Assembly: GCF_944385615.1 (NCBI RefSeq)
Contig: NZ_CALWXV010000021.1
Location: 1 to 40,171, forward strand
Reading direction: 5' to 3'
DNA from: an uncultured Flavonifractor sp.
Lineage (GTDB): Bacteria > Bacillota > Clostridia > Oscillospirales > Oscillospiraceae
DNA: 40,171 nt
The notes under the pieces are model-generated. The model did not search any database, was not told the origin of the DNA, and saw only the letters and a list, made by a program, of their open reading frames with translations. Made by a program: the position numbers and the translations under genes. Position 1 is the stretch's first letter. Every line of letters starts with the position of its first letter. Below are positions 1 to 40,171 of this stretch, in pieces.

Positions 1-21
1 CCTCTCGCAAGGCGCTCAGAT

Positions 22-50
22 AGAATACCACTCGCTCCCCTATTTGTCAA
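22..50 (-). promoter_or_regulatory. Sigma-A-type promoter reading out of the left edge
   Basis: On the minus strand a perfect TTGACA (plus 45-50) is followed after exactly 17 bases by TATTCT (plus 22-27). It lies just downstream of the rnmV stop and points left, so it should drive a gene beyond the window rather than rnmV. The spacing and 6/6 plus 5/6 matches make a real promoter likely; the gene it serves cannot be seen. Confidence 0.65.
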
Positions 51-60
51 CACCTTTTTT

Positions 61-92
61 CATTTTTCTTCTTTTTCATTTTTCTTCTTTTT
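61..92. repeat. Perfect 16-bp tandem duplication over the rnmV stop codon
   Basis: The unit CATTTTTCTTCTTTTT occurs twice in a row (61-76 and 77-92). On the coding strand the purine-rich unit encodes the lysine/glutamate-rich tail and the stop of rnmV. It looks like replication slippage with little functional effect. Confidence 0.7.
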
Positions 93-696
93 CTTTTTTC
101 GCATCCAGTTCTTGGGCCGCGTCAGCCAGCTCCTCATAGGAGAACAAAGCGTTAAGTACCTCCAGCATCGCGTTAGGCGACAGATGGACCGGCAACTCCA
201 AACGCTTTAAAAGCACCTCTCTGCGGGCGGCGGAACCGGTGCCGCCGGACAGCCCCAGAACAAACAGGTCCGCCTTGGTGATAGGACGGCCCTGACGCAC
301 CGGCGGCGCCCCCTCCTCCAGGAAGGTAGCCCCTGCCCGCCGGAGGGCCTGCTCCAGCACCTGAGGGCGCATCCCCTCTACCCCCAGCTTTCCCTCCTTG
401 CCCGGAGCCCGCTTGCGCCGCTCCTTCCCAAAGATATCGGGCACATAGGCGTGCTTCACCTGCTCTGGTGGAATACTCCCCTTGAGAAAATTGCGGATGA
501 CAAATCCCGCCCCGTCCGGGTCGGTGAGAATAATGAGGCCCCGCTCCGCCGCCAGGCGGCGGAACAGGGCCAGCTTTTCACTGTTCTTGAAGACTCCAAA
601 GCCGGAGGTCTCCACAATAATAGTATCCACCATCTGGGCGAGGGTATTTTTATCGTACCGCCCCTCTACCACAATCGCCTCTTTGATCCGCAGCAT
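76..696 (-). CDS. rnmV: Ribonuclease M5 (5S rRNA maturation nuclease)
   Basis: This is the Toprim-domain nuclease that trims 5S rRNA precursors in Firmicutes, acting on the ribosomal-protein-bound pre-5S in the cytoplasm. The Toprim signature is plain: VVEGRYD near the N-terminus carries the catalytic glutamate, and LTDPDGAG around residue 58 carries the DxD metal-binding pair. The length (206 residues) is near the family norm of about 180-190, with an added charged tail of lysines and glutamates. Two ATG codons are adjacent (699 and 696); the second sits 7 bases after GGAG and is preferred. The stop of the preceding gene directly abuts the start, so translation is probably coupled. It is the last gene of a minus-strand run xre-comEC-holA-orf-rnmV. 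Confidence 0.9.
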   Translation of the reverse strand: MLRIKEAIVVEGRYDKNTLAQMVDTIIVETSGFGVFKNSEKLALFRRLAAERGLIILTDPDGAGFVIRNFLKGSIPPEQVKHAYVPDIFGKERRKRAPGKEGKLGVEGMRPQVLEQALRRAGATFLEEGAPPVRQGRPITKADLFVLGLSGGTGSAARREVLLKRLELPVHLSPNAMLEVLNALFSYEELADAAQELDAKKEKEEK

Positions 697-699
697 CAT

Positions 700-1128
700 T
701 TAACTCCAGTGCAGGCAGGCATACCCCGCATACCAGCCGTCGCCCAGGTTCTCGGTATACAGTACCCCAGGGCGGGCGCTGTTCCGCCAGGGCTGGGTGT
801 ATACGTCCAGCCGCTCCAGAGGCTGATCGGACAGCCAGGCCCGGGCGCTGCCGTTGTACAAACACACCGTCAAGGCCCCCTCTTCCAGCCGGACGCTTTC
901 GATCTCCAGCCCTTCCAGCGGCTCCGTGCTCAAAGTTTCGGCCATCAGTTCACCGGCCTCCGCCGCCTTGCGCAGGGACTGCAGCTCATCCCGGCGGACC
1001 GCCAGCAGGCGGCACACCTGCTTCCGGATGATCTCCACCTGATTTTTTCTGCGGCTGGCAGTCAGCATCCAGCCCGCCGCGCCCACGGCGGCGGCAGCCG
1101 CCACACCAATGATCGTACGTTTTTTCAT
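700..1128 (-). CDS. Small membrane-anchored protein of unknown function
   Basis: I do not recognise this family. The product (142 residues from the preferred ATG at 1128, 10 bases after GGAG; an in-frame ATG at 1134 is also possible) has one N-terminal hydrophobic helix (about residues 5-22, rich in Ala and Val) followed by an arginine/lysine-rich stretch, which predicts a type II or N-in anchor. The rest is a soluble domain with alternating leucines and a Trp/Tyr-rich C-terminus. It is squeezed between holA (TGATG overlap at its start) and rnmV (stop abutting start), so it is almost certainly translated in the same operon. Its function cannot be inferred from position, since neighbours are unrelated housekeeping genes. 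Confidence 0.7.
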   Translation of the reverse strand: MKKRTIIGVAAAAAVGAAGWMLTASRRKNQVEIIRKQVCRLLAVRRDELQSLRKAAEAGELMAETLSTEPLEGLEIESVRLEEGALTVCLYNGSARAWLSDQPLERLDVYTQPWRNSARPGVLYTENLGDGWYAGYACLHWS

Positions 1129-1133
1129 CACCA

Positions 1134-2171
1134 TCAGGCTCCTTTCTTTACGGCCAGCTCCATCAGCAGGCCTGTCAACAATTCCGCCCCGTCAGCGCCG
1201 GTGGATTTCATGGCCAGATCCACCTGACCGCACCGGATCACCGCCCGGCGGCACCAACTTAGAGAGAACCGGCGGGCCGATTGCATCAGCCGCTCCGCCG
1301 GGTAGGAGGAACGCATCCCCCACAGCTCCATCAGGTACCGGCTTCCCTTTTTTTGCTCCAAAGCCAGCCTGGCGGTATAGAGCTGCCGCAGCTGCTTGCC
1401 CAAAACGGCCAGCAGCTTGATGGGGGCCTCCTGCATGTGGTACAGATCCCCCAGCACCGAGGCCGCCTTGTCAAAGTCCCCGGCGGAAATGGCGTCTGTC
1501 ATCTGAAACACCACCGCATCCAGCTGTGGAGTGGCCACCGCATCGATATCCGCCCTGGTCACCCGCCGGTGGGAGGCATAGGCTCCAATTTTTCCGATCT
1601 CCGAAATCAGCGTGTTCATCAGATCGCCGCACAGGAAGATCAAATACTTGGCGTCCTCAGTGCCAATGTCATGGTCCAGGGCCTTAAACCGCCGGGCGAT
1701 CCAGTCCACCAGATCCCCCTGCTCCTGCCGGTTGAAGGGGACCACGCTGCCCTTTTCCTTGAGAATCCCGGCCAGTTTGGTGCGGGCATCCGATTTATAT
1801 TCGATGAGATCATACACAAAGACTAGGCAGACATAGTCTGGCAGATCCTTCAGAAGGGCAGTCATGCCCTCCTTGTCCCCCTTGAATAAATCGTAGTCAT
1901 TGACCACAATCATGGTGCGGGGGCTCATCATGGGCAGGCAGTCCACCGTCTGAGCCAAGGTCTTCAGGTCAAACTCCTTGCCGTTGACCACATGGTAATT
2001 GAACGCCTCCAGCCCCGGAGGCAGCAGCTTTTTCTTCATCTGTCCCAGGTAGTAGTCCCGCAGATAGGCCTCCTCCCCATGAAACACATAGAGGCTGCCC
2101 AGTGTGCCGCTCTTCAAATCCTGCTTCAGCTTTTGATAGGCGGCGGTATCGGTTTTTCCCTTTGGCGGCAT
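1134..2171 (-). CDS. holA: DNA polymerase III delta subunit
   Basis: This is the clamp-loader delta subunit, the wrench that opens the beta sliding clamp during replication. The 345-residue product has the family layout: an N-terminal RecA-like domain (YVFHGEEAYLRDYYL, then PRTMIVVNDYD around residue 85), a lid region, and a helical C-terminal collar domain (AVLGKQLRQLYTARL). As usual for delta, no functional Walker A is seen. The start at 2171 (MPPKGKT) has a good AGGAG with 7-8 bases spacing; the open frame extends further upstream but without a ribosome binding site. The Shine-Dalgarno overlaps the stop of comEC, an arrangement comEC-holA that is very common in Firmicutes. Confidence 0.93.
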   Translation of the reverse strand: MPPKGKTDTAAYQKLKQDLKSGTLGSLYVFHGEEAYLRDYYLGQMKKKLLPPGLEAFNYHVVNGKEFDLKTLAQTVDCLPMMSPRTMIVVNDYDLFKGDKEGMTALLKDLPDYVCLVFVYDLIEYKSDARTKLAGILKEKGSVVPFNRQEQGDLVDWIARRFKALDHDIGTEDAKYLIFLCGDLMNTLISEIGKIGAYASHRRVTRADIDAVATPQLDAVVFQMTDAISAGDFDKAASVLGDLYHMQEAPIKLLAVLGKQLRQLYTARLALEQKKGSRYLMELWGMRSSYPAERLMQSARRFSLSWCRRAVIRCGQVDLAMKSTGADGAELLTGLLMELAVKKGA

Positions 2172-2182
2172 GGTATCTCTCC

Positions 2183-4447
2183 TTATTCCGCGGTAATGGT
2201 AACGGTCCCCGACCAGTCGGTGCGGTAGATGTCGCACCCCTGCCGGGCCAGCCGGCTCAGGGTGTCCTCCGCCGGGTGTCCGTAAGTATTATATCCAACT
2301 GAGATCACCGCCAGCTCTGGCTGGACGGCCTGGAGCAGCACTTCCGAGGAGGCGTACTTGGAGCCGTGGTGACCCGCCACCAGCAGCTCGGTCTGGGGCA
2401 GGTTTCCATACTTCACCAGCCGCTCCTCCACCTTGTCGTTCATATCTCCCGTCACCAGCACATCAAAGGTCCCGGCGGTACCCAGCACTGATAATCCCTC
2501 TTCATTGCTGCCGCCGCTGCCCAGTGGCGGATAGATCTTTAACGCTGTCTCACCCAGTTCCGCCGTAGCCCCGTCGGAGATCAGCAGGGTCTCCACCCCA
2601 TGGGCCTGGGCGGCTTCCTGGACCTGAGCGCGCAGGGCGCTGTCCGGTTCCACATCGGGCAGGATAAGCAGGCCCACGTCCATCCGCTCCAACAGCTGGG
2701 GAATCCCGGCGGCGTGGTCATCGTGGTAGTGGGTGAGGATCACCAGGTCGATATGGCTCAGCCCCAGGGACTGGAAGTAGTCCGCCGCCGTGTTTCCGGC
2801 GTCGTAGCCCCCGCAGTCGATAAGGGCGGTCCGTCCCTTGGAGTAGAGGGCCACGCTGAGGCCCTGCCCCACATCCAGCACCGACACGGTGAGGCTGCCG
2901 CCGGTGAGGGTGGCAGCCTGGAGCACCAGAGCCCCGCACAGCGTGGAGGCGCTGAGGCACACCGGCACAACCACCCGTCCCCTGGGCCCCCGCCACAATA
3001 CCCAAAGACAGATCAGGCCGTAGGTCAACGCCATCCACAGGGTCAGATAGATGGAGTGGACGGACACCGAGGCAAAAGGCAGAGCGGCCAGAGCGGCGGT
3101 GAGCCATTGTAAATACCACACCGGCAGAGAGACCACCCAAGCCAAAACCCACGCCGCTACTGGCAGCAGCAGCCCCACCAGAGCGGTCACCAGCCCGCCC
3201 AGAAAGGCGGCGGATACCGCCCATAGAGCGAGCAGATTGGTCAGGGGCGAGATGAGGGAAATACTGTCAAAATAATAGGCCATGAGGGGCGTGGTGAACA
3301 CCATGGCCCCTAGGGTGGTAGCTATGCTGACCAGCACCACCCGGGCCGCCCGACACCCCAGCCGCTGCCAAAACCCCTTGGGCTTTCTTGGCAGCTTGTC
3401 CTGCCACCGCCGGCACAGAGGGCCGGTAAAGAGGAAAATCCCCGCCACAGCCGCAAAGGACAGCTGTAGGGACACACTGGCGGCGGCGTAGGGATTGAAC
3501 AGCAGCAGCACCATCAGCACGGTGCTGAGGGCAGTGGGCGGGTCATTCTCCCGGTCGGCCAGAGGCGCGATCAACAAAAGGGCCTGCATCAGGGCCGCCC
3601 GCTGGACCGAGGGGGTGTTCCCCGCCACGGCGGCAAAGAAAAAGAGCAGACAGATGCCCACCACCGCCGCCAACCGCCGCCTGCGGCCCAGCAGGGTGGT
3701 AACAAAGCTGGCCAGGAAGGAGACGTGAAGACCGGAAACGGCGATCACATGGGCCAGTCCCGACCGCCGGAGGGCGTTGTACACGCCGTCGGGCAGGCTG
3801 GTTTTGTCGCCGGTAATCAGGGCCGTAACCAGGGGCCCGGTACTGTCGGGAAAGCTGCGGGCCACACTGTCTTTCAGCGCCTTGCTGACCAGGGCGGGCC
3901 AGAGGGACACAGGGGTATGGTCCGGGGACTGTACTGTCCACTCCTTGGCGCTGCCCATGAGCAGCACCCCTTTGGCAAAGTAGTAATCGGTAGGCTCCCC
4001 CGCCATGGTGTCCGCCATACGAAAGGAGGCGGTCACCGTCAGCACGTCTCCGGGGCGCAGGTCCTCCGCCCCCTCCCCATCCAGATAGAAGAGGACATTG
4101 ACCGGCAGTCCGTCCGCCGGGCGGACCTTGGCCAATACCGAGGCGCTGTATTTCCCCTCCTGGGGCCAATCGGTCACGGTGGCGGAGACAGTGGCCTCGG
4201 TACCTGCCAGACGAAGGGCAGGAGCCCGCACCAGCCCGCTGTACACCCCGGTCCAGCACAGGCCCGCCGCCAGCCCAAAGCAGAGCAGCACTACCCGCAG
4301 GCGGGCCTTTCCGCGCAGCAGCAGGCCGCTCAGCGCCGCCAGAGCGCAGCACGCCCCAGCCGGCACCAGTATCCCTTCCGGCAGCAGATATACCGCCAGA
4401 AAGACCGCCCCCGAACAGGCGGCGGCAAACCAGGCCAGCTTACGCAT
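2183..4447 (-). CDS. comEC: ComEC/Rec2 DNA-uptake channel protein
   Basis: This is the inner-membrane channel that passes single-stranded DNA into the cell during natural transformation. The 754-residue protein has the complete three-part architecture: an N-terminal DUF4131 region with membrane helices and a beta-rich soluble part, a central competence domain with many transmembrane segments (VIAVSGLHVSFLASF, about residues 225-480), and a C-terminal metallo-beta-lactamase domain with LTHYHDDHAAG (about residue 569), a GDM motif and AGHHGSKYA. The ATG at 4447 overlaps the xre gene by a few bases and has no strong Shine-Dalgarno, so it may be translated by coupling; a TTG at 4489 would add 14 residues. 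No other competence genes are in the window, so whether transformation works cannot be judged. Confidence 0.92.
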   Translation of the reverse strand: MRKLAWFAAACSGAVFLAVYLLPEGILVPAGACCALAALSGLLLRGKARLRVVLLCFGLAAGLCWTGVYSGLVRAPALRLAGTEATVSATVTDWPQEGKYSASVLAKVRPADGLPVNVLFYLDGEGAEDLRPGDVLTVTASFRMADTMAGEPTDYYFAKGVLLMGSAKEWTVQSPDHTPVSLWPALVSKALKDSVARSFPDSTGPLVTALITGDKTSLPDGVYNALRRSGLAHVIAVSGLHVSFLASFVTTLLGRRRRLAAVVGICLLFFFAAVAGNTPSVQRAALMQALLLIAPLADRENDPPTALSTVLMVLLLFNPYAAASVSLQLSFAAVAGIFLFTGPLCRRWQDKLPRKPKGFWQRLGCRAARVVLVSIATTLGAMVFTTPLMAYYFDSISLISPLTNLLALWAVSAAFLGGLVTALVGLLLPVAAWVLAWVVSLPVWYLQWLTAALAALPFASVSVHSIYLTLWMALTYGLICLWVLWRGPRGRVVVPVCLSASTLCGALVLQAATLTGGSLTVSVLDVGQGLSVALYSKGRTALIDCGGYDAGNTAADYFQSLGLSHIDLVILTHYHDDHAAGIPQLLERMDVGLLILPDVEPDSALRAQVQEAAQAHGVETLLISDGATAELGETALKIYPPLGSGGSNEEGLSVLGTAGTFDVLVTGDMNDKVEERLVKYGNLPQTELLVAGHHGSKYASSEVLLQAVQPELAVISVGYNTYGHPAEDTLSRLARQGCDIYRTDWSGTVTITAE

Positions 4448-4658
4448 GGGGCGGCCCGGCGTTGTCGGTTCGCCCAGCCAGATAGTCAATAGAAGTGCGG
4501 TATAGATCGGCCAGCTTGATGGCCGCCCACAGGGGCAGCTCCCGCTGGCCTAGCTCATAGCGCCGGTAGACGCTGCGGTGCATATTCAGGTAGGCCGCGA
4601 TCTCCTGCTGGGTTTTGTCGTGGTCCTCCCGCAAATCCCGGATACGCTGAAAATACAT
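4440..4658 (-). CDS. Short XRE-family helix-turn-helix regulator
   Basis: The 72-residue product is little more than one HTH_3 domain: RIRDLREDHDKTQQEIAAYL, then MHRSVYRRYELGQRELP as the recognition helix, then a helix typical of phage-Cro/SinR-like proteins. The start at 4658 has AAGG 8 bases upstream; two upstream in-frame starts are less well placed. It overlaps the first codons of comEC, so it is co-transcribed with it. A perfect 15-bp inverted repeat lies 22 bases upstream of the start and is the obvious operator for autoregulation. Target genes beyond its own operon are unknown. Confidence 0.82.
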   Translation of the reverse strand: MYFQRIRDLREDHDKTQQEIAAYLNMHRSVYRRYELGQRELPLWAAIKLADLYRTSIDYLAGRTDNAGPPHA

Positions 4659-4680
4659 GCTCATCACCTTTTTTATGGTA

Positions 4681-4724
4681 CCAAACGGAGTCATACAGGG
4701 TGAAATATGACTCCGTTTGGAGTC
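4681..4724 (-). promoter_or_regulatory. Operator-like inverted repeat with three GGAGTC half-sites
   Basis: Arms 4681-4695 and 4706-4720 (CCAAACGGAGTCATA and its complement) are a perfect 15-bp inverted repeat around a 10-base spacer. A third half-site GGAGTC at 4719-4724 faces GACTCC at 4709-4714 across 4 bases, giving overlapping dyads. On the minus strand a possible promoter (TTCACC, 18 bases, TACCAT) overlaps the right-hand part. The lack of a U-run and the position just upstream of the xre start favour a protein-binding site over a terminator. Confidence 0.6.
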
Positions 4725-4736
4725 CTGAATATTGCA

Positions 4737-4773
4737 AAACAGCCCTGTCCCCAACAGTAGGACAGGGCTGTTT
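4737..4773 (-). terminator. Intrinsic terminator of the EamA-family transporter gene
   Basis: A perfect 14-bp stem (4737-4750 with 4760-4773, loop of 9) begins 6 bases after the stop codon at 4779. On the minus strand the stem ends in TTTT, a short U-run. It separates the transporter from the xre-comEC operon read in the same direction. Confidence 0.75.
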
Positions 4774-4778
4774 GGGTA

Positions 4779-5678
4779 TTACTTTTTCCGCAGAAAGGAG
4801 AACTTGGTTTCCGAGCACACCACCGCCACAAAGATGAGGGCAAAGCCCACCATCATCAGGGGAGTGGGCTGCTCGCTGGCAAAGAGCATGGAGAAGAACA
4901 CGCCGAAGGGGGCCTCCAAAGACAAAAGGACGGCGGCAGTGGCGGGAGCGGTGTACTTCTGGCCGATGTTCTGAAAGAGCAGGGCCCCGCAAGAGGCAAA
5001 GATCACCAGATAGGCCAGTCCGAACAGCAGGTCGCCGGTGAAGACCTCAGGAGAAACCGTGCTCTGTGTGACCAGCACGCCAATCCAGGAGAACACAGCG
5101 AAGGAGGCAAACTGAAGGGTGGTAAGGATAAAGATATCCCGGCCCTCGGCAAACTTGGCCACTGCCACGATGTGGCAGGCGAAGAAGAAGCCGCCGATGA
5201 GGGTAAGCACATCCCCCAGATTGAAGGCGGAGGCGTTCTTTCCGGTGGCCGACACCAGCCCAATGCCTACGATGCACAGCAGGGCGGCAATGACGTTGAA
5301 CTTGTCCGGCCGGCGCTTGGCCACGATCCAGTACAGGAAGGGGACGATGACGCAGTAGACGGCGGTAAGAAAGGCATTCTTGCCGGGGGTGGTCCGCTCC
5401 AGGCCGTAGGTCTGGAAGGCATAGGCCACAAACAGGCAAAAGCCCATGACGGTGCCGCCGATGAGGTAGTGGCGGTCCATCACCTTCCACCGCCGGATGA
5501 ACACGACAGCCAGCACCAGGGCGGCAAAGCTGAACCGGATGGCCAGCAGCCAGAAGGTGGGCAGCACATCCACGCTGCTCTTCATCACGACAAAGGAGCT
5601 GCCCCAGATGATGGTGGCAAGAATAATCAGCGGGGTGGCGAATTTGGCCAGGACACTGTTTTCTTTGGTTTGGCTCAT
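4779..5678 (-). CDS. EamA/DMT-family transporter, ten-helix exporter
   Basis: A drug/metabolite transporter superfamily protein of 299 residues with two tandem EamA repeats (about 15-145 and 160-290), each of five helices. The N-terminal repeat shows the usual IIWGSSFVVMK start and the linker carries GLERTTPGKNAFLTA, a hallmark of this group; the second repeat ends with SLEAPFGVFFSML. Members export amino acids, metabolites or toxic compounds; the substrate cannot be told from the sequence. The start has AAAGGA about 12 bases upstream. It diverges from the mpg gene with only 59 bases between starts, so the two share a compact regulatory region in which I could not identify a convincing -35/-10 pair. 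Its own terminator follows. Confidence 0.88.
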   Translation of the reverse strand: MSQTKENSVLAKFATPLIILATIIWGSSFVVMKSSVDVLPTFWLLAIRFSFAALVLAVVFIRRWKVMDRHYLIGGTVMGFCLFVAYAFQTYGLERTTPGKNAFLTAVYCVIVPFLYWIVAKRRPDKFNVIAALLCIVGIGLVSATGKNASAFNLGDVLTLIGGFFFACHIVAVAKFAEGRDIFILTTLQFASFAVFSWIGVLVTQSTVSPEVFTGDLLFGLAYLVIFASCGALLFQNIGQKYTAPATAAVLLSLEAPFGVFFSMLFASEQPTPLMMVGFALIFVAVVCSETKFSFLRKK

Positions 5679-5737
5679 GGTTGTACCGTTCCTTTCCCTA
5701 TGGTAAACTATAAAATAATCGACAAAGGAGGATGGGG

Positions 5738-6322
5738 ATGCAGAAGCTGGGACGGGACTTTTTCGCCCGGGACACTTTGGAGGTGGCCCCGGCGCTGTTG
5801 GGAAAATATCTGGTGCGGGTGTTGGACGGGGAGCGGCTGGTGGGCCGCATCACTGAGGTGGAGGCTTATATCGGCCGGTGTGACAAGGCCTGCCATGCCT
5901 ACGGCTACAAGCGCACCCCCCGGACCGAGACACTCTTTGCTCCGCCGGGCACGGCGTACATCTACCTGATCTACGGCATGTACCACTGCCTCAACTTCGT
6001 TACCGAGGCCGAAGGCGAGCCCGCCGCCGTCCTTCTGCGGGGCCTGGAGCCTGTGGATGGTGTGGAGCGTATGAGTCTCAACCGCTTTGGGGCCATGCCG
6101 GCCCAGCTCACCCCCTATCAAAGAAAACACTTTCTGGACGGTCCAGGCAAAGTGTGTAAGGCGCTGGGCCTTACCAGAGCCCAAAACGGCCTGGATCTGT
6201 GCGGCGAGGCCCTTTTCCTCTGTGATGGCGGGGAATTGCCGCCCCCCTTCCACACCGGCCCCCGCATCGGCATCGACTATGCCCAAGAGGCCATCCAATT
6301 TCCCTGGAGGTTTTATGTATGA
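5738..6322 (+). CDS. mpg: 3-methyladenine DNA glycosylase (AAG/MPG family)
   Basis: The enzyme removes alkylated purines (3-methyladenine, hypoxanthine and similar) to start base-excision repair. The 194-residue product has the AAG fold signatures: ITEVEAYIGRCDKACHA near residue 40-55, with the catalytic glutamate and the first metal/solvent-shell residues, then GTAYIYLIYGMYHCLNFV around residue 72-90, and a C-terminal TGPRIGI. The ATG at 5738 lies 6 bases after AAAGGAGG; an ATG six bases earlier touches the ribosome-binding site and is unlikely. It overlaps the HAD gene by ATGA, so both are one transcriptional unit. Confidence 0.9.
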   Translation: MQKLGRDFFARDTLEVAPALLGKYLVRVLDGERLVGRITEVEAYIGRCDKACHAYGYKRTPRTETLFAPPGTAYIYLIYGMYHCLNFVTEAEGEPAAVLLRGLEPVDGVERMSLNRFGAMPAQLTPYQRKHFLDGPGKVCKALGLTRAQNGLDLCGEALFLCDGGELPPPFHTGPRIGIDYAQEAIQFPWRFYV

Positions 6323-6945
6323 TCTTGTTTGACTTTGACGGTACCTTAGTGGACTCCAACGGAGTATGGGAGGTGGTTGACAACACCTTTCTGGCCCGCC
6401 GGGGGCTGACCCCCACCTGGGAATACAGCGAGACGGTGGGGCACTCCATCTTCCCTCTGGCCGCCCAGTTCACCATCGACTATTACCACCTGGATATGAG
6501 CCCCCAAGCCATTATGGACGAGTGGACCGAGATGGGCCGGGAGGCCTATCTCTCCCAGGTCCCCGCCAAACCGGGGGCGCTGGCCTTTCTGGAACAGTGC
6601 GCCCGGCAGGGGGAGGACATGGCGCTCCTGACCGCCTGCGTGCCTGAGTTCTGTAAAGCGGCTCTGAAACGGTTGGACATGGAGCGGTACTTTTCCCAAC
6701 TGATCTTCGTCCAGGAGCTTGGAATGTTGAAGAAGGACCCGGCTACCTTTGTCCATGTACTGAAGGAGCTGGGGGCCAGGCCGGAGGAGAGCACGTTGTA
6801 TGAGGACTCTCCCGGGGCCTGCGCCGCCGCCAAAGAGGCGGGGCTGACCGTGGTGGGGGTGTACGACCCCTTTTACGCCCGGTACGAAACGGAATTAAAG
6901 GCGCTCTGCCACCGGTATATCCACAGCTTTACTGAGCTGATTTGA
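6319..6945 (+). CDS. HAD-superfamily phosphatase (phosphoglycolate-phosphatase-like)
   Basis: A cytoplasmic haloacid-dehalogenase phosphatase of 208 residues. Motif I is FDFDGTLVDSN (nucleophile Asp5 and acid Asp7), motif II the threonine in LLTAC (about residue 95), motif III the lysine in LKKDPATF, and motif IV YEDSPGACAAAKEAGL. A helical cap of about 70 residues between motifs I and II puts it in subclass C1, near phosphoglycolate phosphatases and beta-phosphoglucomutases. The substrate is unknown. It starts inside the stop of mpg (ATGA). Coupling of a glycosylase with a phosphoglycolate-type phosphatase could make sense in DNA repair, where 3'-phosphoglycolate ends arise, but this is speculation. 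Confidence 0.85.
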   Translation: MILFDFDGTLVDSNGVWEVVDNTFLARRGLTPTWEYSETVGHSIFPLAAQFTIDYYHLDMSPQAIMDEWTEMGREAYLSQVPAKPGALAFLEQCARQGEDMALLTACVPEFCKAALKRLDMERYFSQLIFVQELGMLKKDPATFVHVLKELGARPEESTLYEDSPGACAAAKEAGLTVVGVYDPFYARYETELKALCHRYIHSFTELI

Positions 6946-6959
6946 GTCTCTGCTCATTC

Positions 6960-7169
6960 TTGACATTAACGAAACACCTTCCTCATAGGGAGCCTCGCAG
7001 AGTTCCGTCGTCCGCAGACGACGGAATAAAACTAAAACCCGTCCTTTCCGGGGACATGTGCCTCGGAAAGGACACTTCTCATGGCGGATGGGGTGACAAT
7101 TTCGTTAGAAATCGAGTCCCATCCGCCATGCAGCCTTTTGTGGGAAAAGACCTGAGGTCTTTTCCCACA
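6960..7169. other. Array of four hairpins between convergent genes
   Basis: Between the HAD gene and pcrA four consecutive inverted repeats fill the gap: 7003-7012/7017-7026 (10 bp, CGCA loop), 7041-7050/7064-7073 (10 bp, extendable to 13 with one mismatch), 7080-7092/7118-7130 (13 bp perfect, holding an inner ATTTC-GTTA-GAAAT hairpin) and 7139-7152/7156-7169 (14 bp, TGA loop). Only the last has a loose T-rich tail. A TTGACA at 6960-6965 with TCATAG 17 bases later could start a transcript over them on the plus strand. It may be stacked terminators, a palindromic element or a small structured RNA; I cannot decide. Confidence 0.6.
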
Positions 7170-7176
7170 GTCTGTT

Positions 7177-9609
7177 TTATTCTTTTGTCATATACTGGGA
7201 GGCCGACTTAAGCATCAGCTTTTTGGTGCCCACGCTGTCGAAGGCGATCTCCACCAGGGCGTCGCCCCCCATGGGGGTCACCTTGGTGATGAGGCCGTGG
7301 CCGAAGGCCTTGTGGCGCACGGTGTCTCCCATGCGGAAGCTGCCGCCCGCCGGGGCTGTCTGTCCCGTCTGGGCAGGGCCGGAGGCCGGGGCCGCCGGAG
7401 TCGTGTGGCCCAGAGAGAAACCGGGGTCGAAGGTGCGGCGCACCGGGGCGGTCTTGCGGGAGGGGCGCTCCCCCTCCTCCCGCTCGCCCCGGGGCAGGCG
7501 GCCCGACTTCTCCACAAGCTCCGGGGGGATCTCCCCCAAAAACCGGGAGGGCCGGTTGGCGTTGGTACGGCCGAAGAGCATCCGCTGGGAGGCGCAGGTC
7601 ATATACAGCTTTTCCTTGGCCCGTGTCATAGCCACATAGCACAGCCGCCGCTCCTCCTCCATCTCCTGGGGCTCTCCAATGGCCCGGATGCCGGGGAAAA
7701 TACCCTCTTCCACCCCCACCACAAAGACCACCGGGAATTCCAGTCCCTTGGCCGAGTGCATGGTCATCATCACCACGCAGTCCTCGCTGGGATCGTGGCT
7801 GTCAATGTCGGTATACAGGGCGATTTCATCCAAAAAGCCTGCCAGAGAGGGCTCCTCAATGCTGTTGTCCAGATAATTCTGGATAGAGGTGGCCAGCTCT
7901 CGCACGTTCTCCAGCCGGGTGCGGTCCTCAATGGTCTTTTTCTGCTCCAGCATGACAGCGTAGCCGGTGCGTTCCACCACCTCATCGTAAAACTCCGGAA
8001 GGGACAGCTCCCGGGACAGCTTCCGCAGATCGTCTATCAGCTCAGCGAACTGGCCCAGCTTGGGGGCCGCCTTTTGCAGCTCCGGCCAGTCCCGGGCATG
8101 GCTGATGATATCCCACAGGGACCGGCCCTGAGCCTGGGCAATGGTCTGGGCCCGGTCCACCGTGGTGGCGCCGATGCCCCGGGGCGGGTTATTGATGATG
8201 CGGGACAGCCGCAGATCGTCGCCGGGGTTATTCACCACGCTGAGGTAGGCCAGCATATCCTTGACCTCCGCCCGGTCAAAGAAGCGGATGCCGCCGATGA
8301 TGCGGTAGGGCACGCCGTTGCGCTTGAAGGCCTGCTCGATCTGGTTGGACTGGGCGTTCATCCGATAGAGCACCGCGTGGTCCTTCCAGCTCCGCCCGGC
8401 CGAGTAATCCGCCAAGATCTGGGCCGCCACATATTGGGCCTCCTCGTGCTCATTCATAGCGGTGTAGCACTGGAGCTTGTCCCCCGCCTCATGCTGGGTC
8501 CACAGCTCCTTACCCTTGCGGCCCTCGTTGTTCTTGATGACCGCATTGGAGGCCTCCAGGATATTTTTGGTGGAGCGGTAGTTCTGCTCCAGCCGGATGA
8601 CCCGGGCCCCCTTGTACTGGTTTTCAAAGGAGAGGATGTTCTCGATGGTGGCCCCCCGGAAGCGGTAAATGGACTGGTCGTCGTCTCCCACCACACAGAT
8701 ATTTTCATAGCCGCCCGCCAGGGTAGAGGCCAGCAGATATTGCAGGTTGTTGGTGTCCTGATACTCGTCGATGAGTACATATCGGAATTTCTTCTGGTAA
8801 TATTCCCGTACGTCATCGAATTTTTGCAGCAGGCGGACCGTGTCCAGGATGATATCGTCAAAATCCAGGGCGTTGGCCTCCTTGAGCCGCCGCTCGTACT
8901 CCACATAGATCTTGGCGATCTTCACCAGGCGGAAGTCCCCTGCCTTCTCACACTGGGCCAGGTAGTCCGCCCCCGACTGCATGGCGTCCTTGGCCCGGGA
9001 CAGATAGCCCAGCACGGTGCGGGCGGAGAAGGTCTTGTCGTCCAGGTTGAAGTCCTTCACGATATCCTTGATGACCCGCTCGGAGTCGGCGGTGTCGTAG
9101 ATGGTGAAGGAGCTGGTGAAGCCCAGCCGGTCAATGTCCCGCCGCAGGATCCGCACGCAGGCGGAGTGGAAGGTGGAGGCCCACACGTCGTTGGCGGCGG
9201 GGCCCAGCATCCGCTCCAGCCGCTCCTTCAGCTCACCGGCGGCTTTGTTGGTAAAGGTGATGGCCAGAATGGACCAGGGCACCGCCGGGTCCAGACGGCA
9301 CAGCCGCTCCTGCTCGGCCTTTTTGGCCGGGTCCGGGTGGGCCACATAATCCTCCAAAAAGGCCAGGTCCGCCGGGGTGACCCAGGTTGGCACCTCGTCG
9401 GAGTCGGCCCCCCGGCCGTACTTCATCAGGTTGGCAATGCGGTGGATGAGCACCGTGGTCTTGCCGCTGCCCGCCCCCGCCAGCAGCAGCAGGGGCCCCT
9501 CGGTGGCCAGAGCGGCCTTTCGCTGCTCCGGGTTCAGATTCCCGAACTCCAGCCCGATGGCAGACCGCCGGGCCTTGCAAAAGCGCAGTTCCTCTTGGGT
9601 GTTCAGCAT
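7177..9609 (-). CDS. pcrA: PcrA/UvrD-type ATP-dependent DNA helicase
   Basis: A superfamily 1A 3'-5' helicase of 810 residues used in repair, replication restart and plasmid replication. All motifs are present: Walker A LLAGAGSGKTT (about residue 45), Ia ITFTNKAAGELK, II VLIDEYQDTNN, III VVGDDDQSIYRFRGA, IV LEQNYRST, V MTMHSAKGLEFP and VI RLCYVAMTRAKEKLYM. The C-terminus has a disordered linker and the Tudor-like PcrA tail (FRMGDTVRHKAFGHGLITKV) that binds RNA polymerase. About 40 extra residues lie between motifs I and Ia. The start at 9609 has AGGA 6 bases upstream. A good promoter lies about 70 bases before it. Confidence 0.95.
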   Translation of the reverse strand: MLNTQEELRFCKARRSAIGLEFGNLNPEQRKAALATEGPLLLLAGAGSGKTTVLIHRIANLMKYGRGADSDEVPTWVTPADLAFLEDYVAHPDPAKKAEQERLCRLDPAVPWSILAITFTNKAAGELKERLERMLGPAANDVWASTFHSACVRILRRDIDRLGFTSSFTIYDTADSERVIKDIVKDFNLDDKTFSARTVLGYLSRAKDAMQSGADYLAQCEKAGDFRLVKIAKIYVEYERRLKEANALDFDDIILDTVRLLQKFDDVREYYQKKFRYVLIDEYQDTNNLQYLLASTLAGGYENICVVGDDDQSIYRFRGATIENILSFENQYKGARVIRLEQNYRSTKNILEASNAVIKNNEGRKGKELWTQHEAGDKLQCYTAMNEHEEAQYVAAQILADYSAGRSWKDHAVLYRMNAQSNQIEQAFKRNGVPYRIIGGIRFFDRAEVKDMLAYLSVVNNPGDDLRLSRIINNPPRGIGATTVDRAQTIAQAQGRSLWDIISHARDWPELQKAAPKLGQFAELIDDLRKLSRELSLPEFYDEVVERTGYAVMLEQKKTIEDRTRLENVRELATSIQNYLDNSIEEPSLAGFLDEIALYTDIDSHDPSEDCVVMMTMHSAKGLEFPVVFVVGVEEGIFPGIRAIGEPQEMEEERRLCYVAMTRAKEKLYMTCASQRMLFGRTNANRPSRFLGEIPPELVEKSGRLPRGEREEGERPSRKTAPVRRTFDPGFSLGHTTPAAPASGPAQTGQTAPAGGSFRMGDTVRHKAFGHGLITKVTPMGGDALVEIAFDSVGTKKLMLKSASQYMTKE

Positions 9610-9677
9610 ACGTTTTCCTATCTCCCTTAGCAATGGGAGAGCCGCCCACGGCGGACGGCTCCCTTTCTGGTGCTTCT

Positions 9678-9706
9678 ATTGTATCGAAAACCGGTGGCAA
9701 GGTCAA
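9678..9706 (-). promoter_or_regulatory. Sigma-A promoter of pcrA
   Basis: On the minus strand TTGACC (9701-9706), a 17-base spacer and TACAAT (9678-9683) match the consensus at 5/6 each. The predicted start is about 60 bases before the pcrA codon 1; the leader contains a GC-rich imperfect hairpin. Confidence 0.75.
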
Positions 9707-9763
9707 CCACCCCCTGGGGAATCTTTTTGTCCTGCCCCCTCTTTCAAGCGTGATAACTTAATC

Positions 9764-9792
9764 GTGCAAAAGTCGAGCAGGTATGTTATAAT
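9764..9792 (+). promoter_or_regulatory. Extended -10 promoter of the GNAT/NSS operon
   Basis: TGTTATAAT (9784-9792) is a perfect -10 with the extended TGn element. The -35 region (GTGCAA, 17-base spacing) is weak, as is usual for extended -10 promoters. The start codon at 9845 follows after a leader of about 45 bases. Confidence 0.72.
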
Positions 9793-9844
9793 CTCCGGGA
9801 CTGTCAAAAACGTGGCTGTGACACGCTTTCAAGGAGGCAACCAG

Positions 9845-10405
9845 ATGGGTTGTTTTGTATTTCGCTCTCCCCGGCTGGGATTTCTGGCGGTAGACCCGTC
9901 TCTGGCAGAGGGGGCGGCGGCTTTTTACCGCCGCAATCGGGCGGCCTTCGCCCCCTTTGACCCGGTCCAGCCGGAGGAATTTTTTACTCCCGAGGGCCAG
10001 GCGGAGCGGCTGGCCGAGGATTTGAAGCAGGCCGAGAATGGCCGCAGCTTCCGTTTCCTGCTGGTCCAGCCCCGGCATCCGGGGAAGGTCATCGGGCTGG
10101 CGGGCCTCAACGAAATCATCGGCGGGGCCTTCCACTCCTGCTTTGTTTCCTATAAGATCGACCATACCCTCTGGGGCCAGGGGTACGGCTCGGAGGCCAT
10201 TGCCGCTCTGACGGAGTGGGGCTTCCGCAACCTGGGGCTCCACCGGATGGAGGCCAACATCATGCCCCGCAACCTTCCCTCCCGCCGGGCGGCGGCCAAG
10301 GCGGGCTTTGCAGAAGAGGGTTTGTCCAAACACTATTTAAAGATCAACGGCGTTTGGGAGGACCACATCCACATGGTCCGCCTCAACGAAGAGGAGGAAC
10401 TCTGA
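9845..10405 (+). CDS. GNAT-family N-acetyltransferase, RimJ/RimL-like
   Basis: A 186-residue GCN5-related acetyltransferase. The layout is that of the RimJ/RimL group: an N-terminal segment before the core, VIGLAGLNEIIGGAFHSCFVSYKI as the central sheet, LWGQGYGSEAIAALTEWGF as the acetyl-CoA pyrophosphate-binding motif A, and LHRMEANIMPRNLPSRRAAAKAGF with the late beta-bulge, ending in the typical HIHMVRL. Substrates of such enzymes range from ribosomal-protein N-termini to amino acids; none is indicated. Strong AAGGAGG lies 7 bases before the ATG. The next gene starts directly after the stop (TGAATG), and its ribosome-binding site is inside this gene, so the two are translationally coupled. 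Confidence 0.85.
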   Translation: MGCFVFRSPRLGFLAVDPSLAEGAAAFYRRNRAAFAPFDPVQPEEFFTPEGQAERLAEDLKQAENGRSFRFLLVQPRHPGKVIGLAGLNEIIGGAFHSCFVSYKIDHTLWGQGYGSEAIAALTEWGFRNLGLHRMEANIMPRNLPSRRAAAKAGFAEEGLSKHYLKINGVWEDHIHMVRLNEEEEL

Positions 10406-11722
10406 ATGGAACACAACAAAACCGGCGGTAAGTTTACCAGCTCCCTGGGCTTTGTCCTGGCGGCAGTGGGCTCCGCCGTAGGCATGGGCAATATCTGGCT
10501 GTTTCCCTACCGGGTGGGGCAGTACGGCGGCGGCGCTTTTCTGATCCCCTATTTTCTCTTTGTGGCCCTGTTCAGCTATGTGGGCCTGTCTGGAGAATTT
10601 GCCCTGGGGCGGCTCACCGGTACCGGAGCCATGGGCTCTTTGGACTACGCCCTGAACACCCGCGGAAAACGGGGCGGCAGAGTGCTGGGTATCATCCCCC
10701 TGCTGGGTGTGCTGGGTATCGCCATCGGCTACTCGGTGGTGGTGGGCTGGGTGCTGCGGTATACCGCCGGTTCGGTCACCGGTTCTATCCTGTCCGGCGA
10801 CGCCCAAGGCTTTTTTGACGCTCTGGCAGTGAACTTCGGCTCGGTGCCCTGGCATCTGGCGGCGGTAGTGCTGACGGTGGTCATCCTGATTTTCGGCGTG
10901 GCCTCCGGCATTGAAAAGCTGAGCAAACTCATGATGCCCGCCTTTTTCATCCTGTTCCTCATCATTGCTATTCGGGTGGCCTTTCTCCCCGGCGCGGTGG
11001 ACGGCTATCTCTATCTGCTCCGTCCCGACTGGAGTTATCTGCTCAACCCGGAGACCTGGGTCATGGCCATGGGACAGGCCTTCTTCTCTCTGTCCATCAA
11101 CGGGGCGGGTATGCTCATCTACGGCAGCTATATGAAAAAAAGCGAGAGCATCCTGCGCCACGCGGGCATGACCGCCCTGCTGGACACCATTGCCGCCCTG
11201 CTGGCGGGCTTTGCCATCATCCCCGCCGTGTTTGCCTTTGGCATTGACCCCACCAGCGGCCCCGCTCTGATGTTCGTCACCCTGCCCCAGGTCTTTACCC
11301 AGATGCCCGGCGGGCAGATCTTCGCCTTCCTGTTCTTCCTGTCGGTGTTCTTTGCCGGTATCACTTCCCTGATGAATATGCTGGAAGCCTGCGGCGAGGC
11401 TCTCAGCTCCACCGTCAAGCTGTCCCGCCGCACCGCCACCCTGATTATGGGCGCGGTGGCCTTCCTGCCCGGCCTGTTCCTGGAGTCCCTGGCGGGCATG
11501 GGAAGCTGGATGGACCTCATTACCATCTATGTCTCCCCCTTCGGCGCTTTGCTGGTGGCGGTGTGTATCTACTTTGTACTGGGTCTGGGCCCCGTGAAAG
11601 ACGAGCTGGCTCTGGGCGGCCATAAGCGCCCCGGCCGGTTCTTTGATGTTACCGCCCGGTTTTATGTGCTGGTGACGGCGGCGGTGTGGGCTCTTGGTAT
11701 CTACTACCAGGGCATTGGCTGA
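10406..11722 (+). CDS. Sodium-dependent NSS/SNF-family amino-acid-type transporter
   Basis: A neurotransmitter:sodium symporter-family permease of 438 residues with about 11-12 membrane helices. The first helix has the NSS signature LAAVGSAVGMGNIWLFPY with the unwound glycine-rich stretch that binds sodium and substrate; FLIPYFLFVALFSYVGLSGEFALGR follows. Prokaryotic relatives (LeuT, MhsT, TnaT) carry hydrophobic amino acids; here the usual NIWRFPY arginine, a gate residue, is leucine, which could change substrate or gating. The ATG abuts the stop of the acetyltransferase gene and uses an AGGAGG within it. A strong terminator follows. Confidence 0.87.
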   Translation: MEHNKTGGKFTSSLGFVLAAVGSAVGMGNIWLFPYRVGQYGGGAFLIPYFLFVALFSYVGLSGEFALGRLTGTGAMGSLDYALNTRGKRGGRVLGIIPLLGVLGIAIGYSVVVGWVLRYTAGSVTGSILSGDAQGFFDALAVNFGSVPWHLAAVVLTVVILIFGVASGIEKLSKLMMPAFFILFLIIAIRVAFLPGAVDGYLYLLRPDWSYLLNPETWVMAMGQAFFSLSINGAGMLIYGSYMKKSESILRHAGMTALLDTIAALLAGFAIIPAVFAFGIDPTSGPALMFVTLPQVFTQMPGGQIFAFLFFLSVFFAGITSLMNMLEACGEALSSTVKLSRRTATLIMGAVAFLPGLFLESLAGMGSWMDLITIYVSPFGALLVAVCIYFVLGLGPVKDELALGGHKRPGRFFDVTARFYVLVTAAVWALGIYYQGIG

Positions 11723-11737
11723 TCTTTTATTGTAGTC

Positions 11738-11777
11738 AAAAACCCGGCTCATGCTTGATTCATGAGCCGGGTTTTTT
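11738..11777 (+). terminator. Intrinsic terminator; copy 1 of a dispersed palindromic repeat
   Basis: A perfect 16-bp stem (11738-11753 with 11761-11776, loop CTTGATT) ends in TTTTTT and stands 15 bases after the NSS gene stop. The same sequence, inverted and with four base changes over about 35, recurs at 40107-40145, so it is both a terminator and a member of a repeat family. Confidence 0.85.
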
Positions 11778-11823
11778 CACTGGCTAAAACGACGCCAGCA
11801 GACGCTGCTGGCAGCATTAGGAA

Positions 11824-11850
11824 AGGCCCCCCGGCTGTGCCGGGGGGCCT
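11824..11850 (-). terminator. Terminator of tspO
   Basis: A 12-bp GC-only stem (11824-11835 with 11839-11850, loop TGT) starts 3 bases after the tspO stop; on the minus strand it ends in TTTCC. A second perfect 8-bp hairpin (11794-11801 with 11805-11812) follows. Confidence 0.65.
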
Positions 11851-11853
11851 GAT

Positions 11854-12327
11854 TCAGTTTAGCCGCCAGACGCCGAAATTCAGGTAGGCCGCAAAGCTCA
11901 CCCACAGCAGATAGGGAACCTGAAGCCAGGCAGCAAGGGGATCTACTTTGCGGAAAGAGAAGATCATCCACAAAATAAGCGCCCACAACACCGCCAGCCA
12001 GATCAGGGCAAATCCAAAGGCCTGGAAGTTGAAGAAAAGGATGCTCCAGAAGAAGTTAAAGGCCAATTGGAGCAGAAAAATTCTCAGGCTGATCGTGCGC
12101 TCTCTGGAAAAAGTGGCCAGATAGATCCGGGCCGCCCCCACACCCATCAGGGCAAAGAGGATGCCCCACACAATAGGAAAGACCAGGGCGGGGGGAGAAA
12201 GAGGCGGCTGTTGGATGGTCTTGGTATAGAGCTGAACCCCTTCCCGGGTCAGCCACCCGGACAGAAAGCCCACCGCCTCGGCAAAGAGGACCCATAACAC
12301 ATAAAAGAGCCATTTGTGCTGTTTCAT
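11854..12327 (-). CDS. tspO: TspO/MBR-family membrane protein
   Basis: A 157-residue five-helix membrane protein of the translocator/peripheral-benzodiazepine-receptor family. Family marks are visible in order: PPLSPPALVFPIVWGILFALMG (helix 1-2 junction), the LQLAFNFFWSILFF helix, and LAAWLQVPYLLWVSFAAYLN with the conserved helix 5 motif. Bacterial TspO binds porphyrins and is linked to stress and tetrapyrrole handling. The Shine-Dalgarno (GGGTGATGG) is weak. It lies 57 bases downstream of the ABC permease in the same direction and could be read from that operon or from its own promoter. Confidence 0.93.
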   Translation of the reverse strand: MKQHKWLFYVLWVLFAEAVGFLSGWLTREGVQLYTKTIQQPPLSPPALVFPIVWGILFALMGVGAARIYLATFSRERTISLRIFLLQLAFNFFWSILFFNFQAFGFALIWLAVLWALILWMIFSFRKVDPLAAWLQVPYLLWVSFAAYLNFGVWRLN

Positions 12328-12384
12328 ATACCATCACCCGGAACTAGTATATGCCGTGCGTGGAAAAAGATACGAAAAACGATA

Positions 12385-13722
12385 TTATTCCGTTTTGATG
12401 GCTTCCAGGGCCGGGATGCGCACCGCCTTGTTGGCCGGGTAGTAGCCGGAGCCCAGGCCGATGAACACTGAGAACACAATGGCAAAGAGCAGCAGCCAGG
12501 GTGGGATCACCGACACCCGGGTGACCTCCTCGCCCCCCAGGATGGCGGGAAGCAAATGTTCCACCGACGGCCCCAGAGAAACCAGATTGATGACCACCGA
12601 GGCCACAAAGCTAATGACACAGCCAATAAGCCCGCCGATGAGCCCGATGGCCCCGGCCTCCGAGAGAAACATAATCCGAATATCCGTGACATAGCAGCCC
12701 AGGGACTTCATCACGCCAATCTCCCGGGTGCGCTCCGAAATGGACATAATCATGGTGTTGGTGATGCCCAGAGCCGCCACAAAGAGGGAGATGGCCCCCA
12801 GTCCCCCCAGCATCAGCTGCTTTTGCCGGGCCTCCTTCTCCATGGGGCGGCGGATGCTCTCCATAGATTCGGTGGCGTACCCCATGGTCTTGAGTTCCCG
12901 CTCCACCGACTCCACCTGGTCGATGCTCTTAACCTTGACCATAACGGAGTCGTACGCCGTGGCCTTTTTCCGCCCTCCCTGGGTCTTTTCCATCAGCTTG
13001 CGCAGGTCGGCCATGTTGAGCATGATTCCTTCGGAAGTCTCGCTGCCCTTGGAGTAGTCCTCCTTGACCGCCCCAACCGGAGTGATGGGCAGGGTGATCT
13101 TTCCGTTTTGGGTTTCGATTTCCATGGTCATAGGCCCCTTCAAGGGGTCAAAGAAAGGGGGCGGCGGGTCGATGGGCTTGCCATTGTCGTCAAAGTTTCC
13201 CGCCCAGCGGTCGATCATGTTGTGGCCCTCGGGCCGCAGGGTGTCTTTGAAGCTGTAGGCCAGGTATTGTCCCACCAGCACCTCGTTATCATGCTTGGGC
13301 AGGGTACCCTCGGTCAGGTGATAGCCCATCTGCTCCAGAGCGCCGGTGTCCACCCCCACCACGGAAGTCCAGTCGGCGATATAGCGCCTGCCTGTACCAG
13401 CCACCAGGGAGATGGATTCTACCTCCAGGCTCCGCTTGGGGGTGAAAGCCGCGATGCCCGGGATGCCCTTGAGCCGCCGCAGCAGGGCGTCGTCCAGCTT
13501 GACCTTGCCCCGGCCCCCCTGGGGGGCGCTGACCGTGATGATGGTCAGGTCCCCCATTTCCGCCAGCGTTTTGTCCTGGGCCTCCTTCATGCCGATGCCC
13601 AGAGATACCATGATAACGATGGAGCAGCAGCCGATGAGTACCCCCAGCACTGTAAGAAAGGTGCGGGATTTCCGGCGCGTCAGATTTTGCAGGCAGACGC
13701 GCAGCAGGTCTTTGCGTTTCAT
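12385..13722 (-). CDS. MacB/FtsX-type ABC transporter permease
   Basis: A 445-residue permease with the MacB architecture: one N-terminal helix (TRRKSRTFLTVLGVLIGCCSIVIMV), a large extracytoplasmic MacB_PCD domain (about residues 50-280), and an FtsX domain with three C-terminal helices ending in PANKAVRIPALEAIKTE, the usual end of this family. Such proteins do not pump through the membrane but transmit ATP-driven motion to outside partners (mechanotransmission). GGAGG stands 7 bases before the ATG and overlaps the end of the repeat-protein gene. It forms one operon with the repeat protein and the ATPase; the two-component genes upstream suggest induction by cell-envelope stress. Confidence 0.9.
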   Translation of the reverse strand: MKRKDLLRVCLQNLTRRKSRTFLTVLGVLIGCCSIVIMVSLGIGMKEAQDKTLAEMGDLTIITVSAPQGGRGKVKLDDALLRRLKGIPGIAAFTPKRSLEVESISLVAGTGRRYIADWTSVVGVDTGALEQMGYHLTEGTLPKHDNEVLVGQYLAYSFKDTLRPEGHNMIDRWAGNFDDNGKPIDPPPPFFDPLKGPMTMEIETQNGKITLPITPVGAVKEDYSKGSETSEGIMLNMADLRKLMEKTQGGRKKATAYDSVMVKVKSIDQVESVERELKTMGYATESMESIRRPMEKEARQKQLMLGGLGAISLFVAALGITNTMIMSISERTREIGVMKSLGCYVTDIRIMFLSEAGAIGLIGGLIGCVISFVASVVINLVSLGPSVEHLLPAILGGEEVTRVSVIPPWLLLFAIVFSVFIGLGSGYYPANKAVRIPALEAIKTE

Positions 13723-13725
13723 GGC

Positions 13726-16200
13726 TCACGCCTCCCCGCCGGGGGCGTTGTCGTCCCAGTTGTCCCAGGTATCGGCCGCCGCCTGACCGCCCCGCTTTTT
13801 CTTCCACACCAGAAATCCTGCGGCGCCGGCAATGACCACACCGCCGCCTGCCAGGCCCACCGGCAGCCAGGGAAAGCCGCTCGCTTCCGCTTCCGGATCA
13901 AAGTCATCGGGGAAGTCCTCCGCCGGGGGCGGGGCGGTAACGTGGAGGGTGACGGGAAATTCCCGGGTCTGGACCTGCTGGTCGGCGTTTTCATAGCTGA
14001 TCTTGAGCACCAGGTTCAGGTCCCCCTCCTCCATGGGGGTGAGGGCAAAGCCAATGTTGCCGTTGGCTCCGGCGGTGATGTTGCCCAGGTACTGGGTGCG
14101 GGCAGGGGTGTCCACCCCCTCCCCCACTACCGTGGCCTCCAGGTTGGCCAAATCATCCTTGCCCTTGTTGACGTAGGTCAGCAGCAGCTCGGTCTCCTCC
14201 CCCATGGACACCGACTCGGGCACTGAGGGGGCGTTGATCTGGAACCGGTCGGGCTGATACACCGGGATAGACAACTTCACGTCGCAGCTGGCCTGGGCCC
14301 GCTTCTCCCCGTCCATGTACTCGTACTTGAAGGAGAGCGCCATACCCTGGGCCCCGCTCTTGCCGGTGGGAATGGCCCGCATGGGCACCTCCTGGGTCTG
14401 GGCAGCCCCAGCGGCCAGTGATTTATAAAAATAGGTGTTGGTACCCGCGTCCATGGTGAAAGTCTCGCCGCCGTCCACCGTCACCACCAGATTTTCGATT
14501 CTAACAGCGCCGGTGTTCTCAAAGGTGAAGCGGAGGGGAAAGGCGCTGCCGGCGGCCACCGAGCCCTCGCCGAAGGCGAAACTGCGCACCACCACGTTGG
14601 GCACTGAGGCGTCGGTTTTGGCGGGCACATTGGCGGAGAGGTTGATTTTGTCGGAAGAAGTGCCCTGGGTCAGGGCTTCGCCGTTGTCGTAGTTGAACTT
14701 CAGCTCGGTGGTGAGGGACTGGCTGGCGGCGGTCAGGTCCTTGGCGGCCTTGATATTCACCGCAATGGAGGCGGTCTGGCCCGGCTCCAGGTCGGGCAGC
14801 AGGAAGGTAGCGGCGGGGTCCAGCAGCGTCAGGGACTCCGAGGCGGACACAGTGACCACCGGTTTGACCAGGGTGGAGGCGCTGGCGTTCTGGAAGATAA
14901 GAGGCACGCTGGCGGTCTCGCCGGGAGAGAGGGCCTTCACATTCTCCCCACGGGACACCAGTACCACCGGCTGGGGTACGCTCTCCTTGGCCAGGGTGGG
15001 TACCACCACCTTATCGGACATGGTGGCCTGGGTGAGCATGCCGCCATTGTCGTAACTGAATTTCAGTTCGGTGCTCAGAGACTGGCTGGTAGCGGTGCTG
15101 CCCTTGGCCACTTTGACCTGCACCTCAATGCGGGCCGTCCGGCCGGGGTCCAGGTTGGGCAGCAGGAAGGTGGCGGCGTCATTGAGCACCACCAGGGATT
15201 CCGAGGGGGTAACGGTAACGGTGGGCTTCACCAGCCGGGTGGAGCCGGTGTTCTGGAATTGAATGGTGACGGTGGCGCTCTCGTCGGGGGCCAGGGGGTG
15301 GTCCAGCGGCGAGCGGGACACCAGCACCACCGGTTGGGGGACACTCTCCCGGCCCAGAGCAGGGATGCTCAGCTTGTCGCTCATGGTGCCCTGCACCACA
15401 GACAGGTTGTTGAAGTAGTTAAACTTCAGATCCACCCCCAAAGACTGGGCTGGGGTGGAGATGGTGGCGGCGGCCTGAAGCACGATTTTCAGGGTGACGC
15501 TCTTTTTCCCGGCGATGTCGGGCAGCGAGAAGGAGGAGGAGCCCCCGGCGATGGTGAGGCCGTCGGAGGGGGTGAGGGTCACCACCGGAGCGGTGAGGCG
15601 GGCGGTGCTCAGATTCTGGAAGGTCACCGTCAGGGGAACCGTCTGCCCCGCCTCGATGGGCTTATCCAGCTCGCTGCGGGATACCAGCACATTGGGAACG
15701 GGGATGGGCTCCGGCGGGGTGGGGACAGGCTCCGGGGTGGGCTGGGGGGCCTCATATACCACAGCCTCGGTGATGGTGAGCTCCAGGGTCTGGTAGCTGT
15801 CGGGCTGACCGGCGGTGCCCACCTGGAGCTTCAGGCTCTGGCCCACTCCTTTGTAGGTCAGGCTGCCCAGCTTGACGGCGTACACCAGGGGAGCGCCCAC
15901 AGGGGAGGTCTTTTCCACAGTCAGAGTACCGCCGGTAAAGCTGTCGTCCAACTTGGTGATGTCCAGGGTCCGGGGGTCGCCGTCGCCGGTGCCGTCGCCG
16001 GTGTCCTTGATGGACACGGTGATATCCACCGTGGTGCCTTTGGTGATGGTATACATGGGGCTTCCGGCACTGTTGGTCACCTGGTAGCCGGTGATGAACA
16101 GGTTGCTCCCCTCGGCGCCCAGGGCGGCGGGCAAAGCGGAGGCCAGCAGGGCCAGCAGCAGGAGCACAGACAGAGCGGTGCGGGAAAGACTATGCTTCAT
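13726..16200 (-). CDS. Secreted, membrane-anchored protein with five CARDB-like repeats
   Basis: The 824-residue product has a signal peptide (about residues 1-28), an N-terminal beta domain, a proline-rich linker (about 150-165) and five tandem repeats of about 120 residues (starting near 168, 288, 409, 531 and 654), each of Ig-like beta type opening with VLVSRS-like residues and a FQN motif. Repeats 1-3 are the most alike. A single helix (about 775-800) followed by KKKRGG anchors it with a short acidic tail inside. It looks like the CARDB/COG1361 surface proteins. AAAGGAG lies 8 bases before the ATG at 16200, overlapping the ATPase gene by 11 bases. Between permease and ATPase it is probably the extracellular partner of the MacB-like transporter; its ligand is unknown. 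Confidence 0.82.
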   Translation of the reverse strand: MKHSLSRTALSVLLLLALLASALPAALGAEGSNLFITGYQVTNSAGSPMYTITKGTTVDITVSIKDTGDGTGDGDPRTLDITKLDDSFTGGTLTVEKTSPVGAPLVYAVKLGSLTYKGVGQSLKLQVGTAGQPDSYQTLELTITEAVVYEAPQPTPEPVPTPPEPIPVPNVLVSRSELDKPIEAGQTVPLTVTFQNLSTARLTAPVVTLTPSDGLTIAGGSSSFSLPDIAGKKSVTLKIVLQAAATISTPAQSLGVDLKFNYFNNLSVVQGTMSDKLSIPALGRESVPQPVVLVSRSPLDHPLAPDESATVTIQFQNTGSTRLVKPTVTVTPSESLVVLNDAATFLLPNLDPGRTARIEVQVKVAKGSTATSQSLSTELKFSYDNGGMLTQATMSDKVVVPTLAKESVPQPVVLVSRGENVKALSPGETASVPLIFQNASASTLVKPVVTVSASESLTLLDPAATFLLPDLEPGQTASIAVNIKAAKDLTAASQSLTTELKFNYDNGEALTQGTSSDKINLSANVPAKTDASVPNVVVRSFAFGEGSVAAGSAFPLRFTFENTGAVRIENLVVTVDGGETFTMDAGTNTYFYKSLAAGAAQTQEVPMRAIPTGKSGAQGMALSFKYEYMDGEKRAQASCDVKLSIPVYQPDRFQINAPSVPESVSMGEETELLLTYVNKGKDDLANLEATVVGEGVDTPARTQYLGNITAGANGNIGFALTPMEEGDLNLVLKISYENADQQVQTREFPVTLHVTAPPPAEDFPDDFDPEAEASGFPWLPVGLAGGGVVIAGAAGFLVWKKKRGGQAAADTWDNWDDNAPGGEA

Positions 16201-16924
16201 GGGGGGATCTCTCCTTTTGATTGATTTCGTTGCGGACGATTTCGCCGTCGATGAGGGTGACGATACGGTGGGCGTAGGCGGCCATCTCAGGGTCGTGGGT
16301 GACCAGGATGATGGTCTGGTGAAAATCCCGGGCAAAGGTACAGATCATGTTCATGATCTCCACCGTGGTTTTGGAGTCCAGGTTGCCGGTGGGCTCGTCG
16401 GCAAATACCACGTCGGGCCGGGCGATGAAGGCCCGGGCAATGCCTACCCGCTGCTGCTGGCCGCCGGACATTTGACGGGGAAAGTGGTCCAGCCGGTGGG
16501 CCAGCCCCACCCGGGTGAGCAGCTTGCGGGCTGCCGCCTCCCGCTGGGCCTTGGGCACCCCCCGAAACATCAGGGGGAGGGCCACGTTTTCGGTGGCGGT
16601 CAGATTGGGCAGCAGATTGTAGGACTGAAACACAAAGCCCAGGTGCCGCTGCCGGAAGGCGGCCAGCTGATTTTCGCTCAGCCGGGAGATGGGTACCCCG
16701 CCGATGCGAACCTCTCCCCGGGTGGGCTTTTCCATCCCCGCCAGTTGGTTGAGCAGGGTACTTTTGCCCGAGCCGGAGGTACCGAAGATACAGCAGATCT
16801 CCCCCCGGGACACATTCAGATTGATGCGCTTGAGGGCCACCACCGTCTCGTCGCCGATGGGATATTCCTTGCGAAGGTCCTTGACTTCGATAATGGGGCG
16901 GCTGCGCGGGTCGGAGCCGTTCAT
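16190..16924 (-). CDS. ABC transporter ATPase, MacB/LolD type
   Basis: A 244-residue ATPase with Walker [11 protein letters not shown]-loop [18 protein letters not shown], signature MSGGQQQRV, Walker [13 protein letters not shown] and H-loop VTHD. The sequence around the Q-loop is that of the MacB/LolD/FtsE group, which pairs with the FtsX-type permease encoded downstream. The ATG at 16924 is 8 bases after AAAGGAGG; the frame continues upstream without another good site. It is the first gene of the three-gene operon. A TATACT on the minus strand about 30 bases before the ribosome-binding site may be its -10; no matching -35 is seen, as expected for an activator-dependent promoter. Confidence 0.93.
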
Positions 16925-17014
16925 GGGCGCTGCCTCCTTTCTGAGGGTGAGTATACCGGAGTAGCCTTCAGTCCGCCTATGCGGTTTGTTAAGATTCATA
17001 AAGGCAGGAGAAAG

Positions 17015-17045
17015 AAAAAACTCCGGACCGAAATCGGTCCGGAGT
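17015..17045 (-). terminator. Terminator of the two-component operon
   Basis: An 11-12 bp perfect stem (17020-17030 with 17035-17045) ends on the minus strand in TTTTTTCTTT. It starts 8 bases after the histidine kinase stop and separates it from the ABC operon. Confidence 0.88.
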
Positions 17046-17053
17046 CTGACAAT

Positions 17054-18643
17054 TCAGTGGGACAAGGTTGGTGGACAGAGGGGCAGGGTAAGCACAAATT
17101 CGGTGCCCTGGCCTGAGGCTGGACGGGGAGAGAGAGAAATGGAGCCGCCGTGTAGCTCCATGATCCGCCGGGTGATGGACAGGCCCAGGCCGCTGCCCTG
17201 GCCGGAACGGGCGTCGCTGCCCACCACGAAGGGCTCGAAAATATCCCTGGCCCGCTGGGGCGGGATGCCCACCCCGTTGTCCGCTACCGATAAAACAGCT
17301 TGATTGTCCTGGGCGGATACCCGGAAGAAAAGCATGGTGCCCAGCCGGTTGTGGCGCAGGGCGTTGGACAGCAGGTTGTCCAGAACCCGGCGGAATTGCA
17401 GGGGGTCCAAGGCGCAGCGGATGGGGTGGTCCGGCAGATCGACCTCCAGACCGAAGCCGGCCAGATCGATTTCATCATACTTTTCCGCCAGATAGGCCCG
17501 CAGAAACTCGCACAGGTCGGCGGGCTGCGTGTGGAGCACAAATTCCGGGTGTTCCACTTTGCTGTACTCGTGGAAGGCGTTGACCAACTCGGTGAGGGCG
17601 GCAGCCTTGCCCTGAATGGCCCGCAGATAGCGTTCCTGCTCCTGGGGCGGTACCTTGCCGTCACAGATGGCGTCGATATACCCGGCAATGACGGTGATGG
17701 GGGTCTTTAAGTCGTGGGAAATATCGGCGATAAGCTTCTGACGCCCCTGATCCAGCCGCCGCCGCTCCGCCTCGCTTTCGGCCAGCCGGTCGGAGAAGCG
17801 GTCAAAGCTCTCCCCGATGCGGCGGATCTCCCTTGTGCCGCCACAGTTCCCCACCCGGACCATACGGCCCTCCGCCTGGGACACCACCGCGTCGTTGAGC
17901 CGCCGCAGGGGCCGCCCGATCCGGCAGCTCAGCCACCAGATAAACAGTCCTGCGCTGAGCAGATAGAGGGGCAGAAAGAGCAGCCAGATTTTCCAGGAAC
18001 TCTGGTAACGCTGGGCATAGTCGGCGTCGCTGAGCTGGACCTCCCGCAGCAGCACGGTCATAGATGCCCCGTCCCCATCAGAAAAGAGCCCCCGTGAGAG
18101 GATGCTGTCGGAGAACCGGCGGCCGGACAGATAGGAAAACTCCTGGGGAGTGTAGGCGGTTTTTTCCTCCTCCGCCCCGCCGAAGATCACCTGATAGTTC
18201 TGGTCCAGCACCAGGGTGTCCACCTCGCCGGTATCGGCGGATTGGCGGAGCACCAGGTAGCGGGGCGCGCCGTCCCTGCCGGTCTGCTCAAAGGTGCGGA
18301 CAATGACGTTGGCGTCCCACAGAGGCACACAGGACAGCTCCCCTTCGGTGCAGGTCGGGTCAAATGCCCCGGCGGAGGCGTAAACCAGAACCCCATCCCC
18401 GTCATAGACCGCGAAAGCGCTGCCTCCGTCTCCGGTGTAGCGGTCCAGCTTGTCAAATTCCCCCGCCGTGAGGGCGGGGTCGGCCATCAGCCCGGCCCAG
18501 TCCGCCGGCTGATAAAGCCGCTCCAGCCACAGATTCCACAGCAGAAAGATCCCCCCGGTAATGGCCAGCAGGGTGAGGGTGAAGAGCAGATAATTGCGCA
18601 CCAGCAGACCGAACAGGCTGCCGGGAACCGGTTTACTTTTCAA
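17054..18643 (-). CDS. Membrane sensor histidine kinase
   Basis: A 529-residue kinase with two membrane helices (about 15-38 and 217-240) around an extracytoplasmic sensor of about 180 residues, a HAMP linker, a HisKA dimerisation domain with SHDLKTPIT (phospho-acceptor His310) and a HATPase_c domain with N box DNLLSNALRHN, G1 DNGVGIP and G2 GSGLGLSI. The sensor family is not recognisable to me. The start is a TTG at 18643 overlapping the response-regulator gene by 11 bases; a GTG at codon 15 is possible, but would shorten the segment before helix 1. It partners the regulator directly upstream and probably controls the ABC operon that follows the terminator. Confidence 0.9.
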   Translation of the reverse strand: MKSKPVPGSLFGLLVRNYLLFTLTLLAITGGIFLLWNLWLERLYQPADWAGLMADPALTAGEFDKLDRYTGDGGSAFAVYDGDGVLVYASAGAFDPTCTEGELSCVPLWDANVIVRTFEQTGRDGAPRYLVLRQSADTGEVDTLVLDQNYQVIFGGAEEEKTAYTPQEFSYLSGRRFSDSILSRGLFSDGDGASMTVLLREVQLSDADYAQRYQSSWKIWLLFLPLYLLSAGLFIWWLSCRIGRPLRRLNDAVVSQAEGRMVRVGNCGGTREIRRIGESFDRFSDRLAESEAERRRLDQGRQKLIADISHDLKTPITVIAGYIDAICDGKVPPQEQERYLRAIQGKAAALTELVNAFHEYSKVEHPEFVLHTQPADLCEFLRAYLAEKYDEIDLAGFGLEVDLPDHPIRCALDPLQFRRVLDNLLSNALRHNRLGTMLFFRVSAQDNQAVLSVADNGVGIPPQRARDIFEPFVVGSDARSGQGSGLGLSITRRIMELHGGSISLSPRPASGQGTEFVLTLPLCPPTLSH

Positions 18644-19307
18644 GCTTGTATCCCAGTCCTCTCACGGTGATGATGTAGCGGGGATTTTTGGGGTCGTCCT
18701 CCAGCTTGTCCCGCAGCTTGGAGATGTGGACCATCATGGTGTTGTCATCCCCCTCAAAATAGGGCCCCACCGCACCCTCATACAGCTGGATCTTGGTAAA
18801 AATGCGGCCGGGGGAGCGCATCAGCAGAGCCAGGATTTTGTACTCCATGGGGGTGAGGGCGATGGGGATTCCCCTCTTGGTCAGCTGGCAGGTGACGGTG
18901 TCCATGCTCAAATCCCGAACTTGCAGCACATCCCGTCCAGCTCCCCCCGCCCGGCGGAGCTGGGCTTTGACCCGGGCCACGATCTCCACCGGGTTGAAGG
19001 GCTTGGCGATGTAGTCATCCGCCCCCAAGTTGAGCCCCAGAATCTTGTCATTGTCCTGGCTTTTGGCGGACAGGATGAGAATGGGCAGCTGGCTGTACTG
19101 CCGCAGAGCCCGGGTCAGCGCAAAGCCGTTGAGGCCGGGCATCATGATATCCAGAATGGCCATATCCGGGCTGTGAGCCCGGGCCAGCTCCAGGGCCTGG
19201 TTGCCATCCTCCGCCTCCAGAACCCGAAAGCCCTCGCCCTCCAGGTAGAGCCGCAGCAGGTCCCGGATGTCCGCATCGTCCTCCGCGATCAGGATCAAGG
19301 GTGCCAT
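18633..19307 (-). CDS. OmpR/PhoB-family response regulator
   Basis: A 224-residue regulator. The receiver domain has the acidic pair Glu9-Asp10-Asp11, phosphorylation site Asp53 in LDIMMPG, and Lys102 in KPF. The C-terminal winged helix (RDLSMDTVTCQLTKRGIPIALTPMEYKIL through VRGLGYKLEK) is the OmpR type and is close to VanR/BceR-like regulators of Firmicutes. The ATG at 19307 is 8 bases after AAGGAGG. It is first in the operon with the kinase. Confidence 0.95.
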   Translation of the reverse strand: MAPLILIAEDDADIRDLLRLYLEGEGFRVLEAEDGNQALELARAHSPDMAILDIMMPGLNGFALTRALRQYSQLPILILSAKSQDNDKILGLNLGADDYIAKPFNPVEIVARVKAQLRRAGGAGRDVLQVRDLSMDTVTCQLTKRGIPIALTPMEYKILALLMRSPGRIFTKIQLYEGAVGPYFEGDDNTMMVHISKLRDKLEDDPKNPRYIITVRGLGYKLEK

Positions 19308-19339
19308 GGGCAACGCCTCCTTGTCAGTTTGATGGTTTT

Positions 19340-19345
19340 ATTGTA
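19340..19345 (-). promoter_or_regulatory. Likely -10 box of the two-component operon
   Basis: TACAAT on the minus strand sits 33 bases before the response-regulator start. The -35 region (TTCCCG at 17 bases) is poor, so the promoter may need an activator or its own regulator. Confidence 0.4.
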
Positions 19346-19458
19346 GCATGAGAAGGGCACGCCGGGAAAGCCCGCTGGGTTTCAAAAAAGCGATCCTTTG
19401 TAAATCTTAAGAATACAAACATCCGGCCGTGCTGGTTCGGGGAAAGAAATTGCAGTTA

Positions 19459-19501
19459 TGTTGCATCTGCAACGGATGAAGGGAGGAAAATCCGGTATGA
19501 T
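19459..19501 (+). promoter_or_regulatory. Promoter of cupin-ldh with Crp/FNR-type dyad
   Basis: TGTTGC-ATCT-GCAACG (19459-19474) is a dyad of Crp/FNR half-site form. TATGAT (19496-19501) is a good -10, with no recognisable -35. The dyad centre lies 29.5 bases before the -10, which puts it at -41.5 from the expected start, the class II activator position. An identical layout is found before hcp. The regulator is not in the window. A 6-base extra copy TTGCAG lies at 19450-19455. Confidence 0.6.
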
Positions 19502-19571
19502 AAAAGCAATCAACCAGTCCGGGGTACACAGCCGACGGCAGCCCCGGCACAAGAAAAAGGAGCGTTCAGAT

Positions 19572-19913
19572 ATGGCTTATATCAAAAATATCGAACATGA
19601 GCGGGCGCTGACCCTGGCCAATCAGGTGAGCGTGCAGCCCGGTCAGATCGTCAGCCGGACTTTGGCCCAGAATCCCTACGTCAGCGTCACCCTCTTTGCC
19701 TTTGCCCAGGGGGAGGAGATCGGCACCCACGACTCCGAGGGGGACGCCATGGTGCTGGTGTTGGAGGGCACCGGGCTTTTCACAGTGGACGGGCGTGACT
19801 ACCAGCTTCAGGCCGGGGACACTCTGGTGATGCCCGCCAAAAAGCCCCACGCCGTCCATGCCCCCCAGGACTTTAAAATGCTTCTGACTGTGGTCTTTCC
19901 CACAAAAGAATAA
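19572..19913 (+). CDS. Small single-domain cupin protein
   Basis: The 113-residue product is one cupin_2 beta-barrel. Motif 1 is GTHDSEGDAMVLVLEGTG and motif 2 AGDTLVMPAKKPHAV; likely metal ligands are His53, Glu56 and His93, fewer than the full set of classical cupins. Such proteins act as small metal-dependent enzymes or ligand sensors; the substrate is unknown. The ATG at 19572 has AGGAG 9 bases upstream. It is 12 bases in front of ldh and must be co-transcribed with it, so a role in lactate/redox metabolism or in nitrosative-stress response is plausible. Confidence 0.83.
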   Translation: MAYIKNIEHERALTLANQVSVQPGQIVSRTLAQNPYVSVTLFAFAQGEEIGTHDSEGDAMVLVLEGTGLFTVDGRDYQLQAGDTLVMPAKKPHAVHAPQDFKMLLTVVFPTKE

Positions 19914-19925
19914 GAGGTGTATTTC

Positions 19926-20882
19926 ATGAGCAAACCCATTGTCAATCCCAGAAAAGCGGCCGTGGTGGGCTGCGGCTTTGTAGGCTCCGCCACTGCCTTT
20001 GCCCTGATGCAGAGCCACCTGTTTTCCGAGCTGGTGCTGGTGGATGTAAACTTCGACAAGGCCGACGGCGAGGCCAAGGACATCGCCCACGGTATTCCCT
20101 TCGCCGGGGCCATGAAGATCTACGCCGGCACCTATGACGATATTGCTGACGCCGCCATCATCATCGTCACCGCAGGGGCCAACCAGAAGCCGGAGGAGAC
20201 CCGGCTGGACCTGGTCCACAAGAACGTGGCCATTTTCAAGACCATCATCCCGGAGATCGCCAAGCGGGATTTCCAGGGCATCCTGCTCATCGTCTCCAAC
20301 CCGGTGGATATTCTGACCTATGCCGCCCTCAAGCTTAGCGGCCTGCCGGAGCAGCGGGTCATCGGCTCGGGCACCGTGCTGGACACCGCCCGGCTCAAGT
20401 ACCAGCTGGGCCAGCACCTGAGTGTGGACAGCCGCAGCGTCCACGCCTTCATCATCGGCGAGCACGGGGACAGCGAGATCGCCGTGTGGAGCAGCTCCAA
20501 CGTCTCCGGCATCCCCCTCAATGATTTCTGCGAGATGCGGGGCCACTACAACCATGGGGCCGCCATGGAGGAGATCGCCGAGAAGGTAAAGAGCAGCGCC
20601 TACGAGATCATCGCCAAAAAGCACGCCACCTACTACGGCATCGCTATGTCGGTAAAGCGAATTTGTGAGGTCATTGTCCGCAACGAGAAGTCCATCCTGC
20701 CGGTGTCCACCATGCTCCACGGCCAGTACGGCATCGAGGGCATCGCCCTGAGTATGCCCGCCATCGTGGGGCTGGACGGAGTGGAGACCCATGTGCCCAT
20801 CGTGCTGGACGAAAAAGAGAAGGCCCAGCTGCTCCACTCGGCGGAGACCCTGAAGCAGGTGGCCGCCACCCTGGATCTGTAA
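19926..20882 (+). CDS. ldh: L-lactate dehydrogenase
   Basis: NAD-dependent reduction of pyruvate to L-lactate, regenerating NAD in fermentation. The 318-residue protein shows the Rossmann glycine motif (VVGCGFVGSA), Asp41 for the NAD ribose, the active-loop GANQKPEETR with Gln87 giving lactate rather than malate specificity and Arg93, SNPVDILT, the substrate-binding LDTARL (Arg156), and catalytic His180 in GEHGDSE. The start at 19926 is preceded by GAGGTG; the frame also allows a GTG nine bases upstream. A terminator follows. Co-expression with a cupin behind a possible Crp/FNR-type site suggests more than routine fermentation. Confidence 0.95.
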   Translation: MSKPIVNPRKAAVVGCGFVGSATAFALMQSHLFSELVLVDVNFDKADGEAKDIAHGIPFAGAMKIYAGTYDDIADAAIIIVTAGANQKPEETRLDLVHKNVAIFKTIIPEIAKRDFQGILLIVSNPVDILTYAALKLSGLPEQRVIGSGTVLDTARLKYQLGQHLSVDSRSVHAFIIGEHGDSEIAVWSSSNVSGIPLNDFCEMRGHYNHGAAMEEIAEKVKSSAYEIIAKKHATYYGIAMSVKRICEVIVRNEKSILPVSTMLHGQYGIEGIALSMPAIVGLDGVETHVPIVLDEKEKAQLLHSAETLKQVAATLDL

Positions 20883-20891
20883 GAAAACATG

Positions 20892-20929
20892 AAAATGGGG
20901 TGCTGCGTGTGCAGCGCCCCATTTTTATA
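20892..20929 (+). terminator. Terminator of cupin-ldh operon
   Basis: A stem of about 15 bp with one G-T pair (20892-20906 with 20911-20925, loop GTGT) ends in TTTTT, 9 bases after the ldh stop. The A-rich 5' side gives a usable U-run in the other direction as well, for the convergent gene ending at 20961. Confidence 0.88.
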
Positions 20930-20960
20930 GGAATAAAGTAGTTGAACTTGGGAAAACGCC

Positions 20961-23534
20961 TCAGCAGCTGGCGCCGCCGATGACGGTCTTGTCCATGATG
21001 GCCTGCTTGTCGATGGCGCCATGGAGCAGCTTGTCCTCCACGTAGTCGAAGCCCAGCCGGGCGATGGTGTCGGAGAAACGCTCGCCGGTCTGGCCCTCGT
21101 CCCGGAAGAAGAGAATGGCCTTCTCCACCAGGGCGATGACCTCCTCCTCGCTGGTGAAGATCTTGGACAGGGGCCGTCCGGCGGCTACCTTCTTGCCCCA
21201 GCGGCCACCCAGATAGATCTTGTAGCCGTAGGTGCTCTCGGTGAAGGCGCCGAAGGGGCACTTCTCCAGGCAACGGCCGCAGTGGTTGCAGGCCGCGGGG
21301 TCAATGACCGCCTTGCCGTCCTGCATGGACACAGCCTGGATGGGGCAGGCCTTTTCAATCTGGCACACCTTGCAGCCCTTGCACTTGTTCAGGTCGGGCT
21401 CAGGCACACGCTGGCCGATGATGCCCAGGTCGTTCAGGTCGGGCTTGACGCAGTTGTTGGGGCAGCCGCCCACGGCGATCTTGAATTTATGGGGCAGGGA
21501 CACGTCGTGGTAGCCCTTGTAGAACAGCTCGTGGAGCTTCTCGCTCAGATCGAAGGTGTCAATGAGGCCGTACTGGCAGGTAGTACCCTTACAGGACACC
21601 ACGGGGCGCACCTTGGAGCCGGTGCCGCCCACGTCCAGCCCGGCGGCGCTGAGGAACTCGATCAGAGCGTCCACATTCTGGTAGGGTACCCCCTGGATTT
21701 CCAGGGTCAGGCGGGTGGTCATGGTGACCTCGCCGGAGCCGAACTTCTCGGCGGCCTCAGCCACAGCGGCGTGCTCGGCGGTGGTGAGCTTGCCGTTGCG
21801 GGTGATCACCCGGACGTTGAAGCAGTCGGGGGTGCGTTTGTCCCACAGGCAGCCCAAACCCTTGAGGCGCTTGACCTCAGTGGGAGGCAGAGCGGCCCCG
21901 GCGGGACGGGGGACCTTTACCTGGTTGAAGGTGACGCCGCCCTCCAGCACTTTGGTGTTGGTGTAGCCGTAGAACTTCAGGCGGCTCTGGAGGAAGTAGC
22001 CCCGCTTGCCCCGGTTGCACACCAGCAGCAGCTTCTCGTCCTTGCCGATGCCCTCCAACGGGCCGTTGACCTTGCCCAGTTCCACCCAGTGGGCGCCGGG
22101 AATGGAGGGGGCGGGCTGCACATCAATGACCTTGTAGTCCTTGGCCGCCCCGGCCAGGTACTCGGCGGGGGTGAAGGTATCCAGCACCCCGGCCAGCTTG
22201 TTTTCCAGCACATAGCAGGCCTGGACAAAGGGGTGGATGGCGGTGGAGAAGGGGGGCGCATAGGCCAGGTCCAGATCGTTGAAGGCGTCAATGGTCAGTC
22301 CGGCGGACAGGCCCACCACGGCGATGTCTACCATCTTGTCCACCGCGCCGGAGCCCATGACCTGGATGCCCAGCAACTTGCGGGTATTCCGGTCGGCGAT
22401 CAGCTTGGTGAGGAAGCTGGAAGCACCGGGATAGTAGTGGGCCTTGTCGTCACAGGCGCACACCACGGTGACGGGATCAAAGCCCTCGGCCTTGGCCTGG
22501 GCCTCGGTGAGGCCGGTGCGGCCGGCGTTGAGCTGAGGCAGCAGCTTGACCACACCGGTACCCAGGCAGCCGCTGTAGGGGGTGTCGGTGCCGGTAATGG
22601 TCTTGGCCAGAGCCCGGGCGGTAAGGTTGGCGGTAGAGCCCATGGCGGACCACTGGGGCTTGCCGGTGAGGCGGTTGTAGACCATGGCGCAGTCGCCGGC
22701 GGCGTAGATGTCGGGCAGATTGGTGCGCATCTCACTGTCCACCACCACGGTGCCCTTGAAGAGCTCAATGCCGGTGTCCTTCAAAAATTCGGTGGCGGGG
22801 CGCACGCCGATGGCCAGCACCACCACGTCCGCGGCGATGGGGCCACCGTCGGTGACCAGACCGGTGGCCTTGTCGGTGCCGGTGACCGACTGGATACGCT
22901 GGCCGGTGACCACCCGGATGCCCGCCTCCTTCAGCTTGCGACGGGCAAAGTCGGCCATCTCGGGGTCAAAGGCGTTGGGCATGATCTGGTCGGCAAAGTC
23001 CACCACTGTCACGTCCAGGCCCTGGCTCTTCAAATTCTCGGCGATCTCCAGGCCGATGAACCCGGCCCCAGCCACCACCGCCCGGCGGCAGTTGTTGGCG
23101 GCTACATAGTCCCGCAGGCCCACCGCGTCGTCGGGGGTGCGCATGGGGAAGACGCCGGGCAGGTCCTTGCCGGGCATATCGGGTACAAAGGGGACGGCGC
23201 CGGTGGCGATAATCAGCTTGTCATAGGACTCGGTGAAGGGCTGGCCCTCCAGCAGGCCGCTGACCGTCTTGGCGGCGGGGTCCACATGGGTGACCTCGCA
23301 GCCGGTGACCACCTGAGCGCCGGTAAGACCGGCGTACTTCTGGGGCGTGTTGACGATAAGTTCCTCCCGGGTGCCGATGAGCCCGCCCACATAATAGGGC
23401 AGACCGCACCCGGCATAGGAGATATCACGGCCCTTGTTGAGCACCTTTACTTCCACACTGCGGTCCTCCCGCTTGATCTTGGCCGCGGCTTTTGTTCCGG
23501 CGGCCACGCCGCCGATCACCAGAATACGCATCAT
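20961..23534 (-). CDS. Three-part flavoprotein: CoA-disulfide-reductase-like, rhodanese, siroheme/Fe-S reductase
   Basis: An 857-residue fusion. Residues 1-450 are a FAD/NAD(P)H-dependent pyridine-nucleotide disulfide reductase of the CoADR/NADH-oxidase type, with redox Cys43 in SYAGCGLPYYVGG and FAD motif AAGDCA near 280. Residues about 455-545 form a rhodanese domain with catalytic-position Cys506 in LLVCNRG. Residues about 555-705 resemble a nitrite/sulfite-reductase half with Cys648, Cys653, Cys691, Cys695 (siroheme-[4Fe-4S] pattern). Residues 715-762 hold two ferredoxin [4Fe-4S] sites (Cys718/721/724/730 and 749/752/755/759). The combination suggests NADH-driven reduction of sulfur or sulfite with a bound persulfide relay. 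Start: ATG 23534 or the next ATG at 23531, which is better spaced from GGGGGAG. Divergent from a LysR gene that may control it. Confidence 0.85.
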   Translation of the reverse strand: MMRILVIGGVAAGTKAAAKIKREDRSVEVKVLNKGRDISYAGCGLPYYVGGLIGTREELIVNTPQKYAGLTGAQVVTGCEVTHVDPAAKTVSGLLEGQPFTESYDKLIIATGAVPFVPDMPGKDLPGVFPMRTPDDAVGLRDYVAANNCRRAVVAGAGFIGLEIAENLKSQGLDVTVVDFADQIMPNAFDPEMADFARRKLKEAGIRVVTGQRIQSVTGTDKATGLVTDGGPIAADVVVLAIGVRPATEFLKDTGIELFKGTVVVDSEMRTNLPDIYAAGDCAMVYNRLTGKPQWSAMGSTANLTARALAKTITGTDTPYSGCLGTGVVKLLPQLNAGRTGLTEAQAKAEGFDPVTVVCACDDKAHYYPGASSFLTKLIADRNTRKLLGIQVMGSGAVDKMVDIAVVGLSAGLTIDAFNDLDLAYAPPFSTAIHPFVQACYVLENKLAGVLDTFTPAEYLAGAAKDYKVIDVQPAPSIPGAHWVELGKVNGPLEGIGKDEKLLLVCNRGKRGYFLQSRLKFYGYTNTKVLEGGVTFNQVKVPRPAGAALPPTEVKRLKGLGCLWDKRTPDCFNVRVITRNGKLTTAEHAAVAEAAEKFGSGEVTMTTRLTLEIQGVPYQNVDALIEFLSAAGLDVGGTGSKVRPVVSCKGTTCQYGLIDTFDLSEKLHELFYKGYHDVSLPHKFKIAVGGCPNNCVKPDLNDLGIIGQRVPEPDLNKCKGCKVCQIEKACPIQAVSMQDGKAVIDPAACNHCGRCLEKCPFGAFTESTYGYKIYLGGRWGKKVAAGRPLSKIFTSEEEVIALVEKAILFFRDEGQTGERFSDTIARLGFDYVEDKLLHGAIDKQAIMDKTVIGGASC

Positions 23535-23591
23535 AGCTCCCCCTTGGCAAAAATTTTAGGTCGTTTCACTTGCAGTCAGTATAGCACCCTG

Positions 23592-23626
23592 ATACAATAA
23601 ATTAAAGTTTTTAAATCTTATTGCAT
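23592..23626. promoter_or_regulatory. Dyad operator between lysR and the fusion flavoprotein gene
   Basis: ATACAATAA (23592-23600) and TTATTGCAT (23618-23626) form a 9-bp inverted repeat with one mismatch, and the AT-rich 17-base centre is itself nearly palindromic. On the minus strand TATACT at about 23579-23584 is the likely -10 of the fusion gene, downstream of the dyad. Position and shape suit LysR binding to a shared divergent promoter. Confidence 0.5.
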
Positions 23627-23655
23627 GATAGAAAATTCTTATGGGGTGATGGACC

Positions 23656-24540
23656 GTGGTGGACTACCGTATCCGCACCTTTCTGGTGCTGTACGAGACC
23701 ATGAACTACCGCAAGACCGGGGAGCAGCTCTGCCTGAGCCAGCCGGCGGTGAGCCAGCAGATCCGGGGACTGGAGGAGAAATACGGCTGCAAGCTGTTTG
23801 TGTACGACGGCAGGCGGCTCCACGCCACCCCCCAGGCCCACCGGGTGGCGGAGTACGCCCGCACCGCCCTGTACAATGAGCAGCGGCTGGTGCAGGAGCT
23901 GGCAGGCCCCTCGGCCCGGGAGATCCGGGTAGGAGCCACCAAGACCATCGGGGAGTTTGTGGTGGCCGAGGCCCTAAGCCGGTATATCCGCCAGTCGGGG
24001 GACAGCCTGACCATCACGGTGGATAACACCTCGGCCCTGCTGGGGCAGCTGGAGCACGAGCAGCTGGACTTCGCCCTCATCGAAGGGGCCTTTGACCGGG
24101 ATAAATTCGGCAGCCGTCTGTTTCGTAGGGCCCGGTTTGTGGGGCTGTGCCGCAGGGACCACCCCTTCGCCGGGCGCACCGTCTCCCTGGAGGCGCTGGC
24201 CGGGCAATGTCTGGTGGTGCGGGAGGAGGGCTCCGGCACCCGGGGGATTCTGGAACACGCCCTGGCCGAGCGGGGGTACTCGCTCCAGCTCTTTTCCCGG
24301 GTAATCTGCGCCAACCAGTTCTCCCTTATCACCCGGTTTGTGGCGGAAGGGGCGGGGGTGACCTTTGCCTATGAGCCGGTGGCGGCGGGCCAGCCGGAGC
24401 TGGCTTTTTTCCACCTGGATTGCCTGGACGAGCATCGGGAGTTCAGCCTGGTCTATCTGAAGGGCACCCACGTATTCCCACTGGTACAGGAGGTGCTGGG
24501 GCCTCTGGCCCCCTCCGGCCTGGAGGATGGGGCAGAATGA
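23656..24540 (+). CDS. LysR-family transcriptional regulator
   Basis: A 294-residue LysR-type regulator with an N-terminal winged HTH (RTFLVLYETMNYRKTGEQLCLSQPAVSQQIRGLEEKYGCKLF) and a C-terminal periplasmic-binding-like effector domain (from about residue 88, IRVGATKTIGEFV). The start is GTG at 23656, followed by a second GTG; no strong Shine-Dalgarno is seen, but this start gives the normal N-terminus. The effector is unknown. Being divergent from the sulfur/siroheme-type oxidoreductase with a dyad in between, it likely controls that gene and itself; some relatives of this group (CysB/CysL-like) respond to sulfur metabolites, but that is inference from context. Confidence 0.88.
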   Translation: MVDYRIRTFLVLYETMNYRKTGEQLCLSQPAVSQQIRGLEEKYGCKLFVYDGRRLHATPQAHRVAEYARTALYNEQRLVQELAGPSAREIRVGATKTIGEFVVAEALSRYIRQSGDSLTITVDNTSALLGQLEHEQLDFALIEGAFDRDKFGSRLFRRARFVGLCRRDHPFAGRTVSLEALAGQCLVVREEGSGTRGILEHALAERGYSLQLFSRVICANQFSLITRFVAEGAGVTFAYEPVAAGQPELAFFHLDCLDEHREFSLVYLKGTHVFPLVQEVLGPLAPSGLEDGAE

Positions 24541-24551
24541 ACGAAAAATGC

Positions 24552-24580
24552 TTGCAATGGGTCAGGCGATATGATAAAGT
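24552..24580 (+). promoter_or_regulatory. Promoter of the lar-nik operon
   Basis: TTGCAA (24552-24557), exactly 17 bases, then TAAAGT (24575-24580). Both are 4-5/6 matches. The transcript would start near 24587, at the 5' foot of the structured leader. Confidence 0.5.
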
Positions 24581-24586
24581 AGAAAA

Positions 24587-24740
24587 GCACCGGGGATTGC
24601 GACCCACGATCCGGCAGGAAGCCGGACAGCGCGGCCAGAGCCGCATCAGGCGCGATCACGACCCCCGGAGCCATTTTTGACTTGTAGGCATACCAGGAAG
24701 GTATCTGTTCCCCTCAGGGGAGCGGATGCCTTCTTTTTTT
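24587..24740 (+). promoter_or_regulatory. Structured leader with terminator before larE: candidate riboswitch/attenuator
   Basis: The leader folds into a likely three-way junction: outer stem 24590-24595 with 24663-24668, continued by ATTGCG (24596-24601) with CGCGAT (24651-24656); hairpin 24610-24615/24621-24626 (AGGAA loop); hairpin 24631-24635/24640-24644 (CAGA loop). After a short U-rich linker comes a second domain closed by GGCAT (24687-24691) and ATGCC (24726-24730), holding hairpins TACC/GGTA and TCCCC/GGGGA, directly followed by TTCTTTTTTT (24731-24740). That is terminator-like and ends just before the larE ribosome-binding site. An aptamer-plus-terminator layout is therefore likely. 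I could not match a known class; the nickel-related genes downstream make a metal or cofactor ligand plausible. Confidence 0.6.
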
Positions 24741-24757
24741 GCAAAAGGAGAACAGAC

Positions 24758-25501
24758 ATGACGTTGGAGCAGTTTTTCCAGGAGGTCCCAAAGGCGGCGC
24801 TGGCCTTTTCCGGCGGGACCGACTCGGCCCTGCTGCTGTGGGCGGCCAAGACCTACGGCTGCCAGCTGCGGGCCTATTACGTCCACACCGCCTTCCAGCC
24901 CGCTTTTGAGCTGGCCGACGCCAAAAAACTGGCGGCAGAGCTGGATATGCCCCTGACGGTGGTGGAAATTGATGTGCTGGCGGTGCCCGAGGCGGCGGCC
25001 AACGGACCCCGGCGGTGCTACTACTGCAAGAAGGCGTTGTTTACCACGCTGCGGGAGCGGGCGGCGGCCGACGGCTACACTGTGCTGCTGGACGGTACCA
25101 ACGCCTCGGACGACGCCGGAGACCGGCCCGGGATGCAGGCCCTCCGGGAACTGGAGGTCCGCTCCCCCCTGCGGGAGTGCGGCATCACCAAGGACCAGGT
25201 GCGGCAGCTGTCCAGAGAGGCGGGGCTGTTTACCTGGAACAAGCCCGCCTACGCCTGTCTGGCTACCCGGGTGCCCACCGGTACCGCCATTACTCGGGAC
25301 AGGCTGGAGAAGGTGGAGCAGGGGGAAGACGCCCTCTTCCAGCTGGGCTTCACCGACTTCCGGGTGCGGCTGCTGGGGGACGCCGCCCGCATCCAGCTGC
25401 CGGCGGACCAGATGGAACGGGCGGTCACTCTGCGGCAGGAGATCACCACAGCCCTGGCGGGGGATTTTTCCACCGTCCTGCTGGATTTACAGGGGAGATA
25501 G
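24758..25501 (+). CDS. larE: LarE, sulfur insertase for the nickel-pincer cofactor
   Basis: LarE adenylates the carboxylates of pyridinium-3,5-biscarboxylate mononucleotide and replaces them by thiocarboxylates on the way to the nickel-pincer nucleotide cofactor of lactate racemase. The 247-residue protein has the PP-loop ATP pyrophosphatase motif FSGGTDS (residues 17-23), RCYYCK (Cys87, Cys90) and AYACLATRVPTG (Cys167). Cys167 sits where the sacrificial cysteine of the Lactiplantibacillus enzyme is expected; three cysteines in this arrangement would also suit the variant that binds a [4Fe-4S] cluster as sulfur carrier, which I think more likely but cannot prove. The ATG at 24758 is 7 bases after AAAAGGAG. 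First gene of larEBC. Confidence 0.93.
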   Translation: MTLEQFFQEVPKAALAFSGGTDSALLLWAAKTYGCQLRAYYVHTAFQPAFELADAKKLAAELDMPLTVVEIDVLAVPEAAANGPRRCYYCKKALFTTLRERAAADGYTVLLDGTNASDDAGDRPGMQALRELEVRSPLRECGITKDQVRQLSREAGLFTWNKPAYACLATRVPTGTAITRDRLEKVEQGEDALFQLGFTDFRVRLLGDAARIQLPADQMERAVTLRQEITTALAGDFSTVLLDLQGR

Positions 25502-25510
25502 GAGGATACC

Positions 25511-26269
25511 ATGGACAACAAGCACGATATTCTGGAGCTGCTGCGGGCGGTATCGGCGGGACACACCACCCCGGAGGACGCTCTGCTGGAATTAAAAACC
25601 CAGCCTTTTGAGGATTTGGGCTATGCCAAGGTGGACTTTCACCGCTCGGTCCGCCAGGGGGCGGCGGAGGTGATCTACGGCGCGGGCAAGACCCCGGAGC
25701 AGATCGCCGGCATCGCCTCCGCCATGGGAGAGCGGGGGTGCAAGAATATCCTCATCACCCGCATGGGGGAGGAGGCCGCCCGCATTGTGGAGCAGTCCGT
25801 TCCCCTGGACTACCGGCCCATCCCCAAGCTGGGCATCGCTTTCCCTGGAGAGCGGGCCTCTCTGGGCCACATCGTGGTGGCCACCGGCGGCACCAGCGAC
25901 ATGCCGGTGGCGGAGGAGGCCGCCCTCACCGCCGAGGTCATGGGCAACCAGGTCACCCGGCTGTACGACGTGGGGGTGGCGGGGCTCCACCGGCTGCTGT
26001 CCAACCTGGACACCATGATGAGCGCCCGGTGCGTCATCGCCGTGGCGGGCATGGAGGGGGCGCTGGCCTCCGTGGTGGGCGGTCTGGTGGACTGCCCGGT
26101 GGTGGCGGTGCCCACCAGCGTGGGCTATGGCGCCAGCTTCGGCGGCCTGTCCGCCCTGCTGGCTATGCTCAACTCCTGCGCCTCGGGGTGCAGTGTGGTC
26201 AACATCGACAACGGGTTCGGGGCCGGGTATCTGGCCAGTATGATCAACCAAATGGAGGGATTACAGTGA
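25511..26269 (+). CDS. larB: LarB, NaAD carboxylase/hydrolase
   Basis: LarB carboxylates nicotinic acid adenine dinucleotide and cleaves its phosphoanhydride, the first step of nickel-pincer cofactor synthesis. The 252-residue product has a short N-terminal helical segment (ILELLRAVSAGHTTPEDALLEL) and a C-terminal PurE/AIR-carboxylase-like domain (HIVVATGGTSDMPVAEEAALTAEVMG through VAVPTSVGYGASFGGLSALLAML), as in known LarB. GGAGG lies 6 bases before the ATG. The stop overlaps the GTG start of larC by 4 bases. Confidence 0.94.
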   Translation: MDNKHDILELLRAVSAGHTTPEDALLELKTQPFEDLGYAKVDFHRSVRQGAAEVIYGAGKTPEQIAGIASAMGERGCKNILITRMGEEAARIVEQSVPLDYRPIPKLGIAFPGERASLGHIVVATGGTSDMPVAEEAALTAEVMGNQVTRLYDVGVAGLHRLLSNLDTMMSARCVIAVAGMEGALASVVGGLVDCPVVAVPTSVGYGASFGGLSALLAMLNSCASGCSVVNIDNGFGAGYLASMINQMEGLQ

Positions 26270-27537
26270 AAACACTTTATATTGAGTGCAATATGGGGGC
26301 AGCGGGGGATATGCTCATGTCCGCCCTGTACGAGCTGCTGGAGGATAAGCAGGGATTTCTGGACACCATGAACGGCCTGGGCCTGCCCGGCGTCCGGGTG
26401 GAGGCGGCCCCCGCCGTCACCAGCGGCATCGCCGGGACCCACATGAAGGTCACCGTCCACGGGGAGGAGGAGGATGAACACCTCCACCACCATGAGCATG
26501 ACCATGGGCACCACCACGACCACGACCATCCCCACGACCACGAGCACCATCATCACCACGATCATCCCCACGACCACGAGCACCATCATCACCACCACGC
26601 CACCCCCGGCCACATCGCCGGACTGATCGACCACCTGCCCCTGCCGGAGGAGGTGCGGACCCACGCCAAGGGGGTGTATGACGCCATCGCCCAGGCCGAG
26701 GCCAAGGCCCACGGCTGCCCGGTGGGTGAGGTCCACTATCATGAGGTGGGGGCCCTGGATGCAGTGGCCGACGTAGCGGGCGTGTGCTACGCCCTCTATC
26801 TGCTGAAGCCGGAGAAAATCGTGGTGTCCCCCATCCATGTGGGCAGCGGCACCGTGAAATGCGCCCACGGCATCATGCCGGTGCCCGCCCCCGCCACCGC
26901 GGCCCTGCTGGCAGGGGTGCCCACCTATGGCGGACAGGTGCAGGGGGAGCTGTGTACCCCCACCGGGGCCGCCCTGCTGGCCCACTTTGCCCAGTCCTTT
27001 GGCCCCATGCCGGTGCTGAGCGTGGAGAAAGTGGGCTACGGCGTGGGCACCCGGCAGTTTGAACAGGCCAACTGTGTCCGGGCCTTCTGGGGCGAGAGCC
27101 AGGAGGGCGGCAACGGTGAGATCGTGGAGCTGGTGTGCAACATCGACGACATGACCGGTGAGGCCCTGGCCTTTGCCGCGGAGCGGTTACTGGCAGCGGG
27201 GGCTCTGGACGTGTACACCACACCCGGCACCATGAAGAAGGGCCGCCCCGGTCAGGTGCTCACCGTGCTGTGTGAGCCTGGAATGGAGCAGAATCTGGCT
27301 CAGGCCATCCTGTGCCACACCACCACCAACGGCCTGCGGGTGCGCCGGTGTGAGAAGTACTTCCTCACCCCCGGCAGCAAGACGGTGGAGACCCCCTGGG
27401 GCGCCGTGGGCGTCAAAACGGCGGAGGGGTTTGGGGTATACCACGCCAAGCCAGAGTATGAGGACGCCGCCGCCCTGGCCCGGTCCCACGGTCTGCCCCT
27501 GTCTGCTGTGCTGGACGAAGTACGTAAGCGCCTGTAA
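26266..27537 (+). CDS. larC: LarC, nickel insertase (single uninterrupted frame)
   Basis: LarC inserts nickel into the dithiolated precursor in a CTP-dependent step. The 423-residue protein starts at a GTG (26266, GTGA overlap with larB, GGAGGG upstream). The N-terminal part has ECNMGAAGDMLMSALYEL; residues about 72-116 are an extreme His/Asp/Glu-rich stretch; then HYHEVGALDAVADVAGVCYAL, VGSGTVKCAHGIMPVPAPAT, and the C-terminal catalytic part (NIDDMTGEALAFAAERLLAAGALDVYTTPGTMKKGRPG). In lactobacilli larC is split into larC1/larC2 joined by programmed frameshifting; here it is one frame. The His-rich segment likely stores or delivers nickel. Confidence 0.94.
   Translation: MKTLYIECNMGAAGDMLMSALYELLEDKQGFLDTMNGLGLPGVRVEAAPAVTSGIAGTHMKVTVHGEEEDEHLHHHEHDHGHHHDHDHPHDHEHHHHHDHPHDHEHHHHHHATPGHIAGLIDHLPLPEEVRTHAKGVYDAIAQAEAKAHGCPVGEVHYHEVGALDAVADVAGVCYALYLLKPEKIVVSPIHVGSGTVKCAHGIMPVPAPATAALLAGVPTYGGQVQGELCTPTGAALLAHFAQSFGPMPVLSVEKVGYGVGTRQFEQANCVRAFWGESQEGGNGEIVELVCNIDDMTGEALAFAAERLLAAGALDVYTTPGTMKKGRPGQVLTVLCEPGMEQNLAQAILCHTTTNGLRVRRCEKYFLTPGSKTVETPWGAVGVKTAEGFGVYHAKPEYEDAAALARSHGLPLSAVLDEVRKRL
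26524..26595 (+). repeat. 36-bp tandem duplication in the His-rich part of larC
   Basis: Positions 26524-26559 and 26560-26595 are identical except for one C/T at the third base. Each unit encodes DHPHDHEHHHHH, so the duplication exactly doubles a metal-binding block in frame. Confidence 0.9.
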
Positions 27538-27548
27538 GGGAGGAACCC

Positions 27549-29123
27549 ATGAAACGAATCTTTGCTCTGCTGCTGTCCCTGGCCCTGACCGCCGGACTGC
27601 TGGCCGGGTGCGGCGATCAGGAGAATACCGCCGCCACCCCCACCCCGGCAGCGGACAAGGACAGTGTGGTCATCGCCATGGGCCCTACCTCCGAGCCCGA
27701 AGCCGGGTTTGACCCCGCCTATGGCTGGGGGGCCGGGGAGCACGTCCACGAACCTCTCATCCAGTCCACCCTCACCGTCACCAACACCGATCTGACCATC
27801 GGCTATGATCTGGCAACCGATATCCAGGCCAGCGATGATGGCCTTACCTGGACGGTCAAGATCCGGGACGATGTGAAATTTACCGATGGCCAGCCCCTCA
27901 CCGCCTCCGACGTGGCCTTTACCTACAACACCGTCAAGGCGGCCAGCTCGGTCAACGACTTCACCATGCTGGACTACGCCGAGGCCACCGACAACACCAC
28001 CGTGGTCTTTCACATGGTCACCCCCTTCTCCATCTGGCCCTACACCATGGCTATTGTGGGCATTGTGCCCGAGCACGCCTATGACGCTGCCACCTATGGC
28101 TCCAATCCCATCGGCTCGGGGCGGTACATCCTCAAGCAGTGGGACAAGGGCCAGCAGGTAATTCTGGAGGCCAATCCGGACTACTACGGGGAGGCCCCCA
28201 AGCTCAAGCAGGTGACCATCCTCTTTATGGAGGAGGACGCCGCCTTCCTGGCGGTCCAGGCCGGGCAGGTGGATCTGGCCTATACCTCCGCCACCTATTC
28301 CGACCAAAACCCCGCCGGGTACAGCCTGGCAGCCTATGACAGCGTGGACAACCGGGGCTTCAACCTGCCGGTCATCGAAGGCACCCTTACCGGCGATGTG
28401 CTGGTGCGCCGGGCCATCAACATTGGAGTGGACCGGCAGGAGATGATTGACAACGTGCTCAATGGCTACGGCATCCCGGCTTACAGCGTGTGCGACCAGA
28501 TGCCCTGGTACAACCCGGCCTCTCAGGTGGATTATGACCCAGAGGGGGCCGCCGCCCTGCTGGATGAGGCGGGGTGGACCATGGGGTCTGACGGCGTCCG
28601 GGAGAAGGATGGGGTAAAGGCTGAGCTGAATCTGCTCTACCCCACCAGCGACTCGGTGCGGCAGGCATTGTGTGCCGACTTTGCCAACCAGCTGGGAGAA
28701 TTGGGTATCTCCTGCACTATGGAAGGAGTGGGCTGGGATACCGCCTATGACCGGGCCCAGACCGAGCCTCTCATCTGGGGCTGGGGAGCCCACACTCCCA
28801 TGGAGCTGTACAACATCTATCACACCATCGGGGACACCGGCACTGCTCAGTATTCCCCCTACGCCAATGCCACTGTGGACGCCTACATGGACCAGGCTCT
28901 CCAATGCTCCGATCTGGAGGAGTCCTATGAGCTGTGGCAGAAGGCCCAGTGGGACGGCGCCACCGGCGTGACCCAGGAGGGGGATATCCCCTGGGTGTGG
29001 CTGGTAAACGTGAGCCACCTGTACTGGGTGAAAGATGGCCTCCAGGTGGCAGAGCAGAAGATCCACCCCCACGGCCACGGCTGGTCCATCGTCAACAACG
29101 TGGACCAGTGGAGCTGGGAGTAA
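27549..29123 (+). CDS. Nickel/peptide ABC transporter substrate-binding lipoprotein
   Basis: A 524-residue family-5 solute-binding protein (NikA/OppA/DppA type). The N-terminus is a lipoprotein signal with lipobox LLAGC, followed by an acidic/proline linker. Family marks include GLTWTVKIRDDVKFTDGQPLTASDVAFTYN, the IGSGRYILKQW block and AINIGVDRQEMIDNVLNGYG. The C-terminal end is His/Trp-rich (HPHGHGW). Such proteins bind peptides or nickel complexes; directly following larEBC with only 11 bases between, nickel (as a chelate) is the likely cargo. AAGGGAGG precedes the ATG. First gene of a complete five-gene importer. Confidence 0.85.
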   Translation: MKRIFALLLSLALTAGLLAGCGDQENTAATPTPAADKDSVVIAMGPTSEPEAGFDPAYGWGAGEHVHEPLIQSTLTVTNTDLTIGYDLATDIQASDDGLTWTVKIRDDVKFTDGQPLTASDVAFTYNTVKAASSVNDFTMLDYAEATDNTTVVFHMVTPFSIWPYTMAIVGIVPEHAYDAATYGSNPIGSGRYILKQWDKGQQVILEANPDYYGEAPKLKQVTILFMEEDAAFLAVQAGQVDLAYTSATYSDQNPAGYSLAAYDSVDNRGFNLPVIEGTLTGDVLVRRAINIGVDRQEMIDNVLNGYGIPAYSVCDQMPWYNPASQVDYDPEGAAALLDEAGWTMGSDGVREKDGVKAELNLLYPTSDSVRQALCADFANQLGELGISCTMEGVGWDTAYDRAQTEPLIWGWGAHTPMELYNIYHTIGDTGTAQYSPYANATVDAYMDQALQCSDLEESYELWQKAQWDGATGVTQEGDIPWVWLVNVSHLYWVKDGLQVAEQKIHPHGHGWSIVNNVDQWSWE

Positions 29124-29196
29124 GATCTGCCGCCGCGTGAAACAAAGCTCCCGCCGGAACCACCCTGCCCCATTCCAACGGAAAGAAGGAATTGTC

Positions 29197-30189
29197 TTGA
29201 AGCACCGCCTGCTGTTTACGGGCAAAAAACTCATCCGCATGGTTTTGCTGCTGCTGGGGGTCAGTCTGGCAGCCTTCCTGCTCATGTCCGCCTCCCCTCT
29301 GGACCCGTTGCAGACCAATGTGGGCCAGGCCGCCCTGGGCACCATGAGCCAGGAGCAGATCGCCAAGCTGGAGGACTACTGGGGGGTCAATACCCCGCCG
29401 GCGGAGCGCTACCTGGGCTGGCTGGGGGACTTTGTCCGGGGGGACATGGGCACTTCCCTGCTCTACCGCCAGCCGGTGAGCACCGTCATCGGCCAGCGGC
29501 TGCAAAACTCTTTGTGGCTCATGGCCTTTGCCTGGGTCATCTCCGGGGTGCTGGGGCTGACGCTGGGCGTCATTGCCGGGGCCAACCGGGGCAGGCTGGC
29601 GGACAAGCTCATCCGGGGCTACTGCCTGCTCATCTCCTCCACCCCCGCTTTCTGGCTGGCCCTGCTGCTGCTGGTGATCTTCTCGGTGTGGCTGGGGCTG
29701 TTCCCCATCGGTCTTTCGGTGCCCATTGGGGCGGACGCATCCTCCGTCACCCTGGCAGACCGGCTCTACCACGCCTTCCTCCCCGCTCTCACCCTCAGCA
29801 TCACCGGGGTGGCCAATATCACCATGCACACCCGGGAGAAAATGGCCGACATCATGGAGAGCGACTATGTGCTCTTCGCCCGGGCCGGGGGGGAGTCGGC
29901 GCCATCCATCGTTCTGCGCCACGGCCTGCGCAACGTGGCCCTGCCCGCCATCACCCTGCAATTTGCCTCTATCATTGAGATCTTCGGCGGCTCGGTGCTG
30001 GTGGAGCAGGTGTTCTCCTATCCCGGCCTGGGTCAGGCCGCCGTCAGCGCCGGTCTGGGGTCCGACCTGCCCCTGCTGCTGGGCATCACGGTGGTGAGCG
30101 CCGCCATCGTCTTTGGCGGCAACCTGATTGCCGATCTGCTGTACGGCGTGGTAGATCCCAAGATCAGAAGGGGGGCGGCCAAAAGATGA
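29197..30189 (+). CDS. ABC transporter permease (NikB/DppB type)
   Basis: A 330-residue permease with about six helices: an N-terminal helix (IRMVLLLLGVSLAAFLLMSASPLDPL, typical of the OppB/NikB family), and the binding-protein-dependent transport domain with the EAA-like loop around FARAGGESAPSIVLRHGLRNVALPAITL. The start is a TTG at 29197, 6 bases after AAGGA; no ATG or GTG fits as well, and the longer frame upstream runs through the intergenic stretch. It overlaps the second permease by ATGA. Confidence 0.88.
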   Translation: MKHRLLFTGKKLIRMVLLLLGVSLAAFLLMSASPLDPLQTNVGQAALGTMSQEQIAKLEDYWGVNTPPAERYLGWLGDFVRGDMGTSLLYRQPVSTVIGQRLQNSLWLMAFAWVISGVLGLTLGVIAGANRGRLADKLIRGYCLLISSTPAFWLALLLLVIFSVWLGLFPIGLSVPIGADASSVTLADRLYHAFLPALTLSITGVANITMHTREKMADIMESDYVLFARAGGESAPSIVLRHGLRNVALPAITLQFASIIEIFGGSVLVEQVFSYPGLGQAAVSAGLGSDLPLLLGITVVSAAIVFGGNLIADLLYGVVDPKIRRGAAKR

Positions 30190-31010
30190 AAGCCTGGAAC
30201 GGGCGGAAAAACGCCCTCTTTCTGCTGGCCGCCGCCGCCCTGGTGCTGTGCGCCGTGGCAGTGGCCGGGGGCCTGCTGGGAGAGCAGGCTATGGTCACCG
30301 ACTTTACCCGGAAAAATCTGGCCCCCTGCGGGCAATTCCTCTTCGGCACCGACTGGATGGGGCGGGATATGCTCTCCCGCACCCTGACCGGCCTGTCCCT
30401 CAGCATCCGCATCGGCCTGCTCACCGCTGCCGTCAGCGCCATCATTGCCCTGGCCTTGGGCGTGGCCTCCGCCGTATGTGGCGGGTGGGTGGACGGGGTC
30501 ATCTCCTGGTGTATTGACCTGGTGATGGGCATTCCCCACATTCTGCTGGTGATGCTCATCTCTCTGGCCTTTGGCAAGGACTTTGTAGGGGTGGTGGCCG
30601 GTGTGGCCCTCAGCCACTGGCCCTCTCTGGCCCGTGTCATCCGGGGGGAGGTGCTCCAGCTGCGGGGGGCGGTATATGTCCGCACGGCGGAAAAGCTGGG
30701 GGTGCCCCGGCTGGCCATCGTCCGGCGGCACCTGCTGCCCCACCTGCTGCCCCAGTTTCTCACCGGTCTGGTGCTCCAGTTCCCCCACGCCATCCTCCAT
30801 GAGGCCAGCGTCACCTTCCTGGGCTTCGGCCTGTCCCCGGAACAGCCTGCCATCGGGGTCATCCTGTCGGAGAGCATGAGCTACCTCACCACCGGAAAGT
30901 GGTGGCTTGCGGTGTTCCCCGGCCTAAGCCTGGTACTCATCGTGATGCTCTTTGCCGCCATGGGGGAACAGCTCCGTCGCCTGCTGGACCCGGCCAGCGT
31001 GCACGCCTGA
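30186..31010 (+). CDS. ABC transporter permease (NikC/DppC type)
   Basis: A 274-residue permease with about six helices. The N-terminus has one helix and the FGTDWMGRDMLSRTLTG segment found in OppC/DppC/NikC proteins; the EAA loop is VRTAEKLGVPRLAIVRRHLLPHLLP. It pairs with the preceding permease to form the pore of the importer. Start overlaps the previous stop (ATGA). Confidence 0.9.
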   Translation: MKAWNGRKNALFLLAAAALVLCAVAVAGGLLGEQAMVTDFTRKNLAPCGQFLFGTDWMGRDMLSRTLTGLSLSIRIGLLTAAVSAIIALALGVASAVCGGWVDGVISWCIDLVMGIPHILLVMLISLAFGKDFVGVVAGVALSHWPSLARVIRGEVLQLRGAVYVRTAEKLGVPRLAIVRRHLLPHLLPQFLTGLVLQFPHAILHEASVTFLGFGLSPEQPAIGVILSESMSYLTTGKWWLAVFPGLSLVLIVMLFAAMGEQLRRLLDPASVHA

Positions 31011-31022
31011 GGAGGAATGGAT

Positions 31023-31952
31023 ATGGAACCGATTTTACAAGTGAAGGACCTGTCCATCTCCTTCACCCAGTACGGACGGGGCACCCGGCAGGTGCTGCTG
31101 CCAGTCATTCAGGATTTGTCCCTTACCATTCGCCCCGGACAGGTGGTGGCGGTGGTGGGGTCCAGCGGCTCAGGCAAGAGCCTGCTGGCCCACGGCATCC
31201 TGGGCATTCTGCCCTACAACAGCCACATGGCGGGGGAGATCACCTTTTTGGGCCAGCCCCTCACCCCCAAGCGGGCGGAGGCCGTCCGGGGAACAGAGAT
31301 CGTGCTGGTGCCCCAGGGGGTGACCTACCTGGACCCGCTGATGAAGGTGGGCCCCCAGATCCGCAAGGGGCGGCGGGACCAGAAGGCCCGGCAGGCCAGC
31401 CGCACCGCGCTGAAGCGGTATGGTCTGGGGGAGGAAGTGGAATCCCTTTACCCCTTTGAACTGTCCGGCGGCATGGCCCGGCGGGTGCTCATCGCCACAG
31501 CAGCGGCCGAGACCCCCAAGCTGGTCATCGCCGACGAGCCCACCCCCGGTCTGGACGCCCGATCAGCTCAGCGGGTGCTGGGCCATTTCCGGGAGCTGGC
31601 CGACGGAGGGGCAGGGGTGCTCCTCATCACCCACGATTTGGAGCTGGCCCTCACCATTGCCGACCGGGTGGCGGTGTTTTACGCCGGGGAGACGGTGGAG
31701 GAGGCCGATGCCGCCGACTTTACGGCGGGCAAGCTGCGCCACCCCTATACCCGGGCCCTGTGGAACGCCCTGCCTCAGAACGGCTTTGTGCCCATTCCTG
31801 GGGCCCAGCCCGGCCCAGGGGAGGTAGGGAAAGGCTGTCCCTTCGCGCCTCGCTGTCCCAAACAGCGGCCTGAGTGCCTGTCACCGGTATCCTATCGGGA
31901 ATTGGAGGGTGGGCTGGTGCGCTGCCTGTACCCGGAAGGAGAGATGGTATGA
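31023..31952 (+). CDS. ABC transporter ATPase (NikD/DppD type)
   Basis: A 309-residue ATPase with Walker A GSSGSGKSLLAHGIL, Q-loop VLVPQGVTYLDPLMKVG, signature LSGGMARRVLIA, Walker B LVIADEPTPGLD and H-loop ITHD. The C-terminal oligopeptide/dipeptide (HPY) extension with GCPFAPRCPKQRPEC gives four clustered cysteines; in this family the region can carry an Fe-S cluster. The ATG at 31023 is 7 bases after AGGAGG; an ATG six bases upstream is too near. Overlaps the next gene by ATGA. Confidence 0.9.
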   Translation: MEPILQVKDLSISFTQYGRGTRQVLLPVIQDLSLTIRPGQVVAVVGSSGSGKSLLAHGILGILPYNSHMAGEITFLGQPLTPKRAEAVRGTEIVLVPQGVTYLDPLMKVGPQIRKGRRDQKARQASRTALKRYGLGEEVESLYPFELSGGMARRVLIATAAAETPKLVIADEPTPGLDARSAQRVLGHFRELADGGAGVLLITHDLELALTIADRVAVFYAGETVEEADAADFTAGKLRHPYTRALWNALPQNGFVPIPGAQPGPGEVGKGCPFAPRCPKQRPECLSPVSYRELEGGLVRCLYPEGEMV

Positions 31953-32557
31953 GTCTGGAAGCCAAACAACTGACCTTCGGCTATCGGGGAAAAAACCGGA
32001 AACGGGTGCTGGAGTCGGTGGACCTGACGGTGGCCCACGGAGAGCGCCTAGGACTGGCAGGCCCCAGCGGCCGGGGCAAAACCACCCTGTGCAAGCTGCT
32101 GTCGGGGTTTGAGGCTCCGGATGGAGGGACGGTTCTGGTGGACGGTAAACCCTTACGGGACTACCGGGGTATCTGCCCAGTGCAGATGATCTGGCAGCAC
32201 CCGGAGACAGCGGTGGACCCGCTGATGAAGCTGGGGGACACCCTGCGGGAAGGGGGACCGGTGGAGGAGGAGCTGCTGGAGGCCCTCCACATCCAGCCCG
32301 CCTGGCTGGAGCGCTACCCCGCCGAGCTGTCCGGGGGAGAGCTCCAGCGGTTCTGCATCGCCCGGGCTCTGCGGCCTGGGGTCCAGTATCTGCTGTGCGA
32401 CGAGATCACTGCCATGCTGGACCTCATCACCCAGGCCCAGATCTGGACCTTCCTATTGGAGCAGGTGGAGCGGCGCGACTTGGGGCTGGTCATTGTCAGC
32501 CACAACGCCCCACTGTTGGAGCGGCTGTGTACCCGTATCCAGGACCTGGACAAATAA
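31949..32557 (+). CDS. Short ABC transporter ATPase (NikE/DppF type)
   Basis: A 202-residue ATPase completing the importer. Walker A is GPSGRGKTTLCKLL and the signature ELSGGELQRFCIARAL. The Walker B region reads YLLCDEITAMLD instead of the usual DEPTSALD, still with the catalytic Glu. The H-loop is IVSHN. It ends right after the H-loop segment and lacks the C-terminal HPY extension, about 50-60 residues shorter than typical NikE/OppF. The partner ATPase keeps the extension, so the pair is asymmetric. AAGGAGAG precedes the ATG; a terminator follows about 100 bases later. Confidence 0.87.
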   Translation: MSLEAKQLTFGYRGKNRKRVLESVDLTVAHGERLGLAGPSGRGKTTLCKLLSGFEAPDGGTVLVDGKPLRDYRGICPVQMIWQHPETAVDPLMKLGDTLREGGPVEEELLEALHIQPAWLERYPAELSGGELQRFCIARALRPGVQYLLCDEITAMLDLITQAQIWTFLLEQVERRDLGLVIVSHNAPLLERLCTRIQDLDK

Positions 32558-32599
32558 CCTCTGACAAAGAAATCGCGCAGCGTTCCGCCGCGCACATCT

Positions 32600-32652
32600 C
32601 CTCGAAAAAATGCTTGCATTTTTGAAAAGCGTGTCGAGGTTTCTTGACACGC
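32600..32652. other. Nested inverted repeats behind the lar-nik operon
   Basis: CCTCGA (32600-32605) and TCGAGG (32634-32639) enclose AAAAATGC-TT-GCATTTTT (32606-32623). The overlapping pair GCGTGTC (32629-32635) and GACACGC (32646-32652) offers an alternative fold. They lie between the nikE-like stop and the terminator; I see no gene. Confidence 0.5.
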
Positions 32653-32654
32653 AG

Positions 32655-32691
32655 ACGGACCGGCAGGTGATGCCTGCCGGTCCGTGTTTTT
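32655..32691 (+). terminator. Terminator of the lar-nik operon
   Basis: A perfect 13-bp stem (32655-32667 with 32673-32685, loop TGATG) followed by GTTTTTG. It lies between the convergent end of hcp and the importer genes. Confidence 0.85.
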
Positions 32692-32704
32692 GTGGGCAAT
32701 ATAT

Positions 32705-34345
32705 TCAGGCATTGTCACCGAAGAAGAGCTTCATGTCGTCCTCCACGGTACCGATACCGGCGATACCGAAGTTTTCCACCAGCACCTTGGCTACGTTGGG
32801 GCTGAGGAAGGCGGGCAGAGTGGGGCCCAGGTGGATATTCTTCACCCCCAGGTACAGCAGGGCCAGCAGCACAATAACCGCCTTCTGCTCATACCAGGCA
32901 ATGTTGTACACGATGGGCAGGTCGTTGATATCGTCCAGGCCAAAGACCTCCTTCAGCTTGAGGGCAATGACTGCCAGAGAGTAAGAGTCGTTGCACTGGC
33001 CCGCGTCCAGCACACGGGGGATACCGCCGATGTCCCCCAGGTCCAGCTTGTTGTACTTGTACTTGGCGCAGCCGGCGGTGAGGATTACGGTGTCATGGGG
33101 CAAGGCCTTGGCAAACTCGGTGTAATAGTCCCGGCGCTTGGCCCGGCCGTCGCAGCCCGCCATAACCACGAACTTCTTGATGGCCCCGCTCTTGACGGCC
33201 TCCACCACCTGGTCCGCCAGGGCCAGCACCTGGGCGTGGGCAAAGCCGCCTACGATCTCGCCGCTCTCAAGTTCGGTGGGAGGCGCGCACTTCTTGGCGT
33301 GCTCAATGAGGGCGGAGAAGTCCTTCTGCTCCCCGATGCCGCCGGGGATATGCTTGCAGCCGGGGAAGCCCGCCGCGCCGGTGGTGTACAGCCGGTCCTT
33401 GTAGCTGTCCTTGGGGGGCACGATGCAGTTGGTGGTCATGAGGATGGGACCGTGGAAGGCCTCGAACTCCTCCTTCTGCTTCCACCAGGCGTTGCCGTAG
33501 TTGCCCACGAAGTTGGGGTACTTCTTGAAGGCGGGATAGTAGTGGGCGGGCAGCATCTCGGAGTGGGTGTACACATCCACTCCGGTGCCCTGGGTCTGCT
33601 CCAGCAGCATCTCCAGATCCCGCAGGTCGTGGCCGGACACCAGAATACCGGGGTTTTTGCCCACACCGATGGACACCTTGGTAATCTCAGGATTTCCATA
33701 GGCGGTGGTGTTGGCCTTGTCCAGCAGGGCCATACCCTCCACGCCATACTTGCCGGTCTCCAGGGTCAGGGCCACCAGATCGTCCACGCTGAGGCTGTCG
33801 TCCAGGGTAGCTGCCAGGGCCTTTTGCAGGAAGGCGTCCACCTCGCTGTCGTCCTGGAGCAGGGCGTTGGCGTGCTTGGAGTAGGCGGACAGGCCTTTCA
33901 GTCCATAGGTGATGAGCTCCCGCAGGGAGCGGATGTCCTCGTTCTCGGTGGACAGCACGCCCACGGTCTTGGCCTTGGCCTCCCAGTCGCCTTCTCCGTC
34001 CCACAGGGCCGCCTCAGGCAGGCTGTTGGGGTCCTTCACCTGGGCCAGCAGCTCGGCCCGGGTCTGAAGAGTGGCGCAGATGCGCTCCTCAATGGCCTTT
34101 TTGTCAAAATTGGCGTTGGTGATGGTGGTGAACAGGTTGAGGGTGATGAGATGGTTGACCTCCCCCGACACCGGCGTGCCCTGGGCCCGCAGGGCGGTGG
34201 TGATGGCGGACAGGCCCCGGGTCACATAGACCAGCAGGTCCTGCATGGCCGCCACGTCGGGCCCCTTTCCGCAGACCCCTACCTTGGTGCAGCCGGTGCA
34301 GCCGGCGGTCTCCTGGCACTGATAGCAAAACATATTGTATTCCAT
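32705..34345 (-). CDS. hcp: Hybrid cluster protein (Hcp)
   Basis: Hcp is a high-affinity NO reductase (and hydroxylamine reductase in vitro) used against nitrosative stress and involved in protein S-nitrosylation. The 546-residue protein has the N-terminal cluster motif of the clostridial/Desulfovibrio type (Cys7, Cys10, Cys19, Cys25, spacing C-x2-C-x8-C-x5-C, with an extra Cys16), and the hybrid-cluster ligands: GHDLRDLE, the His/Glu region, [11 protein letters not shown] (persulfide cysteine), [10 protein letters not shown], and [11 protein letters not shown]. The ATG at 34345 has GGAGG 7 bases before it. No hcr reductase is adjacent. A Crp/FNR-type dyad stands in front of its -10 box. Confidence 0.95.
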
Positions 34346-34389
34346 GGATGGTCCTCCCTTGGGTTGTGGGTTTTTGTCGTTCTGGGGGC

Positions 34390-34432
34390 AGTATACGATA
34401 CTTTCCCCCGCCGGTCTGTTGCAGCAGCAACA
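34390..34432 (-). promoter_or_regulatory. hcp promoter with Crp/FNR-type dyad at -41.5
   Basis: TGTTGC-AGCA-GCAACA (34417-34432) is a perfect dyad. On the minus strand TATACT (34390-34395) is a good -10 with no -35 match. The dyad centre is 29.5 bases from the -10, giving -41.5 from the expected start. HcpR, a Crp/FNR-family regulator, is known to control hcp in anaerobes; the same dyad and distance occur before the cupin-ldh operon. Confidence 0.68.
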
Positions 34433-34468
34433 AAAATAACCGGTTTTTTCTCCCACATGCCCTGGGGG

Positions 34469-35374
34469 TCAGAACAGACCGGGTTGTTCCACCAAATAGC
34501 GTTGGATCAGGTCGGTGAACCAGCTTACCGCCGGGTTCTCCGACTGCCTGCGCCACGCCACCCCCACCTCAATGACAGGACTGGTGCCGTCCAGGGGCAG
34601 AAAGGCCAGGTCGGTGTACATGTACTCCCGGATATGGTAGGGCAGGATGGCCAGGGCCTGACCGCACTGTACCGCGAATAGCACATCCTCCATAGCGGGG
34701 TACTCCGCCACGATTCGGGGGGTAAAGCCCATGTCCCGGCAGATTTCCCGGAACTGCTTGTACATATAGCTGCCCCCCTCCCGGGAGAGACAGACAAAGG
34801 GCTCGGTGGCCAATCTGCTGTAGTCAATAGAGGTGTTGTCCAGACAGGAGTGGTCCGGCGGGCACACCAGGCAGTAAAAATCCGCCACCAGCCGGCGGCA
34901 GTGGTACTGGTTCAGTCCCTGCAAGTCGGACAACACGGAAAAGGCCAGGTCAAAGGTCATCTCCTCACAGCCCTTTTGCAGGTCCTCCGCCACCCCCCGG
35001 ATCAAATCAATGCGCACCTGGGGATAGAGGCTGCGGTACTCCCGCATGAGCTGTGGGAGAAAATGCCGGCATGGGCTGTTGAGGTAGCCGATCTTCAATT
35101 CCAGGTTCTCAGTCTGTTCCGCCTGACGCATCCGCTTCTGGGCCCGCTCTTCCAAGTCCAACATCCGCTTGGCGTCCTCCAGAAAGAGCTCTCCCGCTCG
35201 GGTCAGGGAAACACTGCGGGTGGTGCGGAGGAACAGTTTCACCCCCAGTTCCCGCTCCAGGGCGGAGATCTGGTGGGTAATAGCGGGCTGGGTCACATAA
35301 AACGCCCGGGCCGCCTCGGTAAAATTCCGGTGGCGGGCCACCGATAGAAAATAGCGCAGCTGGTCCATATTCAT
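34469..35374 (-). CDS. LysR-family regulator, probable control of the flavonoid genes
   Basis: A 301-residue LysR-type regulator: HTH domain MDQLRYFLSVARHRNFTEAARAFYVTQPAITHQISALERELGVKLF, linker helix rich in Glu/Arg, then an effector domain from about residue 90 (LKIGYLNSPCRHFLPQL), of the CynR/BenM-like group. Start ATG at 35374 (AAAGGAGG about 10 bases upstream); the ATG two codons later is possible. It is transcribed away from the FLR-type gene across a 140-base region containing a perfect dyad that overlaps its own promoter, typical of LysR autoregulation with activation of the divergent operon. A flavonoid or phenolic product is the likely inducer, by inference from the neighbours. Confidence 0.88.
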   Translation of the reverse strand: MNMDQLRYFLSVARHRNFTEAARAFYVTQPAITHQISALERELGVKLFLRTTRSVSLTRAGELFLEDAKRMLDLEERAQKRMRQAEQTENLELKIGYLNSPCRHFLPQLMREYRSLYPQVRIDLIRGVAEDLQKGCEEMTFDLAFSVLSDLQGLNQYHCRRLVADFYCLVCPPDHSCLDNTSIDYSRLATEPFVCLSREGGSYMYKQFREICRDMGFTPRIVAEYPAMEDVLFAVQCGQALAILPYHIREYMYTDLAFLPLDGTSPVIEVGVAWRRQSENPAVSWFTDLIQRYLVEQPGLF

Positions 35375-35401
35375 GGTGGTATCCCCTCCTTTGCTGACTC
35401 T

Positions 35402-35431
35402 ATTATAAATTGATAAACGGATTTTATCAAT
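35402..35431. promoter_or_regulatory. lysR promoter overlapped by a perfect LysR-type dyad
   Basis: On the minus strand TTGATA (35425-35430), 17 bases, TATAAT (35402-35407) is a near-consensus promoter for the lysR gene. ATTGATAAA (35409-35417) and TTTATCAAT (35423-35431) form a perfect 9-bp dyad with a 5-base centre, covering the -35 and spacer. For the divergent gene a TTGCAC at 35458-35463 is a possible -35 without a clear -10, as in activator-dependent promoters; the dyad centre is about 95 bases before that gene's start codon. Confidence 0.65.
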
Positions 35432-35514
35432 GGACGAAAAAAGCTGAATTTCTCTTTTTTGCACCAAGGTGTTACCATATCTACGCAAAAATATTGTGCG
35501 AAGGAGCAATGGAA

Positions 35515-36459
35515 ATGGGTTTTCAAGTCATGGGCGTTACTGCCGGCCGCAAAGACAGCAACTGTGAGATCCTGCTCAAGGAGGCCCTGCTGGCCTGTCA
35601 GGAGATGGGCGCCGAGGTTCGTATGATCAACCTGAAGGATTACGACCTGCTGGACTGCGACGGCTGCACCTCCTGCACCATCGGCATGTCCATGGGCAAG
35701 AATGTGGGCTGCCCCCTGGACAAAAAGGACGACAAGAAGAAGATCATGGACGTGATGCTGGATCAGGACGCGGTCATCTTCTCCGCCCCCACCTACGATC
35801 TGATGCCTTCCTCCCTGTTTCTCAAGTTCATGCACCGCAACCTGGCCTATGAGTCGGCCTTCCTCACCAAGATTGGCGCCATCGCCCCCCGGGACCGGGT
35901 GGGCGGCCTCATCGCGGTAGGCGGCTCCACCCGCTCCTGGCAGTCCATGGCCCTGGAGTGCATGCAGGCCACCACCTTCACCAACAGCTTCAAGATCGTG
36001 GACATGTACATGGCGACCCAGGTGCCCGCCCCCGCCCAGGTACTTCTCTATGAGGAAAAGCTGGCCCGGGCCCGCGAGATGGGCCAGAACATCATGAAGG
36101 CCCTCAACACCCCCGTGGCCGAGCGCAAGTGGCTGGGCGACCCCGACTACGGCTGGTGCCCCAACTGCCACTCCAACGCGCTCTGTCTGGGTGAGCCCCA
36201 GTGGAAGGGCCTCCAGTACCCCATCGAGTGTGTGGTGTGCGGCGCCGGCGGCACCCTGGAGCAGACCGAGGACGGCCGCTGGAAGTTCGTCATCGCTGAA
36301 AACGGCCTGGAGCGGGACCGCACCACCGAGGAGGGCCGGGGCGTCCACTGTGACGAGATCGCCGAGACCCAGGGCGGCTTCTTCATGGACCCCGCCAAGC
36401 GCCAGCTGGTGGCCGAGCGCCTGCCCAAGTATAAAAACATCCAGTTCCCCGGCATCTGA
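35515..36459 (+). CDS. FMN-reductase-fold enzyme, candidate flavone/flavonol reductase (FLR type)
   Basis: A 314-residue protein. Residues 1-205 form a flavodoxin-like NADPH-dependent FMN reductase domain (VMGVTAGRKDSNCEILLKEA phosphate loop; VIFSAPTYDLMPSSLFLKFMHR flavin loop; VGGSTRSWQSM). Cys48, Cys51, Cys54 and Cys66 follow the pattern of iron-sulfur flavoproteins but with longer last spacing. Residues 210-250 are a zinc-ribbon-like module (Cys215/218 and Cys239/242). F. plautii FLR reduces the C2-C3 double bond of flavones and flavonols and founded a new ene-reductase class; I assign this gene to it from fold, genomic partners and presumed species, not from a sequence comparison. ATG 35515 is 8 bases after AAGGAG; ATG 35509 is too near. 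Confidence 0.68.
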   Translation: MGFQVMGVTAGRKDSNCEILLKEALLACQEMGAEVRMINLKDYDLLDCDGCTSCTIGMSMGKNVGCPLDKKDDKKKIMDVMLDQDAVIFSAPTYDLMPSSLFLKFMHRNLAYESAFLTKIGAIAPRDRVGGLIAVGGSTRSWQSMALECMQATTFTNSFKIVDMYMATQVPAPAQVLLYEEKLARAREMGQNIMKALNTPVAERKWLGDPDYGWCPNCHSNALCLGEPQWKGLQYPIECVVCGAGGTLEQTEDGRWKFVIAENGLERDRTTEEGRGVHCDEIAETQGGFFMDPAKRQLVAERLPKYKNIQFPGI

Positions 36460-36507
36460 TCGCATATCTCCGCTCCATTCCTTGTTGCCGGCGGTCTGAC
36501 CGCCTCT

Positions 36508-36545
36508 CTCCCCGGTTTCCGGGAGGAGACCGGGGAGCCATTTTT
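36508..36545 (+). terminator. Attenuator-like terminator after the FLR-type gene
   Basis: A perfect 9-bp stem CTCCCCGGT/ACCGGGGAG (36508-36516 with 36529-36537), then CCATTTTTACC with five T. It stands inside the operon, 20 bases before the next start codon, and would lower expression of the downstream genes relative to the first. A 6-bp hairpin GGCGGT/ACCGCC lies at 36490-36504. Confidence 0.6.
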
Positions 36546-36564
36546 ACCATGGAGGGATCCCCAC

Positions 36565-37071
36565 ATGTTTCGTAAAGATCAGTTTGGAATCGTATTCAAT
36601 ACCATCTTCGCTATCATGTTCGCTATCATCCTTCCCATTTACATCGACAGTGTCAATATGCTCCGCATGACGGGCAGCATCCAAATCATCCCGCTCTTGC
36701 AGACGGTCAGCAAGGACTTTGTCATCGGCTTCGGCGTCAGCTTTACCATTGGTACCTACATTGACCTCAAGGCCATGGGCGATGCCTTTGCCCGTCTCGT
36801 TGGGCTCAAAAATGAGAAGAGCCTGCCCTTCCACCTGGTACGGCTGGCCAGCATCGTCTTTGTGATGGTGGTTCTCATGAGCCTGATTATGATGTTTGTC
36901 TCCGCAGGCTACACCATGCCGGTGGGCGCCTTCTTCATGGGCTGGCTGATGAGCTTCCCCATGACCTATGTGGTGGCCTACGTACTGGCGTTCATCACCT
37001 TTGGTTTCGGCCTGCCCCTCACCATGGCACTGTGTACCAAGCCCCCCAAAAGAATGCCCGCCCATCCCTGA
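36565..37071 (+). CDS. Four-helix membrane protein, DUF2798-like
   Basis: A 168-residue integral membrane protein. Four hydrophobic segments are evident: about residues 8-28 (FNTIFAIMFAIILPIYI), 50-68, 92-113 (ASIVFVMVVLMSLIMMFVS) and 120-155 (as one or two helices, FFMGWLMSFPMTYVVAYVLAF). The pairing of helices and the FNTIFAIMFAIIL start resemble DUF2798 proteins, whose function is unknown. GGAGG lies 9 bases before the ATG. It stands inside the flavonoid gene block, so a role in flavonoid or phenolic passage, sensing or redox partnering at the membrane is possible but not shown. Confidence 0.72.
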   Translation: MFRKDQFGIVFNTIFAIMFAIILPIYIDSVNMLRMTGSIQIIPLLQTVSKDFVIGFGVSFTIGTYIDLKAMGDAFARLVGLKNEKSLPFHLVRLASIVFVMVVLMSLIMMFVSAGYTMPVGAFFMGWLMSFPMTYVVAYVLAFITFGFGLPLTMALCTKPPKRMPAHP

Positions 37072-37090
37072 TCTCCAGAAGCATTCCTGC

Positions 37091-37135
37091 CGCTGGCTGT
37101 TCAAGCATCAGCAGATCCAATTCCCTGGCATTTAG
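37091..37135 (+). pseudogene. Remnant 3' end of a second FLR-type gene
   Basis: Read in frame, 37097-37135 gives LFKHQQIQFPGI and a stop, against LPKYKNIQFPGI and a stop at the end of the intact FLR-type gene (36424-36459). Over the last six codons the only DNA differences are three silent third-base changes, and both end in a stop. The same CGC codon stands just ahead of both. Nothing further upstream aligns. This is best explained as the tail of a duplicated gene otherwise lost, between the membrane-protein gene and the enoate-reductase-like gene. Confidence 0.55.
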
Positions 37136-37154
37136 CGAAAGGAGTCCTGTTCCC

Positions 37155-39146
37155 ATGAAATTTGAGCATCTGTTTTCCCCCATGCAGGTGGGAAAGGTGA
37201 CCTACCGCAACCGCGTCGTCAGTGCCCCCATGGCCTTCGGCCTGATCGTGCAGAACCCCGCTGCCCGTGACTTTACTTACCGTAAGCTGGAGAGCAGCGC
37301 CAAGGGCGGCAACGGCTGCGTTATCGTGGGCGAGACCGACGTCAACTTCACCGACGCCGTCCGTATCCCCGGCTTCCGTCCCTTTGACTTTGCCAAGCCC
37401 GAGGAGGACATGGAGACCTTCAACGCTGTAGGCGAGTATGCCCGCCGCATTAAGCGCCACGGCGCAGTGGCCCTGGCTGAGCTGGTCCACTGCGGCAAGG
37501 AGAAGGTGCCCTTCGGCCCCGGTCAGGAGGCCATCGGCCCCATTGAGACCACCAATCTGGCTGGTGTGAAGGTCCGCCCCATGAACGAGGACGACATGGT
37601 CCGGGTGGCCAACGACTTCGCCGTCTGCGCCACCTATATGCAGAAGGCCGGCTTTGACGGCGTGCTGGTCCACGGCGGCCACGGCTTTATCTTCACCCAG
37701 TTCCTCTCCCCCTTGATGAACACCCGTACCGACAACTACGGCGGTTCTCTGGAGAACCGTGCCCGGTTCCCCCTGATGATCCTGAAGGCCATCCGTGAGG
37801 CGGTGGGCCCCGACTTCCTGGTGGAGCTGCGCATTGACGGCACCGACCACCAGCCCGGCGGCATCACCCCCGAGGAGACCGGCGCGTTCATCGCCATGGC
37901 CGAGCCCTACATCACCTCCGTCCATGTGACCTGCGGCATCTATGAGGAGTCCGTCAAGTCCGGCACCGAGAGCTCCATGTTCCACGCCCACGGCCTGAAC
38001 ATCGACAACGCCGCCATCATCAAGAAGTACACCAAGCTGCCCGTGGGCGCTGTGGGCGGCATCAACTCCCCCGAGATGTGCGACCAGGCCATCGCTGAGG
38101 GCAAGATCGACTTTGCCATTCTGGGCCGTCAGATGCTGGCCGACCCCGAGTTTGCCAACAAGGCCCGTGAGGGCAAGGAGGATCAGATCCGCCGCTGCCT
38201 GCGCTGCTACAAGTGCTTCCCCGGCTCCCCCGAGGAGGGCTATGACGACCTGCCCTTCACCAGCGAGGAGCTGGCCCTCTACGTGGGCCACTGCACCATC
38301 AACCCCCTGGCTCACCTGCCCTTCGATCCCGATACCCTGGCCCCCGCCTCCAAGCAGGAGACCGTCCTTATCGTAGGCGGCGGCGCCGCCGGTCTCCAGG
38401 CCGCCATTACCGCCTGCGACCGGGGCCAGAAGGTGATCCTGGCCGAGCAGGAGGGCTATCTGGGCGGCCTGCTGCGGTTCACCGACGTGGACACCGACAA
38501 GCCCGACCTGATGAACTTCAAGAATCTGCTGGTCCGGGAAGTGGAGCGCCGGGACATCGACGTGCGGCTCAACACCACCGTTACCCCGGAGAACATCGGC
38601 TCCTTTGGCGCTGACGGCGTCATCTTTGCCACCGGCTCCCTGCCCTCCTGCCCCCCGGTGCCCGGCATCGAGCATGCCCACAAGGCCATGGATATGTACG
38701 ACGGCAAGGTCAAGCCCGGCCACAAGATCGTCATGGTGGGCGGCGGCCTGGTGGGCTGTGAGGCCGGCCTGTTCCTCCAGAAGACCGGCCATGAGGTCAC
38801 CGTGGTGGAGATGCTGGACCGGCTGGCCAACGAGTCCTTCGGCATGTACCGTGAGGCCCTGATCTGGGAGATGGAGAAGTGCCACATGGGCATGATGCCC
38901 AAGACCCGCTGCCTGGAGATCACCCCCACCAGCGTGAAGGTGGAGAATGCCGACGGGGTCCAGACCCTGGAGGCCGACACCGTTCTCTTCGCCCTGGGCA
39001 TGAAGAGCGTGGACATCTCCGCCCTGAAGGAGGCCGCCGAAGCCAAGGGCCTCAAGACCTGGGTCATCGGCGACGCCATCCAGCCCGGCAAGGTGGACCA
39101 GGCCACCCGCAGCGCCTATCTGGCCGGTATTGAGGTGGGCAAGTAA
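37155..39146 (+). CDS. OYE/enoate-reductase-like flavoprotein, candidate flavanone-cleaving reductase
   Basis: A 663-residue protein of the 2,4-dienoyl-CoA reductase/BaiCD architecture: FMN-binding TIM barrel (1-345; APMAFGLI, HCGKEK near 118, HGGHGFIFTQFLSP near 173, GRQMLADP near 325), a [4Fe-4S] site (Cys348, Cys351, Cys354, Cys380), then FAD/NAD(P)H domains (VLIVGGGAAGLQAA near 404, VMVGGGLVGCEAGLF, final VIGDAIQPGKVDQATRSAYLAG). The barrel tyrosine that serves as proton donor in dienoyl-CoA reductase is Phe178 here, and the cluster motif is wider than usual. Eubacterium ramulus Fcr, which opens flavanones and flavanonols, is of this family; with FLR-type and phloretin-hydrolase neighbours the same role is likely. 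Start 37155 is 10 bases after AAAGGAG. Confidence 0.8.
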   Translation: MKFEHLFSPMQVGKVTYRNRVVSAPMAFGLIVQNPAARDFTYRKLESSAKGGNGCVIVGETDVNFTDAVRIPGFRPFDFAKPEEDMETFNAVGEYARRIKRHGAVALAELVHCGKEKVPFGPGQEAIGPIETTNLAGVKVRPMNEDDMVRVANDFAVCATYMQKAGFDGVLVHGGHGFIFTQFLSPLMNTRTDNYGGSLENRARFPLMILKAIREAVGPDFLVELRIDGTDHQPGGITPEETGAFIAMAEPYITSVHVTCGIYEESVKSGTESSMFHAHGLNIDNAAIIKKYTKLPVGAVGGINSPEMCDQAIAEGKIDFAILGRQMLADPEFANKAREGKEDQIRRCLRCYKCFPGSPEEGYDDLPFTSEELALYVGHCTINPLAHLPFDPDTLAPASKQETVLIVGGGAAGLQAAITACDRGQKVILAEQEGYLGGLLRFTDVDTDKPDLMNFKNLLVREVERRDIDVRLNTTVTPENIGSFGADGVIFATGSLPSCPPVPGIEHAHKAMDMYDGKVKPGHKIVMVGGGLVGCEAGLFLQKTGHEVTVVEMLDRLANESFGMYREALIWEMEKCHMGMMPKTRCLEITPTSVKVENADGVQTLEADTVLFALGMKSVDISALKEAAEAKGLKTWVIGDAIQPGKVDQATRSAYLAGIEVGK

Positions 39147-39168
39147 GTCCCAGCCCCCCAAAAATCTT

Positions 39169-39208
39169 ACTTTTTCCCTTGAAAGCCTTGGCTTTCAAGG
39201 GAAAAAGT
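39169..39208 (+). terminator. 19-bp perfect hairpin before the hydrolase gene
   Basis: Arms 39169-39187 and 39190-39208 are perfectly complementary (the innermost pairs open to form the loop). It is followed by TGTTATCTTAGTATTAT rather than a pure T-run, and TATTAT (39219-39224) could be a -10. It may reduce read-through, protect the upstream mRNA end, or mark a separate transcript for the hydrolase. Confidence 0.55.
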
Positions 39209-39251
39209 GTTATCTTAGTATTATATGACAATCAGAAAGGAAGGAATCACC

Positions 39252-40055
39252 ATGCCTGAACGCGCGCCGCTGACCGCTGAAGAGCGTGCCCTGCCCTACG
39301 CCAAGTTCTACGACCTGCCCATCACCCCCATTCCCGAGGACAAGCTGGCGGTACTGGCCGGCGGTCCTATCGACCCCGCCCTGGCTCTGAAGATCGAGGA
39401 CCGGAACGACCTGTTCCTCCCCGGCGATCTGCCCTGTGAAATTGGCTACTGCGTCATGGAAAACGGCGCGGGCTTTTTGGCTAACCGCACCTTCATGCCC
39501 GGGGTCACCCCCGAGATGTTTGACTGGTGGTTTGCCTGGCACAGCCTGGAGGACCTGCGCTACCGGATCTGGGACCCCGAAGACCACTTCTACGCCCGGC
39601 AGCAGAACCGGGAAAAGACCCTGGACCAGTCCCTCCCCATGCGGGAGCGCACCTGGGGCACCCAGCACGTGGTGCTGGAGGACATCGGCGGCGGCCCCGA
39701 TCCCCTGATCCTCAACTTCCGCTACCCCCACGAGATGGGCTATGACGAGTCCAAGGTGGGCACCGAGGCCTGCGCCACCATGATGTGCGCCAACGGCCAC
39801 GGCCCTGTTCCCGGTGAGGGTGTGGCCGCTATCATGACCCACTTTGTCCGCGAGGTGGAGGGCGGCATCGTGCTCCGCTCCCGGTTTTGGATCGGCTACG
39901 GCCTGGTGGACGGCCAGCTGGTGAAGCTGGTGCCCGACGGAGTGTCTGTCCCCCTGGAGATCGTCCAGGGCCTGTTTGCCCACAACCTGAAGGAGTTCGG
40001 CCACCTGGCCGCCATCCTGCCCCAGGTTTACGCCGAGAACAAGGATAACTGGTAA
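39252..40055 (+). CDS. phy: Phloretin hydrolase / PhlG-family C-C hydrolase
   Basis: A 267-residue member of the DAPG-hydrolase (PhlG) family, zinc enzymes that cleave the carbon-carbon bond next to a phloroglucinol ring. Phloretin hydrolase of Eubacterium ramulus splits phloretin to phloroglucinol and 3-(4-hydroxyphenyl)propionate. The PhlG zinc ligands (His129, Glu160, His270, Glu274) correspond in spacing to His112, Glu143, His244 and Glu248 here. Other marks: FDWWFAWHSLEDLRYRIWDPEDHF, HFVREVEGGIVLRSRFWIGYG and HNLKEFGHLAAILP. The ATG at 39252 has AAGGA 6 bases upstream; an earlier ATG at 39225 lacks a site. Last gene of the flavonoid block in the window, 106 bases after the enoate-reductase-like gene. 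Confidence 0.85.
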   Translation: MPERAPLTAEERALPYAKFYDLPITPIPEDKLAVLAGGPIDPALALKIEDRNDLFLPGDLPCEIGYCVMENGAGFLANRTFMPGVTPEMFDWWFAWHSLEDLRYRIWDPEDHFYARQQNREKTLDQSLPMRERTWGTQHVVLEDIGGGPDPLILNFRYPHEMGYDESKVGTEACATMMCANGHGPVPGEGVAAIMTHFVREVEGGIVLRSRFWIGYGLVDGQLVKLVPDGVSVPLEIVQGLFAHNLKEFGHLAAILPQVYAENKDNW

Positions 40056-40068
40056 TTTTTACATAAGA

Positions 40069-40097
40069 GAGGGAGTGCTGTATAGCAGCACTCCCTC
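40069..40097 (+). terminator. Hairpin after the hydrolase gene
   Basis: A perfect 12-bp stem (40069-40080 with 40086-40097, loop TATAG) 13 bases after the stop. It lacks a T-run, so termination may depend on the following palindrome or on another mechanism. Confidence 0.55.
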
Positions 40098-40106
40098 AGC
40101 CTGTCG

Positions 40107-40145
40107 AGAAACCCGGTTTATGCATCAAGCATAAGCCGGGTTTCT
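40107..40145. repeat. Copy 2 of the dispersed palindromic repeat
   Basis: A 17-bp stem with one G-T pair (40107-40123 with 40129-40145, loop ATCAA). Its reverse complement reads AAACCCGGCTTATGCTTGAT followed by GCATAAACCGGGTTT, matching the element at 11738-11776 with four changes. Here it has no long T-run, so this copy is a weaker terminator. Confidence 0.75.
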
Positions 40146-40171
40146 GGCGTATAGAGGCCAAAGAAGTACAA

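Follow-up and report, generated by a model that had tools for sequence, protein, structure and literature searches.

A block of five genes near the end of this contig, which encode a LysR-family regulator, an FMN-reductase-type protein, a small membrane protein, an OYE/enoate reductase and a PhlG/phloretin hydrolase, raises the question of whether they form a unit for flavonoid breakdown and which kind of flavone reductase (FLR) would carry out its first step. The window, by which we mean the whole stretch of 40,171 nucleotides that was analysed, is the entire contig C21 of a genome of the genus Flavonifractor, and it ends at 40171. Genes were called with a codon-scored caller; a list of longest frames gave many apparently antisense frames in this high-GC DNA. 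All five genes given in a preliminary description of positions 34469-40055 were found there, and the coordinates and Pfam domains agree, except that the membrane protein has no match in Pfam up to E=1. The features of the region are as follows.

34469..35374, minus strand: LysR-family regulator, 301 aa (HTH_1 PF00126, 1.2e-24; LysR_substrate PF03466, 2.9e-38)
35430-35402, minus strand: predicted -35/-10 for lysR, overlapping the operator
35409..35431, no strand: putative LysR operator ATTGATAA-N7-TTATCAAT, a perfect palindrome
35509 (or 35515)..36459, plus strand: FLR-II, FMN-dependent ene-reductase type, 316 aa (FMN_red PF03358, E=1.2e-10)
36508..36537, plus strand: GC-rich hairpin with T-rich tail, terminator- or attenuator-like, between FLR-II and the membrane gene
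36565..37071, plus strand: small membrane protein, 168 aa, four predicted helices, between FLR-II and the OYE
37115..37135, plus strand: remnant of an FLR-II 3' end (..IQFPGI-stop) before the OYE, from comparison with six relatives
37155..39146, plus strand: OYE/enoate-reductase-type enzyme, 663 aa (Oxidored_FMN PF00724, 2e-52; Pyr_redox_2 PF07992, 6e-26)
39168..39209, plus strand: hairpin between OYE and hydrolase, kept with paired changes in 7 of 8 operons of the genus
39252..40055, plus strand: phloretin-hydrolase-type C-C hydrolase, 267 aa (PhlG-type PF18089, 1.7e-79)

We consider it quite probable that these genes form an operon under LysR control with which a species of Flavonifractor degrades flavonoids anaerobically, with activities, substrates and induction that we infer. 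The gene set very likely breaks down dietary plant flavonoids and is probably switchable. FLR-II would reduce a candidate substrate, either a flavonol or a flavone, at its C2-C3 double bond. The OYE-type enzyme would then open the C-ring, converting a flavanone or flavanonol to a dihydrochalcone with electrons that may pass from NADH through FAD and the 4Fe-4S cluster to FMN, and the PhlG-type hydrolase would then cleave the dihydrochalcone, with phloroglucinol and a phenylpropionic acid as products. The earlier view of a flavonoid-catabolic block, with three enzyme families encoded in the order of their steps, is supported. Opening of the C-ring is known from a small number of gut bacteria, which include F. 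plautii and E. ramulus (PMC11868195).

The first enzyme had been proposed as the counterpart of F. plautii FLR. It has the FMN_red domain, C-terminal extension and length (about 310 aa) of the FLR superfamily, and a sequence search of the PDB at E<=0.01 gives a single match, F. plautii FLR (7d38, 1.2e-27), in an alignment that covers residues 6-291 of the window protein. However, the two proteins are only 29% identical, whereas the same genome carries on contig C8, together with a chalcone isomerase, an FLR that is 60% identical to 7d38, and we therefore reject orthology of the window gene. Two FLR clades, FLR-I (that of 7d38) and FLR-II, coexist in this genome. In a midpoint-rooted tree the split between them is supported at 100/100 and FLR-II proper at 99/95. 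The window protein groups with Clostridium FLRs at about 60-70% identity (66% to a C. hydrogenum protein, 68% to one of UBA10317), and its sequence places it in the second clade, of C. ljungdahlii type, where the link to C. ljungdahlii runs through published identities. Published identities for the FLR of C. butyricum, which is encoded in an FLR-Fcr-Phy cluster, are 70% with the C. ljungdahlii enzyme and 28% with that of F. plautii (PMC11868195), and these values make it an FLR-II. Flavone reductases of this second branch have been little studied. Relatives of the operon's enzymes are already known; what the operon does is to tell apart two clades that both bear the name FLR.

Residues G146, S147, W149, H271 and I275 of FLR are retained in the window protein, and four of these (S147, W149, H271 and I275, of the flavone/FMN pocket) are shared by every one of the 17 homologues in the alignment with 7d38. 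Mutations show that H271, I275 and W149 are important in FLR (PMC7862272). Several FMN contacts and the G106 region differ between FLR-II and FLR: the window protein has a gap at G106, and D103, K92 and M10 are replaced by H, L and R. A Foldseek search with the FLR-II model (pLDDT 75.3) also gives 7d38 as best match (E 2.4e-15), but with a TM score of only 0.49-0.53 and an rmsd of 18.2.

The OYE has an FMN barrel, a 4Fe-4S region and an FAD/NAD(P) domain with two GxGxxG motifs, and the four Fe-S cysteines (348/351/354/380) are invariant in 20/20 aligned sequences. It is a candidate flavanone/flavanonol-cleaving reductase. Because OYE relatives occur in 184 of 199 genomes, family membership alone says little. 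The protein is 93% identical to its F. plautii relative, and 76, 40, 35 and 32% identical to OYEs of E. ramulus strain 21. The proposed match to E. ramulus Fcr (AGS82961), an NADH-dependent enzyme of the same OYE/enoate-reductase type (PMC11868195), holds at the level of the family; beyond that level, either the 76% or the 40% E. ramulus protein may be Fcr, and the wording of PMC8398226 suits the 40% protein better.

The hydrolase belongs to the PhlG domain family, and its only PDB matches at E<=0.01 are phloretin hydrolase (5xe5, 6.8e-33) and PhlG (3hwp, 5.2e-30). Its putative metal site is conserved, with H97, H112, H139, E143, H197, H244 and E248 invariant in 15/15 aligned sequences. H112, E143, H244 and E248 align with the zinc ligands of PhlG (H129, E160, H270 and E274), the first two by mapping through the alignment and the last two as read by eye.

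Chalcone isomerase had been described as absent from the window, and this is borne out by a whole-genome search, whose one find is the gene on contig C8. Genome-wide searches also found the window OYE as the sole full-length homologue and the window hydrolase as the sole copy, so that both enzymes probably serve the products of the chalcone isomerase and FLR-I as well. Contig C24 carries a PGR-TfD-DPGC-TAL phloroglucinol cluster, which could complete the pathway by degrading phloroglucinol.

The lysR gene is divergent from the operon, an arrangement found at all nine FLR-II loci of the genus and also at those of E. ramulus (L237) and Clostridium sp. E02 (L147). The palindrome lies in the shared promoter next to the divergent gene and has the T-N11-A core of LysR-type sites; with up to 2 mismatches allowed, no such palindrome arose in 100 shuffles. 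Its core, ATTGAT-N11-ATCAAT, is exact in seven of the nine genus genomes and has one mismatch in the remaining two. The core is present in 25 of 283 loci, all 25 of which are by origin overlapping copies of FLR-II loci. These observations uphold the suggestion of a divergent LysR with a clear operator, whereas the predicted promoter is by itself weak evidence, since the scan gave 1 site against 1.5 expected. LysR would bind the palindrome and induce the operon in response to a flavonoid or a product. The LysR gene of the FLR-I locus is a different one (29%), and a search of that locus for a palindrome of the window type gave none.

FLR-II genes at 92-100% identity are found in 9 of 20 Flavonifractor genomes (the window's included), in all nine beside LysR and OYE genes and in eight with the hydrolase as well. 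Flavonifractor sp. An82 and AGMB03687 are examples of carrier strains. In one of these genomes (G009), the operon adjoins chalcone isomerase, FLR-I and the membrane gene. LysR, FLR-II (87%) and OYE (76%) genes are adjacent in E. ramulus, and Clostridium sp. E02 has LysR, FLR-II, OYE, DUF1097 and hydrolase genes together. At the F. plautii chalcone isomerase-FLR locus (A4U99_05915/05920; PMC7862272), a divergent LysR and an FMN ene-reductase are present as in the window, as is a protein of the same membrane family (71%). However, the reductase there is FLR-I, accompanied by chalcone isomerase and an LVIVD-repeat protein, and neither OYE nor hydrolase was recognised at that locus. A second F. 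plautii locus (genome G013, contig C110) resembles the window in its FLR-II (92%), OYE (93%) and divergent LysR; unlike the window, it lacks the membrane gene, and the 294 bp between OYE and contig end hold no hydrolase. PMC8398226 notes a second flr and an fcr (WP_154024723) in F. plautii, which we matched to the C110 genes by description.

The C. butyricum FLR-Fcr-Phy cluster has the same three kinds of enzyme as the window in the same order, and its publication in 2025 means that operons of this kind are already known (PMC11868195). We judged its gene details from a stand-in, the L187 locus of Clostridium sp. UBA10317, chosen by GC content (28%) and gene order. There the OYE, at 31% identity to that of the window, falls in a different branch, a LysR gene separates FLR from OYE, a DUF1097-like protein precedes the hydrolase, and the window's type of membrane protein was not seen. 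The stand-in hydrolase is 42% identical to an E. ramulus strain 21 hydrolase (locus L149), whereas the published value for the C. butyricum protein against that of E. ramulus DSM 16296 is 57%, so either the strain 21 protein is probably not that of DSM 16296 or the stand-in is wrong.

Other readings of the operon concern its substrate and the partner of its reductase. It is possible, if short of an even chance, that the pathway is of this type while common flavones are not substrates of FLR-II, and that the operon is a parallel route for another unsaturated polyphenol (flavonol only, aurone, chalcone or isoflavone). The occurrence of FLR-I and FLR-II in one genome, the operon's own LysR and operator, and the changed FMN contacts and G106 region would all fit such a division, and a 2021 survey states that the second flr of F. 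plautii, presumed from its description there to be the orthologue of the window FLR-II, does not reduce apigenin (PMC8398226). Against this, gene deletion indicates that C. ljungdahlii FLR, which published identities place in this clade, is required for use of apigenin, quercetin and diosmetin (PMC7862272), and the important residues H271, I275 and W149 are unchanged in FLR-II. The survey's statement on apigenin and the changes at FMN contacts and G106 also count against the main reading, as do the lack of a hydrolase in the 294 bp behind the F. plautii OYE and the OYEs of other genomes that show no FLR-II in the stretches covered. It is highly improbable that the hydrolase acts on acylphloroglucinols of the 2,4-diacetylphloroglucinol type in a detoxification unit: its Pfam family is named for the hydrolase of that compound and PhlG is a close second in the PDB, but it scores 110 bits with the PhlG equivalog model, whose cutoff is 600, on which ground we rejected detoxification as the main reading. 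Moreover, phloretin hydrolase is the top PDB match, the neighbours are flavonoid-type reductases, and a PGR gene of phloroglucinol breakdown is found at 10 of 80 related hydrolase loci.

The same 80 loci bear on how FLR-II receives electrons, because NAD(P)H cannot serve FLR directly and the discoverers of the enzyme left its electron chain open (PMC7862272). Seventeen loci include FLR-II, accompanied in ten by an OYE, in six by a module of an NADH-type NuoF/NuoG-like Fe-S protein with an FAD_binding_2 subunit, in one by neither and in none by both; OYE or the Nuo/FAD module occurs in 7 of the 63 hydrolase loci that lack FLR-II (Fisher p 1.4e-10, a value that ignores kinship, with 7 of the 10 OYE loci from the window's genus). 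The OYE could be the electron donor of FLR-II, instead of or besides opening the ring, with the Nuo/FAD proteins substituting where it is missing. We regard this as unlikely, since among nine further distinct loci with FLR-II four lack both modules (two of these four at contig edges), OYEs at 53-62% identity occur in five genomes (G072, G081, G091, G103, G106) with no FLR-II seen in the neighbouring stretches examined, and the OYE-type Fcr of E. ramulus opens rings alone (PMC11868195, PMC8398226). A joint reading, also rather unlikely, is that FLR-II needs a dedicated adjacent redox partner that also opens the C-ring, as a coupled unit. This partner would be the NADH-dependent OYE in Flavonifractor, E. 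ramulus and some clostridia, and the NuoF/NuoG-like and FAD_binding_2 proteins in Proteocatella, Alkalibaculum, C. hydrogenum, Butyricicoccus and Mediterraneibacter; the membrane-protein family common to flavonoid loci of the genus would be a flavonoid-specific component for uptake or export. The operon points to candidates for the electron donor that the discovery of flavone reductase left open (PMC7862272).

In the preferred reading of a LysR-controlled catabolic operon, the membrane protein is not an original member, as it occupies this place in one of nine operons of the genus. The gap between FLR-II and OYE is 695 bp here and 18-32 bp in the eight others, and the remnant before the OYE is the scar of an insertion, a late one in this genome. 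The protein, whose structural model is poor (pLDDT 60.6), is 72% identical to one encoded behind FLR-I on contig C8, and the majority of the relatives found adjoin flavonoid genes. Two hairpins, in the gap between FLR-II and membrane gene and ahead of the hydrolase, make a single transcript uncertain; a terminator scan on the window alone is weak evidence, with 9 sites of hairpin and T-rich tail in the region against 4.5 expected by shuffling. By eye, a GC-rich inverted sequence also precedes the membrane gene at two chalcone isomerase loci.

Contig C21 of a Flavonifractor assembly (87 contigs, 2.69 Mb, 89.6% complete) makes up the entire window, which stops 116 bp past the end of a hydrolase gene. 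That gene is the last of five, all located where the preliminary description placed them (34469-40055):

34469-35374, minus strand, LysR regulator
35509-36459, plus strand, FLR-like reductase (FLR-II)
36565-37071, plus strand, membrane protein
37155-39146, plus strand, old-yellow-enzyme (OYE)/enoate reductase
39252-40055, plus strand, PhlG-type hydrolase

Together they very probably represent a real flavonoid-degradation operon. It is ordinary in kind, because the FLR-Fcr-Phy arrangement (C. butyricum, 2025; PMC11868195) and a second flr of F. plautii (2021; PMC8398226) are already in print. In the publications consulted we found no mention of the operator, of the family to which the membrane protein belongs or of the alternative redox partners discussed below, and a prior description may exist.

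The first enzyme gene had been taken for F. plautii FLR, but is instead a paralogue. The F. plautii flavone reductase (PDB 7d38-7d3b, as identified in PMC7862272) is its sole PDB sequence match at E<=0.01 (1.2e-27), with 29% identity to 7d38, whereas a protein on contig C8 of the same genome is closer (phmmer 4.7e-121, 60%). The C8 gene immediately follows that of a chalcone isomerase (PDB 3zph/4d06, about 4e-91), and at this type of locus F. plautii ATCC 29863 encodes a protein whose sequence matches the printed one of 7d38 exactly. In a maximum-likelihood tree of 29 proteins with a midpoint root, the clade containing 7d38 (FLR-I) separates with 100/100 support from that of the window gene, for which we coin the name FLR-II (99/95 for FLR-II proper; the tool warned of two long branches, both outside it). 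Within FLR-II, the window protein groups with proteins of Clostridium, E. ramulus and Proteocatella. Published identities fit this assignment: C. ljungdahlii FLR is 29.69% identical to F. plautii FLR (PMC7862272), and C. butyricum FLR shares 70% with the former and 28% with the latter (PMC11868195). In the alignment, G146, S147, W149, H271 and I275 of FLR are kept in FLR-II, and M10, K92, D103 and the G106 position are changed. According to PMC8398226, F. plautii has a second flr, about 60% identical to that of C. ljungdahlii, in which apigenin-reducing activity was absent. By its description, this gene is presumably the 92% orthologue on contig C110 of ATCC 29863, and its inactivity weakens a simple reading of the window gene as a flavone reductase.

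The OYE has an FMN barrel, an FAD/NAD(P) domain and two GxGxxG motifs, and its four cysteines are invariant across all 20 homologues aligned. Since the family occurs in 184 of 199 relatives, membership alone is weak evidence. In its own 89.6%-complete assembly no other full-length homologue was found, the two further matches being partial (31-33%). Identity is 93% to the F. plautii homologue on C110, and 76% and 40% to two E. ramulus strain 21 proteins (G199:C36 and G199:C194). Several E. ramulus genomes carry two fcr genes, one nearer the F. plautii gene (PMC8398226), which suggests that the 40% OYE may be the characterised Fcr (AGS82961). FLR-II was not found in the stretches examined around the 53-62% OYE relatives of G072, G081, G091, G103 and G106.

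The hydrolase belongs to PF18089 (1.7e-79), and phloretin hydrolase and PhlG are its only PDB matches at E<=0.01. Residues H97, H112, H139, E143, H197, H244 and E248 are invariant among 15 aligned proteins. It is the single copy found in the incomplete (89.6%) assembly. Five genomes of the genus (F. plautii G013, G002, G004, G017 and G018) carry a 79-86% copy at another locus type, where the next gene encodes a membrane protein of the family in the window; G010 has such a pair (77%) on a short contig.

FLR-II is present at 92-100% identity in 9 of 20 genomes of the genus, the window's included, always with a divergent LysR and an OYE. The hydrolase follows at eight of these nine loci, and at the F. 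plautii locus none was found in the 294 bp remaining before the contig end. In G009, the operon adjoins chalcone isomerase, FLR-I, an LVIVD-repeat protein and a membrane gene. Outside the genus, E. ramulus strain 21 (L237) has LysR, FLR-II (87%) and OYE (76%), with the hydrolase absent from that contig piece, and Clostridium sp. E02 (L147) has LysR, FLR-II (84%), OYE (73%), a DUF1097 protein and the hydrolase. Seven of the nine genus loci carry the palindrome core ATTGAT-N11-ATCAAT unchanged and the other two with one mismatch; in E. ramulus and E02 it is only partly preserved. Among 283 loci it occurs in 25, all of which are, by origin, overlapping copies of FLR-II loci. Between OYE and hydrolase, seven of eight genus operons carry a hairpin of about 16-17 bp with paired base changes (39168-39209 in the window; G014 has none), which may set hydrolase expression.

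The membrane-protein gene is an insertion. FLR-II and OYE are 18-32 bp apart in eight relatives versus 695 bp in the window, where the 3' end of FLR-II is repeated just before the OYE as an insertion scar; GC content is 53% versus 63-65% in the flanking enzyme genes. A search with the relative on C8 returned 16 locations, spread over 11 of the 199 genomes. By coordinates, 13 are in the window operon type, at chalcone isomerase/FLR-I or LVIVD loci (in G010 the neighbour was identified as LVIVD by eye), or behind a hydrolase. One is a match in G121 at E=8e-4, and two (G098 and G064) lie about 3.2 kb or less from GH78 alpha-L-rhamnosidases, with an MFS transporter near. As rhamnosidases can strip flavonoid rhamnosides, the family looks flavonoid-linked, and it may have a transport role. 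The AlphaFold model has four helices and is too poor for fold search (pLDDT 60.6).

FLR-II is found at 17 of the 80 hydrolase loci surveyed (the best 80 of 299 relatives in named genomes). Ten of these have an OYE (seven belonging to the window's genus), six have a Nuo/FAD_binding_2 module, none has both, and one, with FLR at the locus edge, has neither. Either module occurs at 7 of the 63 loci lacking FLR-II. Five of nine further distinct FLR-II loci have a module (two OYE, three Nuo/FAD) and four do not (L220, L221, L222 and L291), of which L220 and L222 are at contig edges and L222 has only a 29% FAD_binding_2 relative; we left out L293 (contig of L141), L294 (repeat of L221) and L227 (better match to FLR-I). 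The association is strong among hydrolase loci and weaker outside, in counts that ignore kinship. NuoG/GltD-like and NuoF-like Fe-S proteins with an FAD_binding_2 subunit stand beside FLR-II in L131, L132, L141, L146, L164, L181, L219, L223 and L292, and are a candidate electron chain for flavone reductase.

An AprA-like flavoprotein occurs at 17 of the 80 hydrolase loci, never with FLR-II. A phloretin-hydrolase domain is fused behind a fumarate-reductase/AprA-like flavoprotein at 11 places in eight genomes (G030, G091, G058, G101, G075, G081, G099 and G078), as judged by open-frame lengths of 816-928 aa; the one scanned by Pfam (L111:13612-16236, G030) is preceded by a ferredoxin gene. In E. 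ramulus L149, ferredoxin, flavoprotein and hydrolase are encoded separately. The flavoprotein is a possible alternative ring-opening reductase.

Contig C24 of the window's genome encodes PGR (83%), TfD (78%) and DPGC (79%), with identities measured against homologues in relatives rather than experimentally tested proteins, as well as a BKACE protein (TAL), an MFS transporter and, by eye, a cupin. This set corresponds to the phloroglucinol cluster reported from C. scatologenes, which has also been observed in F. plautii (PMC10470551). Counting chalcone isomerase and FLR-I on C8, candidates are present for every step from flavone to short acids. An LVIVD-repeat protein is kept in chalcone isomerase/FLR-I loci (L095:11694-13064 and L212:3860-5245).

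Contig C40 of this genome (L096:10251-11927 and 12943-17810) encodes a 711 and 909 aa pair that by eye resembles the Nuo/FAD module. Close to this pair, an AraC-like part continues in frame into a distant FLR-like ORF, and the ORF after that resembles an oxidoreductase-sugar transporter fusion, also by eye; these fused ORFs may reflect an assembly artefact or a deletion. Behind the window's LysR lies a hybrid-cluster protein gene (32705-34345, minus strand; hydroxylamine reductase model, 857 bits), a 46% relative of which adjoins FLR-I in E. ramulus (L209).
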